DNA of 50,579 nt from Patescibacteria group bacterium (GTDB lineage Bacteria > Patescibacteriota > Patescibacteriia > UBA9570), in the NCBI GenBank assembly GCA_024277435.1, contig JAJRVJ010000007.1:1-50579 (forward strand). The letters run 5' to 3'. The notes below the pieces were generated by a model, which was given only the letters and a program-made list of their open reading frames with translations, was not told where the DNA came from and did not search any database. The position numbers were made by a program, and so were the translations under genes. This document shows positions 1 through 50,579 of the stretch, piece by piece (positions within the stretch are counted from its first letter, which is position 1; each line of letters opens with the position of its first letter).

Positions 1-1
1 G

Positions 2-140
2 TGGATTAGCGCACTTTGGACAATAAGGATTGTTTCGTTTTTTTTATCATAATTAGCTTCTTAACAGGTTAAACAATGTATTTGAAGCTAATCATAGCAG
101 AGAAAACGACTTTTTACGCGCCCAAAATGAAACGGTCTCG
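2..140. repeat. Left copy of 139-bp terminal inverted repeat
   Basis: Bases 2-140 are, as read by eye, a perfect reverse complement of 50441-50579, the last bases of the window. Inside the repeat is a smaller hairpin: ATTAGCTTC at 52-60 pairs with GAAGCTAAT at 84-92, and its loop holds the palindrome TTAACAGGTTAA at 61-72. Identity stops sharply after position 140. On this side the repeat joins the terminator of the first zinc-ribbon gene; on the other side it joins a GC-rich reading frame. It may be a real repeat element, a genuine terminal repeat, or an assembly or amplification artefact. Confidence 0.9.
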
Positions 141-158
141 AGGATTTCGGGCAAGCTC

Positions 159-191
159 AAAAGCAGCCTTGGTATTCACAAGGCTGCTTTT
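159..191 (-). terminator. Rho-independent terminator of the zinc-ribbon cluster
   Basis: A perfect 12-bp stem (159-170 with 180-191) has a 9-base loop and A/T-rich ends, so it gives a U tract on either strand. It lies 22 bases beyond the stop of zinc-ribbon gene A and is its likely terminator. Confidence 0.85.
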
Positions 192-213
192 ATTTATATT
201 ACAAGTTAAAAGG

Positions 214-1890
214 TTAAAGCGATTCTTCCATATAACACTGCTCGCAATACACCAGTTCTACCCTATCTGGACTATACGTAGTTTCGAACTCTTCTGAACA
301 TCTTCCCTTGTGATCATGCTCTGGCTGCGTACACATGCACTGGCCATGCCATAATTCTAGTGGATTACGTAATCGGAATCGTTCCTGATGACGACAAGCC
401 GGGCACTCCTCTGGTATAGGAATGTGAATTTTTTTATATACCTCCAATTCTTGAGGTACGATTTTATATCCTTTGCTACAATTCTCACACGTTAATACGT
501 GCTGTGTGATTTTCTCATCTACATCTTCAATACTATCAGGAATGATATATTCACTCTTTTGTCTACTTGCATCTGCGGAATTGTACCACTGCAATCCTCT
601 ACTCTTCACTTCCGATTCACTTAATGGCAACTGCTCTTGAGCAATCGTTTCATTATAGGCAAATGGAGAATTTTCTAATGGAAAAAAATCTCCCCACTCA
701 CCAGCCTCCTGCATGTTCTTTTGTATCTTCCCTACTAGCTTCTCATATTCATCTTTTGTATATTGCGTATTTAAAATACAGTACTCTTTCTTTTGTAGGG
801 AAATGCTACCGAAGCAGTTGCTTGAGTTAAATACAAAACTGCAGTAGCGTAGATTATTGCCATGCCAACATGAATCACAGGCAATGCAATCATACACACC
901 AGTGCAGCCTATGGTTTGATAACATAACTCGCACGTATCATACCCCATGCAATTCATATCCATGGAGGTATGTGTGTTATCAAGTTGAAACCCATAAGCA
1001 CAATCTTCCGAATCCGAGCAATCGAATGAATAGCGTAACCGTTGTGAATTTTGATGATTGGTTCCCTCACAATCTTCAGACTTGGTAATATAATATGCGC
1101 GAAACGGAAATTTCTTACGCACTTCGTTCATATACGTATCAAGGGCTTTTGCGAATCCTGTACGGGTATGTAGCTCAAGTTTTTCTAACTCTTTGAAGTA
1201 CTTCTCTTCTGTATAGGGTTTATTGAAAATATAATACTGCTTATTACGTAAGTTCGATGAAAACACACAATTGTTGCAGCCTTTAAGATCTACAGAAAAA
1301 TATGAATCTCTTACCGTATCGCAATGATCTAAATATACAGAATTATAGACATTTTTTGAAAACAAGCACTGATACGATAACTCACTTTGATACAGCCATA
1401 AATAGTCTAGACAATCGGTATTCTTTGTAGAATACCTACCATATAAACACCCTTCTTCATAATGGCTACCAAACGTAAGGTAGCAATTTTTATTCGCAAA
1501 CGAATAATTACAGTAATCACTATTCTCGGATTGCTTATTTAAAATTGCCAAGCGCGGCACGTTGTTTTGTAGTTCTGCGAATTGCTCAAAAAATGGACGC
1601 GATTCATCATACGTTTGCCCGTACATTAATGGATCCCATTTGTCACTCCAAAAACACTTCTGGCAATACACCAAAAACGGCGCCTCTTCTGGGTACATTG
1701 AAATAATTGCACCGCTACATAAATCACAAGCTCGCGCATACAGCGTACTTTCATTCCTCCACCCCAACCGATTCCGCCGCCTACACTGTACGCACAATGT
1801 TGGTTCTGGCGCATTCATCTTATCGTAAAATTCCTGATCATCTTTAGTAATCTGGAATGTTTTACTACATTGTTGGCATTGCTTATTCAT
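214..1890 (-). CDS. Multi-zinc-ribbon Cys/Tyr-rich protein A (CPR family)
   Basis: Predicted 558-aa cytoplasmic protein with no signal peptide. Ribbon 1 is C5-x2-C8 with C33-x2-C36. Ribbon 2 is C55-x2-C58 with C76-x2-C79. A long Cys/Tyr/Asn-rich middle follows, built of two halves that each end in a motif like LRNKxYYIxNKxYTxEEY. Another CxxC pair lies near the C terminus, then a closing block with CMCTQP, an H-D-H stretch and CEQC. The family is common in Patescibacteria and is often labelled hypothetical, or wrongly CaiB/BaiF; its function is unknown. I chose the ATG at 1890 rather than an upstream ATG at 1923 because it aligns with the paralogues and lies one base after the stop of gene B, which suggests translational coupling. 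Metal binding is inferred from the paired CxxC knuckles. Confidence 0.85.
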   Translation of the reverse strand: MNKQCQQCSKTFQITKDDQEFYDKMNAPEPTLCVQCRRRNRLGWRNESTLYARACDLCSGAIISMYPEEAPFLVYCQKCFWSDKWDPLMYGQTYDESRPFFEQFAELQNNVPRLAILNKQSENSDYCNYSFANKNCYLTFGSHYEEGCLYGRYSTKNTDCLDYLWLYQSELSYQCLFSKNVYNSVYLDHCDTVRDSYFSVDLKGCNNCVFSSNLRNKQYYIFNKPYTEEKYFKELEKLELHTRTGFAKALDTYMNEVRKKFPFRAYYITKSEDCEGTNHQNSQRLRYSFDCSDSEDCAYGFQLDNTHTSMDMNCMGYDTCELCYQTIGCTGVYDCIACDSCWHGNNLRYCSFVFNSSNCFGSISLQKKEYCILNTQYTKDEYEKLVGKIQKNMQEAGEWGDFFPLENSPFAYNETIAQEQLPLSESEVKSRGLQWYNSADASRQKSEYIIPDSIEDVDEKITQHVLTCENCSKGYKIVPQELEVYKKIHIPIPEECPACRHQERFRLRNPLELWHGQCMCTQPEHDHKGRCSEEFETTYSPDRVELVYCEQCYMEESL

Positions 1891-1891
1891 A

Positions 1892-3568
1892 TTAATATGC
1901 TTCTTGTTTATAACATTCGCCACAGTATATCATCTCCTTACGCTCCGGATCATACGTGGTTTCAAATTCAGAGTCGCACTGCTTAGCTCCGTGTACATGC
2001 TCTGGCTGTGTGCACATACACTGGCGTTGCCATAAGTTACGTGGATTTCGCAAACTGGAGCGTCATTGAAAGCGACAGCGTGGACATTTGCGTGCCACTG
2101 GCATGCTCATTTTTTCATACATACTGCGCTCTATGGACATAATTTTGAATGTAATACTACAATCTATACATGTAATTGGTTGTGACCAATGATTCTCATT
2201 CATATCCTCTAACATATCTGGTAACTCATTAACAACGGCATTGCTAACAGACTGCACTACCTCATCATTCCAAGCATAACCAGCCTGCACAGCAACTTCT
2301 TTACTAAGTGGGAAATACGATTGCGCAGCCGATTCATTATATGCAAATGGTGCGAGATCAACGCGAAAAAAATCTCCCCACTCACCCATCTTCTTCATAT
2401 GTTCTGTAATTCGTTGAACAAGTATTTTGTACTCTTCTTCACTGTATTTTTTATTCAGAATCACAAAGCTCTCTTTACGTAAACCAATAGAACCAAAGAT
2501 GTCGTGTGAATTCATTACGATTTCTGAATAATCTACATTGTATGAATCAATAACAAATGAGGAGCACCTAATATTTGTAGATTGATATGTTGAAATAGAA
2601 TTGAACACCCGCTCTGCTCCATGACCTAATAATGTGGAATTGAAGCAATCTTTGGCCTTAGTTCCAAAAATAATATTCTCTAATTGGTCACAATCCGAAA
2701 CATCAAAACAATTTATACATCTGTTGGAACTAGTAATATAGTCACCAGTACTATCGTGCGCATTTACGTTATGCGCATATTTCACAACTCGCTTGCTAAG
2801 CAACTTTTTATACTCTGTAATATATTTCTGTAAATTATCATAGCTACCATTAAATATTTCCGCCTTCTTCTTCTCGTACTCGGCTTTAGTATATGGTTCA
2901 TTTAAAATGTAATGTGAAACATTTCGCAAATTAACAGACAAAATACATTCCGATACGCCCGAACAATCGTTGATAAAATAACTATCTCGACAATTCTGCG
3001 AATTAAACGCAAACCAGCATCCATAACAATTACTAACATCAGAAGACATGTAGCAGAGTTCAGAATCATTCGTATAATCGCAATCCATAATATCACGATT
3101 ACGCATAGAAAGCTGTCCATACAAGGCATTCTCATTTAAATCACCGCCAAATATGAGGTAGCAATTCTTATTCCCATAGGAAGAGTGACAATAATCACTA
3201 TTTTCAGCATTAATATTCATGAGCGCTGCGCGGGGTACAACACTCTGTAGTTCTCGATACTGCTCGAAGAACGGACGAGCGAAATCTATCTCTCTTCCGT
3301 ATTCTAATGGATCCCATTCATCACTACTCCAAACCGCTGGATCATATACAGGAAATGGCGCATCCTCGCTATAGATAGATACTATCTGTTTGCCAGAACT
3401 ATCACAGGTCCGCTTTCGTAGAGACCATTCACCACTAAATAACAAATGTTGTTTTTGCATACATTCAAAACAACATTTCCCAACCGGCATTACAAACTGA
3501 TCTACGGCCTGCTGAAGCTGCTCACTCACCGAAAAGGTTTTACTACATTGTGTGCATTGTGTATTCAT
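1892..3568 (-). CDS. Multi-zinc-ribbon protein B, interrupted by an in-frame TGA
   Basis: Paralogue of A and C. A standard reading stops at TGA 2063-2065 after 501 codons, just after the CxxC knuckle CPRC. Translation in the same frame continues without a gap through the family's closing block (LRNP, CMCTQP, then CGEC) to TAA at 1892-1894, which would give 558 residues. The paralogues have Glu or Asn where the TGA stands. Ribbon 1 is present (CTQC and CFEC). Ribbon 2 is reduced to one Cys with no second CxxC, as in gene C. The start ATG overlaps the TAA of gene C by one base (TAATG). The TGA may be a nonsense mutation, a sequence error or a readthrough site. The last 57 codons still look conserved, so any loss is recent. 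Confidence 0.75.
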
Positions 3569-5256
3569 TAGTACATTTCTTTGTTATAGCAATCCTTGCA
3601 GTATACTATCTCCTTGCGTTCCGGATCATAACTAGTTTCAAATTTATTAGCGCATCTACCATCGTGTTTTTTATGATCTGGCTGAGTGCACATACACTGC
3701 CTTTCCCAAAGGCGGCGAGGATTACGTAGCTTTACTCGATTCAAATGCCGACAATCTGGACACTTACGTGGTAGCGCAATACCAACATGTTTGTATAATT
3801 GAACTTCCTGTGGAATTATTCGAAAATTCTTGTCACACGTTCCGCAAATAAATACTTCTTTAGTAATGGAATTATCAATAGCATGAATGTCATCAGGCAC
3901 ATTTTCTGGTATAACAGTTTCCTTCCCGTAGCTCCCGCCTGTATCCTCTCGCCAGTTCCATCCATTGCGCTTCACATCATCTTTGCTTAATGGATAATAT
4001 TCAGGGGCGATGGTTTCATTATAGCCAAATGGTGATATTTCATGAGGGAAAAATTCTCCCCACTCACCAGTTTCTTTCATGTGTTCAATAATCTTACCTC
4101 GTAGTTGTTCATATTCTTGCGCAGTGTACTGTTTGTTAAGAATCACGTGTTTTTGTTTACTTAAGCCAACACTTCCGAAGATATTATCACACCCTTTTAC
4201 ACAATAGGTATTATATTCTGAATTATTCGGCCCGTCCTCTATCCACATACTAAATTTATTGTTATATCCTACGGGTCCAAAATTTGCTTCATAAAACAAC
4301 TCTCCCAACCCTACAGCATAGGCATCCATACCATCCTTTGCTCTTAATGGTGCGTAGGTAATAAACTTTAAATCCTCACTTTCCCGTACATCAAAGCTCA
4401 ACTTACAATTATTACTATTCCAAATATAATTTCCGGTTGAGTTTTCTGAATTATATACTGCATTATATAACCGAGGTATCTTTAAACTTGTTTCATATGC
4501 CTTCTTTATTGCTTCCGTTAACTCATTATGCGAACTCAACATTTCTGGCACTCGTTTCTCCCATTCCTCTTTTGTTACGGATTTGTTATAAATGTAATAT
4601 TCTTTGTTACGCAATCCTGAACAGCCAAAAATATATTTACTACCAGAGCAATCATAGGATAAATACGCATTCATGCAATTGCTACATTGTTGGCAATATG
4701 CGCTGCTATACATTTTATCGGAATCTATACATTCAATTGCAAGTTCAGAATTCTCTACCGCCATGCAATCTGCGATTGATCTACAACCAATAGATATATT
4801 GCAATAAAATGCATTCTCCGATTTATCTGTAGCACTATTCATGTAAGAGTCCTTCAAACGATAGCAACAGTGATTATAATCTGAATTTTCAGATTCTAGC
4901 AACCATAATGCTGGATGCGGTACTTCATACATCAATTCAGCATATTGTTCAAAAAATGATCGCGAGAAATCAAAGTCTCGCCCATACTCTAATGCTGACC
5001 ACTTATCACTAAACCAATCACGCGTATTGTACACTCGTTTAATTGGTCCATCTGCAGAGTATATAGTTACCAGATCTTTTCCAGTGAGATCGCATTTCCG
5101 TTGATAAAACACTCGCTCATTACGAAATACATACCGCCGCTGCGCCCGACAATCCGGACACAAGGTAGGGGTTGGTACTTCCATCTTTTTGTAAAAGGCT
5201 TTGTCACTCTCTTCAATTCGAAAGCTTTTACTACATTGGATACATTGCTTATTCAT
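3568..5256 (-). CDS. Multi-zinc-ribbon protein C
   Basis: Intact 562-aa member of the family. Ribbon 1 is CIQC with CPDC. Ribbon 2 has only the CDLTG half, followed by VYNTRDW instead of a second CxxC. The Cys/Tyr-rich middle has two copies of the LRNKEYYI-type closing motif. The C-terminal part has CGTC with CPDC, then CMCTQP, an HKKHDGRC stretch and CKDC. It is the first gene of the A-B-C run: C ends in TAATG shared with B, and B ends one base before A. A -10 box TATACT lies 8 bases before the ATG, so the transcript may be almost leaderless. Function unknown; protein or nucleic-acid binding through zinc ribbons is inference. Confidence 0.85.
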   Translation of the reverse strand: MNKQCIQCSKSFRIEESDKAFYKKMEVPTPTLCPDCRAQRRYVFRNERVFYQRKCDLTGKDLVTIYSADGPIKRVYNTRDWFSDKWSALEYGRDFDFSRSFFEQYAELMYEVPHPALWLLESENSDYNHCCYRLKDSYMNSATDKSENAFYCNISIGCRSIADCMAVENSELAIECIDSDKMYSSAYCQQCSNCMNAYLSYDCSGSKYIFGCSGLRNKEYYIYNKSVTKEEWEKRVPEMLSSHNELTEAIKKAYETSLKIPRLYNAVYNSENSTGNYIWNSNNCKLSFDVRESEDLKFITYAPLRAKDGMDAYAVGLGELFYEANFGPVGYNNKFSMWIEDGPNNSEYNTYCVKGCDNIFGSVGLSKQKHVILNKQYTAQEYEQLRGKIIEHMKETGEWGEFFPHEISPFGYNETIAPEYYPLSKDDVKRNGWNWREDTGGSYGKETVIPENVPDDIHAIDNSITKEVFICGTCDKNFRIIPQEVQLYKHVGIALPRKCPDCRHLNRVKLRNPRRLWERQCMCTQPDHKKHDGRCANKFETSYDPERKEIVYCKDCYNKEMY

Positions 5257-5264
5257 GAATGTTT

Positions 5265-5270
5265 AGTATA
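5265..5270 (-). promoter_or_regulatory. -10 box of the C-B-A zinc-ribbon run
   Basis: TATACT on the minus strand ends 8 bases before the ATG of gene C. No clear -35 box is visible at the expected distance. The position predicts a 5' leader of only a few bases. Confidence 0.55.
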
Positions 5271-5277
5271 CGATACA

Positions 5278-5385
5278 TTAGCTAAAAAATGGTATTACAA
5301 CACCGTGAGCAAAGAACCCAATACCAAGGGTAGCAAGAGCTGCAATTGTGCCATAGATTTTGTAGGTGATTTTCTTTTCGTCCAT
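5278..5385 (-). CDS. 35-aa single-pass membrane peptide
   Basis: A short ORF starts MDEKKITYKIYG and continues into a hydrophobic stretch that fits one transmembrane helix, ending in PFFS. It is flanked by a terminator upstream (5411-5440). A -10-like TATAAT lies about 10 bases before its ATG, so the leader would be very short, and there is no Shine-Dalgarno sequence. It lies between the TrmB-like regulator and zinc-ribbon gene C, and the -10 of gene C lies at its 3' end. I do not recognise a family. Its standing as a gene rests on the promoter, the clean N-in charged head plus helix design, and a similar small ORF after secA. Confidence 0.5.
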   Translation of the reverse strand: MDEKKITYKIYGTIAALATLGIGFFAHGVVIPFFS

Positions 5386-5410
5386 ATATTTGGTGATTAT
5401 ATATGTTAAT

Positions 5411-5440
5411 TAAAAACAGCGCAGTTACATGCGCTGTTTA
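5411..5440 (-). terminator. Terminator of the TrmB-like regulator
   Basis: A 9-bp perfect stem (5414-5422 with 5431-5439) with an 8-base loop is followed on the minus strand by a T run. It lies 25 bases past the stop of the regulator and separates it from the 35-aa ORF. Confidence 0.8.
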
Positions 5441-5464
5441 GCATGTTAACTTTGAGATAGTATC

Positions 5465-6241
5465 CTATTGTATGTCGTACATCTTATTCCAAAGCGTATA
5501 GAATATTCTGGAGTGATGATTTGCAAGTTCTTTACTGCGAACAGTAATGGCAAATAGCTCCTTGCCAGGAAAAATGAATGCCGTGGTGTCTGCATACACC
5601 ATCTGCTCAATCGTAGCACCGAGCTTCATTTGCACGGATTCTGGAAAAATATCTTGGATAATTTTGCGGTCTAATGAGTACGAACCTGTTTTTTCTAAAA
5701 TCATCTTGTGATGAATGCCTTTTTCTTCACACCGCTGAGCTACCTCTTCAAGATACTCAACATAGCGCTCTCCCATGGCTGGAGCAAGATCAACAGCAGA
5801 TAATGTGAGAATATCATCACCTTTTTTTGTAGCGGTAAGGGCTTGATCCCAAATTTTAGTAACCGCTTCACGCGCCCGATAATAATGCACTTCTAAATCT
5901 TCAGGCACACTTGCATACAGCACATTAAGTTCACCAATAAGGTTTGGTAAATTACTAGCTAGCTTATCCATATCCTTGCGATTATCTTCGAATAAGGAGA
6001 GTAGCTTTGCTGGCTTGGCCACTTTGCATTTCTGGCCATAGCTCCGCACATCCATATCCGCCATACCTTGCCGGTTAAGCGACTTATAAATATTGTAGCC
6101 ACTCATGCGCGATAACCCCGCTCGTTCTGCAATCTGCGGTATTGTAGCAAGTCCTAGCTCCAGACCAGCCACATAGAATTTAATTTCGTTCTCTGAAAGA
6201 CCGAGTTGTAAAAGATCTTTTTTAAACTTTGATTTCAGCAT
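5465..6241 (-). CDS. TrmB-like winged-helix transcriptional regulator
   Basis: 258 aa. The N-terminal 60-70 residues match the TrmB-type HTH: a leading LGLSENEIKFYVAGLELG helix, then TIPQIAERAGLS as helix-turn and RMSGYNIYKSLNRQG as recognition helix. A short helical linker (about residues 75-105) and a C-terminal effector or dimer domain of about 150 residues follow. TrmB family members are sugar- or effector-responsive regulators, best known in archaea; the ligand here is unknown. It lies inside the zinc-ribbon array, and its upstream region shares two sequence elements with that of zinc-ribbon gene E, so it probably controls itself and that gene. It has its own promoter and terminator. Confidence 0.8.
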   Translation of the reverse strand: MLKSKFKKDLLQLGLSENEIKFYVAGLELGLATIPQIAERAGLSRMSGYNIYKSLNRQGMADMDVRSYGQKCKVAKPAKLLSLFEDNRKDMDKLASNLPNLIGELNVLYASVPEDLEVHYYRAREAVTKIWDQALTATKKGDDILTLSAVDLAPAMGERYVEYLEEVAQRCEEKGIHHKMILEKTGSYSLDRKIIQDIFPESVQMKLGATIEQMVYADTTAFIFPGKELFAITVRSKELANHHSRIFYTLWNKMYDIQ

Positions 6242-6250
6242 ACCTTATGT

Positions 6251-6340
6251 CTAAACGTGGTCAAACGGCTTTATATTTTCGCACGGGATAAGTTAAATAC
6301 TATACTAATGTTAGTATAATTTTGAAAGTGAAGATGTCAA
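6251..6340 (-). promoter_or_regulatory. Promoter and candidate operators of the TrmB-like gene
   Basis: On the minus strand TTGACA (6335-6340) lies 16 bases before TATACT (6313-6318). The -10 overlaps a palindrome at 6301-6318 with 8-bp arms TATACTAA/TTAGTATA and a 2-base centre. Nearer the gene, 6251-6277 holds a block containing GTTTGAC and GTTTAGAC ten bases apart. Both elements recur upstream of zinc-ribbon gene E (9822-9909) in the same order, and the TTGACA-to-palindrome distance is conserved (20 versus 19 bases). An operator overlapping the -10 is what autorepression would look like. Confidence 0.6.
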
Positions 6341-6411
6341 CTTTAATTATACTACAAAACTGATATTTTTCAATTCAAAACATCATACACGCGTTTATTA
6401 GCGCAGCACAA

Positions 6412-6471
6412 GCTTGGGTTTCATCCAGGAACGACTTAGCGAAGCGTTAAGTGAGTGGATGAGGCTCAAGC
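6412..6471. repeat. Long imperfect hairpin between gene D and the regulator promoter
   Basis: The arms GCTTG (6412-6416) and CAAGC (6467-6471) open a roughly 60-base imperfect stem that includes TCATCCA with TGGATGA and an inner ACTTA/TAAGT pair. It lies just past the stop of zinc-ribbon gene D. It has no clear U run, so it may be a weak terminator, an mRNA 3' end structure or a small palindromic repeat element. Confidence 0.5.
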
Positions 6472-6486
6472 GATATAGCAATTAAA

Positions 6487-8159
6487 CTAGTTCAATTCCT
6501 TTTGATAACACTCCTCGCAATATACAAGCGCGGGATTTTTGTCTGAATAACTCGTTTCAAACTCACGCGAGCACCTCTCACTGCTATGGTCATGTTTTGG
6601 CTGTGTGCACATACACTGGCGATGCCATAAAGCGCGCGGATTATGTTGTTTTAAACGATTCATGTGCCTACAATTAAAGCACTCATGTGGTAATGGTGCG
6701 CCAGTTTGGCGATACAACTCTAATTCACGTTTTACTATCTTGTAACTCTTCTTGCACTGTTCACAAGTAAGAAAGTTTTCTAACACATCATCTTTCACTG
6801 TTTCAATGTTATCCGGAATGCGATACTGACTATACTTAATATCCTTATCCTCAACATCTCGCCAACGCCAATCATTAGATTCCACATCGGTTTTCTGTAA
6901 TGGAAAATTATCTTGGGCAGCAGTTTCATTATAGGCAAATGGTGAAACCGTCACTGGAAAAAACTCGCCATACTCCCCTGTTTCCTCCATATGCTCTACA
7001 AGCTTTTCTTTTAATTCTGCGTATTCCTCTGGAGTATATTGTGTATTTAAAATACAGTGCTTGGCGTTTTGTAAACCAATACAACCAAATACGTTTTCTA
7101 CTTGTTTTACAGAATCACAGTACTGCGAATCCTTACCACCATAAAAGGCCACTACAAACTGAGAGTTATACGCCTCTAGTGCCCCCACCATTTCATAGCC
7201 AAGTTCTGAATGATCCACATTTACATAGCCATCATAACAATCCTTTACCTGATTACCGTGCGTAATAAATTTACAATCCTCTATCTCGTAACTTTCATAA
7301 CAATCATACGAATTACTGGAACGCTCAATATAGTCACCTGAAAACTTTTCATTATTTAATCCATGATAGTACTTAAACGTATGGCGTTTTTTTAACTCTG
7401 CAAATTCTTCTTTTAATTTTTGAATTGCTGAATAACTACTTGTTCGTAATTTTTCTATTTTTTCTTATACTCTTCTTGCGAAAGTTGCTTGTTACGCCAT
7501 ACATACTCTTGATTGCGCAACCCGTACGACATAAAACAATCGCGTGAACCCTTGCAATCAATAAGAAACATAGAGGAATTACAGTTATGTGAATCTATCG
7601 AATGCTTTACATCATAACAATTACTACAACCAATGTTGTCGTAACATAACTCATTCTTATTACAATTCAACAAATCTAATGAACTTACAGTATTGTAAAT
7701 GCCATAGGAATATAATGAATCTTCATTATGATCACTCACAAATATCATGTAGCAATCTTTATTACTTTGGCTACCATTAGTATATTCTGAGTTTTCGTTA
7801 TTTACTACAAGTGCATATACGCGTGGCACTTTAAGTTGTAATTCTTTAAACTGTTCAAAAAATGGTTTGGAAAAATCAATCTCCTGCACATAATCCTGTG
7901 CGTTCCATTTATCCGAATAGTAGCATTCGTAACAATAGATAGTATACGGCGAATCTGCTTGATATAACGAAATAATTCCCTTCTCACACATATCACATGT
8001 TCGTGAATATAACGTACGTTCGTTACGCCACACAAGCCTGCGCTGATCCCTGCAGGTTGGGCACAGCTCCGGTTGCGGTACATATATTTTGTTATAAAAC
8101 TCCTGGTCACCATCTGTGATTTCAAATGTTTTACTACATTGTTTGCATCGTTTCTTCAT
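6487..8159 (-). pseudogene. Multi-zinc-ribbon protein D, split by a one-base frameshift
   Basis: Two in-register pieces of one family member. The first runs from ATG 8159 to TAG 7455-7457. The second reads from the same point in the -1 frame to TAG at 6487. The break is in a run of six A (minus strand) at 7458-7463; seven A would restore one protein of about 557 aa. Across the junction translation continues as family sequence (EEYKKK then IEKLRTSS), and the second half holds CEQC, CFNC, CMCTQP and CEEC. Ribbons 1 and 2 are complete (CKQC, CPTC, CDMC, CYEC). The ATG lies one base after the stop of gene E. The cause could be a sequencing indel in the homopolymer, slippage that is used in the cell, or early decay. 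Confidence 0.75.
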
Positions 8160-8160
8160 A

Positions 8161-9753
8161 TTAATACATACTTTTCTTATAACATTCTTCACAATACACG
8201 TTTTCAGGAGCGGACTCTGCGTAGGTTGTATCAAATTCATTCAAGCACTGCGCGGAATGATCATGATCAGTCTGCTTACACATACATTGCCTATTCCATA
8301 ATTGACGTGGATTACGATAACTCATACGCGTTTGATGTCGCTTCTCTGGATGCTCAATTGGTTCTGGAAGCCCCAGTGCCTCATAAAAAACTTTTTCAGG
8401 CTTCGTGAGATTAAATGACTTCGCAAGCTTCTCATCGGCTTCGTCATTCCATTCTACTCCCAGTGCAGTGGCCTCTACTTTTGTAAGTGGAAAGTATTCA
8501 TGCGCAACTGTATCGTTATACGCAAATAATGAATGCTTCATATCTGGCAGCTCTCCATATTCTCCATCAGCTTTCATTTTTTCTATCACTTTCTCGCGCA
8601 GCTCTTTATATTCTTCCGGAGAATATTGCTTATTCAAAATCATATTTTCTTTACCACGCACACAGGAAGAAAGCATGAGATTTTTAGAATTATGCACTTG
8701 GTCACAGTACTGCGAATCGCTTGTATAATATGCAAACACGCTATATTGCACATTGTAACATTGCAGCATACTCAAGCTGTCGTATACCAACTCTGGTTGA
8801 TAATATACAAACGATGCATCATAGGTATCACGTGGATCGAGCGCATCGGTAACATAACTACTATCTTGCCCGCCAGTAACGTCATACGATTCATACACTC
8901 TCTTGCAATTCGTTAATACATCACCGGTACAGTCTGGGCTTTTAATATTGCTCGCATACCTCACTACTCTGCCTTTTGCAAGGTCACGCCACTGCTTAAT
9001 GCATTCTTTAATTGACGCAGCATCTTTCATTAATTCTGCCATGCGCTGATGGTACTCCTCTTTTGGAACAGGTTGGTTAGAAATATAATATTCTTTATTA
9101 TGTAAATTAGAGCTCAAAAATACATTATTACACCCACGTAATCCTGTAGAAAAACCGCAATCACGAACATTCTCACAATCCTCTAAATACACACTACTAT
9201 AGCAATTACGAATATTAATTGATCCATAGCATAATTCGGAATCGTATGTATAACTACAATCAAAACAATCCTTACAGTTCTGCACTAACTTTCCGTATGA
9301 GCAATTTTCGTTATTCTCTGCAGCAAACAATAAGTAGCAATCTTTATTATCTGCCGACATATTTGTATACTCGGAGTTCTCACTATTCAAATTTACAAGA
9401 GCTAATCGAGGAACAGTTCTACGTAATTCATTCCACTGATCTATTAATGAACGATTCCAATCTATCTCCTTGCCATAATCAGCTGGATCCCAGTTATCTC
9501 TCCACCAACAATCATTACAATACACAACAAAATCATGCTTAGGATTATATATTGAAAGTATTTGCTTTTTACATAAACCACACGCTGTTGAAAACAAAGC
9601 GCGCTCATTACGATAGGCCATACGATTTTGCATACGGCAGACTGGACACAGCGTTGGATGCGGCGCACTTACTTTGCTATAAAATTTTTGATCATACTCG
9701 GTAATTGTAAATGTATTGTTACAGCGTCTGCACTCTGATATTACTTCTGGCAT
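8161..9753 (-). CDS. Multi-zinc-ribbon protein E (degenerate C-terminal ribbon)
   Basis: Intact 530-aa paralogue and first gene of the E-D run. Ribbon 1 is CRRC with CPVC, ribbon 2 is CGLC with CNDC. The Cys/Tyr-rich middle is present with its closing motifs. The C-terminal ribbon found in A, C and D has lost all its cysteines: the positions of the two CxxC knuckles read KSFNL and HPEKRHQ, while the flanking RNPRQLW, CMCKQ and CEEC blocks remain. Upstream is a long control region shared in part with the TrmB-like regulator. Function unknown. The missing knuckles suggest the C-terminal ribbon is dispensable or specialised in this copy. Confidence 0.85.
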   Translation of the reverse strand: MPEVISECRRCNNTFTITEYDQKFYSKVSAPHPTLCPVCRMQNRMAYRNERALFSTACGLCKKQILSIYNPKHDFVVYCNDCWWRDNWDPADYGKEIDWNRSLIDQWNELRRTVPRLALVNLNSENSEYTNMSADNKDCYLLFAAENNENCSYGKLVQNCKDCFDCSYTYDSELCYGSINIRNCYSSVYLEDCENVRDCGFSTGLRGCNNVFLSSNLHNKEYYISNQPVPKEEYHQRMAELMKDAASIKECIKQWRDLAKGRVVRYASNIKSPDCTGDVLTNCKRVYESYDVTGGQDSSYVTDALDPRDTYDASFVYYQPELVYDSLSMLQCYNVQYSVFAYYTSDSQYCDQVHNSKNLMLSSCVRGKENMILNKQYSPEEYKELREKVIEKMKADGEYGELPDMKHSLFAYNDTVAHEYFPLTKVEATALGVEWNDEADEKLAKSFNLTKPEKVFYEALGLPEPIEHPEKRHQTRMSYRNPRQLWNRQCMCKQTDHDHSAQCLNEFDTTYAESAPENVYCEECYKKSMY

Positions 9754-9821
9754 GCGAGAATATAGTTAATAATCGTGCTATGTAGTAGCTTAGAATAGCG
9801 TAGCCTTAGTATATATACCAC

Positions 9822-9909
9822 CAAAACGTAGTCAAACGGTATTATATTTTTTAGTACTTTTCCTGATTTTTAATCTAACATTAGCGAAATATGAAATGCC
9901 TAATGTCAA
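9822..9909 (-). promoter_or_regulatory. Control region of zinc-ribbon gene E
   Basis: 9822-9848 matches 6251-6277 upstream of the regulator at about 23 of 27 positions, keeping the CGTTTGAC core and its second GTTT ten bases on. CTAACATTAG (9875-9884) is the same palindrome as at 6305-6314, and TTGACA (minus strand, 9904-9909) stands at nearly the same distance. A second possible promoter inside the block is TTGACT with a downstream TATACT, 16 bases apart. This looks like a regulon motif, most simply bound by the neighbouring TrmB-like protein. Confidence 0.55.
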
Positions 9910-9926
9910 CTGAATTTATACTATGA

Positions 9927-9932
9927 TATACT
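9927..9932 (+). promoter_or_regulatory. -10 box of the signal peptidase gene, leaderless arrangement
   Basis: TATACT ends exactly 7 bases before the GTG start at 9940, and an overlapping TATAAT follows. Transcription would begin at or next to the start codon. No Shine-Dalgarno sequence is present. Confidence 0.6.
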
Positions 9933-9939
9933 ATAATTT

Positions 9940-10434
9940 GTGAAAAAAAGATATAAAGTACTCTTAGTATTTACTCTAGGTCTACTACTATCCGCCCCTC
10001 TAACTATAATAGGCATACGTATATTTATTATAGCGCCATATTATGTTGATGGTGTATCTATGGAGCCCACATATGTAACTGGAGATTATATACTTGCTAA
10101 CAAGCTATCAGGCTACGAACGTGGTGATGTAGTTGTGTTTGAGAATGTGAATAAAATATTAGTATTGCGTATTGTAGGACTACCTGGAGAAGAAGTATAC
10201 GTACATGACGATGGCAATGTATATATCAATGGTGAAATACTTGATGAACCTTATTTAGAAGATAGGCCAGTCTACGAGACGCTAATTCCACCGGATATTA
10301 TACTAGGTGATGATAGATACTATTTACTTGGTGATAATAGAGATACTAGTTACGATTCTAGAGCCTTTGGTAGCATTCATAAAAAATACCTCATAGGAAA
10401 AATTATCCTAAAGCTTGATTGGTTAAAGAATTAA
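9940..10434 (+). CDS. lepB: Signal peptidase I-like protein lacking the catalytic lysine
   Basis: 164 aa, the only well-supported plus-strand gene. One N-terminal membrane helix (about residues 7-31) precedes box B with the nucleophile in GVSMEPTY (Ser40), box C RGDVVVFE, box D LRIVGLPGE and box E GDNR...YDSRAFG. This is the S26 family that cuts signal peptides outside the membrane. In canonical enzymes box D begins with KR, and that Lys is the general base; here it is Leu76 (codon TTG). The protein may use another base, be inactive, or reflect a lineage variant. The start is GTG, 7 bases after a -10 box. Its stop codon directly abuts the stop of the convergent metalloprotein gene. The gene is alone, away from the sec genes of this window. 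Confidence 0.85.
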   Translation: MKKRYKVLLVFTLGLLLSAPLTIIGIRIFIIAPYYVDGVSMEPTYVTGDYILANKLSGYERGDVVVFENVNKILVLRIVGLPGEEVYVHDDGNVYINGEILDEPYLEDRPVYETLIPPDIILGDDRYYLLGDNRDTSYDSRAFGSIHKKYLIGKIILKLDWLKN

Positions 10435-11298
10435 TTATTCTAATCTCCAAATCATTCTATCTTCAAATTGTTCTAGCGATGGTGAAATTGGTAATTGTAA
10501 AATCCCAGCCACATCCTGAACAGATTGTTCTAACACAGCTAAATCCGTGTCACGATCATATTCTAACCTTGGAAGCCCTGTAAATAAATCTCTCAATTCC
10601 TTAATTGTTGGCAAATATTCACGCCCAATGGCGTTCACTATCTCTCGCTCCTGCATACTTAACCCCTTTTGCACCCTACGCCTTCCTCCATTTTTTTTCT
10701 TACCTTTACCTCCACGCTGGCTACTCCGGGCAGATGTTGCGGATCGCTTTGCATAACGCTGCTTCTCAGCCATATTCATAGATAAAGCCACTATCTGATC
10801 TGGGCGTCGCAATACATCAACCATTCCCGCCTTAGCTGCTCTGGCAACAGAACTTATATATGAAGCCTGATCTTCTTTTGTTAATTCTGGCCAGTGCTCA
10901 TGACGAAGTTCATTTATCCAAATATCAACATGCGCCCATGACCAATATGCCATTTGCATTCTCCTCTGAGCCTGCTCCGCAGCATCACCTTGTGACTCAC
11001 CATATTCTCGTGGAAAATACATCGTGGAAAATGCCGGATCAACTCGTTCTGAAATACTTCCATGACATAATTCATGATACACATCTACGCGAAATAACTC
11101 TGGATTCCGTAATGCATTAGGATGTAATCGAATTTCATGAGCTTGCGCTACTGGATCAGATATAATCTGACACGTCTCAATATCCGTTCTCCGCACAAAT
11201 TGTGTGGACCACTCAAGGCCAAGATCCTCAATAGCCGCTTGCCATTCAGGTGTTATTGGTAATTCACGTTTCTCTCTATCTTGCCTTGGGTCTGCCAT
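10435..11298 (-). CDS. Predicted intracellular HExxH metalloprotein
   Basis: 287 aa with no signal peptide or membrane helix. The sequence YHELCHGSISER carries HELCH at residues 75-79, the zinc-binding and catalytic signature of zincin-type metallopeptidases. A helical region with W, H and E residues follows. Around residues 180-210 there is a very basic, low-complexity linker rich in Gly, Lys and Arg, which could touch nucleic acid, and then a helical C-terminal domain. I do not recognise a named family. The lipoprotein gene lies 15 bases upstream, so the two are likely co-transcribed. The third metal ligand is not obvious, so peptidase activity is inferred from the motif only. Confidence 0.6.
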   Translation of the reverse strand: MADPRQDREKRELPITPEWQAAIEDLGLEWSTQFVRRTDIETCQIISDPVAQAHEIRLHPNALRNPELFRVDVYHELCHGSISERVDPAFSTMYFPREYGESQGDAAEQAQRRMQMAYWSWAHVDIWINELRHEHWPELTKEDQASYISSVARAAKAGMVDVLRRPDQIVALSMNMAEKQRYAKRSATSARSSQRGGKGKKKNGGRRRVQKGLSMQEREIVNAIGREYLPTIKELRDLFTGLPRLEYDRDTDLAVLEQSVQDVAGILQLPISPSLEQFEDRMIWRLE

Positions 11299-11313
11299 AT
11301 AATACTACCGCTG

Positions 11314-11772
11314 CTAGTTTACAGGCCCCATTACCCAGCGTTGATCAACATCATTCCAATTTACAGCTAGTGGCTCACTTACAGGAAATCCATCAACGTC
11401 TATTTGTACAAATACAAATAGATCATTCCCTAAATAATTCATACCATAGGCTGTGCTATTCGCTACAACCGCCGGAACGGTATCACCACTCTCTACAGTT
11501 ACACCACTTTCATCTAGTGCTAAAATCATACGATCTCCATCATCCCCTGGCGTCATTACTGCTAGCATATTCACTACATATGGATACTCTGAAGTATAGG
11601 CAGGCGCTATAGCAACATCACTGTATTGCACTTGCACTATCTCACTTACACCATCTCCCGTAAGATCACGCTCATCGAAAGTGCTAAGATCTGGCTCTAT
11701 GGTACCTTGATTAACACAACCGGTCATTACTACAACCGTTAGTATTAGACTAGAAAATATATATTGTTTCAT
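11314..11772 (-). CDS. Small lipoprotein
   Basis: 152 aa. The N terminus has a positive start, a hydrophobic core and a lipobox-like VVMTGC, so Cys19 is the likely lipidated residue. The mature part contains a DLTGDGVSEIVQVQY stretch that resembles one calcium-binding FG-GAP/VCBS repeat, as in the larger surface proteins of this window, and otherwise looks like a small beta-rich domain. It lies between the VirD4-like ATPase and the metalloprotein gene in the same direction. A -10-like TATAGT lies about 10 bases before the ATG. Specific role unknown. Confidence 0.6.
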   Translation of the reverse strand: MKQYIFSSLILTVVVMTGCVNQGTIEPDLSTFDERDLTGDGVSEIVQVQYSDVAIAPAYTSEYPYVVNMLAVMTPGDDGDRMILALDESGVTVESGDTVPAVVANSTAYGMNYLGNDLFVFVQIDVDGFPVSEPLAVNWNDVDQRWVMGPVN

Positions 11773-11791
11773 AAAATAATAGTACTATAAT

Positions 11792-14206
11792 TTACTCACC
11801 CAATAAACTACCAAGATCTACCTTAGTGCTAGGATCAGCTTTAGATTTGCGATTTCTCTGCTGTGTATTATTAGAGCTGGTATCTGCGCCAGAAATATCA
11901 ACAGCTGTGGCGGAAGATTGCTGCTGCCCTCCAGATACATTGATTTTACCAGTTCGTAAACCACCTTCTTGTCGTTTTCTTTTTCGTTTACGCTTACGCT
12001 TTTTCTTTTGACCACCCTCTGATACAGAAGTGACGTCACTCTTTTGCTCGGACTTTTTATCGTCATCTTTCTTTACAGACCCACCGTTAAACTGTACTTT
12101 TTCAACCTTGTCATCTTTTAAATCACTCAAAGAAATTGATTGTCCCTCCGGCTTATTTAGTTTATCACCCGCTTTCTGGTCTACTTTTTTTTGATCATCT
12201 CTACGATCTTTTTCTACAGAGCTCTTACCATCTACTTGCTTACTTTTATCTCGCTGATCCTTCGGCTTATCGGCTTGCGATTTCTTTGGTTTAGACTGAT
12301 TATTTTGACTACCTGTCTTTTTATCTTCTCGCTGATTTTGTTCTTGTCTTTTTTGCTCGGGCTTCTGCTCTTTTTTTCTAGGCTGCCTACCCTCTTGTTG
12401 TGATTGCTTTTGCTGTTTAGGCTTCTCTGGCTCGGTTTTCTTTTGTTCAGGCTTCTTGTTCTTTGGTTTATCTTCAACTAATTTCTGATCTTGTTTTGCC
12501 TGAGGCTCTTTCTCTTGTACAATTTTAGGCTCTTGTGTAACTTCAGGCTCATCTGGTAATTCCATTTTAGCGAAATTTATCCTTGGCTTCGCTTGTTCTT
12601 TTATTTGCGTCTCATCAGGCTGCTGTTCAGCAGGCGCCTCACTTACAACAGGGAAGGCTTGCTCTTGCGCCAACCGTGGCTCAATAGTAGGGGCAGCAGC
12701 TTCTGGAATAAAGTTTTGCGGCCCAACCGGTCCTGAATAGGCGGTTCTAGAATCCTCTATTTCAACTGGCCTTGGCTGCGGTTCTTCTTTAACCTCATCC
12801 TCTAATTTCTTTTCAGGCTCCATAGCAGGCATTGCTGTATCTTCATAACTATCAAGTTCGTCCATATCTTCTGTTGACTCCTCAACTTTTTCTTCAGCCT
12901 TCTCTTCCCTCTTTATTTCTACTCCACTCCAGCGAAGAATGCGATCTTCAACAACTTTACGTGGTCGAGCATACCGCTCCCGTGATACCTTAATTATTTT
13001 TTCCTCATTATCTTCAACAACATCTAATGGTGGTAATCCAATTGCAGAAAATGGTTCAGTAGCAATACCATCAATCATGAGGCGAAGACAAAATGTAAAT
13101 TTATTTAAATTCAATATATCTTGTGCGGTAAATTGAGGTGCAAATTCTGGCTCTAACTCCAAAGCATCATTTGCTCCTACGCGAAATACAATAAGCGTTC
13201 CCACATTACCAAATACTGCTGCTTTAACCTCATCACCTAATTGCTCAATATATTGATGTGCCATTATTAAGCATAAGCGATATTTACGCGCCTCAGATAA
13301 TATACCCGCAAAACTATCTGTTGCAAAATTCTGAAACTCATCTACATATAAGAAAAAATCCTTACGCTCTTCTTCAGGAATATCTACACGGCTCATTGCC
13401 GCAATTTGCAGCTTTGTAATCATCATAGCGCCAAGTAAGGCAGAATTTTCTTCACCAATACGTCCTTTAGCAAGATTCATAATCAGAATCTTTTCATTAT
13501 CCATGATATCACGCATCTCAATGGTACTCTTCGATTGTCCAACGATATTACGAATAATAGCTGATGCTAAAAATTGTCCTACTTTATTTTGAATCGGAGC
13601 AATAGCTTCTGTACGAAATTTTTCAGAATAATTTGCAAATTCATCCGACCAAAATGTTTTTACTACTGGGTCATCAATTTTTGCAACAACTTTTTTACGA
13701 TAGGATTTATCTACCAACATGCGTAACACTCCAAGTAGTGTACTACCCGGATAGTCTAATAATCCAAGAATAGTATTGGTAAGAATATACTCCATGCGCG
13801 GTCCCCAAGAATCTGCCCAAATCTTCTTAAATACACCTACCAATCCATAAGCCACCAGTGGCTTATAATCTTCACCTACACTTTCAAGAATATTAAACGC
13901 AACCGGATAGGCAGTATCTGCTGGATTAAAATACACAACATCATTTGTACGACTCGCCGGTATAAATTTCAATACTTTTTCGGCTAAATCTCCATGAGGA
14001 TCTACCAAAGCCAAGCCACGCCCAGCACGAATATCCTCAATGATCATGTTTTCTAGAGTTGTCGATTTACCCATACCTGTTTTTCCAACGAGGTACATGT
14101 GACGACGACGATCATCTTCTTTAATGCCAAAACGGCGTTGCTGATTACGAAAATTCGTTGAAGCAAATACCGTTACTGGTGAATTATCTGGCTTTTGTGG
14201 ATGCAT
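11792..14206 (-). CDS. VirD4/TraD-like ATPase with long disordered tail
   Basis: 804 aa. The first 430 or so residues form a P-loop ATPase of the type IV secretion coupling-protein/HerA group: Walker A is GKTGMGKST near residue 45, DPHGD follows near 83, Walker B is FFLYVDEFQNF, and AHQYIEQL is a sensor-like segment typical of the TraM-recognition region. There is no N-terminal membrane anchor, unlike classical VirD4; the neighbour at 14213 supplies a membrane segment. Residues of about 440-804 are Glu/Lys/Gln/Pro-rich low complexity with a near-pure Lys/Arg run before the C terminus. No relaxase or other mating-pore genes are visible here. DNA transfer, uptake or chromosome handling are all possible. 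Confidence 0.75.
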   Translation of the reverse strand: MHPQKPDNSPVTVFASTNFRNQQRRFGIKEDDRRRHMYLVGKTGMGKSTTLENMIIEDIRAGRGLALVDPHGDLAEKVLKFIPASRTNDVVYFNPADTAYPVAFNILESVGEDYKPLVAYGLVGVFKKIWADSWGPRMEYILTNTILGLLDYPGSTLLGVLRMLVDKSYRKKVVAKIDDPVVKTFWSDEFANYSEKFRTEAIAPIQNKVGQFLASAIIRNIVGQSKSTIEMRDIMDNEKILIMNLAKGRIGEENSALLGAMMITKLQIAAMSRVDIPEEERKDFFLYVDEFQNFATDSFAGILSEARKYRLCLIMAHQYIEQLGDEVKAAVFGNVGTLIVFRVGANDALELEPEFAPQFTAQDILNLNKFTFCLRLMIDGIATEPFSAIGLPPLDVVEDNEEKIIKVSRERYARPRKVVEDRILRWSGVEIKREEKAEEKVEESTEDMDELDSYEDTAMPAMEPEKKLEDEVKEEPQPRPVEIEDSRTAYSGPVGPQNFIPEAAAPTIEPRLAQEQAFPVVSEAPAEQQPDETQIKEQAKPRINFAKMELPDEPEVTQEPKIVQEKEPQAKQDQKLVEDKPKNKKPEQKKTEPEKPKQQKQSQQEGRQPRKKEQKPEQKRQEQNQREDKKTGSQNNQSKPKKSQADKPKDQRDKSKQVDGKSSVEKDRRDDQKKVDQKAGDKLNKPEGQSISLSDLKDDKVEKVQFNGGSVKKDDDKKSEQKSDVTSVSEGGQKKKRKRKRKRKRQEGGLRTGKINVSGGQQQSSATAVDISGADTSSNNTQQRNRKSKADPSTKVDLGSLLGE

Positions 14207-14212
14207 ATATAG

Positions 14213-15763
14213 TTACGCGAACGGTAAATTAGATGGTGGAGCTGGCTCAGATTCATCAACTGGTGGAGCGGCTTGTGGTTGCTGTGGTTGAATAGGTGCT
14301 CCAGGTTGAACTATAGGCTGTGCGCCCGGTTGCACACTAGGTTGCACCACGCCTTCTGGCACTACATTAACTGAAGGTGGAGCGGTCTCGTTAAAAGGAA
14401 TATTTTGAAATTGCACTCCACTAACTCCGCCATCCTGAAATAATCCACGCCCTTCATAATTAAGTTGCGTAGGAGGTTCAACACCACGACTAGTAGCCTT
14501 ACTTACAAATGGAGCACGTACTTCCATTTGTGGGAAGTGAAATATACTCGCCAACTCTTCTGTGTTCAGTACAAATCCATCATGCTCACCACGCGACATA
14601 TCACGAGATTGATAGGCCCAAAGCATGCGCCGCGCCCGCTTACGTGTACGTGGAATAGGGCGAATTTTTCTCCAGAATAATGCACCAGGATCTATTTTTA
14701 CCAGGGAGCCCTCTATAAACCAGTTAATAAATCGGAATTGCTGTAATGCTCCTAACATACCACGACGCCCCAATGTGTAATTAAATTTATTTGGCTCTGC
14801 AAAATACATCCATCGAATTTTTGTATTATATGGCCAGCGTGACATTTTTCTATCAACTTCTTGAACAAATTCTCGCTCTGGATCAGTTAAACGCTGCCGC
14901 TCGGGAAGCCGATCACTAACGGTTGCAGTACCATAATCCCCTGGCCAAATTTGGTCATGTACCGCGCCAAGTACCTGAACCGGTGCAATAATGGCTTTAT
15001 CCAAAACCGTATCAGGAGTTTTAGCTGCTCCACCTGGCTCTACAATATCATCAATAGCTTTTTGGGCCCGCTCTCGAAACGCGTCAGCATTCATTGGTTG
15101 CGCTAATATTTGTAACCACCACTCTTCTCCAGGTTGGAGCCTACTCATCATTTCTAAAATAGAAGCCAACGGATCCACTGCTACACCCGCTAAATTATGT
15201 TCCCAAGCTGGCCACGATTTAATTGGCATAATATCATCATTCGCTAATTTGAGCTCACTTCCATATATAGATACTTCATCATTCATGATCTGATCAACCG
15301 TATAATCATGAGAGTAGTCTTCTACTTCCGTAAGAAGCGCATCTGGATATTGCGCATAGAATGCCGCTAGTAACATTTCTTTATGTGCTTCCGGACCGCG
15401 TACATAAAAATCTATATACCCTCCCCTACTTACTATTTCTAATGCAAACGGTGGTTGCACAAATCCCAGCCAATATTTTTCTTCAAAATTAGGATCATCT
15501 TGTGAACCGTATAAATGTACAAAAATCTGCTCAACGGCCTTCATGCTCTGTTCATGTAACTGCGGAACTTGAATTTGATACATCACATATTTCGTACGGA
15601 TTTTAAACCGCTCCTGAATATACTGCACATACCCTTTCCAACCATAATAGATCATCGTTGGGGTAAGAATAAGAAACCCTAAGCCATGGCTAAACATGAA
15701 CCAAAGGGCTTCAAACGGATTACTACCGTATTCACGTATGATTTCTTCTAATAGTGGTGGCAT
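14213..15763 (-). CDS. Membrane-anchored partner of the VirD4-like ATPase
   Basis: 516 aa. One hydrophobic segment near the N terminus (about residues 18-40, ending YYGWKGY) anchors a large cytoplasmic part; the last 90 or so residues are Pro/Gln/Val-rich and probably disordered. It ends 6 bases before the ATPase start and begins with an ATG overlapping the previous TAA (TAATG), so the sigma4/HARE gene, this gene and the ATPase form a tight operon. In my experience of Patescibacteria this protein and the ATPase tend to occur side by side. It may be the membrane platform the ATPase lacks. I cannot name the family. Confidence 0.6.
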   Translation of the reverse strand: MPPLLEEIIREYGSNPFEALWFMFSHGLGFLILTPTMIYYGWKGYVQYIQERFKIRTKYVMYQIQVPQLHEQSMKAVEQIFVHLYGSQDDPNFEEKYWLGFVQPPFALEIVSRGGYIDFYVRGPEAHKEMLLAAFYAQYPDALLTEVEDYSHDYTVDQIMNDEVSIYGSELKLANDDIMPIKSWPAWEHNLAGVAVDPLASILEMMSRLQPGEEWWLQILAQPMNADAFRERAQKAIDDIVEPGGAAKTPDTVLDKAIIAPVQVLGAVHDQIWPGDYGTATVSDRLPERQRLTDPEREFVQEVDRKMSRWPYNTKIRWMYFAEPNKFNYTLGRRGMLGALQQFRFINWFIEGSLVKIDPGALFWRKIRPIPRTRKRARRMLWAYQSRDMSRGEHDGFVLNTEELASIFHFPQMEVRAPFVSKATSRGVEPPTQLNYEGRGLFQDGGVSGVQFQNIPFNETAPPSVNVVPEGVVQPSVQPGAQPIVQPGAPIQPQQPQAAPPVDESEPAPPSNLPFA

Positions 15764-16908
15764 TATTGTGTTGGCTCAATCTGCGTTGCTAATGTATAGC
15801 GCCCGTCAGCTAATTTAGTGAACCGCTTTTTATTGGTAAGTGCTAGATGGATGGTATTTTTCTTTACAATGCGTTGCTTAAGAACAGCTTGAACGATTTG
15901 ATTACGCGTAAGCGGTTCGGTGCGATCTTCTAAAATTTGCTCAATCACATCAGATACTACACCACGCTTATATCCCCATTCTTTAAGTGCATAAATACCT
16001 CTACCAACTAATACGTAATGTTTATTCAAAATCAATTCATTATGTACGGTTGGTGGATAGGCTTCTTTTTTAAAAATTTCTGTAATTTTTTTAGCAATGT
16101 CAACGAAATGCATAGGTTTACCAATCTTTTTCAAGATCAGATAAATCTTATCATTCATACGCTTCGGTACTACACTCCCCCATTTTTGCAAACCATACTC
16201 ATCAAAAGGATTGCGAGCCAACGCTTTACTTATCTCAAGATAGGACATTATTATTTCTTGATTCAAACAGTTTTCGTTCTGCTTAAAAAAACTGTGTTCG
16301 CGAGCTTTGCTATACAGAGTTATTAAATCCAATGGTTGATCCGCCTCTTTTATAATATCTTTTAACATCATAATAGTAGAGCGTACAAAATCAAGATCCG
16401 TTGTTTTTACCTTCCATGATTTTACAAATTCACGATTAGGTGAAACTTTATCGAATCGAAAATCAATCAATTCAGATAGAATAAATATTAGTGCCTGTTG
16501 CTCCGCTAGACTCTGACTCACTGTAAAAAGTTCTTCAGCAAGATGCTGTTCACTCATAATTCCACCATACTCCTCCAAAACACTCATAATAACCTGCTCA
16601 ACTGGTCGGATCAGATTATTAAATTCAGTATCTTCTTTAATTTTCTTAATGGCTAAATTCTCAATCTGACGAATGCGCTCACGAGTAACCTTGTAAGAAT
16701 TACCAATTGCCTCAAGCGTCTCCTTTGGATGATCTCCAAGACCATAACGCCTTTGCAATACATCCGCCTCCTTAGATGATAGCTTTTTTAGCAGTACAGA
16801 AATAACATCCTCAGGATCGAATTCACGCTTCGCCTGATCGTCTTTACTGGCAATTATTTTGTCTAATATTGAATTATTTCCGGTATGAACCTCTGACTCG
16901 TCTGACAT
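15763..16908 (-). CDS. Sigma-70 region 4 protein with HARE-like HTH domains
   Basis: 381 aa. Residues of about 38-90 match sigma region 4.2: LSSKEADVLQRRYGLG, ETLEAIG, then VTRERIRQIENLAIKKI, the -35-recognising helix-turn-helix. Sigma regions 1-3 are absent. The rest is helical. Residues of about 250-320 (KIGKPMHFVDIAKKI, ending YVLVGRGIYALKEWG) resemble a HARE-HTH/RpoE-delta winged helix, followed by another small winged helix ending in DGRYTLA. It may be a transcription regulator that touches RNA polymerase or DNA rather than a full sigma factor. It leads an operon with the membrane protein and the VirD4-like ATPase, from a strong promoter at 16955-16983. Confidence 0.75.
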   Translation of the reverse strand: MSDESEVHTGNNSILDKIIASKDDQAKREFDPEDVISVLLKKLSSKEADVLQRRYGLGDHPKETLEAIGNSYKVTRERIRQIENLAIKKIKEDTEFNNLIRPVEQVIMSVLEEYGGIMSEQHLAEELFTVSQSLAEQQALIFILSELIDFRFDKVSPNREFVKSWKVKTTDLDFVRSTIMMLKDIIKEADQPLDLITLYSKAREHSFFKQNENCLNQEIIMSYLEISKALARNPFDEYGLQKWGSVVPKRMNDKIYLILKKIGKPMHFVDIAKKITEIFKKEAYPPTVHNELILNKHYVLVGRGIYALKEWGYKRGVVSDVIEQILEDRTEPLTRNQIVQAVLKQRIVKKNTIHLALTNKKRFTKLADGRYTLATQIEPTQ

Positions 16909-16954
16909 AGTGCCGAAACATTTAACAGTTAGGCAAGTTTAACCCTATAACAAT

Positions 16955-16983
16955 AGTATAGCACAAATTTTACATTGAGTCAA
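16955..16983 (-). promoter_or_regulatory. Strong sigma-70-type promoter of the sigma4/HARE operon
   Basis: TTGACT (16978-16983) and TATACT (16955-16960) on the minus strand are separated by exactly 17 bases. The start codon is about 45 bases downstream, so unlike several other promoters here this one gives a normal leader. Confidence 0.8.
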
Positions 16984-17047
16984 TTATATGGTGTTAGATA
17001 AAAATACCTAAAATATAGACTAAAAACACTATATAATATGTGAAATT

Positions 17048-17950
17048 CTACTTTTTTAAAAAACGCTGCCACATGAGGAGTAGTGGGCTAGCAACAAATA
17101 TCGAAGAATATGTACCAGCGGTGATACCAATCATAAGAGCAAGAATGAAGTAACGAATACTTTCACCACCGAACAACAAGAGCGCTCCTAATACAATTAA
17201 TGTTGTAAGTGAGGTATTTAATGAACGCATCATACTATGATTAATACTTTCATTAATTACACCCTCAAATGATTTCTGTTTACTACGACGCAACCCTTCA
17301 CGAATTCTATCAAAGATAACAATGGTATCATTAATCGAAAATCCTAAGATTGTGAGTAATGCCGTGATAAACATCACATTGATTTCTAAACCAATATACT
17401 GCCCAAGTACTATATATACACCTACGGTAATCACAATATCATGTATCAGAGCCACAATAGCAGATACACCATACGCCCAAGATGGAACAGGGCCCTTTGA
17501 CACGCCTTTGAATGCCCATGATACATACAAGATAATTGCTACAAGTACCAGTACAATTGCCGACCATGCTTTATCTCGAAGTTCTTTACCAATAGTTGGG
17601 CCGATTGATTCAAAACTCTCTTCAACTACCGCACCTTCTGTCCCCTCTTCAAGGACACTGAGCACTTGTTGACGCTGCCCATTATCTAGAAATTGCGTTT
17701 TAATAATAACCGTATCATCATCGGATGGCTGTACAACTGGCTCGCCAAGATCCAATGACGTTATTGAATCAATAATTTCTGATGTTTCTGGACGATGTTG
17801 TTCATAGCGTACTTGCAATAGTGACCCACCGGTAAAATCAATTCCTAAATTAAATCCATACAAACCGTATGCAACAATACTTCCTACCACCAAGGTGCTA
17901 GATAGTACATACCAAATGCGTCGGGTTCCTAAAATATTAAAAAGTTTCAT
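17048..17950 (-). CDS. secF: Protein translocase subunit SecF
   Basis: 300 aa, with the full SecF layout. The first helix is followed by the family motif GIDFTGGSLLQVRY, then a periplasmic domain. The C-terminal RND-type membrane domain contains GFSINDTIVIFDRIREG and NTSLTTL, motifs used for proton coupling. With SecD it pulls exported proteins out of the SecYEG channel. The ATG overlaps the SecD stop (ATGA), so the two are translationally coupled. The C terminus is short, ending FLKK. Confidence 0.95.
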   Translation of the reverse strand: MKLFNILGTRRIWYVLSSTLVVGSIVAYGLYGFNLGIDFTGGSLLQVRYEQHRPETSEIIDSITSLDLGEPVVQPSDDDTVIIKTQFLDNGQRQQVLSVLEEGTEGAVVEESFESIGPTIGKELRDKAWSAIVLVLVAIILYVSWAFKGVSKGPVPSWAYGVSAIVALIHDIVITVGVYIVLGQYIGLEINVMFITALLTILGFSINDTIVIFDRIREGLRRSKQKSFEGVINESINHSMMRSLNTSLTTLIVLGALLLFGGESIRYFILALMIGITAGTYSSIFVASPLLLMWQRFLKK

Positions 17951-19641
17951 TTTCGTTTAATTCCATATAACCACTTATTTTTTACCGGCATCACCTTTAA
18001 TAAGGTGCGAGTAATAGTAATTGCAGAAAACATACTGAGAACAATACCAATAGCTAGTGTAATAGCAAACCCCTTAATAACTGACGTTCTAAACCAAATG
18101 AGAATGAAGCACGTAATTAATGACGATACATTAGAATCACGAATTGATAGCCAAGCTCGTTTAAAGCCATCATCAATAGCGCTCTGGAGAGATTTACCAT
18201 TGCGCAATTCCTCTTTGAGGCGCTCAAAAATAAGTACATTCGCATCCACCGCTATACCAAGTGAGAGAATAAATCCAGCCACACCAGATAGCGTTAGTGT
18301 AATTGGCCAGAGCTTGAAAATTGCCAACAATAGTAATCCATAAATACCCAGTGCAATTACAGCAACAAATCCAGGCCAACGGTAATAGATAATCATGAAT
18401 ATTGCTAGCAAAATAATGCCTAACGCACCCGCTACCACACTGCGTTCAATAGCCTCTACGCCAAGTGTAGGACCAACGTTGCGTTGGTTAATAAGCTCAA
18501 TGCTTACAGGTAGCGCACCAGCATTCAAACGACGAGCTAATGTATTAGCCTCTTCAATTTGAAATCCACCAGAAATTACCGCTTCACCGTTTGAAATAGC
18601 ATCATTCACTACAGGATTGCTAATTACCTCACCATCAAGAAATATGGCAATAGTTTCACCGATATGCTCTGTGGTAACTTGCTCAAAAATATCCGCGCCT
18701 TCTTTATCAAAATCTAATGTTACAAGTGGCTCCCCTGTTGTACCATCGAACTGTACCGAGGATCCAGTTAAGTTACTTCCGGTTAATACAACTTCACCGT
18801 ATGTTGGACCAAATGCATCGGGCTCAGTTGAAAGAGTTTGTAATAATATATGCGAAGCTCGTACTAATTCTTCTACGCCTTCCTCTGCATCTTCTCCAGC
18901 ATCTAACTCTGGGTTGTTAAGTGCATCAGCATTGCCGGTAGTTTTATCTGTAACTTGAATAATATGATATCCAAAATCAGATTGTACTAATTCTGGGATA
19001 ATTGTTCCTGCTTCCGCATTAAATACAGCCTCTTCAAATGCTTCAACCATGATGTCTCGACCAAAATATCCGAGATCACCACCATCTTCCGCAGAAACAG
19101 TATCATCACTGCGTTCAGCAGCTAGCGCTGCAAAATCTTCACCTGCTAATACCCGATCTAACAATTCTTGAGCCTCAACCCGAGTAGCCTCATTAAGCTC
19201 ATTAATGGCTGTAATCTGTTCTTCGGGAAGCTCATCAACTTCGGTTTTAAATTCGAGAAGTGGGGTTTCACCAATTTGTTGTACCGCATCATTAATATCG
19301 GTAACACCAGGTAATTCAACTAATACGCGCCAGGACTCTCCTGCTCGATTAGTTTGAATAACTGGCTCCGAAACACCAAAAGCGTTAATACGGCGCTCTA
19401 ATACATCGCGCACACCAGCCATGGCATCTGTTTGTTCTTCTTGAGGGATTTCTGAAACATCAGCCTCATACACTAGCGACGTACCGCCTTGTAAATCTAA
19501 ACCAAGGTGAATCTTGAGTTCTCGTGTTAACTCACCTTTCCATGTAATATCTGGTCCTTGTGGAAAATCAACAACCGATGCTCCTACGGCTAGGAGAATA
19601 ATAACTGCCATTGATATCCAAAGCTGTTGTCGTACTGTCAT
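17947..19641 (-). CDS. secD: SecD with inserted, permuted parvulin-like domain
   Basis: 564 aa. SecD signatures are clear: LGLDLQGGTSLVYE near residues 46-59, the P1 domain, then GPTLGVEAIERS and the RND membrane part with LGIAVDANVLIFERLKEE. Inside the first external domain, between LLEFKTEVDE and YGEVVLTGSNL, is an insert of about 130 residues (about 140-277). It reads like a parvulin-type prolyl isomerase (ELLDRVLAGEDFAALA, GGDLGYFGR, FGYHIIQV), but the usual first strand, VRASHILLQT, comes last (260-269). The order is that of a circular permutation, with an acidic linker between. The insert would sit outside the membrane, where it could act as a chaperone for emerging proteins. Confidence 0.9.
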   Translation of the reverse strand: MTVRQQLWISMAVIILLAVGASVVDFPQGPDITWKGELTRELKIHLGLDLQGGTSLVYEADVSEIPQEEQTDAMAGVRDVLERRINAFGVSEPVIQTNRAGESWRVLVELPGVTDINDAVQQIGETPLLEFKTEVDELPEEQITAINELNEATRVEAQELLDRVLAGEDFAALAAERSDDTVSAEDGGDLGYFGRDIMVEAFEEAVFNAEAGTIIPELVQSDFGYHIIQVTDKTTGNADALNNPELDAGEDAEEGVEELVRASHILLQTLSTEPDAFGPTYGEVVLTGSNLTGSSVQFDGTTGEPLVTLDFDKEGADIFEQVTTEHIGETIAIFLDGEVISNPVVNDAISNGEAVISGGFQIEEANTLARRLNAGALPVSIELINQRNVGPTLGVEAIERSVVAGALGIILLAIFMIIYYRWPGFVAVIALGIYGLLLLAIFKLWPITLTLSGVAGFILSLGIAVDANVLIFERLKEELRNGKSLQSAIDDGFKRAWLSIRDSNVSSLITCFILIWFRTSVIKGFAITLAIGIVLSMFSAITITRTLLKVMPVKNKWLYGIKRK

Positions 19642-19651
19642 ACAAGTGAAT

Positions 19652-19680
19652 AGTATACGCTAATTTTCTTACAGCTGCAA
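19652..19680 (-). promoter_or_regulatory. Promoter of secDF
   Basis: TTGCAG (19675-19680), a 17-base spacer and TATACT (19652-19657), with the ATG 10 bases further. It lies across the end of the upstream 201-aa gene. The predicted leader is only about 3 bases. Confidence 0.65.
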
Positions 19681-20274
19681 CTGGCGTTTACGGTGTTGTT
19701 GCCAATACCGCCATCCAAGAATTCCTCCAGCCACTACAATAGCGGCTATACATACTCCTAGTAGGATTTTTAGGATCAATCCAAATACGCTTCCCTCATC
19801 TGTTCCTACAGCTTCTGTACCATTAAGATCAGCCTTTTCATATACTGCACGAGACACTTCTACTGAACCATCAGCATACAGCTGCACTTGCTGGTAGGGT
19901 CGATCGTTATCAACTGACGTCCAGTCTGTAGCGATATTATCAATCCGAAAATTCTGCTCGGCCAACGTTACATATTCTTGCAATATTTCCTGATCTACAA
20001 CATTCGCAACTCGCGGGAACCCTTGCGGCATTTTATAGAGATTCATGGAAATTGTTCCCAGGTTGCTAAAATCGTTCATGCTACAACGATTTGCTGTACA
20101 TGTATATACCGTGTCATCACCGTCTAATGTGAATATATAATTGTATCGTAATTGGGTATTCTCAGATTCATTTTCGTACCACAGCACAACCTCAGAAGCC
20201 TCCGCTACGCTAGCTGCCTGAACGATGCTAGGTGCGATGAGTAGACTAAGAATAATAAACCAGGTATAGCGCAT
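19669..20274 (-). CDS. Exported single-pass membrane protein, unknown function
   Basis: 201 aa. A signal peptide covers about residues 1-20 (ending VQA, then ASVAEA). The external domain has a Cys pair around YTCTANRCSMND that could form a disulphide. A C-terminal membrane helix (about residues 166-190) is followed by a short basic tail (QHRKRQLQL). The topology is outside domain with a C-terminal anchor. It starts 2 bases after the L,D-transpeptidase stop, so it is co-transcribed with that gene and precedes secDF. I recognise no family. The setting suggests an envelope role. Confidence 0.6.
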   Translation of the reverse strand: MRYTWFIILSLLIAPSIVQAASVAEASEVVLWYENESENTQLRYNYIFTLDGDDTVYTCTANRCSMNDFSNLGTISMNLYKMPQGFPRVANVVDQEILQEYVTLAEQNFRIDNIATDWTSVDNDRPYQQVQLYADGSVEVSRAVYEKADLNGTEAVGTDEGSVFGLILKILLGVCIAAIVVAGGILGWRYWQQHRKRQLQL

Positions 20275-20276
20275 AT

Positions 20277-21665
20277 TTATTGAACGTTGATAACAACATC
20301 TCCTACCTCAGCCCAGTTATATAACCATTCTGCATCAGCTTCTTTCATATTCGTGCAACCATGACTCATCTTGTTACCGAAATTATTGTGCCAGTATGCA
20401 TAGTGAAAATAAAATGGACCACTATAATTTAGATTCCATTTTACATCTTTTAATTCATAGTTATCGGGATGATTCTCTCCGTAACTCCATTTATAATCCT
20501 TGATGTATATCTTTCGATCAATATCAAACTCACCGAGTGGTGTAGGATACTTATCGATTCCTGTTGAAACAGTAAATTCTTTGATTAATTCTCCATATTC
20601 ATAGACACGAGTTTTCTGATCGGAAACATCTGTTTCAATATAACGGATTAAATCCGAGCGACCTTGTGATCGATTTTTATTTGGAACGGTAATTATTACA
20701 TCTTTACCATTACCATTTAAGTCTCCACCGGCTAAACGTAAACCACCTCGAAAATCATCATTATATGCAAAGAAGTTATCAATTGGCGTTCCGTCTATTT
20801 CGTACCAAATTACTTGTGGCCCAGCAGAATGACGTGGTGTCACACCAATTTCGTCGTCGCCATCATTATCAATGTCAGCTACACCAACAGATACGCCTGT
20901 ATATAATCCATCAAAGGCTTTCCACTCCCCTAATATAGTACCATCGTTATCATATACTTTTACCCAAGCCTCAGCTGCTGCATTTACACCTGTTACTAAT
21001 ACATCTTTGGAATCATTAAATGCTCGTGCGCTGGCAATACTAACTCCTCCACGATTATCATCGGCAAAGGGTCGAAAATCTGTTCCTAGATAATCTCCTG
21101 TCTTGTTAAAAATACGCACATGAGGTGATCCGGATGGACCAGCAGCTGCTGCGATTTCATTTTTTCCATCACCATCATAATCTCCAACGGTTACATCAAC
21201 GCCGCCGCGGAATCCAGAATCGAATGCAAAAAATCCAGGTGTAAGCTTAATGTTACCCTGCATATCAAATACCCGTACATGTGGTCCGCCGCCATATTCT
21301 ACTCCAGTAACGATTTCATCGATACCATCATTATCAAGATCGCCGGCGGCTACCTTAATACCCGTATGAATACGTTCGTCGTATACGAAAAACTGGCTAA
21401 TCACTGTGCCGTCAGATTCCAAAATCTGAACCATTGGTCCGCCATTTTTACCGGCTCCAACGACAATTTCTTCATCACCGTCACCATCAAAATCGCCAGT
21501 GTCGACATCTAAACCACCTTCAAATTGTTGATCAAGCGCCAAAAATAAATTGGTTTGATTTAGGCTGCGGTCAAAGATTCGCACTTCCGGTGGCATAGAA
21601 TCTACAGCAAATGCTGCGACTGGTAAAAATGCGAATACAACCAAAGAAATAAGATATTTTTTCAT
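20277..21665 (-). CDS. FG-GAP repeat protein with C-terminal L,D-transpeptidase domain (LDT1)
   Basis: 462 aa. A signal peptide (about residues 1-20, ending AFA) is followed by about six FG-GAP/VCBS-like repeats with calcium-binding cores such as DLDNDGIDEIVTG and a recurring GGPHVRVFD blade. From about residue 330 a YkuD domain follows (YIETDVSDQKTRVYEYG, TPLGEFDI), with the catalytic motif SHGCTN near residues 434-439. YkuD enzymes form 3-3 peptidoglycan cross-links or attach proteins to the wall through the Cys. The repeats probably form a beta-propeller. It is a close paralogue of LDT2, from which it is separated by the GC-rich island. A -10 box lies 6 bases before the ATG. Confidence 0.9.
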   Translation of the reverse strand: MKKYLISLVVFAFLPVAAFAVDSMPPEVRIFDRSLNQTNLFLALDQQFEGGLDVDTGDFDGDGDEEIVVGAGKNGGPMVQILESDGTVISQFFVYDERIHTGIKVAAGDLDNDGIDEIVTGVEYGGGPHVRVFDMQGNIKLTPGFFAFDSGFRGGVDVTVGDYDGDGKNEIAAAAGPSGSPHVRIFNKTGDYLGTDFRPFADDNRGGVSIASARAFNDSKDVLVTGVNAAAEAWVKVYDNDGTILGEWKAFDGLYTGVSVGVADIDNDGDDEIGVTPRHSAGPQVIWYEIDGTPIDNFFAYNDDFRGGLRLAGGDLNGNGKDVIITVPNKNRSQGRSDLIRYIETDVSDQKTRVYEYGELIKEFTVSTGIDKYPTPLGEFDIDRKIYIKDYKWSYGENHPDNYELKDVKWNLNYSGPFYFHYAYWHNNFGNKMSHGCTNMKEADAEWLYNWAEVGDVVINVQ

Positions 21666-21671
21666 ACACGT

Positions 21672-21700
21672 ACTATATCATGTAGTATCTGGTATGAAAA
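21672..21700 (-). promoter_or_regulatory. Leaderless-type promoter of LDT1
   Basis: TATAGT (21672-21677) ends 6 bases before the ATG at 21665. A weak -35, TTTTCA (21695-21700), lies 17 bases upstream. No Shine-Dalgarno sequence can fit. Confidence 0.5.
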
Positions 21701-21721
21701 GGGGTTTTATACCCATATTTA

Positions 21722-21830
21722 CGTCCTTTTCACAACATTTCATTAATCTTATGAAAAGGACGAGGGGGTGGAACGATTTTTGGTCGCCCACCCCCGGTTT
21801 TATCCTCCTATTGCACCGCGGCTGCGGTGC
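21722..21830. repeat. Three consecutive hairpins at the left edge of the GC-rich island
   Basis: Three perfect inverted repeats follow one another: 11 bp (21722-21732 with 21752-21762), 8 bp of G/C (21764-21771 with 21788-21795) and 7 bp (21813-21819 with 21824-21830). Base composition changes from AT-rich to GC-rich across them. They could be stacked terminators or joints left by template switching. Confidence 0.6.
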
Positions 21831-21850
21831 GGGTTCGTCAGTTTCCTCGC

Positions 21851-22582
21851 TCAGGCGGTGGTGATGCCCAGCTCATTGAAGCTGCCGTACAGCGGGTGCA
21901 CCCGCATCAGCTCCACGACCCTGAGGCCGTTGGTGTCCAGGCGGGCACCGTCGTTGGTGTGGTTGGATTGTCGGCCGTCGGCGACCAGCTCCATCAGCGC
22001 GATCGTGGACTCCTCGTCCCAGCCATCCCGGCAGGTGAGCGCCGGGGAGCCGAAGCGGAGATAGTCGCCGTTCTTGGCGGTCTGCTTCGGGTTATCGGAC
22101 GGTCCGGTGTTGGTGTTGCAGGTGATGTGCATGCGGGCCAGAGCGGCCTCTGCCTCCTTGGAGCCGAGCCCCATGGCGTGCACGTTCACCAGCATGCAGT
22201 GATTCTGCGTGCCGCGCCAGGAAGCATCCTGCCCGAGCAGGGGGATGCCGGCCTCGATGAGCGTGTCGGCGGCGACCCGGTTGTTGGCCAGCACCTGGTC
22301 CAGCCAGGCCACGTACTCGGGCTGCTGCGAGAGGCGGAAGCCCACGGCCTTGGCGAAGATCTGGTTGCCCAGGCCCTTGCCGGTGGTACCGGGGAAGACC
22401 GAGTCTTCCAGGAGCTTGGCGAGCCGCTTGGCAGTTCCCTTACCGGTCACATCGCCATGCCGGTTGCGAGCGACGTCGCTCTCCACCAGGATGAGCCCGC
22501 CGGAGATGCCGCAGAGGGTCTGGTGAACTGCCAGGTTACTGAATGGCAGCGGCTCGGTGTGAGCGATGTAAATACGTGAACT
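21851..22582 (-). pseudogene. Truncated serine hydroxymethyltransferase-like fragment in GC-rich DNA
   Basis: The frame is open from 22582 to TGA 21851, with GTG 22486 as the first plausible start. It matches the C-terminal half of SHMT: GISGGLIL, then VFPGTTGKGL (family VFPGxQGG), CNTNTGPSDNP and RFGSPALTCR (family RIGTPALTTRG). The first 200 or so residues are missing, and the upstream frame closes at TGA 22583-22585 in AT-rich sequence. The PLP-binding lysine of the family motif THKTLRG appears as Gln here (HQTLCG, codon at 22520-22522). GC content and codon use differ strongly from the neighbours. It is therefore a broken foreign gene, either transferred or joined by chimerism, and also an unusual SHMT homologue. 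Confidence 0.7.
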
Positions 22583-22621
22583 TCACATATAAATAATAAA
22601 TAAAAAATACATCGCTCACAC
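22557..22621. repeat. 14-bp inverted repeat at the break of the SHMT-like fragment
   Basis: GTGTGAGCGATGTA at 22557-22570 is the exact reverse complement of 22608-22621; the 37 bases between are almost pure A/T. The left arm belongs to the SHMT-like frame, so the repeat marks the place where that frame breaks. Confidence 0.75.
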
Positions 22622-22862
22622 AGAGCGCACCGGTATCAATAACTGAATTCCTAACGAACCTAAATTGCATTAATGAACATAGCGCGTAACGAATATGCAT
22701 AATTATTCGTTACGACCCTTCTATATATATCCTCCAATACACACAAGGGTGCGGGCGAGAGATGTAGAGTCACTCACTCATTCCAGATGCGGACAAAACT
22801 TAATGAATGAACGATTACGCATCACTAGCCGAGTGGGCCATTAAAGCGTACTCCTTCAGTCA
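22622..22862. other. Mixed-composition stretch inside the island
   Basis: No long frame. A perfect 10-bp inverted repeat (22685-22694 with 22705-22714) has a 10-base loop, and weaker ones lie near 22715-22750 and 22817-22855. On the minus strand AAGGAG followed by an ATG near 22840 opens an 8-codon frame (MAHSASDA), which looks like the start of a gene cut off by the join. Otherwise I see nothing. Confidence 0.5.
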
Positions 22863-23018
22863 TCAGCCGCCGACCATCAGATCAGGCCCGTCGTTGTAGC
22901 GAACGGCGCCCGGGTAGATCGACTCGCCACCCGCGGTGCAGGCGGCGTCCCGCTCGTCTTCACCGAGCTGACTGATCAGCCAGGCACGGGCGGCTGCGGA
23001 ACTGATTACTTCTTTCAT
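22863..23018 (-). CDS. 51-aa GC-rich small protein with a strong ribosome binding site
   Basis: A clear AGGAGGT lies just before the ATG, unlike most genes of the window. The peptide starts MKEVISSAAARAWL, continues QLGEDERDAACTAGGES and ends DLMVGG, with one Cys. Two stop codons in a row follow. A promoter-like TTGCAA with TAAGAT 17 bases on lies in the leader. A second start with its own AAGGAG follows directly and is soon cut off, so this looks like the first gene of a small foreign operon whose later part may be the SHMT-like fragment. The size, separate Shine-Dalgarno and adjacent PLP-enzyme fragment could fit a peptide precursor, but that is speculation. No family recognised. Confidence 0.5.
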   Translation of the reverse strand: MKEVISSAAARAWLISQLGEDERDAACTAGGESIYPGAVRYNDGPDLMVGG

Positions 23019-23111
23019 CTGGACCTCCTAATCCCCACGGCATGTGAGGATGCAATTTTGCGGAGTCATCTTACTAAAATAATGAGTATTTGCAAGTTAC
23101 TTAGTATACAA

Positions 23112-23140
23112 ATAGAGGCGGGAATATATCCTGCCTCTAT
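23112..23140 (-). terminator. Terminator-like hairpin after LDT2
   Basis: A 12-bp stem with one mismatch (23112-23123 with 23129-23140) lies 17 bases past the LDT2 stop. The following minus-strand sequence is T-rich but not a clean U run. It marks the point where native AT-rich sequence resumes right of the GC-rich island. Confidence 0.6.
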
Positions 23141-23156
23141 AACCTCAATTGAGCTT

Positions 23157-24596
23157 TTAGTATTGTGTTACAGTTAAATCGCCGTCCAACATCCAACCAT
23201 ACAACCATTCGGCATCTTCATAAGCAATATTCACACACCCATGGCTCATTGGATTACCAAAGTTATTATGCCAATATGCGCCATGTAAATAATAGTGTGG
23301 GAAAAACTGTAAATTATAGAGTGTATTAGGAAAATAAAATCCTTCACCCGCGTATAAATGACTATATAGTTTTCGCTGAATTCGATACTCACCAATTGGC
23401 GTTGGTGTACCAGGTAAGCCAGTTGATACTAAAAAGCGCCGTACTTCATAACCGTTTTCGTACGCCACCAACTCCTGATCTGAGATATCTACAATCACGT
23501 AACGAGCCTCATGTTTATACCGCTCCTCATCTGGCCGCGCTTTACTTGGTATTGTATAAATAGGTGCCGACGTAGCATTTGCACCCACAGCTAAATTTAC
23601 ACCGCCGTGAAAATCTTCTTCGTAAGCAAAGAAGCCGGGATTAATCTCCATACCATACGCTTCAAATACTCGCACCTGTGGGCCACCTCGGCCATGTGGA
23701 GTAAGAACAATCTCCGCCATACCATCACCATCAACATCCCCGGCCGCTACATTGATACCACCCTTAAAGCCTTCATCATACGCGCGCCACTCTGCAATAA
23801 TTGTTTTCTCATCATTAAATTTATATACCTTCACATAGGCTTCATCTTCATCTTGTACGGCTACAATAATTTCTTCTTCATCTCCCCCATCTACGTTACC
23901 CACTGCCACCGATACACCACCTCGTAAATCTTCAGCGAATGGTCGAATGTCATTACCGTAAGGTGTACCATCAGCAGTAAACACGCGCACATGAGATGCT
24001 CCATTCACTCCATTACCGGTAATAATATCATCTTTGCCGTCACCATTCACATCACCCACCGCTACATTTACACCTCCAGTATATCCTTCATCATAAGCAT
24101 AAAATCCAACTGTATGTTCTATTTTTCCTGAACTATCAAACACGCGTACGTGTGGGGCGCCACCTTCTTTTGGCGCTGTAACAATTTCCGCCTTGCCATC
24201 GTTATCAATATCACCAGCAGCAACATTTACACCAGCCCGCATCGTTTCATCATAGGCAAAGAACTGACTAATAAAAGAACCGTCTTGTTGAAATACCCGT
24301 ACATGCGGTGAACCACCGTAGCCGGCACCAGTAACAATTTCATCTACGCCATCAACACCAAAATCATCTACCGCGATTGAGCCACCACCAGTAAATCCTT
24401 GGTCGTAGGCGTAAAACTGTTGATCAACTGTATAGTTACTAGAACTATCCAATGTCCATTGCTTTACTTCAGGCGAACGTTCATAACTAGCCGCTTGAAC
24501 ACTTGCTGGTAATATAATAAATGCAAGAAAAAACATAGCTGTAAGAATAGCTATGTACAAAATATTTTGCCTATGACTAAAAATCTGGCGTGGCAT
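23157..24596 (-). CDS. FG-GAP repeat protein with C-terminal L,D-transpeptidase domain (LDT2)
   Basis: 479 aa, a paralogue of LDT1 with the same design. A long N-terminal hydrophobic signal (about residues 12-35, ending VQA) precedes about six FG-GAP-type repeats (for example DIDNDGKAEIVTAPKEGGAPHVRVF) and a YkuD domain beginning near YVIVDISDQELVAYENG and TPIGEYRI. The catalytic motif is SHGCVN. Both paralogues share an HGAYWHNNFGNPMSHGC-type catalytic face, so both should be active. It has its own promoter. A GAGGAGG sequence lies about 25 bases before the ATG, too far for normal use, but a stop in frame rules out a nearer upstream start. It probably acts on the wall outside the membrane. 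Confidence 0.9.
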   Translation of the reverse strand: MPRQIFSHRQNILYIAILTAMFFLAFIILPASVQAASYERSPEVKQWTLDSSSNYTVDQQFYAYDQGFTGGGSIAVDDFGVDGVDEIVTGAGYGGSPHVRVFQQDGSFISQFFAYDETMRAGVNVAAGDIDNDGKAEIVTAPKEGGAPHVRVFDSSGKIEHTVGFYAYDEGYTGGVNVAVGDVNGDGKDDIITGNGVNGASHVRVFTADGTPYGNDIRPFAEDLRGGVSVAVGNVDGGDEEEIIVAVQDEDEAYVKVYKFNDEKTIIAEWRAYDEGFKGGINVAAGDVDGDGMAEIVLTPHGRGGPQVRVFEAYGMEINPGFFAYEEDFHGGVNLAVGANATSAPIYTIPSKARPDEERYKHEARYVIVDISDQELVAYENGYEVRRFLVSTGLPGTPTPIGEYRIQRKLYSHLYAGEGFYFPNTLYNLQFFPHYYLHGAYWHNNFGNPMSHGCVNIAYEDAEWLYGWMLDGDLTVTQY

Positions 24597-24648
24597 ATAG
24601 GTTGTTTTTTATTTTTATTTTCCTCCTCTTTATTTTGAGAACAAAATT

Positions 24649-24677
24649 ACTATATCATAAAATTTCGTAAATGTCAA
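24649..24677 (-). promoter_or_regulatory. Promoter of LDT2
   Basis: TTGACA (24672-24677) and TATAGT (24649-24654) are exactly 17 bases apart, an almost consensus pair. The leader is about 45 bases. Confidence 0.8.
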
Positions 24678-24689
24678 AAATATATAAAC

Positions 24690-24727
24690 AAAATACACGC
24701 TCTAACGTTTACGCTGGCGTGCATTTT
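24690..24727 (-). terminator. Terminator after secA and the 43-aa gene
   Basis: An 11-bp stem with one mismatch (24690-24700 with 24717-24727) and a 16-base loop ends in TTTT followed by more T on the minus strand. It lies just past the 43-aa gene. Confidence 0.75.
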
Positions 24728-24748
24728 GCTTGGGTGTTAACTGTAATT

Positions 24749-24880
24749 CTAGTTAACAAGATACACGATCAAACCAATCACAAGGACCAATACCACAGCA
24801 GCAGCAAAGCCAAGAGCAATCATTGTAGAAAGCCCCATACCAGATTGATTAGTTCGTAGGTTGGAGATAATGTGTTTCAT
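24749..24880 (-). CDS. 43-aa single-pass membrane peptide downstream of secA
   Basis: A short ORF starts MKHIISNLRTNQSGMG and runs into a hydrophobic helix rich in Ala, Val, Leu and Ile, ending in LVN. It starts 18 bases after the secA stop and ends just before a terminator. TATACT lies 7 bases before its ATG, inside the secA end, so it can be read with secA or from its own leaderless start. It has the head-plus-helix design of small membrane peptides but I recognise no family. Its place could suggest a small Sec accessory; that is inference. Confidence 0.6.
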   Translation of the reverse strand: MKHIISNLRTNQSGMGLSTMIALGFAAAVVLVLVIGLIVYLVN

Positions 24881-24887
24881 ATAAATA

Positions 24888-24893
24888 AGTATA
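24888..24893 (-). promoter_or_regulatory. -10 box of the 43-aa gene, leaderless arrangement
   Basis: TATACT ends exactly 7 bases before the ATG at 24880. A possible -35, TTAACT, lies 17 bases upstream within the secA coding end. Confidence 0.55.
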
Positions 24894-24898
24894 TCACA

Positions 24899-27688
24899 CT
24901 ATTGAACGCTAGTTAAGGTCCACTCCCCGCTCTCAATAAGTGGTTCAGCTTTCTTGTACTTCATGGTTTGTGTTTCTTCACCACGCTGAATAGTAACTAC
25001 TTGATTGCGACCAATTTTCTTTCCATCAGAATCTTTACGCTTTGCGGTAATAGCCGGCGCTGGTTTATGATCGTGACTATGTTTATATGCATGCATGTTC
25101 TTTTCTGCACCTTGTAGCTGCTGCTTTGCAGACTGCACTGCCGCCGGTGCTAACTGTTGAACATCAGCTAACTTATAAATACTATACACTACCTGCTTTT
25201 GAATATTAGTCAGTAATTCAGTAAACATACCGTAGGCTTCTTTCTTATACTCGATAAGTGGATCCCGCTGACCATACCCACGTAAACCAATATGCTCCCG
25301 AAGATATGCCATTTGATCAAGATGCTCTACCCATAAATTATCAATCGCTCGCAAATAAAATCCTCGTTCAACACGAAATATTAATTCCTTATTCTCTATA
25401 CCCTCAAGCATGTCTTCATAACGCTTATGCGCTAGCTCTGTGATATATTCCACAATACTTGTGCGAGCATGCGCATCTTGCAATTTATCCCCTGCCTCAC
25501 TTTGTAGATTATCTAAAGCCTTACGTTCTGATTCTTCAATTGGAAATATAGAATGTACCGTTTCGTAAATTTCTTTAATGTCCCATTTGTTTTCGTTATC
25601 AAGATTTGTGTGAAATGATACAACGTTTTCAATTTCTATTTCAATAAGTTCGAGAATAATTTTTCGCATCTCTTCAGAATTAGCCTCAAGCACTTCATCA
25701 CGTTTTTTATACACTACATCACGATGCTTATTCATTACATCGTCGTACTTTACAATGTGCTCACGAATATCAAAATTGCGACCCTCAACTTTCTTCTGAG
25801 CAGTTTCAATTGAACGACTCACAATTTTATTTTCAATCGGCATGTTCTCTGGCCATTTTAGGGTTTGCATCATGCTCTTAACCCGATCGGTAGCAAATAC
25901 ACGCATCAAGTTATCTTCCATAGAAACAAAGAACTGGCTATACCCCGGATCACCTTGGCGCCCCGCTCTACCACGTAACTGATTATCAATTCTTCGTGAA
26001 TCATGACGCTCGGTGCCTAATACCACTAAACCGCCAAGCTCTTTAATAGCTGCGGCTTCTTCAGAATTAACAGGATTACCACCCAATACGATATCTACAC
26101 CACGACCAGCCATGTTCGTAGCTAATGTTACCGCGCCACGTTTACCAGCTTGTGCTACAACCTCGGCTTCACTTTCGTGATTCTTCGCATTCAACATTTG
26201 ATGCTTCACGCCAGCCTTAGTAAGCGCTTGTGATAATAATTCATTACTCTCAATGGAGATAGTACCAATGAGTACCGGATTACCCTTTTCATTGAAGTCC
26301 TTAATTTTTTCAATTACGGCTTCAATTTTACCATCCTCTGTTCGATAAATTGCATCAGTAACATCTTTACGAGCAATAGGTTTATTCGTTGGAATAACCA
26401 CTACATCTAATTGATAAATTTTATAGAACTCTTCCTTTTCCGTTTCTGCAGTACCAGTCATACCTGATAATTTATTGTACAAACGAAAGAGATTTTGAAA
26501 TGTAATAGTAGCTAATGTGCGAGATTCACGTTTAATTTCTAAACCTTCTTTTGCTTCAATGGCTTGATGTAAACCTTCACTGTAGCGGCGACCAGGCATC
26601 ATGCGACCAGTAAATTCATCTACAATCACCACTTCATTTTCTTTAACTACATAATCTCTATCATTCTTAAATAGCGTGTGTGCCTTTAAGGCTTGCTCGA
26701 TATGATGCACAATAGTAACGCCACCTTCTTCATAGATATTTTCAATATCTAGCAGTTTCTCCATTTTTGTAATACCATCTTGCGTAAGGGTAGCCACGCG
26801 CATTTTTTCATCGATGTTATAATCGGTGTTTTCTTCCAACTCACGTACAAGTTGTGCAAAACGATAATACTGCTCAGCAGCGGCAGCCGCTTGCCCAGAA
26901 ATAATTAACGGGGTTCGAGCCTCATCAATTAAAATACTATCAACTTCATCAATAATGGCATACGCCAATTTACCCTGCGTTTTTTCAGAAACATCCTGCA
27001 CCATGTTATCACGCAGATAATCAAATCCAAATTCATTATTGGTTCCGTAGGTAATGTCTGCCTTATACGATTCAGCGCGTTCTACTAAACGCAAATTATC
27101 CATATCTACTTTCCAGCTCGCTTCAGCATCTTCTTCATTTTCCGTAATACCTTTCGCAGCCTCTTCTTCTTGCATGCGCGTTTGATATCCAGGATCGAAC
27201 AGGTAAGAAATGCGTTGATTTTGAATACAACCAATAGTTAAGCCTAGCCAATGATAGAGCGTTCCCATCCAATCGGCATCACGTCGCGCCAGATAATCAT
27301 TCACCGTTACTATATGTACACCGTCACCGGTAAGCGAATTTAAATACACTGGTAATGTGGAGGTTAGGGTTTTACCCTCACCAGTGCGCATTTCCGCAAT
27401 CATACCTCTATGCAATACGATACCACCCATTAACTGCACGTCGTAATGACGTTGACCAAGCACGCGGCGGGCAGCCTCACGCACATTAGCAAAAGCCTCC
27501 GGCAGAATATCATCTACCGTTTCACCGTTTTGTAAGCGTTTTTTAAATTCCGCTGTTTTATTCTTAAGCTCGGTATCAGATAGTGTGCGAAAAGAATCCT
27601 CCAATCCATTAATTTCATCAACGATGGGTTGGATTTTTTTTAGTTCCTTTGCATTCTGATTACCAAATATTTTTTCTAACAATGCCAT
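24899..27688 (-). CDS. secA: Preprotein translocase ATPase SecA
   Basis: 929 aa, full-length. Walker A is MRTGEGKTL near residue 103, the DEAD-type Walker B is IDEVDSILIDEARTPL, and DYLARRDADWMG, TNNEFGFDYLRDNM, GTISIESNE and the RGRAGRQGDPG helicase motif are all present. It drives precursor proteins through SecYEG and works with the SecDF pair 5 kb away. The N-terminal nucleotide-binding domain carries an acidic insert near residues 170-190. The C terminus ends without the Cys-rich SEC-C zinc tail found in many bacteria. It follows HPF by 24 bases and is probably co-transcribed with it. Confidence 0.97.
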   Translation of the reverse strand: MALLEKIFGNQNAKELKKIQPIVDEINGLEDSFRTLSDTELKNKTAEFKKRLQNGETVDDILPEAFANVREAARRVLGQRHYDVQLMGGIVLHRGMIAEMRTGEGKTLTSTLPVYLNSLTGDGVHIVTVNDYLARRDADWMGTLYHWLGLTIGCIQNQRISYLFDPGYQTRMQEEEAAKGITENEEDAEASWKVDMDNLRLVERAESYKADITYGTNNEFGFDYLRDNMVQDVSEKTQGKLAYAIIDEVDSILIDEARTPLIISGQAAAAAEQYYRFAQLVRELEENTDYNIDEKMRVATLTQDGITKMEKLLDIENIYEEGGVTIVHHIEQALKAHTLFKNDRDYVVKENEVVIVDEFTGRMMPGRRYSEGLHQAIEAKEGLEIKRESRTLATITFQNLFRLYNKLSGMTGTAETEKEEFYKIYQLDVVVIPTNKPIARKDVTDAIYRTEDGKIEAVIEKIKDFNEKGNPVLIGTISIESNELLSQALTKAGVKHQMLNAKNHESEAEVVAQAGKRGAVTLATNMAGRGVDIVLGGNPVNSEEAAAIKELGGLVVLGTERHDSRRIDNQLRGRAGRQGDPGYSQFFVSMEDNLMRVFATDRVKSMMQTLKWPENMPIENKIVSRSIETAQKKVEGRNFDIREHIVKYDDVMNKHRDVVYKKRDEVLEANSEEMRKIILELIEIEIENVVSFHTNLDNENKWDIKEIYETVHSIFPIEESERKALDNLQSEAGDKLQDAHARTSIVEYITELAHKRYEDMLEGIENKELIFRVERGFYLRAIDNLWVEHLDQMAYLREHIGLRGYGQRDPLIEYKKEAYGMFTELLTNIQKQVVYSIYKLADVQQLAPAAVQSAKQQLQGAEKNMHAYKHSHDHKPAPAITAKRKDSDGKKIGRNQVVTIQRGEETQTMKYKKAEPLIESGEWTLTSVQ

Positions 27689-27712
27689 TACTCTGTATAA
27701 TTCAACTATGAT

Positions 27713-28090
27713 CTAATCCTGGTCCTGCTCTTCTAATTCTTCTGCTTTGAAGATAGATTTCATTTCTCGTTGCGTATCTTGCGCTTTGCGGTTTTTTGAA
27801 GCGTATTTTTCTTTTATGTCACGCAATTGCCGCTCTAATTCATCTTTAGCAAGATCAATTGCCGCATTCACGTCCGCATGTGTTACATGACAATGTAATT
27901 CATCATGCGGAATATGTGTATGAGCTGTTACGGTATACACGTTATCGTGATGTTCATGACCCCGTTCGATAGTAACGCGCGTTTCGATAATAGTATCGTT
28001 AAAACGTACAATAGCTCCAAGTTTTTCTTCGGCATACTCCTTAATAGCTGGAGTAAGATCCATATTTTTTCCTGATATTTGAAGATTCAT
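27713..28090 (-). CDS. hpf: Short ribosome hibernation promoting factor
   Basis: 125 aa, with the HPF/RaiA S30AE fold signature: MNLQISGKNMDLTPAIKEYAEEKLG at the N terminus, then the beta strands VRFNDTIIETRVTIERG and a His-rich segment ending DVNAAIDLAKDELERQLRD. It binds the small ribosomal subunit and silences it in slow growth. It is the short form without the dimerising C-terminal domain of long HPF; the tail is charged and helical. It lies between murB and secA. A TATAGT lies about 45 bases upstream, so it may have its own promoter. Confidence 0.9.
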   Translation of the reverse strand: MNLQISGKNMDLTPAIKEYAEEKLGAIVRFNDTIIETRVTIERGHEHHDNVYTVTAHTHIPHDELHCHVTHADVNAAIDLAKDELERQLRDIKEKYASKNRKAQDTQREMKSIFKAEELEEQDQD

Positions 28091-28141
28091 ATGTGTTTAT
28101 TGATAGTTATTCACAGAATTTAACTCGCCGGTACTATACCA

Positions 28142-29017
28142 TTAAAAGCCAACATATTCAATCTCCTCCATTAATTGCACGCCAGCCTTGTCGCGAACCT
28201 GCTGTTTAATGTAGGAAATAAGCTGTACAACATCATCTGCTGTGGCATTTCCAGTGTTAATGATGAAGTTGGCATGACGATTTGATACCTGTGCTCCACC
28301 AATTTGATACCCCTTTAATCCTAGATCATCAATGAGTTTTGCTGAGGTAATATCACTATCAGATGGATTACGAAAAGCGCAGCCTGCTGTATCTTCCCCA
28401 ACATTTTGTTCGGCTTTTTTTTGCTTTGTGAGCTCAACCATACGCTTACGTAATTCAACTTTATCACCAGGCGCTAATTCAAATGTAGCATCAATAATAG
28501 TATACGGTTCATGTTTAAAAATACTTTCACGATACCCAAAGGCACATTCCTCATTGGTAAGAACTCGCTCTTGCAGATCAGAAGTTAGCACAGTTACACT
28601 TGTAAGTACCTTACTTATTTCTGAGCCACGTGATCCAAGATTTGCCCATACTGCGCCACCAATAGTTGCTGGTACACCAGTAGCAAATTCTAAACCGGAT
28701 AATCCTTCACGAATTGCTCGCCCGATTACTGCATTGATAAGAGCACCAGCTTCTGCTCGTACTGTAGTGTTGGAAATTTCTATAGCGTTCATTTCTATTT
28801 TTATTACTAATCCAGGAAAGCCATTATCATGAATGAGTATATCGCTACCACCTCCAAGAAAAAATACAGGCACAGCATTATCCTTTGCTTCTTGTACGGC
28901 GGTTATCAACTGTTCCTTACTGTTCACGCGTAAAAAATACTTAGCCGGTCCACCAATTTTAAATGTGGTAAATGGCGCAAGCTGTACAGCGGTTTCTACC
29001 GGTAACTGTTCAAACAT
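28142..29017 (-). CDS. murB: UDP-N-acetylenolpyruvoylglucosamine reductase MurB
   Basis: 291 aa. The FAD-binding motif FFLGGGSDILIHD and the substrate loop GLEFATGVPATIGGAVWANLG are present. AGCAFRNP carries the Ser/Cys-region motif of type II MurB, and the C terminus ends in MEEIEYVGF, with the Glu of the proton relay. It reduces the enolpyruvyl group to make UDP-MurNAc. The gene follows murC by 4 bases in the murein cluster ftsW-murG-folC-murC-murB. Confidence 0.95.
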   Translation of the reverse strand: MFEQLPVETAVQLAPFTTFKIGGPAKYFLRVNSKEQLITAVQEAKDNAVPVFFLGGGSDILIHDNGFPGLVIKIEMNAIEISNTTVRAEAGALINAVIGRAIREGLSGLEFATGVPATIGGAVWANLGSRGSEISKVLTSVTVLTSDLQERVLTNEECAFGYRESIFKHEPYTIIDATFELAPGDKVELRKRMVELTKQKKAEQNVGEDTAGCAFRNPSDSDITSAKLIDDLGLKGYQIGGAQVSNRHANFIINTGNATADDVVQLISYIKQQVRDKAGVQLMEEIEYVGF

Positions 29018-29021
29018 TATA

Positions 29022-30395
29022 TTATTGATTACTTACCAAATCTTCAGCAATGGTGTAGATATTACCAGCCCCTGCAATCAGCACAACATCTCCTGGCTCT
29101 ACATGCTCGGCTAATAATTGTTTAGTCTTTTCATGGTTGGCTGAATACAGTACCAGCTTTCCAGACCGCTCTGCAATGGCATCCACTAACTGTGTAGATG
29201 AAATATCTTTATCTACATCTTCTTCACGACCAGATACATCATAAATTTCTTGCACGATAGTTAAGTCTGCATGGTCAAACGCATGTGTAAATCTATCAAA
29301 CAACATTTTTGTACGATTACGTTGATGTGGCTGAAATACCATAATAATGCGTCTATCTGGATACCATTCTTTCGTAGCACGAATAACACCGTCTACTGCT
29401 GTGGGATGATGCGCATAATCCGAAACTACAGTAGCGCCTTTATATTCGCCCACTAATTCAAAGCGGCGCCATGTTCCATTGAATTTCAATAAACCTTCTT
29501 TAATTACCTTAGCTGGAATACCAAGGTGTTTAGCGTAGGTAATCACCGCTAACGCATTGTAGATATTAAAATCTCCTGGAACGCGTAATGAATATTTTGT
29601 ACCATCAACGGTAAATCTTTGTAACTCGCCTTCTTTCTCAATATTCGTTGCCATAACATCTGCCTGCTCCGTAATGCCATACGAAATAGTTGTACCATCA
29701 AATCCTAAATCCCCAGACTCTGAATCATCAGCGTTGCGAATTAATACTCCGTCGGTTGGTAATAAATCAATATAATTCTGAAATGTCACCTGGATGTGGT
29801 TAAGATCTTTATAATAATCCAAATGATCCTCTTCAATATTTGTAAGAATAATTACGGTTGGATGCAATTTAAGCATGTGGGCTTTATATTCGCAGGCCTC
29901 TACAACAAAATACTCATTGGTATCTCCCACGCGCACATTACTATCCCAGTGTTTTACGATACTACCAACGATTGCTGTTGGATCAATCTCTGCCTCCTCT
30001 AACACTAATGACAACATAGCTGTAGTGGTAGTTTTACCATGCGTACCGGAGACCGCTACACGATTATTGTACACCTTCATAAATTCTCCAACAGCTTCGA
30101 AATAGCTATAACTCTTTTCTGTAAGATTATGCTTAGCTAAGGCTGCTCGTTCGGGGTTACCTTCCGGTACAGCTGCTGAATATACATACATATCGTAATC
30201 CAATGGAATGCTATCGCTAGTTTGTGGAATATTTACCACAATACCCTCATTACGCAATTTATCAATTACAGCGCTACCTGCTCCATCGGAACCCATTACT
30301 GTTTTGCCCTGCTGCGCGACCATTCGTGCAAGCCCAGACATACCAGCGCCACCAATGCCGATAAAGTACATTTTTTGTGTTTCCATATATTTCAT
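29022..30395 (-). CDS. murC: UDP-N-acetylmuramate-L-alanine ligase MurC
   Basis: 457 aa. The N-terminal Rossmann motif FIGIGGAGMSGLA, the ATP loop VSGTHGKTTTTAML, NIEEDHLDYY, and the C-terminal DYAHHPTAV and VFQPHQRNRT segments are all canonical for MurC. It adds the first amino acid of the peptide stem. TATAAT lies 9 bases before the chosen ATG, so the leader would be about 2 bases; a second ATG three codons in is an alternative. It follows the FolC-like gene by 49 bases. Confidence 0.95.
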   Translation of the reverse strand: MKYMETQKMYFIGIGGAGMSGLARMVAQQGKTVMGSDGAGSAVIDKLRNEGIVVNIPQTSDSIPLDYDMYVYSAAVPEGNPERAALAKHNLTEKSYSYFEAVGEFMKVYNNRVAVSGTHGKTTTTAMLSLVLEEAEIDPTAIVGSIVKHWDSNVRVGDTNEYFVVEACEYKAHMLKLHPTVIILTNIEEDHLDYYKDLNHIQVTFQNYIDLLPTDGVLIRNADDSESGDLGFDGTTISYGITEQADVMATNIEKEGELQRFTVDGTKYSLRVPGDFNIYNALAVITYAKHLGIPAKVIKEGLLKFNGTWRRFELVGEYKGATVVSDYAHHPTAVDGVIRATKEWYPDRRIIMVFQPHQRNRTKMLFDRFTHAFDHADLTIVQEIYDVSGREEDVDKDISSTQLVDAIAERSGKLVLYSANHEKTKQLLAEHVEPGDVVLIAGAGNIYTIAEDLVSNQ

Positions 30396-30444
30396 AGTGG
30401 CACCATTATACCAGAACTACGAAAGATACGGTATGGTTACGTTT

Positions 30445-31677
30445 CTAAATACGCTGATGTTGGCGTAAATCCCCTATCAAATAGAGTGATCCTGTAATAA
30501 TTCCTAGGCTATTGCTATTCGGTGATTTTTTTAGTGATTTTTGAAATGCTTCATGCGCAACTTCAGAATCTTTCTTTGTAATAATTTTTACTTTAGGATT
30601 TAATTCTTTACACACAGCCTTCAGCACCTTTAATGTCATGGACTTACCAAACGTAGTAATTATTACCGTGTCGGTTATAGCTAGCAACGGCCGTAATGTA
30701 CGTTGCGGATCCTTACCTTGCTTTAATGAAATAAGAGCCACTACGGAATCATATTTTTTAATGTTCACTACTTTTTTTAGCGAAGAAATAAAGGCACGCA
30801 TTTTATCGGGATTATGTGCACCATCTATAATCACTAAAGGATCTTGCTGTACGATTTCAAAGCGAGCTGAATGCTGTGTATGTTGCAGCCCTTCACGAAT
30901 AACTGACTCCGGAATATGTAGCGCCCGCGTAGCCTCGATAGATAAAATTGCGTTACGCACTTGATACTCACCTAGTACGTTGAGTTGCACGTGTTGCATG
31001 CCGTAATATGAAAACTCTATACCGCGTAATGATTGGTTGTGAATTGTGTATGTATCAACATCAATGCGATGGCCATTTGTGACATGCTTAGAACTCGTTA
31101 AACCAATCGCTCCAGGCTTAATGATTGCCTGCTTTTCTTTTGCAATTTTAGATTTTGTGTTTCCTAAATATTTTGTGTGATCTAACCCAACGTTTGTAAC
31201 AATAGCAATTGTAGGTGTAACAACATTTGTAGCGTCAAGCCTCCCACCCATTCCTACCTCAATCACTGCATCAGTTACATCATTATCTGCAAAATACTGC
31301 AGTGCGCAAATGACGAAGAATTCAAAATAGGTTAATTCTAAATCCTCGATCGTTGACCAAATACTATTCACTAGTGCAACAAATTTTTTCTGTGTGATAG
31401 GAGTAGCATTAATTTGAATTCGCTCTAGTGAACTAGAAATAGCTGGCGACGTAAATGTACCAACTGTACGATGAGCCGCTGTCAATATAGTTGTTATCAT
31501 TTGGCAGGTAGACCCCTTACCAGCCGTTCCTCCAACATGGATTACGCGGTACTGCAATTCTGGGTGGTGCAATCGCTCCACAGCTTGCTCCATACGATCG
31601 AGCGTATAATGATTAGTACGCTCCCGATCTTGCTTTAGCATATATTGCTCAATGGATTGAGCAGTCGTAAATTTCAT
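30445..31677 (-). CDS. folC: FolC-type Mur ligase family protein
   Basis: 410 aa. Folylpolyglutamate/dihydrofolate synthase signatures: VIHVGGTAGKGSTCQMI as P-loop, FTSPAISSSLERIQIN, TYFEFFVICALQYF, EVGMGGRLDATN, NVGLDHTKYLGNT and VIIDGAHNPDKM. It would add glutamate to folates or form dihydrofolate. It lies inside the murein cluster between murG and murC, and no other folate gene is visible in the window. Because all these ligases share one fold, a cell-wall role cannot be excluded. The final step to tetrahydrofolate-polyglutamate is the textbook function. Confidence 0.85.
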   Translation of the reverse strand: MKFTTAQSIEQYMLKQDRERTNHYTLDRMEQAVERLHHPELQYRVIHVGGTAGKGSTCQMITTILTAAHRTVGTFTSPAISSSLERIQINATPITQKKFVALVNSIWSTIEDLELTYFEFFVICALQYFADNDVTDAVIEVGMGGRLDATNVVTPTIAIVTNVGLDHTKYLGNTKSKIAKEKQAIIKPGAIGLTSSKHVTNGHRIDVDTYTIHNQSLRGIEFSYYGMQHVQLNVLGEYQVRNAILSIEATRALHIPESVIREGLQHTQHSARFEIVQQDPLVIIDGAHNPDKMRAFISSLKKVVNIKKYDSVVALISLKQGKDPQRTLRPLLAITDTVIITTFGKSMTLKVLKAVCKELNPKVKIITKKDSEVAHEAFQKSLKKSPNSNSLGIITGSLYLIGDLRQHQRI

Positions 31678-31680
31678 ACG

Positions 31681-32700
31681 CTACACTGTATGCTGTTTAA
31701 TAATGTTCGCAAGGGCTTGGCTAGCGTCCGCCGGCATAAGATTATGAATCGCTTTACCAAAATGCTCTAACTGTTCTTTAGATGAAAGTAGTGTTTTTAC
31801 ATCTTGCGCTAATGACCCAGCGGTTAATTGAGTTTGCCGAAGAATTAACGCAGCTGATCGTGTTTCTAAAAACTGCGCGTTATGTTCCTGGTGAGAATTA
31901 GGGATGGGAATAATGATAGCTGGTTTCGAAAGCGCTGCTAGTTCTGAAATTGTACTTAACCCAGCCCGACAAATAACCAAATCCGCTGCGTGCAGCGCCT
32001 CCTTCATTTCCTCTTTTAATAATTCATATGCATGATAGCGCTTATGAGAAATATCTGCTCCAGCCTTACCAAGGCCAGTGAGATGAATAACATTAGCAAA
32101 TTCACAGAGTGTTTCTGAAACAAGCTCGTTAACCCCCTGCGCACCAGTACCGCCACCAAAAATAAGAATGGTTGGAACCGCATCATCTAGCTCTAGCGTA
32201 TGTGTGGTTGGCGTTAAATTACGCACTGGATTGCCAAGTAACTGAGCGCTGGGTAATGGAATTTCTTCAAAGGCCTTCGTGAGATATGTGGTAAACGGCT
32301 TCGTAAGCTTAGTAGCCAAACCAACCTGCAAATCTTGCTGATGCACAATTGTCGTACGGCCAAATAGCCAGGCTGCCCAAATAACTGGAACCGATACGAA
32401 GCTACCGGTAGATACTACAACCGCTGGCCGATAACGCATCATTAACCAACATGATTGTAAAAATGCCCACACAATAATAAACGGATCAATAATATTACGA
32501 ATATCCGCGTATCTACGCAGCTTTCCAGCTGGTAGCGAAATGTATTGCATGCTACTACCTACTAAAGTGCGCTCTACGCCATTGCGGGTGCCAACAAAAT
32601 ATAATTCTACGCCATCAAGATGTTCAGCTATGGCTAACACCGGCATCACCGATCCAGCTGTTCCGCCACCTGTAAGAAATACGCGTTTTTGTGTACTCAT
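31681..32700 (-). CDS. murG: UDP-GlcNAc:lipid I GlcNAc transferase MurG
   Basis: About 339 aa from ATG 32700; a GTG at 32721 overlapping the ftsW stop is an alternative start. It is GT28 family: the N-terminal loop reads LTGGGTAGSVMPVLA, then VVVSTGSFVSVPV, HQQDLQVG, and the C-terminal FGGGTGAQGVNEL, CRAGLSTISELA and PIPNSHQEHNAQ. It makes lipid II at the inner face of the membrane. In canonical MurG the first loop is GGTGGHxxP; here the His is replaced by Ser. FtsW lies directly upstream, so lipid II synthesis and polymerisation are coupled in the operon. Confidence 0.92.
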   Translation of the reverse strand: MSTQKRVFLTGGGTAGSVMPVLAIAEHLDGVELYFVGTRNGVERTLVGSSMQYISLPAGKLRRYADIRNIIDPFIIVWAFLQSCWLMMRYRPAVVVSTGSFVSVPVIWAAWLFGRTTIVHQQDLQVGLATKLTKPFTTYLTKAFEEIPLPSAQLLGNPVRNLTPTTHTLELDDAVPTILIFGGGTGAQGVNELVSETLCEFANVIHLTGLGKAGADISHKRYHAYELLKEEMKEALHAADLVICRAGLSTISELAALSKPAIIIPIPNSHQEHNAQFLETRSAALILRQTQLTAGSLAQDVKTLLSSKEQLEHFGKAIHNLMPADASQALANIIKQHTV

Positions 32701-32713
32701 AACTATCTTCTCA

Positions 32714-33943
32714 CTAAGCACGCACGGGCTTGGTTTGACGTGATATGTTAATTAATATTCCAACAGTAGACAGTAGCGTTACCAGTGAAGTACTACCATA
32801 ACTAATGAATGGTAATGGAATTCCTGTAAGCGGCAACAGTGAAAGCATGGCCATAACATTTACAGCTGCTTGAAAAATAATCCATGTGGTAATACCAGTG
32901 GCAACTACTTTTCCATATACATCCGGAGCGCTCTTTGCAATGCTATATCCACGAATCATGAACCATATAAATAACGAAACTAATCCGGCTGTAATAATAA
33001 ATCCCATTTCCTCGGCAATCACAGCAAAAATAGAATCACCGGTTACCTCCGGCAAATAATTAAACTTCTGGCGCGATTGACCAAGTCCCTGACCAAGAAT
33101 GCCTCCAGAACCAATAGCCAGCAGCGCCTGATTAATATGATAACCAATTCCTAATGGGTCAAGTTCCGGATTAAGAAATACTGTAAGCCGATTTGCACGG
33201 TAGCTAAATGATGGAATGATGAATGGTATTATTTTAATAAAGAAAACCAATCCAGTCGCACCTAGACCAAGAATGATTCCTAAATGCTTCAAGGGTGCGC
33301 CAGCTACAAAATATGAAGCAACGGCAATAACACCAATTACCACCATCGTTCCAAGATCGCGTTGGACACCAGCAATCATAATTACCAAAAAGCCAATCAT
33401 CACTAAGAATGGCATAAATCCACCCGAAAAATCTTCAATCGCCTTATCCTTATCACGAGCCTCTAACCATACAGCGAGATAAATTAAAAACGTTATTTTC
33501 ACTAATTCAGAAGGCTGAAATACTATTCCACCTATATTCAACCAGCGTTTTGCGCCTAACAATTCTAATCCTACACCAGGCACTAATACTAATAGCAATA
33601 AAATAACACTCACCACCATCATCGGAAAGGCATATTGCTTCCAAATATGATAATCGATACGAGATAATGCCCACATTGCTGGCAGACCAATGAAGATGCC
33701 ATACAATACCTGATGCTTCACGAAGTAATTAGGATCACCAAATTTTTCAAATCCAGATACCGAACTAGCCGATGATAACATGATTAATCCAAAAATCAGT
33801 AGTACAGCAAGAATTCCGATTAATACATAATCGGGTTCATGCCATCCAGACACCTTTGAAGAAGCGCGGGTAAATACTCCAGAGCGCTTACTTCTACGTG
33901 ATTTCGAACCGGCTGATTTACGAACTGCTTGACGAGTAGCCAT
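32714..33943 (-). CDS. ftsW: FtsW/RodA family peptidoglycan polymerase
   Basis: 409 aa, SEDS family with about ten membrane helices. A basic, probably cytoplasmic N-terminal tail of 35 residues precedes ADYVLIG-like helix 1. Key segments: LIMLSSASS, FFVKHQVLYG-like YFVKHQVLYGIF, SELVKITFLIYLAVWL, GVQRDLGTMVVIG (with the catalytic-loop Asp), GDSIFAVIAEEMGF and TGIPLPFISYGSTSLV. It polymerises lipid II during division or growth. FtsW rather than RodA is favoured by the neighbour murG. TATACT is 7 bases before the ATG, suggesting a leaderless transcript for the murein operon. Confidence 0.92.
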   Translation of the reverse strand: MATRQAVRKSAGSKSRRSKRSGVFTRASSKVSGWHEPDYVLIGILAVLLIFGLIMLSSASSVSGFEKFGDPNYFVKHQVLYGIFIGLPAMWALSRIDYHIWKQYAFPMMVVSVILLLLVLVPGVGLELLGAKRWLNIGGIVFQPSELVKITFLIYLAVWLEARDKDKAIEDFSGGFMPFLVMIGFLVIMIAGVQRDLGTMVVIGVIAVASYFVAGAPLKHLGIILGLGATGLVFFIKIIPFIIPSFSYRANRLTVFLNPELDPLGIGYHINQALLAIGSGGILGQGLGQSRQKFNYLPEVTGDSIFAVIAEEMGFIITAGLVSLFIWFMIRGYSIAKSAPDVYGKVVATGITTWIIFQAAVNVMAMLSLLPLTGIPLPFISYGSTSLVTLLSTVGILINISRQTKPVRA

Positions 33944-33950
33944 CTGGGAA

Positions 33951-33956
33951 AGTATA
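33951..33956 (-). promoter_or_regulatory. -10 box of ftsW, leaderless arrangement
   Basis: TATACT ends exactly 7 bases before the ATG at 33943. A weak TTACCG lies 16 bases upstream. No Shine-Dalgarno sequence is present. Confidence 0.6.
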
Positions 33957-33964
33957 TCACATTT

Positions 33965-35848
33965 CTAATTATCGGTAATTTTTTCCAAATCAAAATTTTC
34001 GTCTACCCGATAAATAACGGTATGCTTTTTTTCAGCCCCTTTATATAAACGTACCTCTCGCCGATAACTATTTACATTAATACGCAATCCGCGTGGCCGC
34101 CAACTCCGCTTGATAAAATCTGTACGCTCTAGCTTATTTTTCTTTTGCTTATACAGATAAATCTTAATTTTACGATTATTTGGGGTGCGCGTTACTACAA
34201 CAAACATTGGATTGTTATGTTTGGAAAATACCCGAGCCAGAATTTTACGCTGAACCCGACTATTGAATTTCATGGTCTGCTCTATCTCATCCGTTACACA
34301 ATTCACTAAATACGCATACTTACCCTTTCTTTCCACAACAATGCGCAAATTTTTATTCTTAGCGTACTTACGATGCTTCCAGTCGGATTCTGGATAGTCA
34401 GCCATAATGCCACCATACGCTGCCGAATTATCACAATTAAGAATTGGAATGTACGCTATATAGGCAATACCAGCTTTATCAAAGGTAGCACTATGCTCTG
34501 GCGCACCAGTAATAAGATCGGCTTTACCATCACCATTTAAATCAGCTAACGCTACACTAGTCCCTAATCGCTCGTCACGCAATTGCCCTTTATAGACATC
34601 GTAATTACGAATATTGCCACCGCTTAATTCATCAGATTTTCCATAGATAACAACAGCAATTCCTTGTCTACCCGTATTATCACCAGGGGCACCAATCACA
34701 AAATCGTCGTAGCCATCAGCGTTTACATCTTGATATCCATCCAAGCTATAGCCAGCTAAATCATTAATTTTTTCACTGTAAAAACGTACGGCATTCTCTA
34801 ATGAACTACTATTTGTTGAATCACTGCCATAGATCAAGAAAATTGATCCCGCATCATCTTCCTGAATGCTGCTTTGATATGAACCAACGATAATGTCTCC
34901 ATTACCATCTCCATTAATATCACCACCAGCTAATTGACTACCCGCCTTACCATCTTCTTCATAGCCCGTGAATGTTACATCTACATCCGCTAGATTCTCT
35001 TGCACGTATAAGCTCGCTCGCCCAGGAATAAGATATACTTTTCCAGCATTTGAATCTACATCATCGCTACCCGGTGCACCAATTACAAAATCATCAATGC
35101 CGTCACCCGTCATGTCGCCAGCGGTAGCCACCGCTGCGCCAGATCGATCATAATCAGCTTCACCTAAAAAATAATTTTCTATACTCTCAATATCACCTCC
35201 GGCTAATGCTTCAGCTTGTCCGTAAATAATAAATGTTTTACCGGATCGATTATCACCTAAACGTTGAGCGCCTATAGCAATGTCATCATAACCATCGGCA
35301 TTGATATCACCAATACCAGCAAGAGCAGAGCCAATTTCATTGCGCTCACCATTACCAGTATATTGTACAAAATTTTCAAGGCTCTGATTTTCTAATTCAT
35401 CAGCTTGTCCGTACACAATATATACTGTACCAGTTTTATTCTCACCATCATCAGTAAATGGTGCGCCAACGAGAAAATCATCATAGCCATCATTATTTAT
35501 ATCGCCGGCTGCCGCCATATAATACCCCACTTGATCATTATCAGATTCGCCTCGAAGACGAGTGCGATTAGCAAGTTCTAATGCATTAAATTTCTTGGAG
35601 CGTCCATACACAACATATATCACCCCTTTACTTCCAGAATATGCTGGCGCGCCAACTCCAAAATCATCATAGCCATCATTATTTATATCGCCAAGCCGTG
35701 CGATGCCCGAACCCGCATTATCATCTTCACTTTCACCAATCGCATAGCGCATATCTTCTGCGCTGGTTGTTACTGCCTGAGCTGCTAATGGCAACGCTAC
35801 CAATGTAACAAGCAGTGTAGTGATAATAGATATCTGTTTACGAATCAT
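33965..35848 (-). CDS. Exported FG-GAP (integrin alpha-like) repeat protein
   Basis: 627 aa. A signal peptide (residues 1-25, ending AQA) is followed by about seven FG-GAP repeats of the integrin type, for example LGDINNDGYDDFGVGAPAYS then GVIYVVYG. The repeats hold regular DxNxDGxxD calcium loops and should fold as a seven-bladed propeller. The last 140 residues form a separate domain that starts near YPESDWKHRKYAKN and is basic. No anchor is visible, so the protein is secreted or held by other means. It follows lepA by 4 bases and precedes ftsW. Binding of another cell or of the cell's own surface is possible. Unlike LDT1 and LDT2 it has no YkuD domain. Confidence 0.85.
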   Translation of the reverse strand: MIRKQISIITTLLVTLVALPLAAQAVTTSAEDMRYAIGESEDDNAGSGIARLGDINNDGYDDFGVGAPAYSGSKGVIYVVYGRSKKFNALELANRTRLRGESDNDQVGYYMAAAGDINNDGYDDFLVGAPFTDDGENKTGTVYIVYGQADELENQSLENFVQYTGNGERNEIGSALAGIGDINADGYDDIAIGAQRLGDNRSGKTFIIYGQAEALAGGDIESIENYFLGEADYDRSGAAVATAGDMTGDGIDDFVIGAPGSDDVDSNAGKVYLIPGRASLYVQENLADVDVTFTGYEEDGKAGSQLAGGDINGDGNGDIIVGSYQSSIQEDDAGSIFLIYGSDSTNSSSLENAVRFYSEKINDLAGYSLDGYQDVNADGYDDFVIGAPGDNTGRQGIAVVIYGKSDELSGGNIRNYDVYKGQLRDERLGTSVALADLNGDGKADLITGAPEHSATFDKAGIAYIAYIPILNCDNSAAYGGIMADYPESDWKHRKYAKNKNLRIVVERKGKYAYLVNCVTDEIEQTMKFNSRVQRKILARVFSKHNNPMFVVVTRTPNNRKIKIYLYKQKKNKLERTDFIKRSWRPRGLRINVNSYRREVRLYKGAEKKHTVIYRVDENFDLEKITDN

Positions 35849-35852
35849 TGTG

Positions 35853-37643
35853 TTATCGTTTTAATACAGCTAAAAACGCTTCTTTTGGAATATCTACTTT
35901 ACCCATGGCTTTCATCTTGGCCTTACCCTTTTTCTGTTTTTTTAGTAACTTCTTTTTTCGAGAAACATCTCCACCATAGAGCTTTGCCGTCACATCCTTA
36001 CGCATCGCTGCAATTCGCTCGGAAGCTACAATCTTTGCACCAATAGCTGCTTGAATTTTAACGTCAAACATTTGTCGTGGTAATACCTCTTTTAATTCTT
36101 TAACAATTTTTCGTCCAACTCTTTCTGCGCCATCTGTATACACAATAGTTGCTAGAGCTTCTACCGGTTCTTGCGCAACGAGAATATCCATTCGCCGTAC
36201 ATTGCACGGTTTGTATTCCTGAAACTCATAATTAAGCGATGCGTAACCAGATGATACGTTCTTTAACTTATCGTAAAAATCAACCACGATTGCCGATAGC
36301 GGAACCTGGTAATGAATAATTACTCGGTTAGCGTCCAAGTATTCCATTTCCGATGCCGTTGGCTGACCATGACGCTCTTGCAAAAGATGTATCACTCCAC
36401 CGATGTATTCACTTGGCGTAACAATATCTACGCGCATAATAGGCTCTTCAATAACATCAATGTATGTTGGGTCTGGTAAATCAAGCGGTGAAGAAATAAT
36501 CTTTACCTCCTGTTTAGTGTTAGTAACCCGATACGCGACCGATGGAACGGTAACAATAAGATTTAAGTTATATTCACGCGATAACCGCTCTTGAATAACA
36601 TCGAGATGTAGTAAACCTAAAAAGCCACAGCGAAATCCAAAACCTAAGGCCTTAGCATGCTCGGCCTCATATGTAAGCGCGGCATCACTAAGCTTCAATT
36701 TGCCAAGCGCATCACGTAATTGAGGATAATCACTGCCGTCCTTGCAAAAAATGCCGGCATATACCATTGGGTTTACCTCAGTATATCCGGGAAGTGGCTC
36801 CTTTGCCGCTAGTTTCTTTAATGTAACAGTATCACCCACCTTACAATCTGCCACCTCTTTAAAACCAGTAACGATATAACCGATTTGCCCCGTGGTAAGC
36901 GCTGCTTGTGCTTCCAATTTTGGAGTAAACTGGCCCACCTCTAATACTTCCGATTCTTTACCAGTTGCCATGAATGATACTTTGTCTCCTTTTTTTAATT
37001 CTCCTCCAACCATACGTACATAAGCAATTACGCCACGATAGTCATCGAACAAAGAATCAAAAATAAGTGCTCGCGTACCATCAGGATCCAGCTTAGGCGC
37101 CTCGATGCGCTCAATAACTGCGTCGAGGATTTGCTCCACATTCTCACCAGTTTTAGCAGATACAGCAATTATTTCTTCATCTTTACTACCAAGTACGCCT
37201 TTAATTTCATTTTTTACTTTCTCTACATCAGCAGCCGGTAGATCAATCTTGTTAATTACTGGGATAATTTCTAAGTTTTGTTCAATCGCTAAATATAAAT
37301 TCGCCATCGTTTGCGCTTCAATACCCTGCGTAGCATCTACAATTAATAGCGCGCCTTCACAACAGGCTAATGAACGCGATACTTCATATGTAAAATCAAC
37401 ATGGCCAGGTGTATCAATAAGGTTTAAATCATACCCTTTATATTGCATCCGAACTGGCTGAAGTTTAATCGTAATTCCACGCTCACGTTCAAGATCCATA
37501 GTATCCAATCACTGCTTTTTCATTTGGCGCTCCTCTATCGTATTTGTCACTTCCAATAGCCTATCGGCCAAGGTACTTTTACCATGGTCAATATGGGCGA
37601 TGATACAAAAATTGCGAATCTTATCAGTTGGTGTTGCGCTCAT
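35853..37643 (-). CDS. lepA: Elongation factor 4 (LepA), interrupted by an in-frame TGA
   Basis: 596 codons from ATG 37643 to TAA 35853, the normal length for EF4. The G-domain start is intact: [20 protein letters not shown] (G1 loop AHIDHGKST). At codon 45, in QMKKQ-stop-LDTMD, a TGA (37509-37511) stands where family members have a variable, usually hydrophobic residue. Downstream, [26 protein letters not shown] and the C-terminal [15 protein letters not shown] tail are complete. A reading that stops at the TGA leaves only a 551-codon frame beginning at TTG 37508, without the P-loop. A core GTPase is unlikely to be lost, so suspect a sequence error or readthrough. Its start overlaps the end of the GT-C gene by 20 bases. 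Confidence 0.85.
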
Positions 37644-39288
37644 GTTGAATAGTTATTTGATAGAAGGAAAATGAGTCCTCCATTGTTCCTGTATAAAATG
37701 CCTTTCCCGATTGGGTCTCTACCCGTTGCAATGTGATATCTTCAGGTATATCACTATCGGGAATCTGCTCCACAGCGATGATAACATGCTGTATCGAACT
37801 CGGCAATAATAGCTTTTTCTTACTATGGGTGGTCATTACATTATCTTTGCTATATAGATAGCCTGGAACATCCGAAGCAATTTGCACAACTGTGTAGCCT
37901 GGTAATGCTGCACTGAGTTCACGAAAAATCTCATCATTGCGAATGGGCAACCCATTTACCGAAGATGGATATACTATATTACGCCCAGTAATAATAAGTG
38001 TTTCTTCAGGTGAGAATTCCTGAGCAGCTGTCACAATTTCCTCCAACTGCGCATCGCTGTTTTCTAGTAACTGAGCATTGAACTTAAATGTTTGTGGAAT
38101 ACGGTGAGCAATTTTTTGCAACCAGCCATCAATGCGGGTTTGAGGAATATATTCAGGATGAGTGTAGCCCGGTGTAAGCACCAAGAATATTCCTGCATGA
38201 ATAATAAGCAAAATACTGGCGATAAATCCTAGTACTATTTTTATGAAAGATCCATGAAGCTTCATTGCTTGCATAATCAACCAGCCGGTAATAATATATC
38301 CAATTGGTAATAGAATAATCACATAGCCAAGTTGGCCGATATGCACACCACCAAAAATAAGTAGCGGCATTATCGCCAACGATATAATTATCCCGATATT
38401 CCACTTCCCTACCAACTTCTTCTTACGGATACTTTGATATAGCCATGCAATAACAGCTAGCACCATTGGTAATAATATAACATTCCAAGCAGCCGCTAAT
38501 GTGTATAGCACAAAGTGCACTTGCTCTATGTTTCGCTCTAACGTAGCACCATACAATACCGATCCTGCGGAAGCCGCTTCTTCAAATTGCACTCGCGATG
38601 TTTCACTATACAATTCATATCCTCCAGTAATATATACCATTGGCGCATACCATGCTACACAACCAATTCCTAGAATACCAATACTAGTAATAATCAATTT
38701 CCACTTGCGTACAGCCAACCACTGCAGGGCTAATACAGGAACTAAGAGAATAACTAATGATGGCCGAAATCCACCAAATAGTGCCAAGGCTATAGCTGTT
38801 GCATACATATACTTTGCCTCGCGAGTACGAATGGCATACAAGGCTAGAATTGCCACAATAACAGATGCGCAAGCATCCACTGTATAAGTAAGAGCAGTTT
38901 CACGATAAAACCACATAGCCGGATTAAGCATCCAGGCGAATGTTACTACCGAAGCTAACCAACGTTTTTTCCATACCTGATATACCAACCAATACATTCC
39001 TAAGCAACTTCCTAGTGCAAATACTACACTAACCATAAGTAACGCAGTATGCGGCTGCATAATTATAGAGAGTATTTTTCCGGCAAGAATAAATAATGGA
39101 TAGCCCGGAGGGTGTGGCTGATGAATGGTGATATCGTAATGATTTACCGCAAGAACAAATTGCGCTGCATCCCAGTTAAATGGAAATAATGTGAGTAAAG
39201 GAATTGTAAGAATAAAAAATAGTATCGAAATTCCTACGAACTGCCAACCGTGCTGCTTCCAAAATGCGTTATGAGTTTTTTGAGCCAT
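37624..39288 (-). CDS. GT-C family membrane glycosyltransferase
   Basis: 554 aa, with about ten membrane helices in the first 380 residues and then a soluble external domain. The first external loop holds [17 protein letters not shown] with the catalytic-type Asp and [15 protein letters not shown], a pattern found in polyprenyl-phosphate-sugar-dependent transferases of the ArnT/PMT/DUF2723 group. It probably moves a sugar from a lipid carrier to a surface acceptor outside the cell. It overlaps both neighbours, murJ (20 bases upstream) and lepA (downstream). It ends in TGA followed at once by TAA. Acceptor unknown. Confidence 0.8.
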
Positions 39289-40876
39289 TTGTTATAAGTT
39301 TTTTAGCCTTCTGTAAATATTGTTGGATAATAACTACTTCATCAAACTTAAAGTACCACGCAATTGCAAAATAGATAGCTACACCAGCTATCACACTTGC
39401 AACCGACTGTGTAAATATACCAATAAAGGTGCGCATATTTACATACTGGGCAACAAAGTACTTCATACCATGAATTACTACGCCCATTACTAACGAAGCG
39501 CTAATAATTCTCCATACCGAAAGAATAATACGTGAATCATCAAGATCGCCAAACTTAATACGAAGCGCACCAAGTAATAGCAGCATGTTTAATAAACTTG
39601 ATATGGAAAATGCCAAAGCTAATCCATAAATTCCCATATACTGTGATAATCCCCAAGCTAACCCTATATTTACAATCATACCAATGATACTCATAAGCAC
39701 CGGTGTTTTTGTATCATGATGTGCAAAGAACGAACGCGCTAGTAATGGAATAGTAGCTTGAGCAAACATTGAGATTGAGAAAAATCCAAGTACCTGAGCC
39801 GTAAGAATTGTTGCATTCCAATCGAAGGCACCGCCTCCAAATGAACCAAGAATTAAACGAACAATTTGAGCGCGCAACAACAGGAAGATAATACTCATTG
39901 GAATAATCAGAAATAGTATGCGCCGGAAATTATTTGAAAAAATAGTTTTAAATTTTTCCATATCCTTGTCTGCAAACGCTTGGGAGAATACTGGAAACGA
40001 TGATAAAGCAAGCGAAACACCAAATACATTAATAGGAAAATGTTGAAGATTATCTGCCCATGTCCAAATGGCCAAACTTCCCTCTTCTAGACGCAATGCA
40101 AACGCGGCGATAATTAATGCATTTATCTGAACAACACCTAATGCTAACGCCCGTGGTGGCATAAGCCGAAGAATTTTTTGCACTCCAGGAAGTTTCCAAT
40201 CCAGCAACCAACGGTAACGATACCCGGTGCGAAATAACGACGGTAGTTGAATTACTAAATGAAGAAACGCGCCTAGCACTACTCCAAATGCCAGCCCTTC
40301 AATACCCATGAAGGGATAAAAAACCGTAATACCGAGGATGATTCCTAAATTATACAGAATTGGTGCCAATGCATATACTAAGAACTTTCGAAAAGAATTC
40401 AGTACACCAGAAACTAAGTTACTTATCGCAAAAAATAATACACTAACCAACATCAAGCGCATCATCATAGTTGTAAGCTGCTGCTGATCCACAGAACGTT
40501 CAGCCATGAGAAACTCTGCAACAGTTGGAGCAAGAAAATAACTTAAACCTATGCAAATGATAATCGCAAAAATCAATAGATGCAGTACGGCATTGGTTAA
40601 CTGAAATGCAGTCTCTTTTCCATCGCGTTGTTTAATTTGAATAAATACCGGAATGAATGATGCGGATAATGCTCCTAATACAAGAATATTAAATATCAAA
40701 TCAGGTACTTTAAAGGCAGCGTTATAAATATCTAACGTTGCGCTGGCACCAAAATATTTAGCCAACAAGTTATCTCGAACTAAACCAATAACACGAGATA
40801 CCACGGAAGCGGAACCAATAATGATGGCTCCGCCCATAATGCTTCGAGATAATTTTTGAATAATGCGCCGCAGCAT
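39269..40876 (-). CDS. murJ: Lipid II flippase MurJ (MviN family)
   Basis: 535 aa and about 14 membrane helices, of the MOP exporter superfamily. Canonical segments: SASVVSRVIGLVRDNLLAKYFGAS, YNAAFKVPDLIFNILVLGALSASFIPVF, ALAPILYNLGIILG and, near residue 265, WTWADNLQHFPINVFGVSLA. It flips lipid II, or another undecaprenyl-linked precursor, to the outside. Its place beside polysaccharide genes leaves open a Wzx-like role. It starts 2 bases before the DUF4012 stop, so it is part of the same operon. Confidence 0.93.
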   Translation of the reverse strand: MLRRIIQKLSRSIMGGAIIIGSASVVSRVIGLVRDNLLAKYFGASATLDIYNAAFKVPDLIFNILVLGALSASFIPVFIQIKQRDGKETAFQLTNAVLHLLIFAIIICIGLSYFLAPTVAEFLMAERSVDQQQLTTMMMRLMLVSVLFFAISNLVSGVLNSFRKFLVYALAPILYNLGIILGITVFYPFMGIEGLAFGVVLGAFLHLVIQLPSLFRTGYRYRWLLDWKLPGVQKILRLMPPRALALGVVQINALIIAAFALRLEEGSLAIWTWADNLQHFPINVFGVSLALSSFPVFSQAFADKDMEKFKTIFSNNFRRILFLIIPMSIIFLLLRAQIVRLILGSFGGGAFDWNATILTAQVLGFFSISMFAQATIPLLARSFFAHHDTKTPVLMSIIGMIVNIGLAWGLSQYMGIYGLALAFSISSLLNMLLLLGALRIKFGDLDDSRIILSVWRIISASLVMGVVIHGMKYFVAQYVNMRTFIGIFTQSVASVIAGVAIYFAIAWYFKFDEVVIIQQYLQKAKKLITNGSKNS

Positions 40877-40877
40877 G

Positions 40878-43766
40878 TTATTTCTCCAGCACTACACCAA
40901 CGAATGTATCTTTCGTTAATTCAATATTTAAATCTAGATTATATGACCAATATACATTATATGATTCTGGATACTTGATGGTAGAAATAAACAATGGATT
41001 ATTATCACCTGGCTGCTTCTGTACCAACAGGCTATAACTATCTGCTGGATTCAGTAAATTATCAATTTCTAATTGGAATGGTAACCGATACGTTACACTC
41101 ACTCGCCTACTCGTACCCGGCTCTGTTTCTACCCAATTGCCATATACAGTTTTTCCAAATTCATTATTGATGCGGGTTTGAGTAGCTTCATCAATGAGAA
41201 TATCTCCAGAAATCGCTTTCAAATCCTCACTGTATTCATACTCCTCATCAGGATCAAGAAATAATTTTCTATTGATTGAATCAAAACCATCAGCTGATAT
41301 TAACTGACTACCTTCCGGTACATAGAAACGAACGTAATTAAGATTCTTAATATCGCCGTACTCATCACCAGATTCTCCATCATGATTCCATGTAACATTC
41401 ACCGTAACGTCAATTGTGCCGTCCTCATTAATTGTTTTATGATGTTCGATGGTTTTGTTAATGAATAGATTGGTTTTACCACCAGCAATATTCGTATCAA
41501 CTACCTGTATATAATCTCCATCGGTTTGCTTTACCTCACCTGTCCAACCATGTGAGCTTAACTCTGCTTGAATGTACTGATCATTCGCCTGAATAATAAT
41601 TCGTTTTTCATTCATAGCATCATAGAATAACTCTAATACCTCCACATAATCCGTAGCTTCAAGGTTAAAGAGTTTATCTAATAATTTCGGTGTAAGGTCT
41701 GCGATGAATTTTTTTGATTTACGCGTATCATCAAATTTACGCTCAGCCTGATCTTGTGTGTATAGATAGAAGTTTTCTGATGTAATAAATAACTCATCTT
41801 CGCTAGTAGTAATTTCTTCAATAACTACTTCATCTACAATCTCTTCCTCTTCTTCTAACACTTCCTCTTCATCAGACTCTTCTTTATCTTCAACATTACT
41901 CTCAGCATCAACTGGCAACGTACCTGCATATTCAGACATATCAATTGGACCAGTGATTGTTAGCATATCTTCAATTACCTTTGGCGTAAGTGATATTACA
42001 CCGTCAACGCTAGTACCACCTTGTTTACGATACATCTTTTGCACCATTTGAAACGAAGTAGGAGCATGCGGCCACCAGTTTGCGTCATGCATTTTCCAAT
42101 GTGGATTTACTAAATGTAAAGGAGTTGGAGAAATTACTTTATATTTTGTGTTGTAGAGCATGTCGTACACACCGCCAGATGGAATAACTAAATCACGCAC
42201 TCTACCACGTTCAAAATCTGCTACAGCAAATGTTCCAATAAAACCACCCGTAGGCCGAACCTCTGCACTATTTTGGAATAATATTAAATAGCGTTTCGAT
42301 TCATCATGTCCTAATAATATCAACATTACTTCACTTAACGATAATAATTGCTTTACACTATTTGTTACTAGTGGAATAACTTCCTGCGCTAAAGCAACTT
42401 CTTCACGATACTCTTCTGGAACATGGTTAATATCTACATCAGCTAGTGCGATACTGGCAATTTCTAAACGCGGTATAGCAGGACGTAATGCAGAATGTGC
42501 AACTACCAACGTATCGGTGATAGAAGCATCACCACCTTCTGCATTCATGTTATTAGCTACTTCCAGTGAGGATAGAATAGTAAAGGCTTTCGCTACATCT
42601 TCACCAGCGGCGGCAATATGCTCGCCAGCTAATAATAAATTTTCTGCACTGGAAAACTGATCTCCTGCTTCTGGCAATACACGAATGAGTGGCGTAAGGC
42701 CATTGCTTACATTCAGTAATTGATCATGCGCATCCGCAAATGAAACACTCGCCTCATTAAATGCAGATTGTGATTCAGAATATTCTTGATTCACCATTAA
42801 CTCACCACCGGTTGTTAAATTACCAGCCGCCTCTTTCGTAACATCCTCAACAGCCACCCGAACAGTACTTACATGCTTATAAAATCCCAAAGCGGCAAAT
42901 GGTGATACCAATAAGGAAATCATCATTGTGAAAACCCCTAAGGATAGTACAGATTGTTTAAAGATATTTCTAAATGCTCCAATAAATGAAAATGACTGCT
43001 TGCGCTTCACTTTAGCTTTTTTCTTACGCTTTTTGGTTTGCGTTACAACATCGGCTTCTTGCTTGGCTAATAGCGCCGCTTCAAGTTCTTTTTGATGGGC
43101 TGCCTGTTCGCGGTCACGCTCTAAGCGAGCCGCTTCTTTAGCTTTTTGCTTAGCCTCGGCGCGTTCCAGACGAATCCGTTGACGAGCTTGCTTGCGCTGT
43201 GCCTTTTCAGATGCCTTGTGTTGCTGTTCCGTTACTTCTGCAATAACTTCATTCTCTGCAGCAACATCATACTCGATTGTTTCATGAAGGGCGGATAATT
43301 GTTTTTTAGCATTATCTGGCACTGGAGCGGCAATAACTTCAGCTTCACCTTCTTCGTTTGTAACTATTCCAGATGTAATTGTAGTTATTGGAGCAACTTC
43401 TGGTTGGATAATAGGAGTATACGGTACCGGCTCCTGAGTAAGTTCTACTGGCGCAGGCTGTGATTGTGCAGCAGTTTGCGCAGTGGGTTGTTCAATGAGT
43501 TCAGATTGTTGCACAGCAATCGGCGTTCGATTCTGTTCCACTCGCTCACGCTGTAAACGCGCTTCTTGCTTTGCCAACCTTCTACGTTGCAGCCAACTAA
43601 TCTTTTTTTCTCCTTTATCTTTTTGCGCTTCTAATGCAGCTTGCTTCTCTTGATCTAATTGTTTTCGTAAATCCAAAACATTAGTACGTGGAACTCCCAT
43701 TCTACGAGCCTTATCAGAATGTGTCTGCATGGATTTAGGTTTCAAGTTGGGAGAAAACTGAGTCAT
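40878..43766 (-). CDS. DUF4012 membrane protein with long cytoplasmic coiled coil
   Basis: 962 aa. Residues 1-260 are cytoplasmic and charged, with Gln/Glu/Ala-rich heptad-like helices and basic clusters (KKRKKKAKVKRKQ). One membrane helix lies near residues 275-300. The external part is DUF4012: the ILFQNSAEVRPTGGFIGTFA motif near 500 is diagnostic, and an acidic insert rich in Glu/Asp lies at about 640-670. The family is frequent in Patescibacteria, Chloroflexi and Actinobacteria next to polysaccharide genes. It may help attach or process surface glycans, but the reaction is unknown. The start at 43766 overlaps the upstream gene by 32 bases; an ATG at 43730 is an alternative. Confidence 0.8.
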   Translation of the reverse strand: MTQFSPNLKPKSMQTHSDKARRMGVPRTNVLDLRKQLDQEKQAALEAQKDKGEKKISWLQRRRLAKQEARLQRERVEQNRTPIAVQQSELIEQPTAQTAAQSQPAPVELTQEPVPYTPIIQPEVAPITTITSGIVTNEEGEAEVIAAPVPDNAKKQLSALHETIEYDVAAENEVIAEVTEQQHKASEKAQRKQARQRIRLERAEAKQKAKEAARLERDREQAAHQKELEAALLAKQEADVVTQTKKRKKKAKVKRKQSFSFIGAFRNIFKQSVLSLGVFTMMISLLVSPFAALGFYKHVSTVRVAVEDVTKEAAGNLTTGGELMVNQEYSESQSAFNEASVSFADAHDQLLNVSNGLTPLIRVLPEAGDQFSSAENLLLAGEHIAAAGEDVAKAFTILSSLEVANNMNAEGGDASITDTLVVAHSALRPAIPRLEIASIALADVDINHVPEEYREEVALAQEVIPLVTNSVKQLLSLSEVMLILLGHDESKRYLILFQNSAEVRPTGGFIGTFAVADFERGRVRDLVIPSGGVYDMLYNTKYKVISPTPLHLVNPHWKMHDANWWPHAPTSFQMVQKMYRKQGGTSVDGVISLTPKVIEDMLTITGPIDMSEYAGTLPVDAESNVEDKEESDEEEVLEEEEEIVDEVVIEEITTSEDELFITSENFYLYTQDQAERKFDDTRKSKKFIADLTPKLLDKLFNLEATDYVEVLELFYDAMNEKRIIIQANDQYIQAELSSHGWTGEVKQTDGDYIQVVDTNIAGGKTNLFINKTIEHHKTINEDGTIDVTVNVTWNHDGESGDEYGDIKNLNYVRFYVPEGSQLISADGFDSINRKLFLDPDEEYEYSEDLKAISGDILIDEATQTRINNEFGKTVYGNWVETEPGTSRRVSVTYRLPFQLEIDNLLNPADSYSLLVQKQPGDNNPLFISTIKYPESYNVYWSYNLDLNIELTKDTFVGVVLEK

Positions 43767-44886
43767 ATATCTTTAGAGTGGCGCGCGCCATTTTACGCCA
43801 ACTGTATTTTTTCACTTGCGTATTACCTTTTTCAATAAGTTCTTGATGCAATTTCGAATCGTTACGCAATTCTAAAATCTGCTCTATTATACCAGAAACG
43901 TCCTGAAAATCAAAGTACAACGCAGCCTCCCCTAGCACTTCTGGGAGGCATGAAGAGTTGGATGAAACTACCGGTGTTCCATAATACATTGCCTCTAATG
44001 GAGGTAACCCAAAACCTTCATATTTTGATGGAAATAAATACGCCAAAGCCCCTTGGTATAATATTGGCAAATCTTTGTCTGGCACAAAACCAGGAAACTG
44101 TACAACATCTTCAACATCAAGTGCCCAAGCTCGCTGCTGCAAGTTAAGATAAAAATAATCTTCCTTACCAACCATCACAAGCTTACACCATAAATCACCA
44201 GATTTTTTCAATTGTTGCATCATGTACAATAGCGTTTCTAGGTTTTTGTGAGGATACGCATTTCCGATATATAACAAATACGGTTGCGTAATATCATATG
44301 TACGCAAAGTTGTGTCTAATTGATCCTGTGTAACATCCTTATCACCAAATCCATCCACCGCCTCATAGGTTACCTGTACTTTTTTTTCTGCGATGCCAAA
44401 AAAATCAATAATATCCTTTTTTGAATATTCAGAAACAGTAATGATTGTTTGTGCGTGATGCGCAGCATGAGAAATAACCCGGTTATAGGCAAACTGTTTA
44501 AAGCGATACATTAACGGACCTAAGGTGGTAGCACGTTCAGTTGGAAAGCGACTTATAATAAGATCGTGAATAGTAACAATAAATGGTCCTCGATAAAATA
44601 GCGGGACATTGAAGTGTGGGAAGTGCATGAAATCTACATGAGCTTGCCGTATTTTTAACGGCATGAATATTTGTTCTGCCAATGAATACCATCGATACGG
44701 CGCCTCAACTAGCGTAACATTATCTGACGTTTTACCCCACTGACTATATTCTTCTTCTTGAAGGAAAATAATATATTCATTATCGGAATCGATATCTAAA
44801 AGATGTTCAATCAACTTTTCAGTATATCGACCTAACCCCTTAGATTGTTCGCCTCCGTAGAAGCGTGCATCAATTCCAATACGCAT
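43735..44886 (-). CDS. Glycosyltransferase family 4
   Basis: About 383 aa from MRIGIDARFYGG at 44886; a longer frame reaches 44946 but overlaps the previous gene. GT-B fold: a glycine-rich GLGRYTEKL loop near the N terminus, and the C-terminal nucleotide-sugar site YEGFGLPPLEAMYYGTPVVSS with the paired Glu of the E-x7-E motif. It transfers a sugar from a nucleotide donor to a lipid-linked glycan. It is third of three GT4 genes in the exopolysaccharide cluster and closest to the DUF4012 gene. Donor and acceptor cannot be told from sequence. Confidence 0.9.
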   Translation of the reverse strand: MRIGIDARFYGGEQSKGLGRYTEKLIEHLLDIDSDNEYIIFLQEEEYSQWGKTSDNVTLVEAPYRWYSLAEQIFMPLKIRQAHVDFMHFPHFNVPLFYRGPFIVTIHDLIISRFPTERATTLGPLMYRFKQFAYNRVISHAAHHAQTIITVSEYSKKDIIDFFGIAEKKVQVTYEAVDGFGDKDVTQDQLDTTLRTYDITQPYLLYIGNAYPHKNLETLLYMMQQLKKSGDLWCKLVMVGKEDYFYLNLQQRAWALDVEDVVQFPGFVPDKDLPILYQGALAYLFPSKYEGFGLPPLEAMYYGTPVVSSNSSCLPEVLGEAALYFDFQDVSGIIEQILELRNDSKLHQELIEKGNTQVKKYSWRKMARATLKIYDSVFSQLET

Positions 44887-44894
44887 GAGCTCTA

Positions 44895-46016
44895 TTATAT
44901 CGCTTGTTCCAGAACTTTCAAGGTTGCGGTTGCGGTTGTATGCCAATTATACCGTGAAACAGTAGTATCTGCAGCCTTCTGTAGATGTGCTATTAACACC
45001 GCATCATTCGTTACAGCATCAAATGCGGTAATCATATCTTCAATAGAATACGGATCTATATAATATGCGGCGTTACCTAATACTTCTGGAAGTGCGCCCG
45101 CTCGGCTAGCTATCACAGGTAATCCAGACCGTAACGCCTCTAATGGGGGGAAGCCAAATCCTTCGTAAATGCTTGGATAAATAAATGCCGTTGCTCTCTC
45201 TAGCAATACAGCTTTTTGTTCTTCGGTAATGTATCCTACATACGTAATGCGCGGATGATTTTGCATTACTGATATTGTGCGTTGGGATTTCCAGCCTGGT
45301 GATCCGGCCACAACAAGATGAAGGGCACTAGATGGATTGCGGTCAGTATATTTCAAGAATGCCTGTACCAGCGCTTCAATATTTTTCCGCGGCTCAACTG
45401 TAGAGAGCGCTAATATATACTGCTCTGGTAAGTTTAATAAATCTTGTGGCTGTACTGAACGCTGTGGCGTGATGGGTACTGCTGAATGAATTGTGGTAAT
45501 TTTTTCTGCACACTCAGGATGTATGCGAATAATATCTGCTTTTGTAGTTTCGGAAACGGCAATAATATGTTGAGCGCGTTTCATTACATTACTAGGCCGC
45601 ACAACCGTATGCCATACCTTGCGACGAGATGATAAAAATTGTGGATACATAGCAAAGCTCATATCATCCACGGTAAGCACTAATGGTACAACTGTACTTA
45701 CTGGCATGACATGAATATTAGGAGCAAATAATACATCGATATTCTTTACTATGGAATCAATCTGAGGATGTCCTGTAAGTAGTGCACTAGCATGAAATAA
45801 CTTATTAGGCCAACCATGATGCACATGCGCTACATTATCATGCGTTAACAGATCCGCAATAAACGCATTAGACGGATTATGAAAGCCGCTCGTAAATATT
45901 GTATATGTATGCTCATTATGTAATTGAAACAACTCACGTAATAATGAATACGTGTATACACTTACCCCTGAAGGATGAGCTTCTGTGAGTGAACGAGCAT
46001 CGATCCCGATATGCAT
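44895..46016 (-). CDS. Glycosyltransferase family 4
   Basis: 373 aa from MHIGIDARSLTE at 46016; the frame is open to 46097, but that start would lie inside the Wzz-like gene. GT4 features: GVSVYTYSLL loop, LALSTVEPRKNIEALVQAF, and YEGFGFPPLEALRSGLPVIAS followed by GALPEVLGNAAYYID. It is a paralogue of its downstream neighbour (shared IGIDAR start, PEVLG), which suggests an old duplication. It probably adds a sugar of the repeating unit at the inner membrane face. Confidence 0.9.
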   Translation of the reverse strand: MHIGIDARSLTEAHPSGVSVYTYSLLRELFQLHNEHTYTIFTSGFHNPSNAFIADLLTHDNVAHVHHGWPNKLFHASALLTGHPQIDSIVKNIDVLFAPNIHVMPVSTVVPLVLTVDDMSFAMYPQFLSSRRKVWHTVVRPSNVMKRAQHIIAVSETTKADIIRIHPECAEKITTIHSAVPITPQRSVQPQDLLNLPEQYILALSTVEPRKNIEALVQAFLKYTDRNPSSALHLVVAGSPGWKSQRTISVMQNHPRITYVGYITEEQKAVLLERATAFIYPSIYEGFGFPPLEALRSGLPVIASRAGALPEVLGNAAYYIDPYSIEDMITAFDAVTNDAVLIAHLQKAADTTVSRYNWHTTATATLKVLEQAI

Positions 46017-46026
46017 GGGTACGCTA

Positions 46027-46647
46027 TTACTCTGATTTAAAGTAGTGTCGTAGGTATACAAGAACAACAGCAAGTAGCCAACCAGCCAATAAGGCACTTC
46101 CAGCTACAAGCCATGGATTAGTTTCTTCCAATACGATTACCGGCTCATTTATGCGTAAATGAAATTGTGAATCTCCATTAATACCTACTTGTGATGTAGA
46201 TGCACGTTCATCTAATATTACCGACATTGCTTCAGAAATAGCTTCCGCCTCTTCACGAGTATATCGAGTGAACGTTACAGTGATGTGTTGAGCTGAATCC
46301 TGATCGGTACGAAACTGGCTTGTGAATCTATTAATACTTTTAATTTCATAGCTAATGCCAGCCTCCTGAAGAATATCTTCAATCACAGCTGGGCTACGTA
46401 ATAAACTCATAATATGTTGAGAAAAAATCTCCGAGCCCTTCAAATCATAATAAGAACCGTATTGATAATCTTGCGTAACGTTACGATTTATAAGCTCTAC
46501 CTCATATGTAACTACCGATTTATATACTGCCGGCCGTTGTGAAGCTATAACATAGGCAATAACAGCTACTGCTACACCAAAGAGAATAATAAATGGTAAA
46601 GCGCGTTTTAAATTAATTGCGTGATGTTTTAATTCCATAGGGGTCAT
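46027..46647 (-). CDS. Wzz-like chain-length determinant protein
   Basis: 206 aa. Two membrane helices, at about residues 16-35 and 178-198, flank an external alpha/beta domain. A proline-containing INEPVIVLEETNP motif before helix 2 is typical of polysaccharide co-polymerases. There is no cytoplasmic tyrosine kinase domain. Such proteins set chain length of surface polysaccharides. It starts at an ATGA overlap with the upstream GT4 gene. It is shorter than typical Wzz proteins. Confidence 0.8.
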   Translation of the reverse strand: MTPMELKHHAINLKRALPFIILFGVAVAVIAYVIASQRPAVYKSVVTYEVELINRNVTQDYQYGSYYDLKGSEIFSQHIMSLLRSPAVIEDILQEAGISYEIKSINRFTSQFRTDQDSAQHITVTFTRYTREEAEAISEAMSVILDERASTSQVGINGDSQFHLRINEPVIVLEETNPWLVAGSALLAGWLLAVVLVYLRHYFKSE

Positions 46648-47738
46648 GATACCATATTTTTATAAGCTCGTTCAACGTATTCCTTCATAGTTACTTTAAA
46701 TTTGGCTAATGAGAACTCCTCTGCTCTCGCCCGGATGCGCTCTGGCGAATATTTCGTATGGTCAAAACGCACGATTGTATCAGCTAAATCCTCCCAATTT
46801 TGATGATCGAAAAACTCTCCGGTTTCTCCTTCAATAAGTATTTCTTCAGCTCCACCTGCTCGATAGGCTATCACTGGCCGTCCACTCGCCATTGCCTCTA
46901 CCATAGTGATGCCAAAATCCTCTACTTGTGGATTGATAAATGCCACTGCGCCAGAATACAGATTACCTAATTCTTCTTGGCTTACTCGACCCACAAATTC
47001 AACTGTATCACCAGAAATTTTTTTCAAATTCTCTAATTCAGGACCATCGCCATAAATTTTTAACTTGCGGCCTAAATTATTAAATGCCTCGATAATAATA
47101 TCGAATCGTTTATATGGCACTAGGCGACCACCGGCTAAATAATAATCCTGCAGCTCTCCTACGTTGTAATTTTCAATATGTACCGGCGGATAAATAATAT
47201 CACTTGTTTTAGTGTAGTATTTAGAAATTCTACCCTGCACTAATTTTGAATTCGCAATGTACTGATCTACACGATCAGCCGCCACTCGATCCCATATCCG
47301 TACATAGGTAAGAAAGAACGGTAAGATGCGCTTTAAAAAGCGTGAAGCTTCCAATTCTTTTACATAGGTATGCGTATCACTCCATAGATAACGGGTTGGC
47401 GTATGGCAATAACAAATATGTAACGTTTCAGGACGAGTAATTACTCCCTTTGCATACGAGGCGGTACTTGATAATACAACATCGTAATCCATTAAATCGT
47501 AACTTTCTACGGCTGAAGGCATCATAGGAAAATACCACTGGTATCGCTTTACACCCATTGGCCAACGCTGTAGAAATGATGTGCGAATATCCTTATCGTT
47601 AAATGATGGATGAGCATTTTTAGGATCATGCACCAATACATAGGTTGGAGCATCCGGCCAAATTTCTTGAAAGGCTTGTAATACTTTTTCGGCGCCACCA
47701 TCTTGCGCAAGATGATCGTGAACCAAGGCAATCTTCAT
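46644..47738 (-). CDS. Glycosyltransferase family 4 (WbaZ-like)
   Basis: 364 aa. The start MKIALVHDHLAQDGGAEKVL and the ICYCHTPTRYLWSD segment are typical of a mannosyl/rhamnosyl-type GT4 group. A later VEDFGITMVEAMASGRPVIAY carries the E-x7-E donor site. It is the second enzyme of the cluster, directly after the priming transferase with an ATGA overlap. It probably adds the second sugar to the lipid carrier. TGA is a functional stop here, because the next gene starts within it. Confidence 0.9.
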   Translation of the reverse strand: MKIALVHDHLAQDGGAEKVLQAFQEIWPDAPTYVLVHDPKNAHPSFNDKDIRTSFLQRWPMGVKRYQWYFPMMPSAVESYDLMDYDVVLSSTASYAKGVITRPETLHICYCHTPTRYLWSDTHTYVKELEASRFLKRILPFFLTYVRIWDRVAADRVDQYIANSKLVQGRISKYYTKTSDIIYPPVHIENYNVGELQDYYLAGGRLVPYKRFDIIIEAFNNLGRKLKIYGDGPELENLKKISGDTVEFVGRVSQEELGNLYSGAVAFINPQVEDFGITMVEAMASGRPVIAYRAGGAEEILIEGETGEFFDHQNWEDLADTIVRFDHTKYSPERIRARAEEFSLAKFKVTMKEYVERAYKNMVS

Positions 47739-49162
47739 ACAGCTTTGCGTTTATTAAACAATGTAAGAGGAGTTTTAAATAGTATATAGAAATCTAATAG
47801 TAAACTCCAGTTTTCAATATAGTACATATCTAAACGTACTTCTTCATCAAATTCTAAATCGGAGCGACCAGAAATTTGTGATAAACCAGTGATACCCGGC
47901 TTAATATTTAGTACCGCGCGTTGATGTTCTTGATAATTATTTACTTCACGTGGCTGATGAGGACGCGGCCCAACTAAACTAATATCCCCTTTCAGTACAT
48001 TAAAAAATTGTGGGAACTCATCAAGTGAAAATTTGCGAATAACCCTCCCTACTCGCGTAACTCGCGGATCATCTTTAATTTTATATACAGGCCCTTCCTT
48101 AATACTCTGCTTTTCAATAAGCTCTTGTTCATACTGTAAGGCTTCTTCCGTATTTCCAAATTGTTCGCCAATAGAATACTCTTGTTTCATGGAGCGAAAT
48201 TTAAGCACGTTAAACTTCTCGCCTTTTTCACCAACGCGTTTGTTTTTAAAGATCACCGGTCCGGGAGATTCTAACCGCACAGCTATAGCTGTAACAATCA
48301 TAATGGGGCTAAAGGCTATAATAGCTAACAATGAGCCAATAATATCAACCGTACGCTTCAGAATGCGTCCCCACCCATACAATGCCGTACGGCGCATTTC
48401 TACAATGGGAATACCGGCAATTGGTCGTATAGTGACATTGTTAGATTGTGAATCGAATATATCAGCGGCATACTTAAAATCGATATGATGCATCTGGGCA
48501 AATTCAATGAACCGTACATGCTGAAGTCGCGTTAGTGTAGGATCGGCTGATAATATTTCGTTGATCTGCTTAAGCTGCACTACCTTAGGTAATTTCTTAA
48601 ACAAGCTGTCATCTACAGTAGTTACGCGCTCTACGATACGCATGCCAAATTCTGGATTCTCATTAATGGCTGCGGCCAACGTATTGGCAGTACGATTTTT
48701 ACCAATAAGTAACACCCGATGAATACCAATCCCCTTCTTAAATAATGCTCGCTCTATTTTTAAAACAATAAAACGCATCGTAGCAACAAGCACAATACTA
48801 ATCACCCAAGCGATAAGAATAATAAAGCGCGATGAAAATAATTCGCGCTCGAAAAAGAACAGGATAATGATAATCATTACACCTGTTGAGCACGCTACTA
48901 AAATTTTACGCAATTCATCAAGAACGCGGCGAGTACCCGTAATGCTATATAAACCGGTCCAAGCAAAAATCGCCAACATCAGAAACGATGAAATGGCGAC
49001 TACTTTGATATATTCACTAAACGGCAATTCATAAATAACTGCCCGAAAACCAACAACAGCTTCATCGAATCGAATCAGATATGCCAACCATGCAGCAGCC
49101 ACCAGCATTAGGTAGTCCAACGGAACAAGTATGGCTCGAAATATTAATTCAACTCTATTCAT
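47735..49162 (-). CDS. Undecaprenyl-phosphate sugar phosphotransferase (WbaP/WcaJ type)
   Basis: 475 aa. Four to five N-terminal membrane helices, a Rossmann-like CoA-binding-type middle domain (HRVLLIGKNRTANTLA) and a C-terminal bacterial sugar transferase domain with FKNKRVGEKGEKFNVLKFRSM, RKFSLDEFPQFFNVLKGD, LVGPRPHQP and IKPGITGLSQISGR. It moves a sugar-1-phosphate to undecaprenyl phosphate and so starts the repeating unit. First gene of the cluster, only 27 bases after rnpB, so part of its expression could come through that RNA gene. It ends in an ATGA overlap with the next gene. Confidence 0.93.
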   Translation of the reverse strand: MNRVELIFRAILVPLDYLMLVAAAWLAYLIRFDEAVVGFRAVIYELPFSEYIKVVAISSFLMLAIFAWTGLYSITGTRRVLDELRKILVACSTGVMIIIILFFFERELFSSRFIILIAWVISIVLVATMRFIVLKIERALFKKGIGIHRVLLIGKNRTANTLAAAINENPEFGMRIVERVTTVDDSLFKKLPKVVQLKQINEILSADPTLTRLQHVRFIEFAQMHHIDFKYAADIFDSQSNNVTIRPIAGIPIVEMRRTALYGWGRILKRTVDIIGSLLAIIAFSPIMIVTAIAVRLESPGPVIFKNKRVGEKGEKFNVLKFRSMKQEYSIGEQFGNTEEALQYEQELIEKQSIKEGPVYKIKDDPRVTRVGRVIRKFSLDEFPQFFNVLKGDISLVGPRPHQPREVNNYQEHQRAVLNIKPGITGLSQISGRSDLEFDEEVRLDMYYIENWSLLLDFYILFKTPLTLFNKRKAV

Positions 49163-49189
49163 ATAATATTGCTACCCCCTAAGGGGACT

Positions 49190-49567
49190 CTAAGTAAGCC
49201 GTAAGCCGAATTCTGTATCGTGTAAACACGATGACAACTATCTATCTTGTCGTACAATTACTTGCACGATCATGCGAACTACCAGTTCTATTCAAGCATA
49301 TGCTTATTGATTAGAACTATTTGCTCTTGCACTCAAGTAAGGATTTAGCCGTTTCACCTCTCACGTTTCCGTGTAAGTTCATCCCGCCTAATGAATTAGA
49401 CTGGATGCCCATTGTCTTTCGTTAATGGGCGTCACTGCTCGCACCTCGCGCCTCACGGCGGACGGGGGTTACCCGCTACCAATTTCTATGCACCAAAAGC
49501 ACATAGGAGTGTTCGGACTTTCCTCCCCTATAAGTGAATATAGGGGCAGTTGCCTCACTTACTTAGG
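49190..49567 (-). ncRNA. rnpB: RNase P RNA, bacterial type
   Basis: On the minus strand the conserved GAGGAAAGTCCGAACACTCC (about 49508-49528) lies near the 5' end, and ACAGAATTCGGCTTACGGC near the 3' end, both hallmarks of the catalytic core. The ends pair: CTAAGTAAG (49558-49566) with CTTACTTAG (49190-49198) gives helix P1. A stem with CCCCTAT/ATAGGGG follows in the 5' part. Length about 378 bases. It matures tRNA 5' ends. Own promoter upstream. Confidence 0.93.
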
Positions 49568-49574
49568 GCCACAC

Positions 49575-49604
49575 TATACTGCCAGATTTACAGCGTACTG
49601 TCAA
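49575..49604 (-). promoter_or_regulatory. Promoter of rnpB
   Basis: TTGACA (49599-49604) and AGTATA (49575-49580) are 18 bases apart, and TATAGT overlaps the latter. The RNA 5' end predicted from P1 is about 8 bases downstream. Confidence 0.7.
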
Positions 49605-49633
49605 CCAATTTGGCTAATCCTAGAGCTGTTTTT

Positions 49634-49816
49634 TTAGTTATACACTAATCCCTTATATTCATGCACATAATGACTGTATAGACTGTATGTCCACCTATTT
49701 TTATTAATGAAGTATTTATAGATATGCACTGTTATAGCCTGTGAGACAAAAAGAAATAAGAGGATAATTACCATACGTACTACGCGCACTTTTTCAGAGA
49801 TTTTATCGTTATGCAC
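49634..49816 (-). CDS. Possible 60-aa membrane peptide (weak)
   Basis: A frame from GTG 49816 starts with a charged HNDKISEKVRVVR head, then a hydrophobic VIILLFLFVSQAITV helix, and ends in a Tyr/His-rich tail. TTGACA on the minus strand (49837-49842) is a possible -35, but no convincing -10 or ribosome binding site is seen. It ends 30 bases before the rnpB -35. It could be a chance frame in AT-rich DNA. Confidence 0.3.
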   Translation of the reverse strand: MHNDKISEKVRVVRMVIILLFLFVSQAITVHIYKYFINKNRWTYSLYSHYVHEYKGLVYN

Positions 49817-49859
49817 TACTAGCCACTAAGCATGATTGTCAAATAGCGAGATAATTACT

Positions 49860-50130
49860 ACGTTCTTTTCAGCCACCAGGAATCAACGAGGGTCACGCTC
49901 GTCTAGGGCCTTATCTTGATTCCTGCTTGCTGGGGAGAATAACCACCACTTTGCTATTGCGAAGTACCAGAAAAATCCTCACACTGGTACCTCGGAGTAG
50001 CTAACACACTCCATTTGTTCTTTACAATTGCATCCCTACTAATAATCAACTCCATATCTGCGTGGAGGGATACAGAAGGCCAATTATTATTCGCTTATTC
50101 TGAATCTCTCGCCGCAGGTATGGAATGGTT
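49860..50130. other. Hairpin-dense stretch without a convincing gene
   Basis: Several inverted repeats follow one another: a 9-bp outer stem (49878-49886 with 49916-49924) enclosing a CGAG/CTCG stem (49887-49890 with 49898-49901), a 7-bp stem (49964-49970 with 49984-49990), and a CTCCA/TGGAG stem near 50050-50067. It lies directly before the GC-rich reading frame and could be a structured leader or a series of joints. I match it to no RNA family. Confidence 0.4.
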
Positions 50131-50154
50131 CCAGTAAAACCTGTTGGAGAAAAC

Positions 50155-50493
50155 ATGCGAAATCTTTTCGCTCTCTTGGTCGGCATTTGCCTGGCCTTCA
50201 CCCCTGCGTCCGCGATGGCGCAGGATTCCAACAACCCCAACCCCCCGGAGACCAATGTCGAGCTGAGCGGTGACTGCGCCGATGGCGTCGACAACGACAA
50301 CGACGGCAAGGTCGACAATCTCGACCCCGGCTGCCACGATGGCGACGGGCTGGAGACCGAGAACTACGCGTCTCCGGCCGAACGTCGTGCTGCGGAGAAG
50401 GCTCTCAAGCTGGCCCGCAAGGAAGCCACGCAAGAGGGTCCGAGACCGTTTCATTTTGGGCGCGTAAAAAGTCGTTTTCTCTGCTATGATTAG
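50155..50493 (+). CDS. GC-rich secreted protein fragment with a Ca-binding-type DGxDNDxDG motif
   Basis: 112 codons. A signal peptide (MRNLFALLVGICLAFTPAS, cleaved after AMA) leads to a Pro/Asn-rich stretch, then CADGVDNDNDGKVDNLDPGC, a thrombospondin type 3-like or dockerin-like calcium loop. A charged helix follows. GGAG lies 6 bases before the ATG at 50155; an in-frame ATG at 50125 is less likely. GC content is far above that of the window. The last 15 codons fall in the terminal repeat (from 50441), so the natural C terminus is lost. It is probably a foreign gene joined to the repeat, like the island at 21763-23045. Confidence 0.55.
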   Translation: MRNLFALLVGICLAFTPASAMAQDSNNPNPPETNVELSGDCADGVDNDNDGKVDNLDPGCHDGDGLETENYASPAERRAAEKALKLARKEATQEGPRPFHFGRVKSRFLCYD

Positions 50494-50579
50494 CTTCAAA
50501 TACATTGTTTAACCTGTTAAGAAGCTAATTATGATAAAAAAAACGAAACAATCCTTATTGTCCAAAGTGCGCTAATCCA
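50441..50579. repeat. Right copy of 139-bp terminal inverted repeat
   Basis: Reverse complement of 2-140, with no mismatch seen by eye. It begins within the GC-rich secreted-protein frame and runs to the last base. Because it is inverted, it does not show that the molecule is circular. Confidence 0.9.

Follow-up and report, generated by a model that had tools for sequence, protein, structure and literature searches.

The looping repressors of the lac, gal and ara systems use twin operators that resemble each other, spaced by a whole number of helical turns, with one of them on the core promoter. The archaeal chromatin protein TrmBL2 coats DNA broadly. In the archaeal TrmB family, autoregulation is known or proposed, the described operators being TACTN3AGTA, TATCACN5GTGATA and TACTN7-8GAGTA, and the position of the site decides the effect: on the promoter or beyond it the proteins repress, upstream of it they activate (PMC4158304). 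Literature searches found no papers on TrmB in Patescibacteria/CPR, and in the papers searched there was no regulator described for zf_Tbcl (PF13451) genes and nothing on the zinc-ribbon gene family treated here.

The window (the whole analysed stretch of 50,579 nucleotides) comes from a Patescibacteria genome of 1,326,506 bases (1.33 Mb) in 34 contigs. It contains a cluster on the minus strand with the gene order E-D-regulator-C-B-A, E being the first gene. Two copies of a composite operator-promoter element probably join the regulator gene and the zinc-ribbon operon in one local autoregulated regulon, with a TrmBL2-like protein controlling both. The genes concerned are the following.

5465 to 6241, minus strand: TrmB-like regulator of 258 aa, the candidate binder, with TrmBL2-like length and fold
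8161 to 9753, minus strand: zinc-ribbon gene E, zf_Tbcl family, 530 aa, first gene of the cluster
214 to 5256, minus strand: zf_Tbcl-family genes C (3568 to 5256), B (2063 to 3568) and A (214 to 1923), downstream of the regulator

The zinc-ribbon proteins comprise about 530-560 aa, with treble-clef ends and a Cys-rich middle, and the Pfam zf_Tbcl (PF13451) match was above the cut-off in genes E and D. The predicted structure of E (pLDDT 82) gave no match among solved structures. Across the window (214 to 9753) and its relatives the family is lineage-expanded, with Cys-rich members of 500-620 aa, up to about 20 per genome, often directly beside a gene for a TraD/VirD4-like ATPase. Gene D (window 7219 to 7464) is open in two frames (7455 to 8171 and the 6487 to 7218 side), broken near a T-run at about 7460, and its orthologue in G001 (L068:975-2645) is a single open frame. 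Gene B stops at a TGA (2063) and its C-terminal zinc ribbon continues at 1892 to 2053 (window 1892 to 2063), which may reflect a pseudogene, an error or read-through.

Two further features were identified in the window. The contig ends (about 57 to 130 and 50450 to 50579) carry inverted copies of a repeat around GCTAATCATAGC, also present at the ends of contigs L131, L135, L148, L152 and L154; this is a dispersed repeat that broke the assembly. Near SecD/SecF, the protein encoded at 15763 to 16908 has an RpoD region 4-like start and further on a match to RNA polymerase delta (HARE-HTH-like), forming an unusual sigma/delta-like fusion.

The regulator contains an N-terminal winged-helix TrmB domain (PF01978; 33.4 bits against a Pfam cut-off of 25.6), the same DNA-binding domain family as in the archaeal proteins TrmB, TrmBL1/Tgr and VNG1451C, with which the locus also shares palindromic sites. 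Its nearest solved relatives in the PDB are TrmB and TrmBL2. The predicted fold (pLDDT 86.7) has TrmBL2 as its best Foldseek match (5bpd, E 1.9e-13), the nearest full-length solved structure, of 264 aa, although identity to the regulator is only about 17%. The C-terminal half resembles a PLD-like fold (Foldseek). There is no Pfam match to PF11495, the C-terminal sugar/effector-binding domain of archaeal TrmB, so that the sugar-binding domain of the archaeal proteins of about 340 aa is missing here. Among named relatives, the nearest one identified was a 'Candidatus Kerfeldbacteria' assembly, with 78% identity in the regulator. TrmB-like genes were also identified near zinc-ribbon genes in G052 and G084, and in G008, from another family, a different TrmB-like gene is divergent from the adjoining zinc-ribbon gene (C60, L082:2620-2859); CTAACTTTAG lies between these two genes and is the only such palindrome in the 46 kb read of that genome.

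The element comprises about 115 bp and is present in both upstream regions: site 1 (TATAA-N6-TTGACAT), a palindrome (CTAA-NN-TTAG), site 3 (TATAA-N6-TTGACYACG) and then a TANNNT hexamer. Compared among relatives, it spans from TAGTATAA through TTGACAT, the palindrome and TTTGACYACG to TANNNT. The blocks in the window are as follows.

6333 to 6352, minus strand: site 1 at the regulator, GTATAATTAAAGTTGACATC; its TTGACA (6340 to 6335) is also the -35 of candidate promoter P1; conserved in 12 elements
6305 to 6314, minus strand: palindrome at the regulator, CTAACATTAG; overlaps the -10/+1 of P1
6253 to 6276, minus strand: site 3 at the regulator, ATATAAAGCCGTTTGACCACGTTT; 24 nt from TTTGAC to ATG
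9902 to 9921, minus strand: site 1 at gene E, GTATAAATTCAGTTGACATT
9875 to 9884, minus strand: palindrome at gene E, CTAATGTTAG; 25 bp start to start from TTGACA
9824 to 9847, minus strand: site 3 at gene E, ATATAATACCGTTTGACTACGTTT; its TTGACT (9835 to 9830) is the -35 of promoter P2

Sites 1 and 3 are of the same type, TATAA (or TCTAA, TAAAA), six bases and then TTKAC, with an identity of 10.1/19 in register and 3.8-7.2 when shifted. The spacing is invariant in the 12 elements known, 25+49 or 26+50 bp, both gaps changing together; site 1 is thus 74 bp from site 3 (palindrome at 25) or 76 bp (palindrome at 26), about seven helical turns. A strict 17-bp dyad, GTMAA-N7-TTKAC, was considered for sites 1 and 3 and kept only as a hint, being perfect in two G005 copies alone and elsewhere formed by 2-4 of 5 pairs.

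An earlier note on this DNA had described a two-part element. Its likeness of 6251 to 6277 and 9822 to 9848 was recovered at 23 of 27 positions, its palindromes were located at 6305 to 6314 and 9875 to 9884, 20 and 19 bases from a TTGACA, and the order and spacing are indeed kept between both regions, the conserved part reaching further upstream to TAGTATAA. The element has three parts, however, and its TTGACA lies in a site of the kind that also holds GTTTGAC. The nearest genera retain the second GTTT (YACGTTT), which the more distant genome G005 lacks. An 18-bp palindrome overlapping the -10 does occur at this regulator, where it extends to TATACTAACATTAGTATA, but the extension and the overlapped TATACT are private to this genome, and the overlap of a -10 with the palindrome is found in some regulator copies only.

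The archaeal operators differ from CTAANNTTAG and the twin TATAA-N6-TTKAC sites identified here, and the promoter is a bacterial sigma70 one. The known archaeal TrmB operator motifs were sought in the element and not found: the regulator copy has TACT-N6-AGTA, and the other copies lack it. TrmBL2 coats DNA broadly, as opposed to the two specific sites predicted in this genome. As in lac, gal and ara, the like sites are separated by whole helical turns and one of them coincides with the core promoter; the differences are a third, palindromic site at a fixed place between them, a candidate regulator of an unrelated protein family and a loop that is hypothetical here.

Within the genome the element is highly specific. 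The core CCGTTTGACYACGTTT, with up to 2 mismatches, was identified only at these two places in 1,326,506 bases (4 matches for a reversed control pattern); the random scatter that the earlier note named as counting against its proposal is thus not seen. A model built from ten elements of other genomes returned exactly the two window sites genome-wide, with E-values of 5.6e-17 and 6.9e-13, the next-best match having 0.03. Short pieces like CTAA-NN-TTAG are frequent, which would favour a chance likeness of two AT-rich upstream regions, but these E-values, obtained from a model made without the window, refute such a likeness, whose probability is close to nil. The same element is therefore found in front of the regulator and its target genes and is absent elsewhere in the genome; genes C, B and A have no copy in front of any of them.

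Palindrome and promoter counts were made on 625 kb of the 1.33-Mb genome (about half). The palindrome alone was ruled out as the regulon signal, its 22 copies in this sample being not specific. In intergenic DNA it is about eight times as frequent as expected (16 copies against 1.9), some of these resembling terminators, and it may have a second, wider role or be used by other factors.

In other genomes, a three-block weight matrix from five copies identified six more with the same spacing, real sites scoring 18-85 and the best Markov-shuffled control 9.6. A sequence-only covariance model gave 12 strong matches (43-75 bits) among 95 genomes, followed by noise at about 20 bits, and the same 12 elements were returned from 381 genomes of the class, none elsewhere. 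All belong to five genomes of one order. Five lie just upstream of a regulator orthologue and seven upstream of a zf_Tbcl gene, so that the element is conserved in front of orthologues of both genes, a point on which the earlier note had staked its proposal. The element-bearing zinc-ribbon genes are E or the first gene of its operon in G000-G003, to which G001 adds a further one and G005 two; the twelfth element (G001:C60), which the first training set did not include, stands before a zinc-ribbon gene as well. In G001 and G003 contig ends divide the E gene, and coding sequence and gene order suggest that C22 pairs with C67 and C11 with C26.

Close relatives of the regulator were identified only in G000-G003 (77-100% identity), plus a start fragment in G005 comprising the first 45 or so aa, cut by the contig end and 71% identical over 35 residues. 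The G003 orthologue (L067:3287-4085) is split over two frames, 3311-3628 and 3627-4079. The zinc-ribbon family occurs in 24 of the 381 genomes and the element in exactly the five with a regulator orthologue, a co-occurrence that is not phylogenetically independent because the carriers are related genomes of one order; the 19 others have the family without element or orthologue. The regulator's own gene carries the element in all five.

Since the element is found only at the regulator and the zinc-ribbon cluster and is conserved in four relatives with the regulator, sequence comparison makes it very probable that the element is the switch of a small gene set that regulates itself, in uncultured bacteria of ultra-small size. 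The earlier note's proposal of an autoregulated regulon with a shared control element is well supported, both by this conservation and because element and regulator orthologue occur in exactly the same genomes; the TrmB-like protein is the putative binder. In an alternative that appears unlikely, the operator-promoter is real and shared, but another DNA-binding protein binds it and the TrmB-like regulator is merely a target. There are two site types, the 16-17 bp twins and the palindrome, and at least one may belong to another protein, and the intergenic excess of the palindrome extends beyond the regulon. Against this, the element accompanies the regulator orthologue exactly, in 5 of the 24 genomes with the zinc-ribbon family, and in each of the five the targets include the gene of the regulator itself. 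These favour the TrmB-like protein as the putative binder.

The two regions could also be ordinary sigma70 promoters that are alike through copying of one upstream region, with no specific regulator. P2 alone does resemble the normal TTGACN-16/17-TANNNT promoters of this genome, but those ordinary promoters do not fit the model built without the window, and no core promoter at the zinc-ribbon genes takes in site 1 or the palindrome. The spacers between blocks are unrelated, yet the blocks and their distances are kept across genera and two families. Copying is thus very unlikely, and a regulated operator-promoter is the preferred reading.

The promoters of the element are the following.

9808 to 9813, minus strand: P2 -10 of gene E, TATACT, in TTGACT-16-TATACT (10/12)
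6237 to 6242, minus strand: P2 -10-like hexamer at the regulator, TATGCT, overlapping the regulator start codon
6313 to 6318, minus strand: candidate P1 -10, TATACT, in TTGACA-16-TATACT (11/12)

A TANNNT hexamer 16-17 nt after the TTGACY of site 3 was identified in 12 of 12 elements, in agreement with a sigma70 promoter (-35 TTGACN, 16-18 nt, TANNNT), and because of it the TTGAC of site 3 is taken as the -35 of core promoter P2 at the zinc-ribbon genes. In the regulator copies the P2 hexamer touches the start codon or shares bases with it, so P2 cannot give a full-length message there. The best candidates for the regulator in this genome are TTGACA-16-TATACT (P1) and TTGAAA-16-TATAAT, P1 being the likely promoter. 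Points against this model include the uneven P1 -10, a good one in this genome and G001 but weak in G002 and G003 and lacking in G005, and the conservation of a P2-like hexamer over the regulator start codon. A general pairing of TTGACA (-35) with the palindrome serving as its -10 across the copies was ruled out, there being no conserved -10 at 15-19 nt.

A leaderless signature was identified in the 625 kb: 15 genes have a sigma70 -10 ending 5-9 nt before the start codon, with 2.1 expected and a maximum of 6 in 40 shuffles. Judged from sequence, leaderless promoters of the form TTGACA-17-TATACT are frequent in this genome, with the start codon 5-9 nt after the -10. In five zinc-ribbon copies the P2 -10 lies 6, 6, 9, 9 and 11 nt from the start codon, and most simply P2 would mostly yield leaderless zinc-ribbon mRNAs. 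Exceptions are G005C10a (27 nt) and gene E, which is not leaderless because 54 nt separate its P2 -10 from the ATG. An upstream open reading frame from the TTG in site 3 was ruled out, its frame to the ATG not being conserved.

A conserved RNA leader, either a riboswitch or a protein-binding 5' UTR, has hardly any probability. Transcription starting upstream of site 1, as from the regulator candidate TTGAAA-16-TATAAT, would place the sites and the palindrome in the 5' UTR; the zinc-ribbon genes, however, have a good promoter inside the element and start codons at leaderless distance. No conserved RNA fold of the element was found (0 pairs across 11 sequences) and no match in Rfam, and the leader was rejected on both counts.

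In the proposed mechanism, the TrmB-like protein would bind the palindrome and/or the twin sites, would repress its own P1 by covering the -10 at the palindrome, and would act on P2 from about -80 and -112, through activation or through repression by a twin-site loop. Applying the position rule of archaeal TrmB proteins (PMC4158304), binding at the palindrome would repress P1 and binding upstream would possibly activate P2; both the site bound and the choice between activation and repression at P2 are thus put forward by analogy. More speculatively, and with a rather low probability, the TrmBL2-like protein may recognise twin sites with the -35 consensus built in (TATAA-N6-TTGAC), the second of them on the core promoter, the first seven helical turns upstream of it and the palindrome at a fixed position in between; a defined nucleoprotein loop would then switch between the protein's own P1 and the leaderless P2 of the lineage-expanded zinc-ribbon family.

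The candidate phyla radiation is almost wholly uncultured and very little is known of its gene regulation. What emerges is a defined element of 115 bp, with a named candidate regulator and a regulon of two promoters, along with evidence from sequence that leaderless sigma70 promoters are used in this lineage. If true, the loop between twin sites that embed the -35 would give the candidate phyla radiation a new promoter architecture. The finding also links an expanded zinc-ribbon family that had no explanation to a specific switch.
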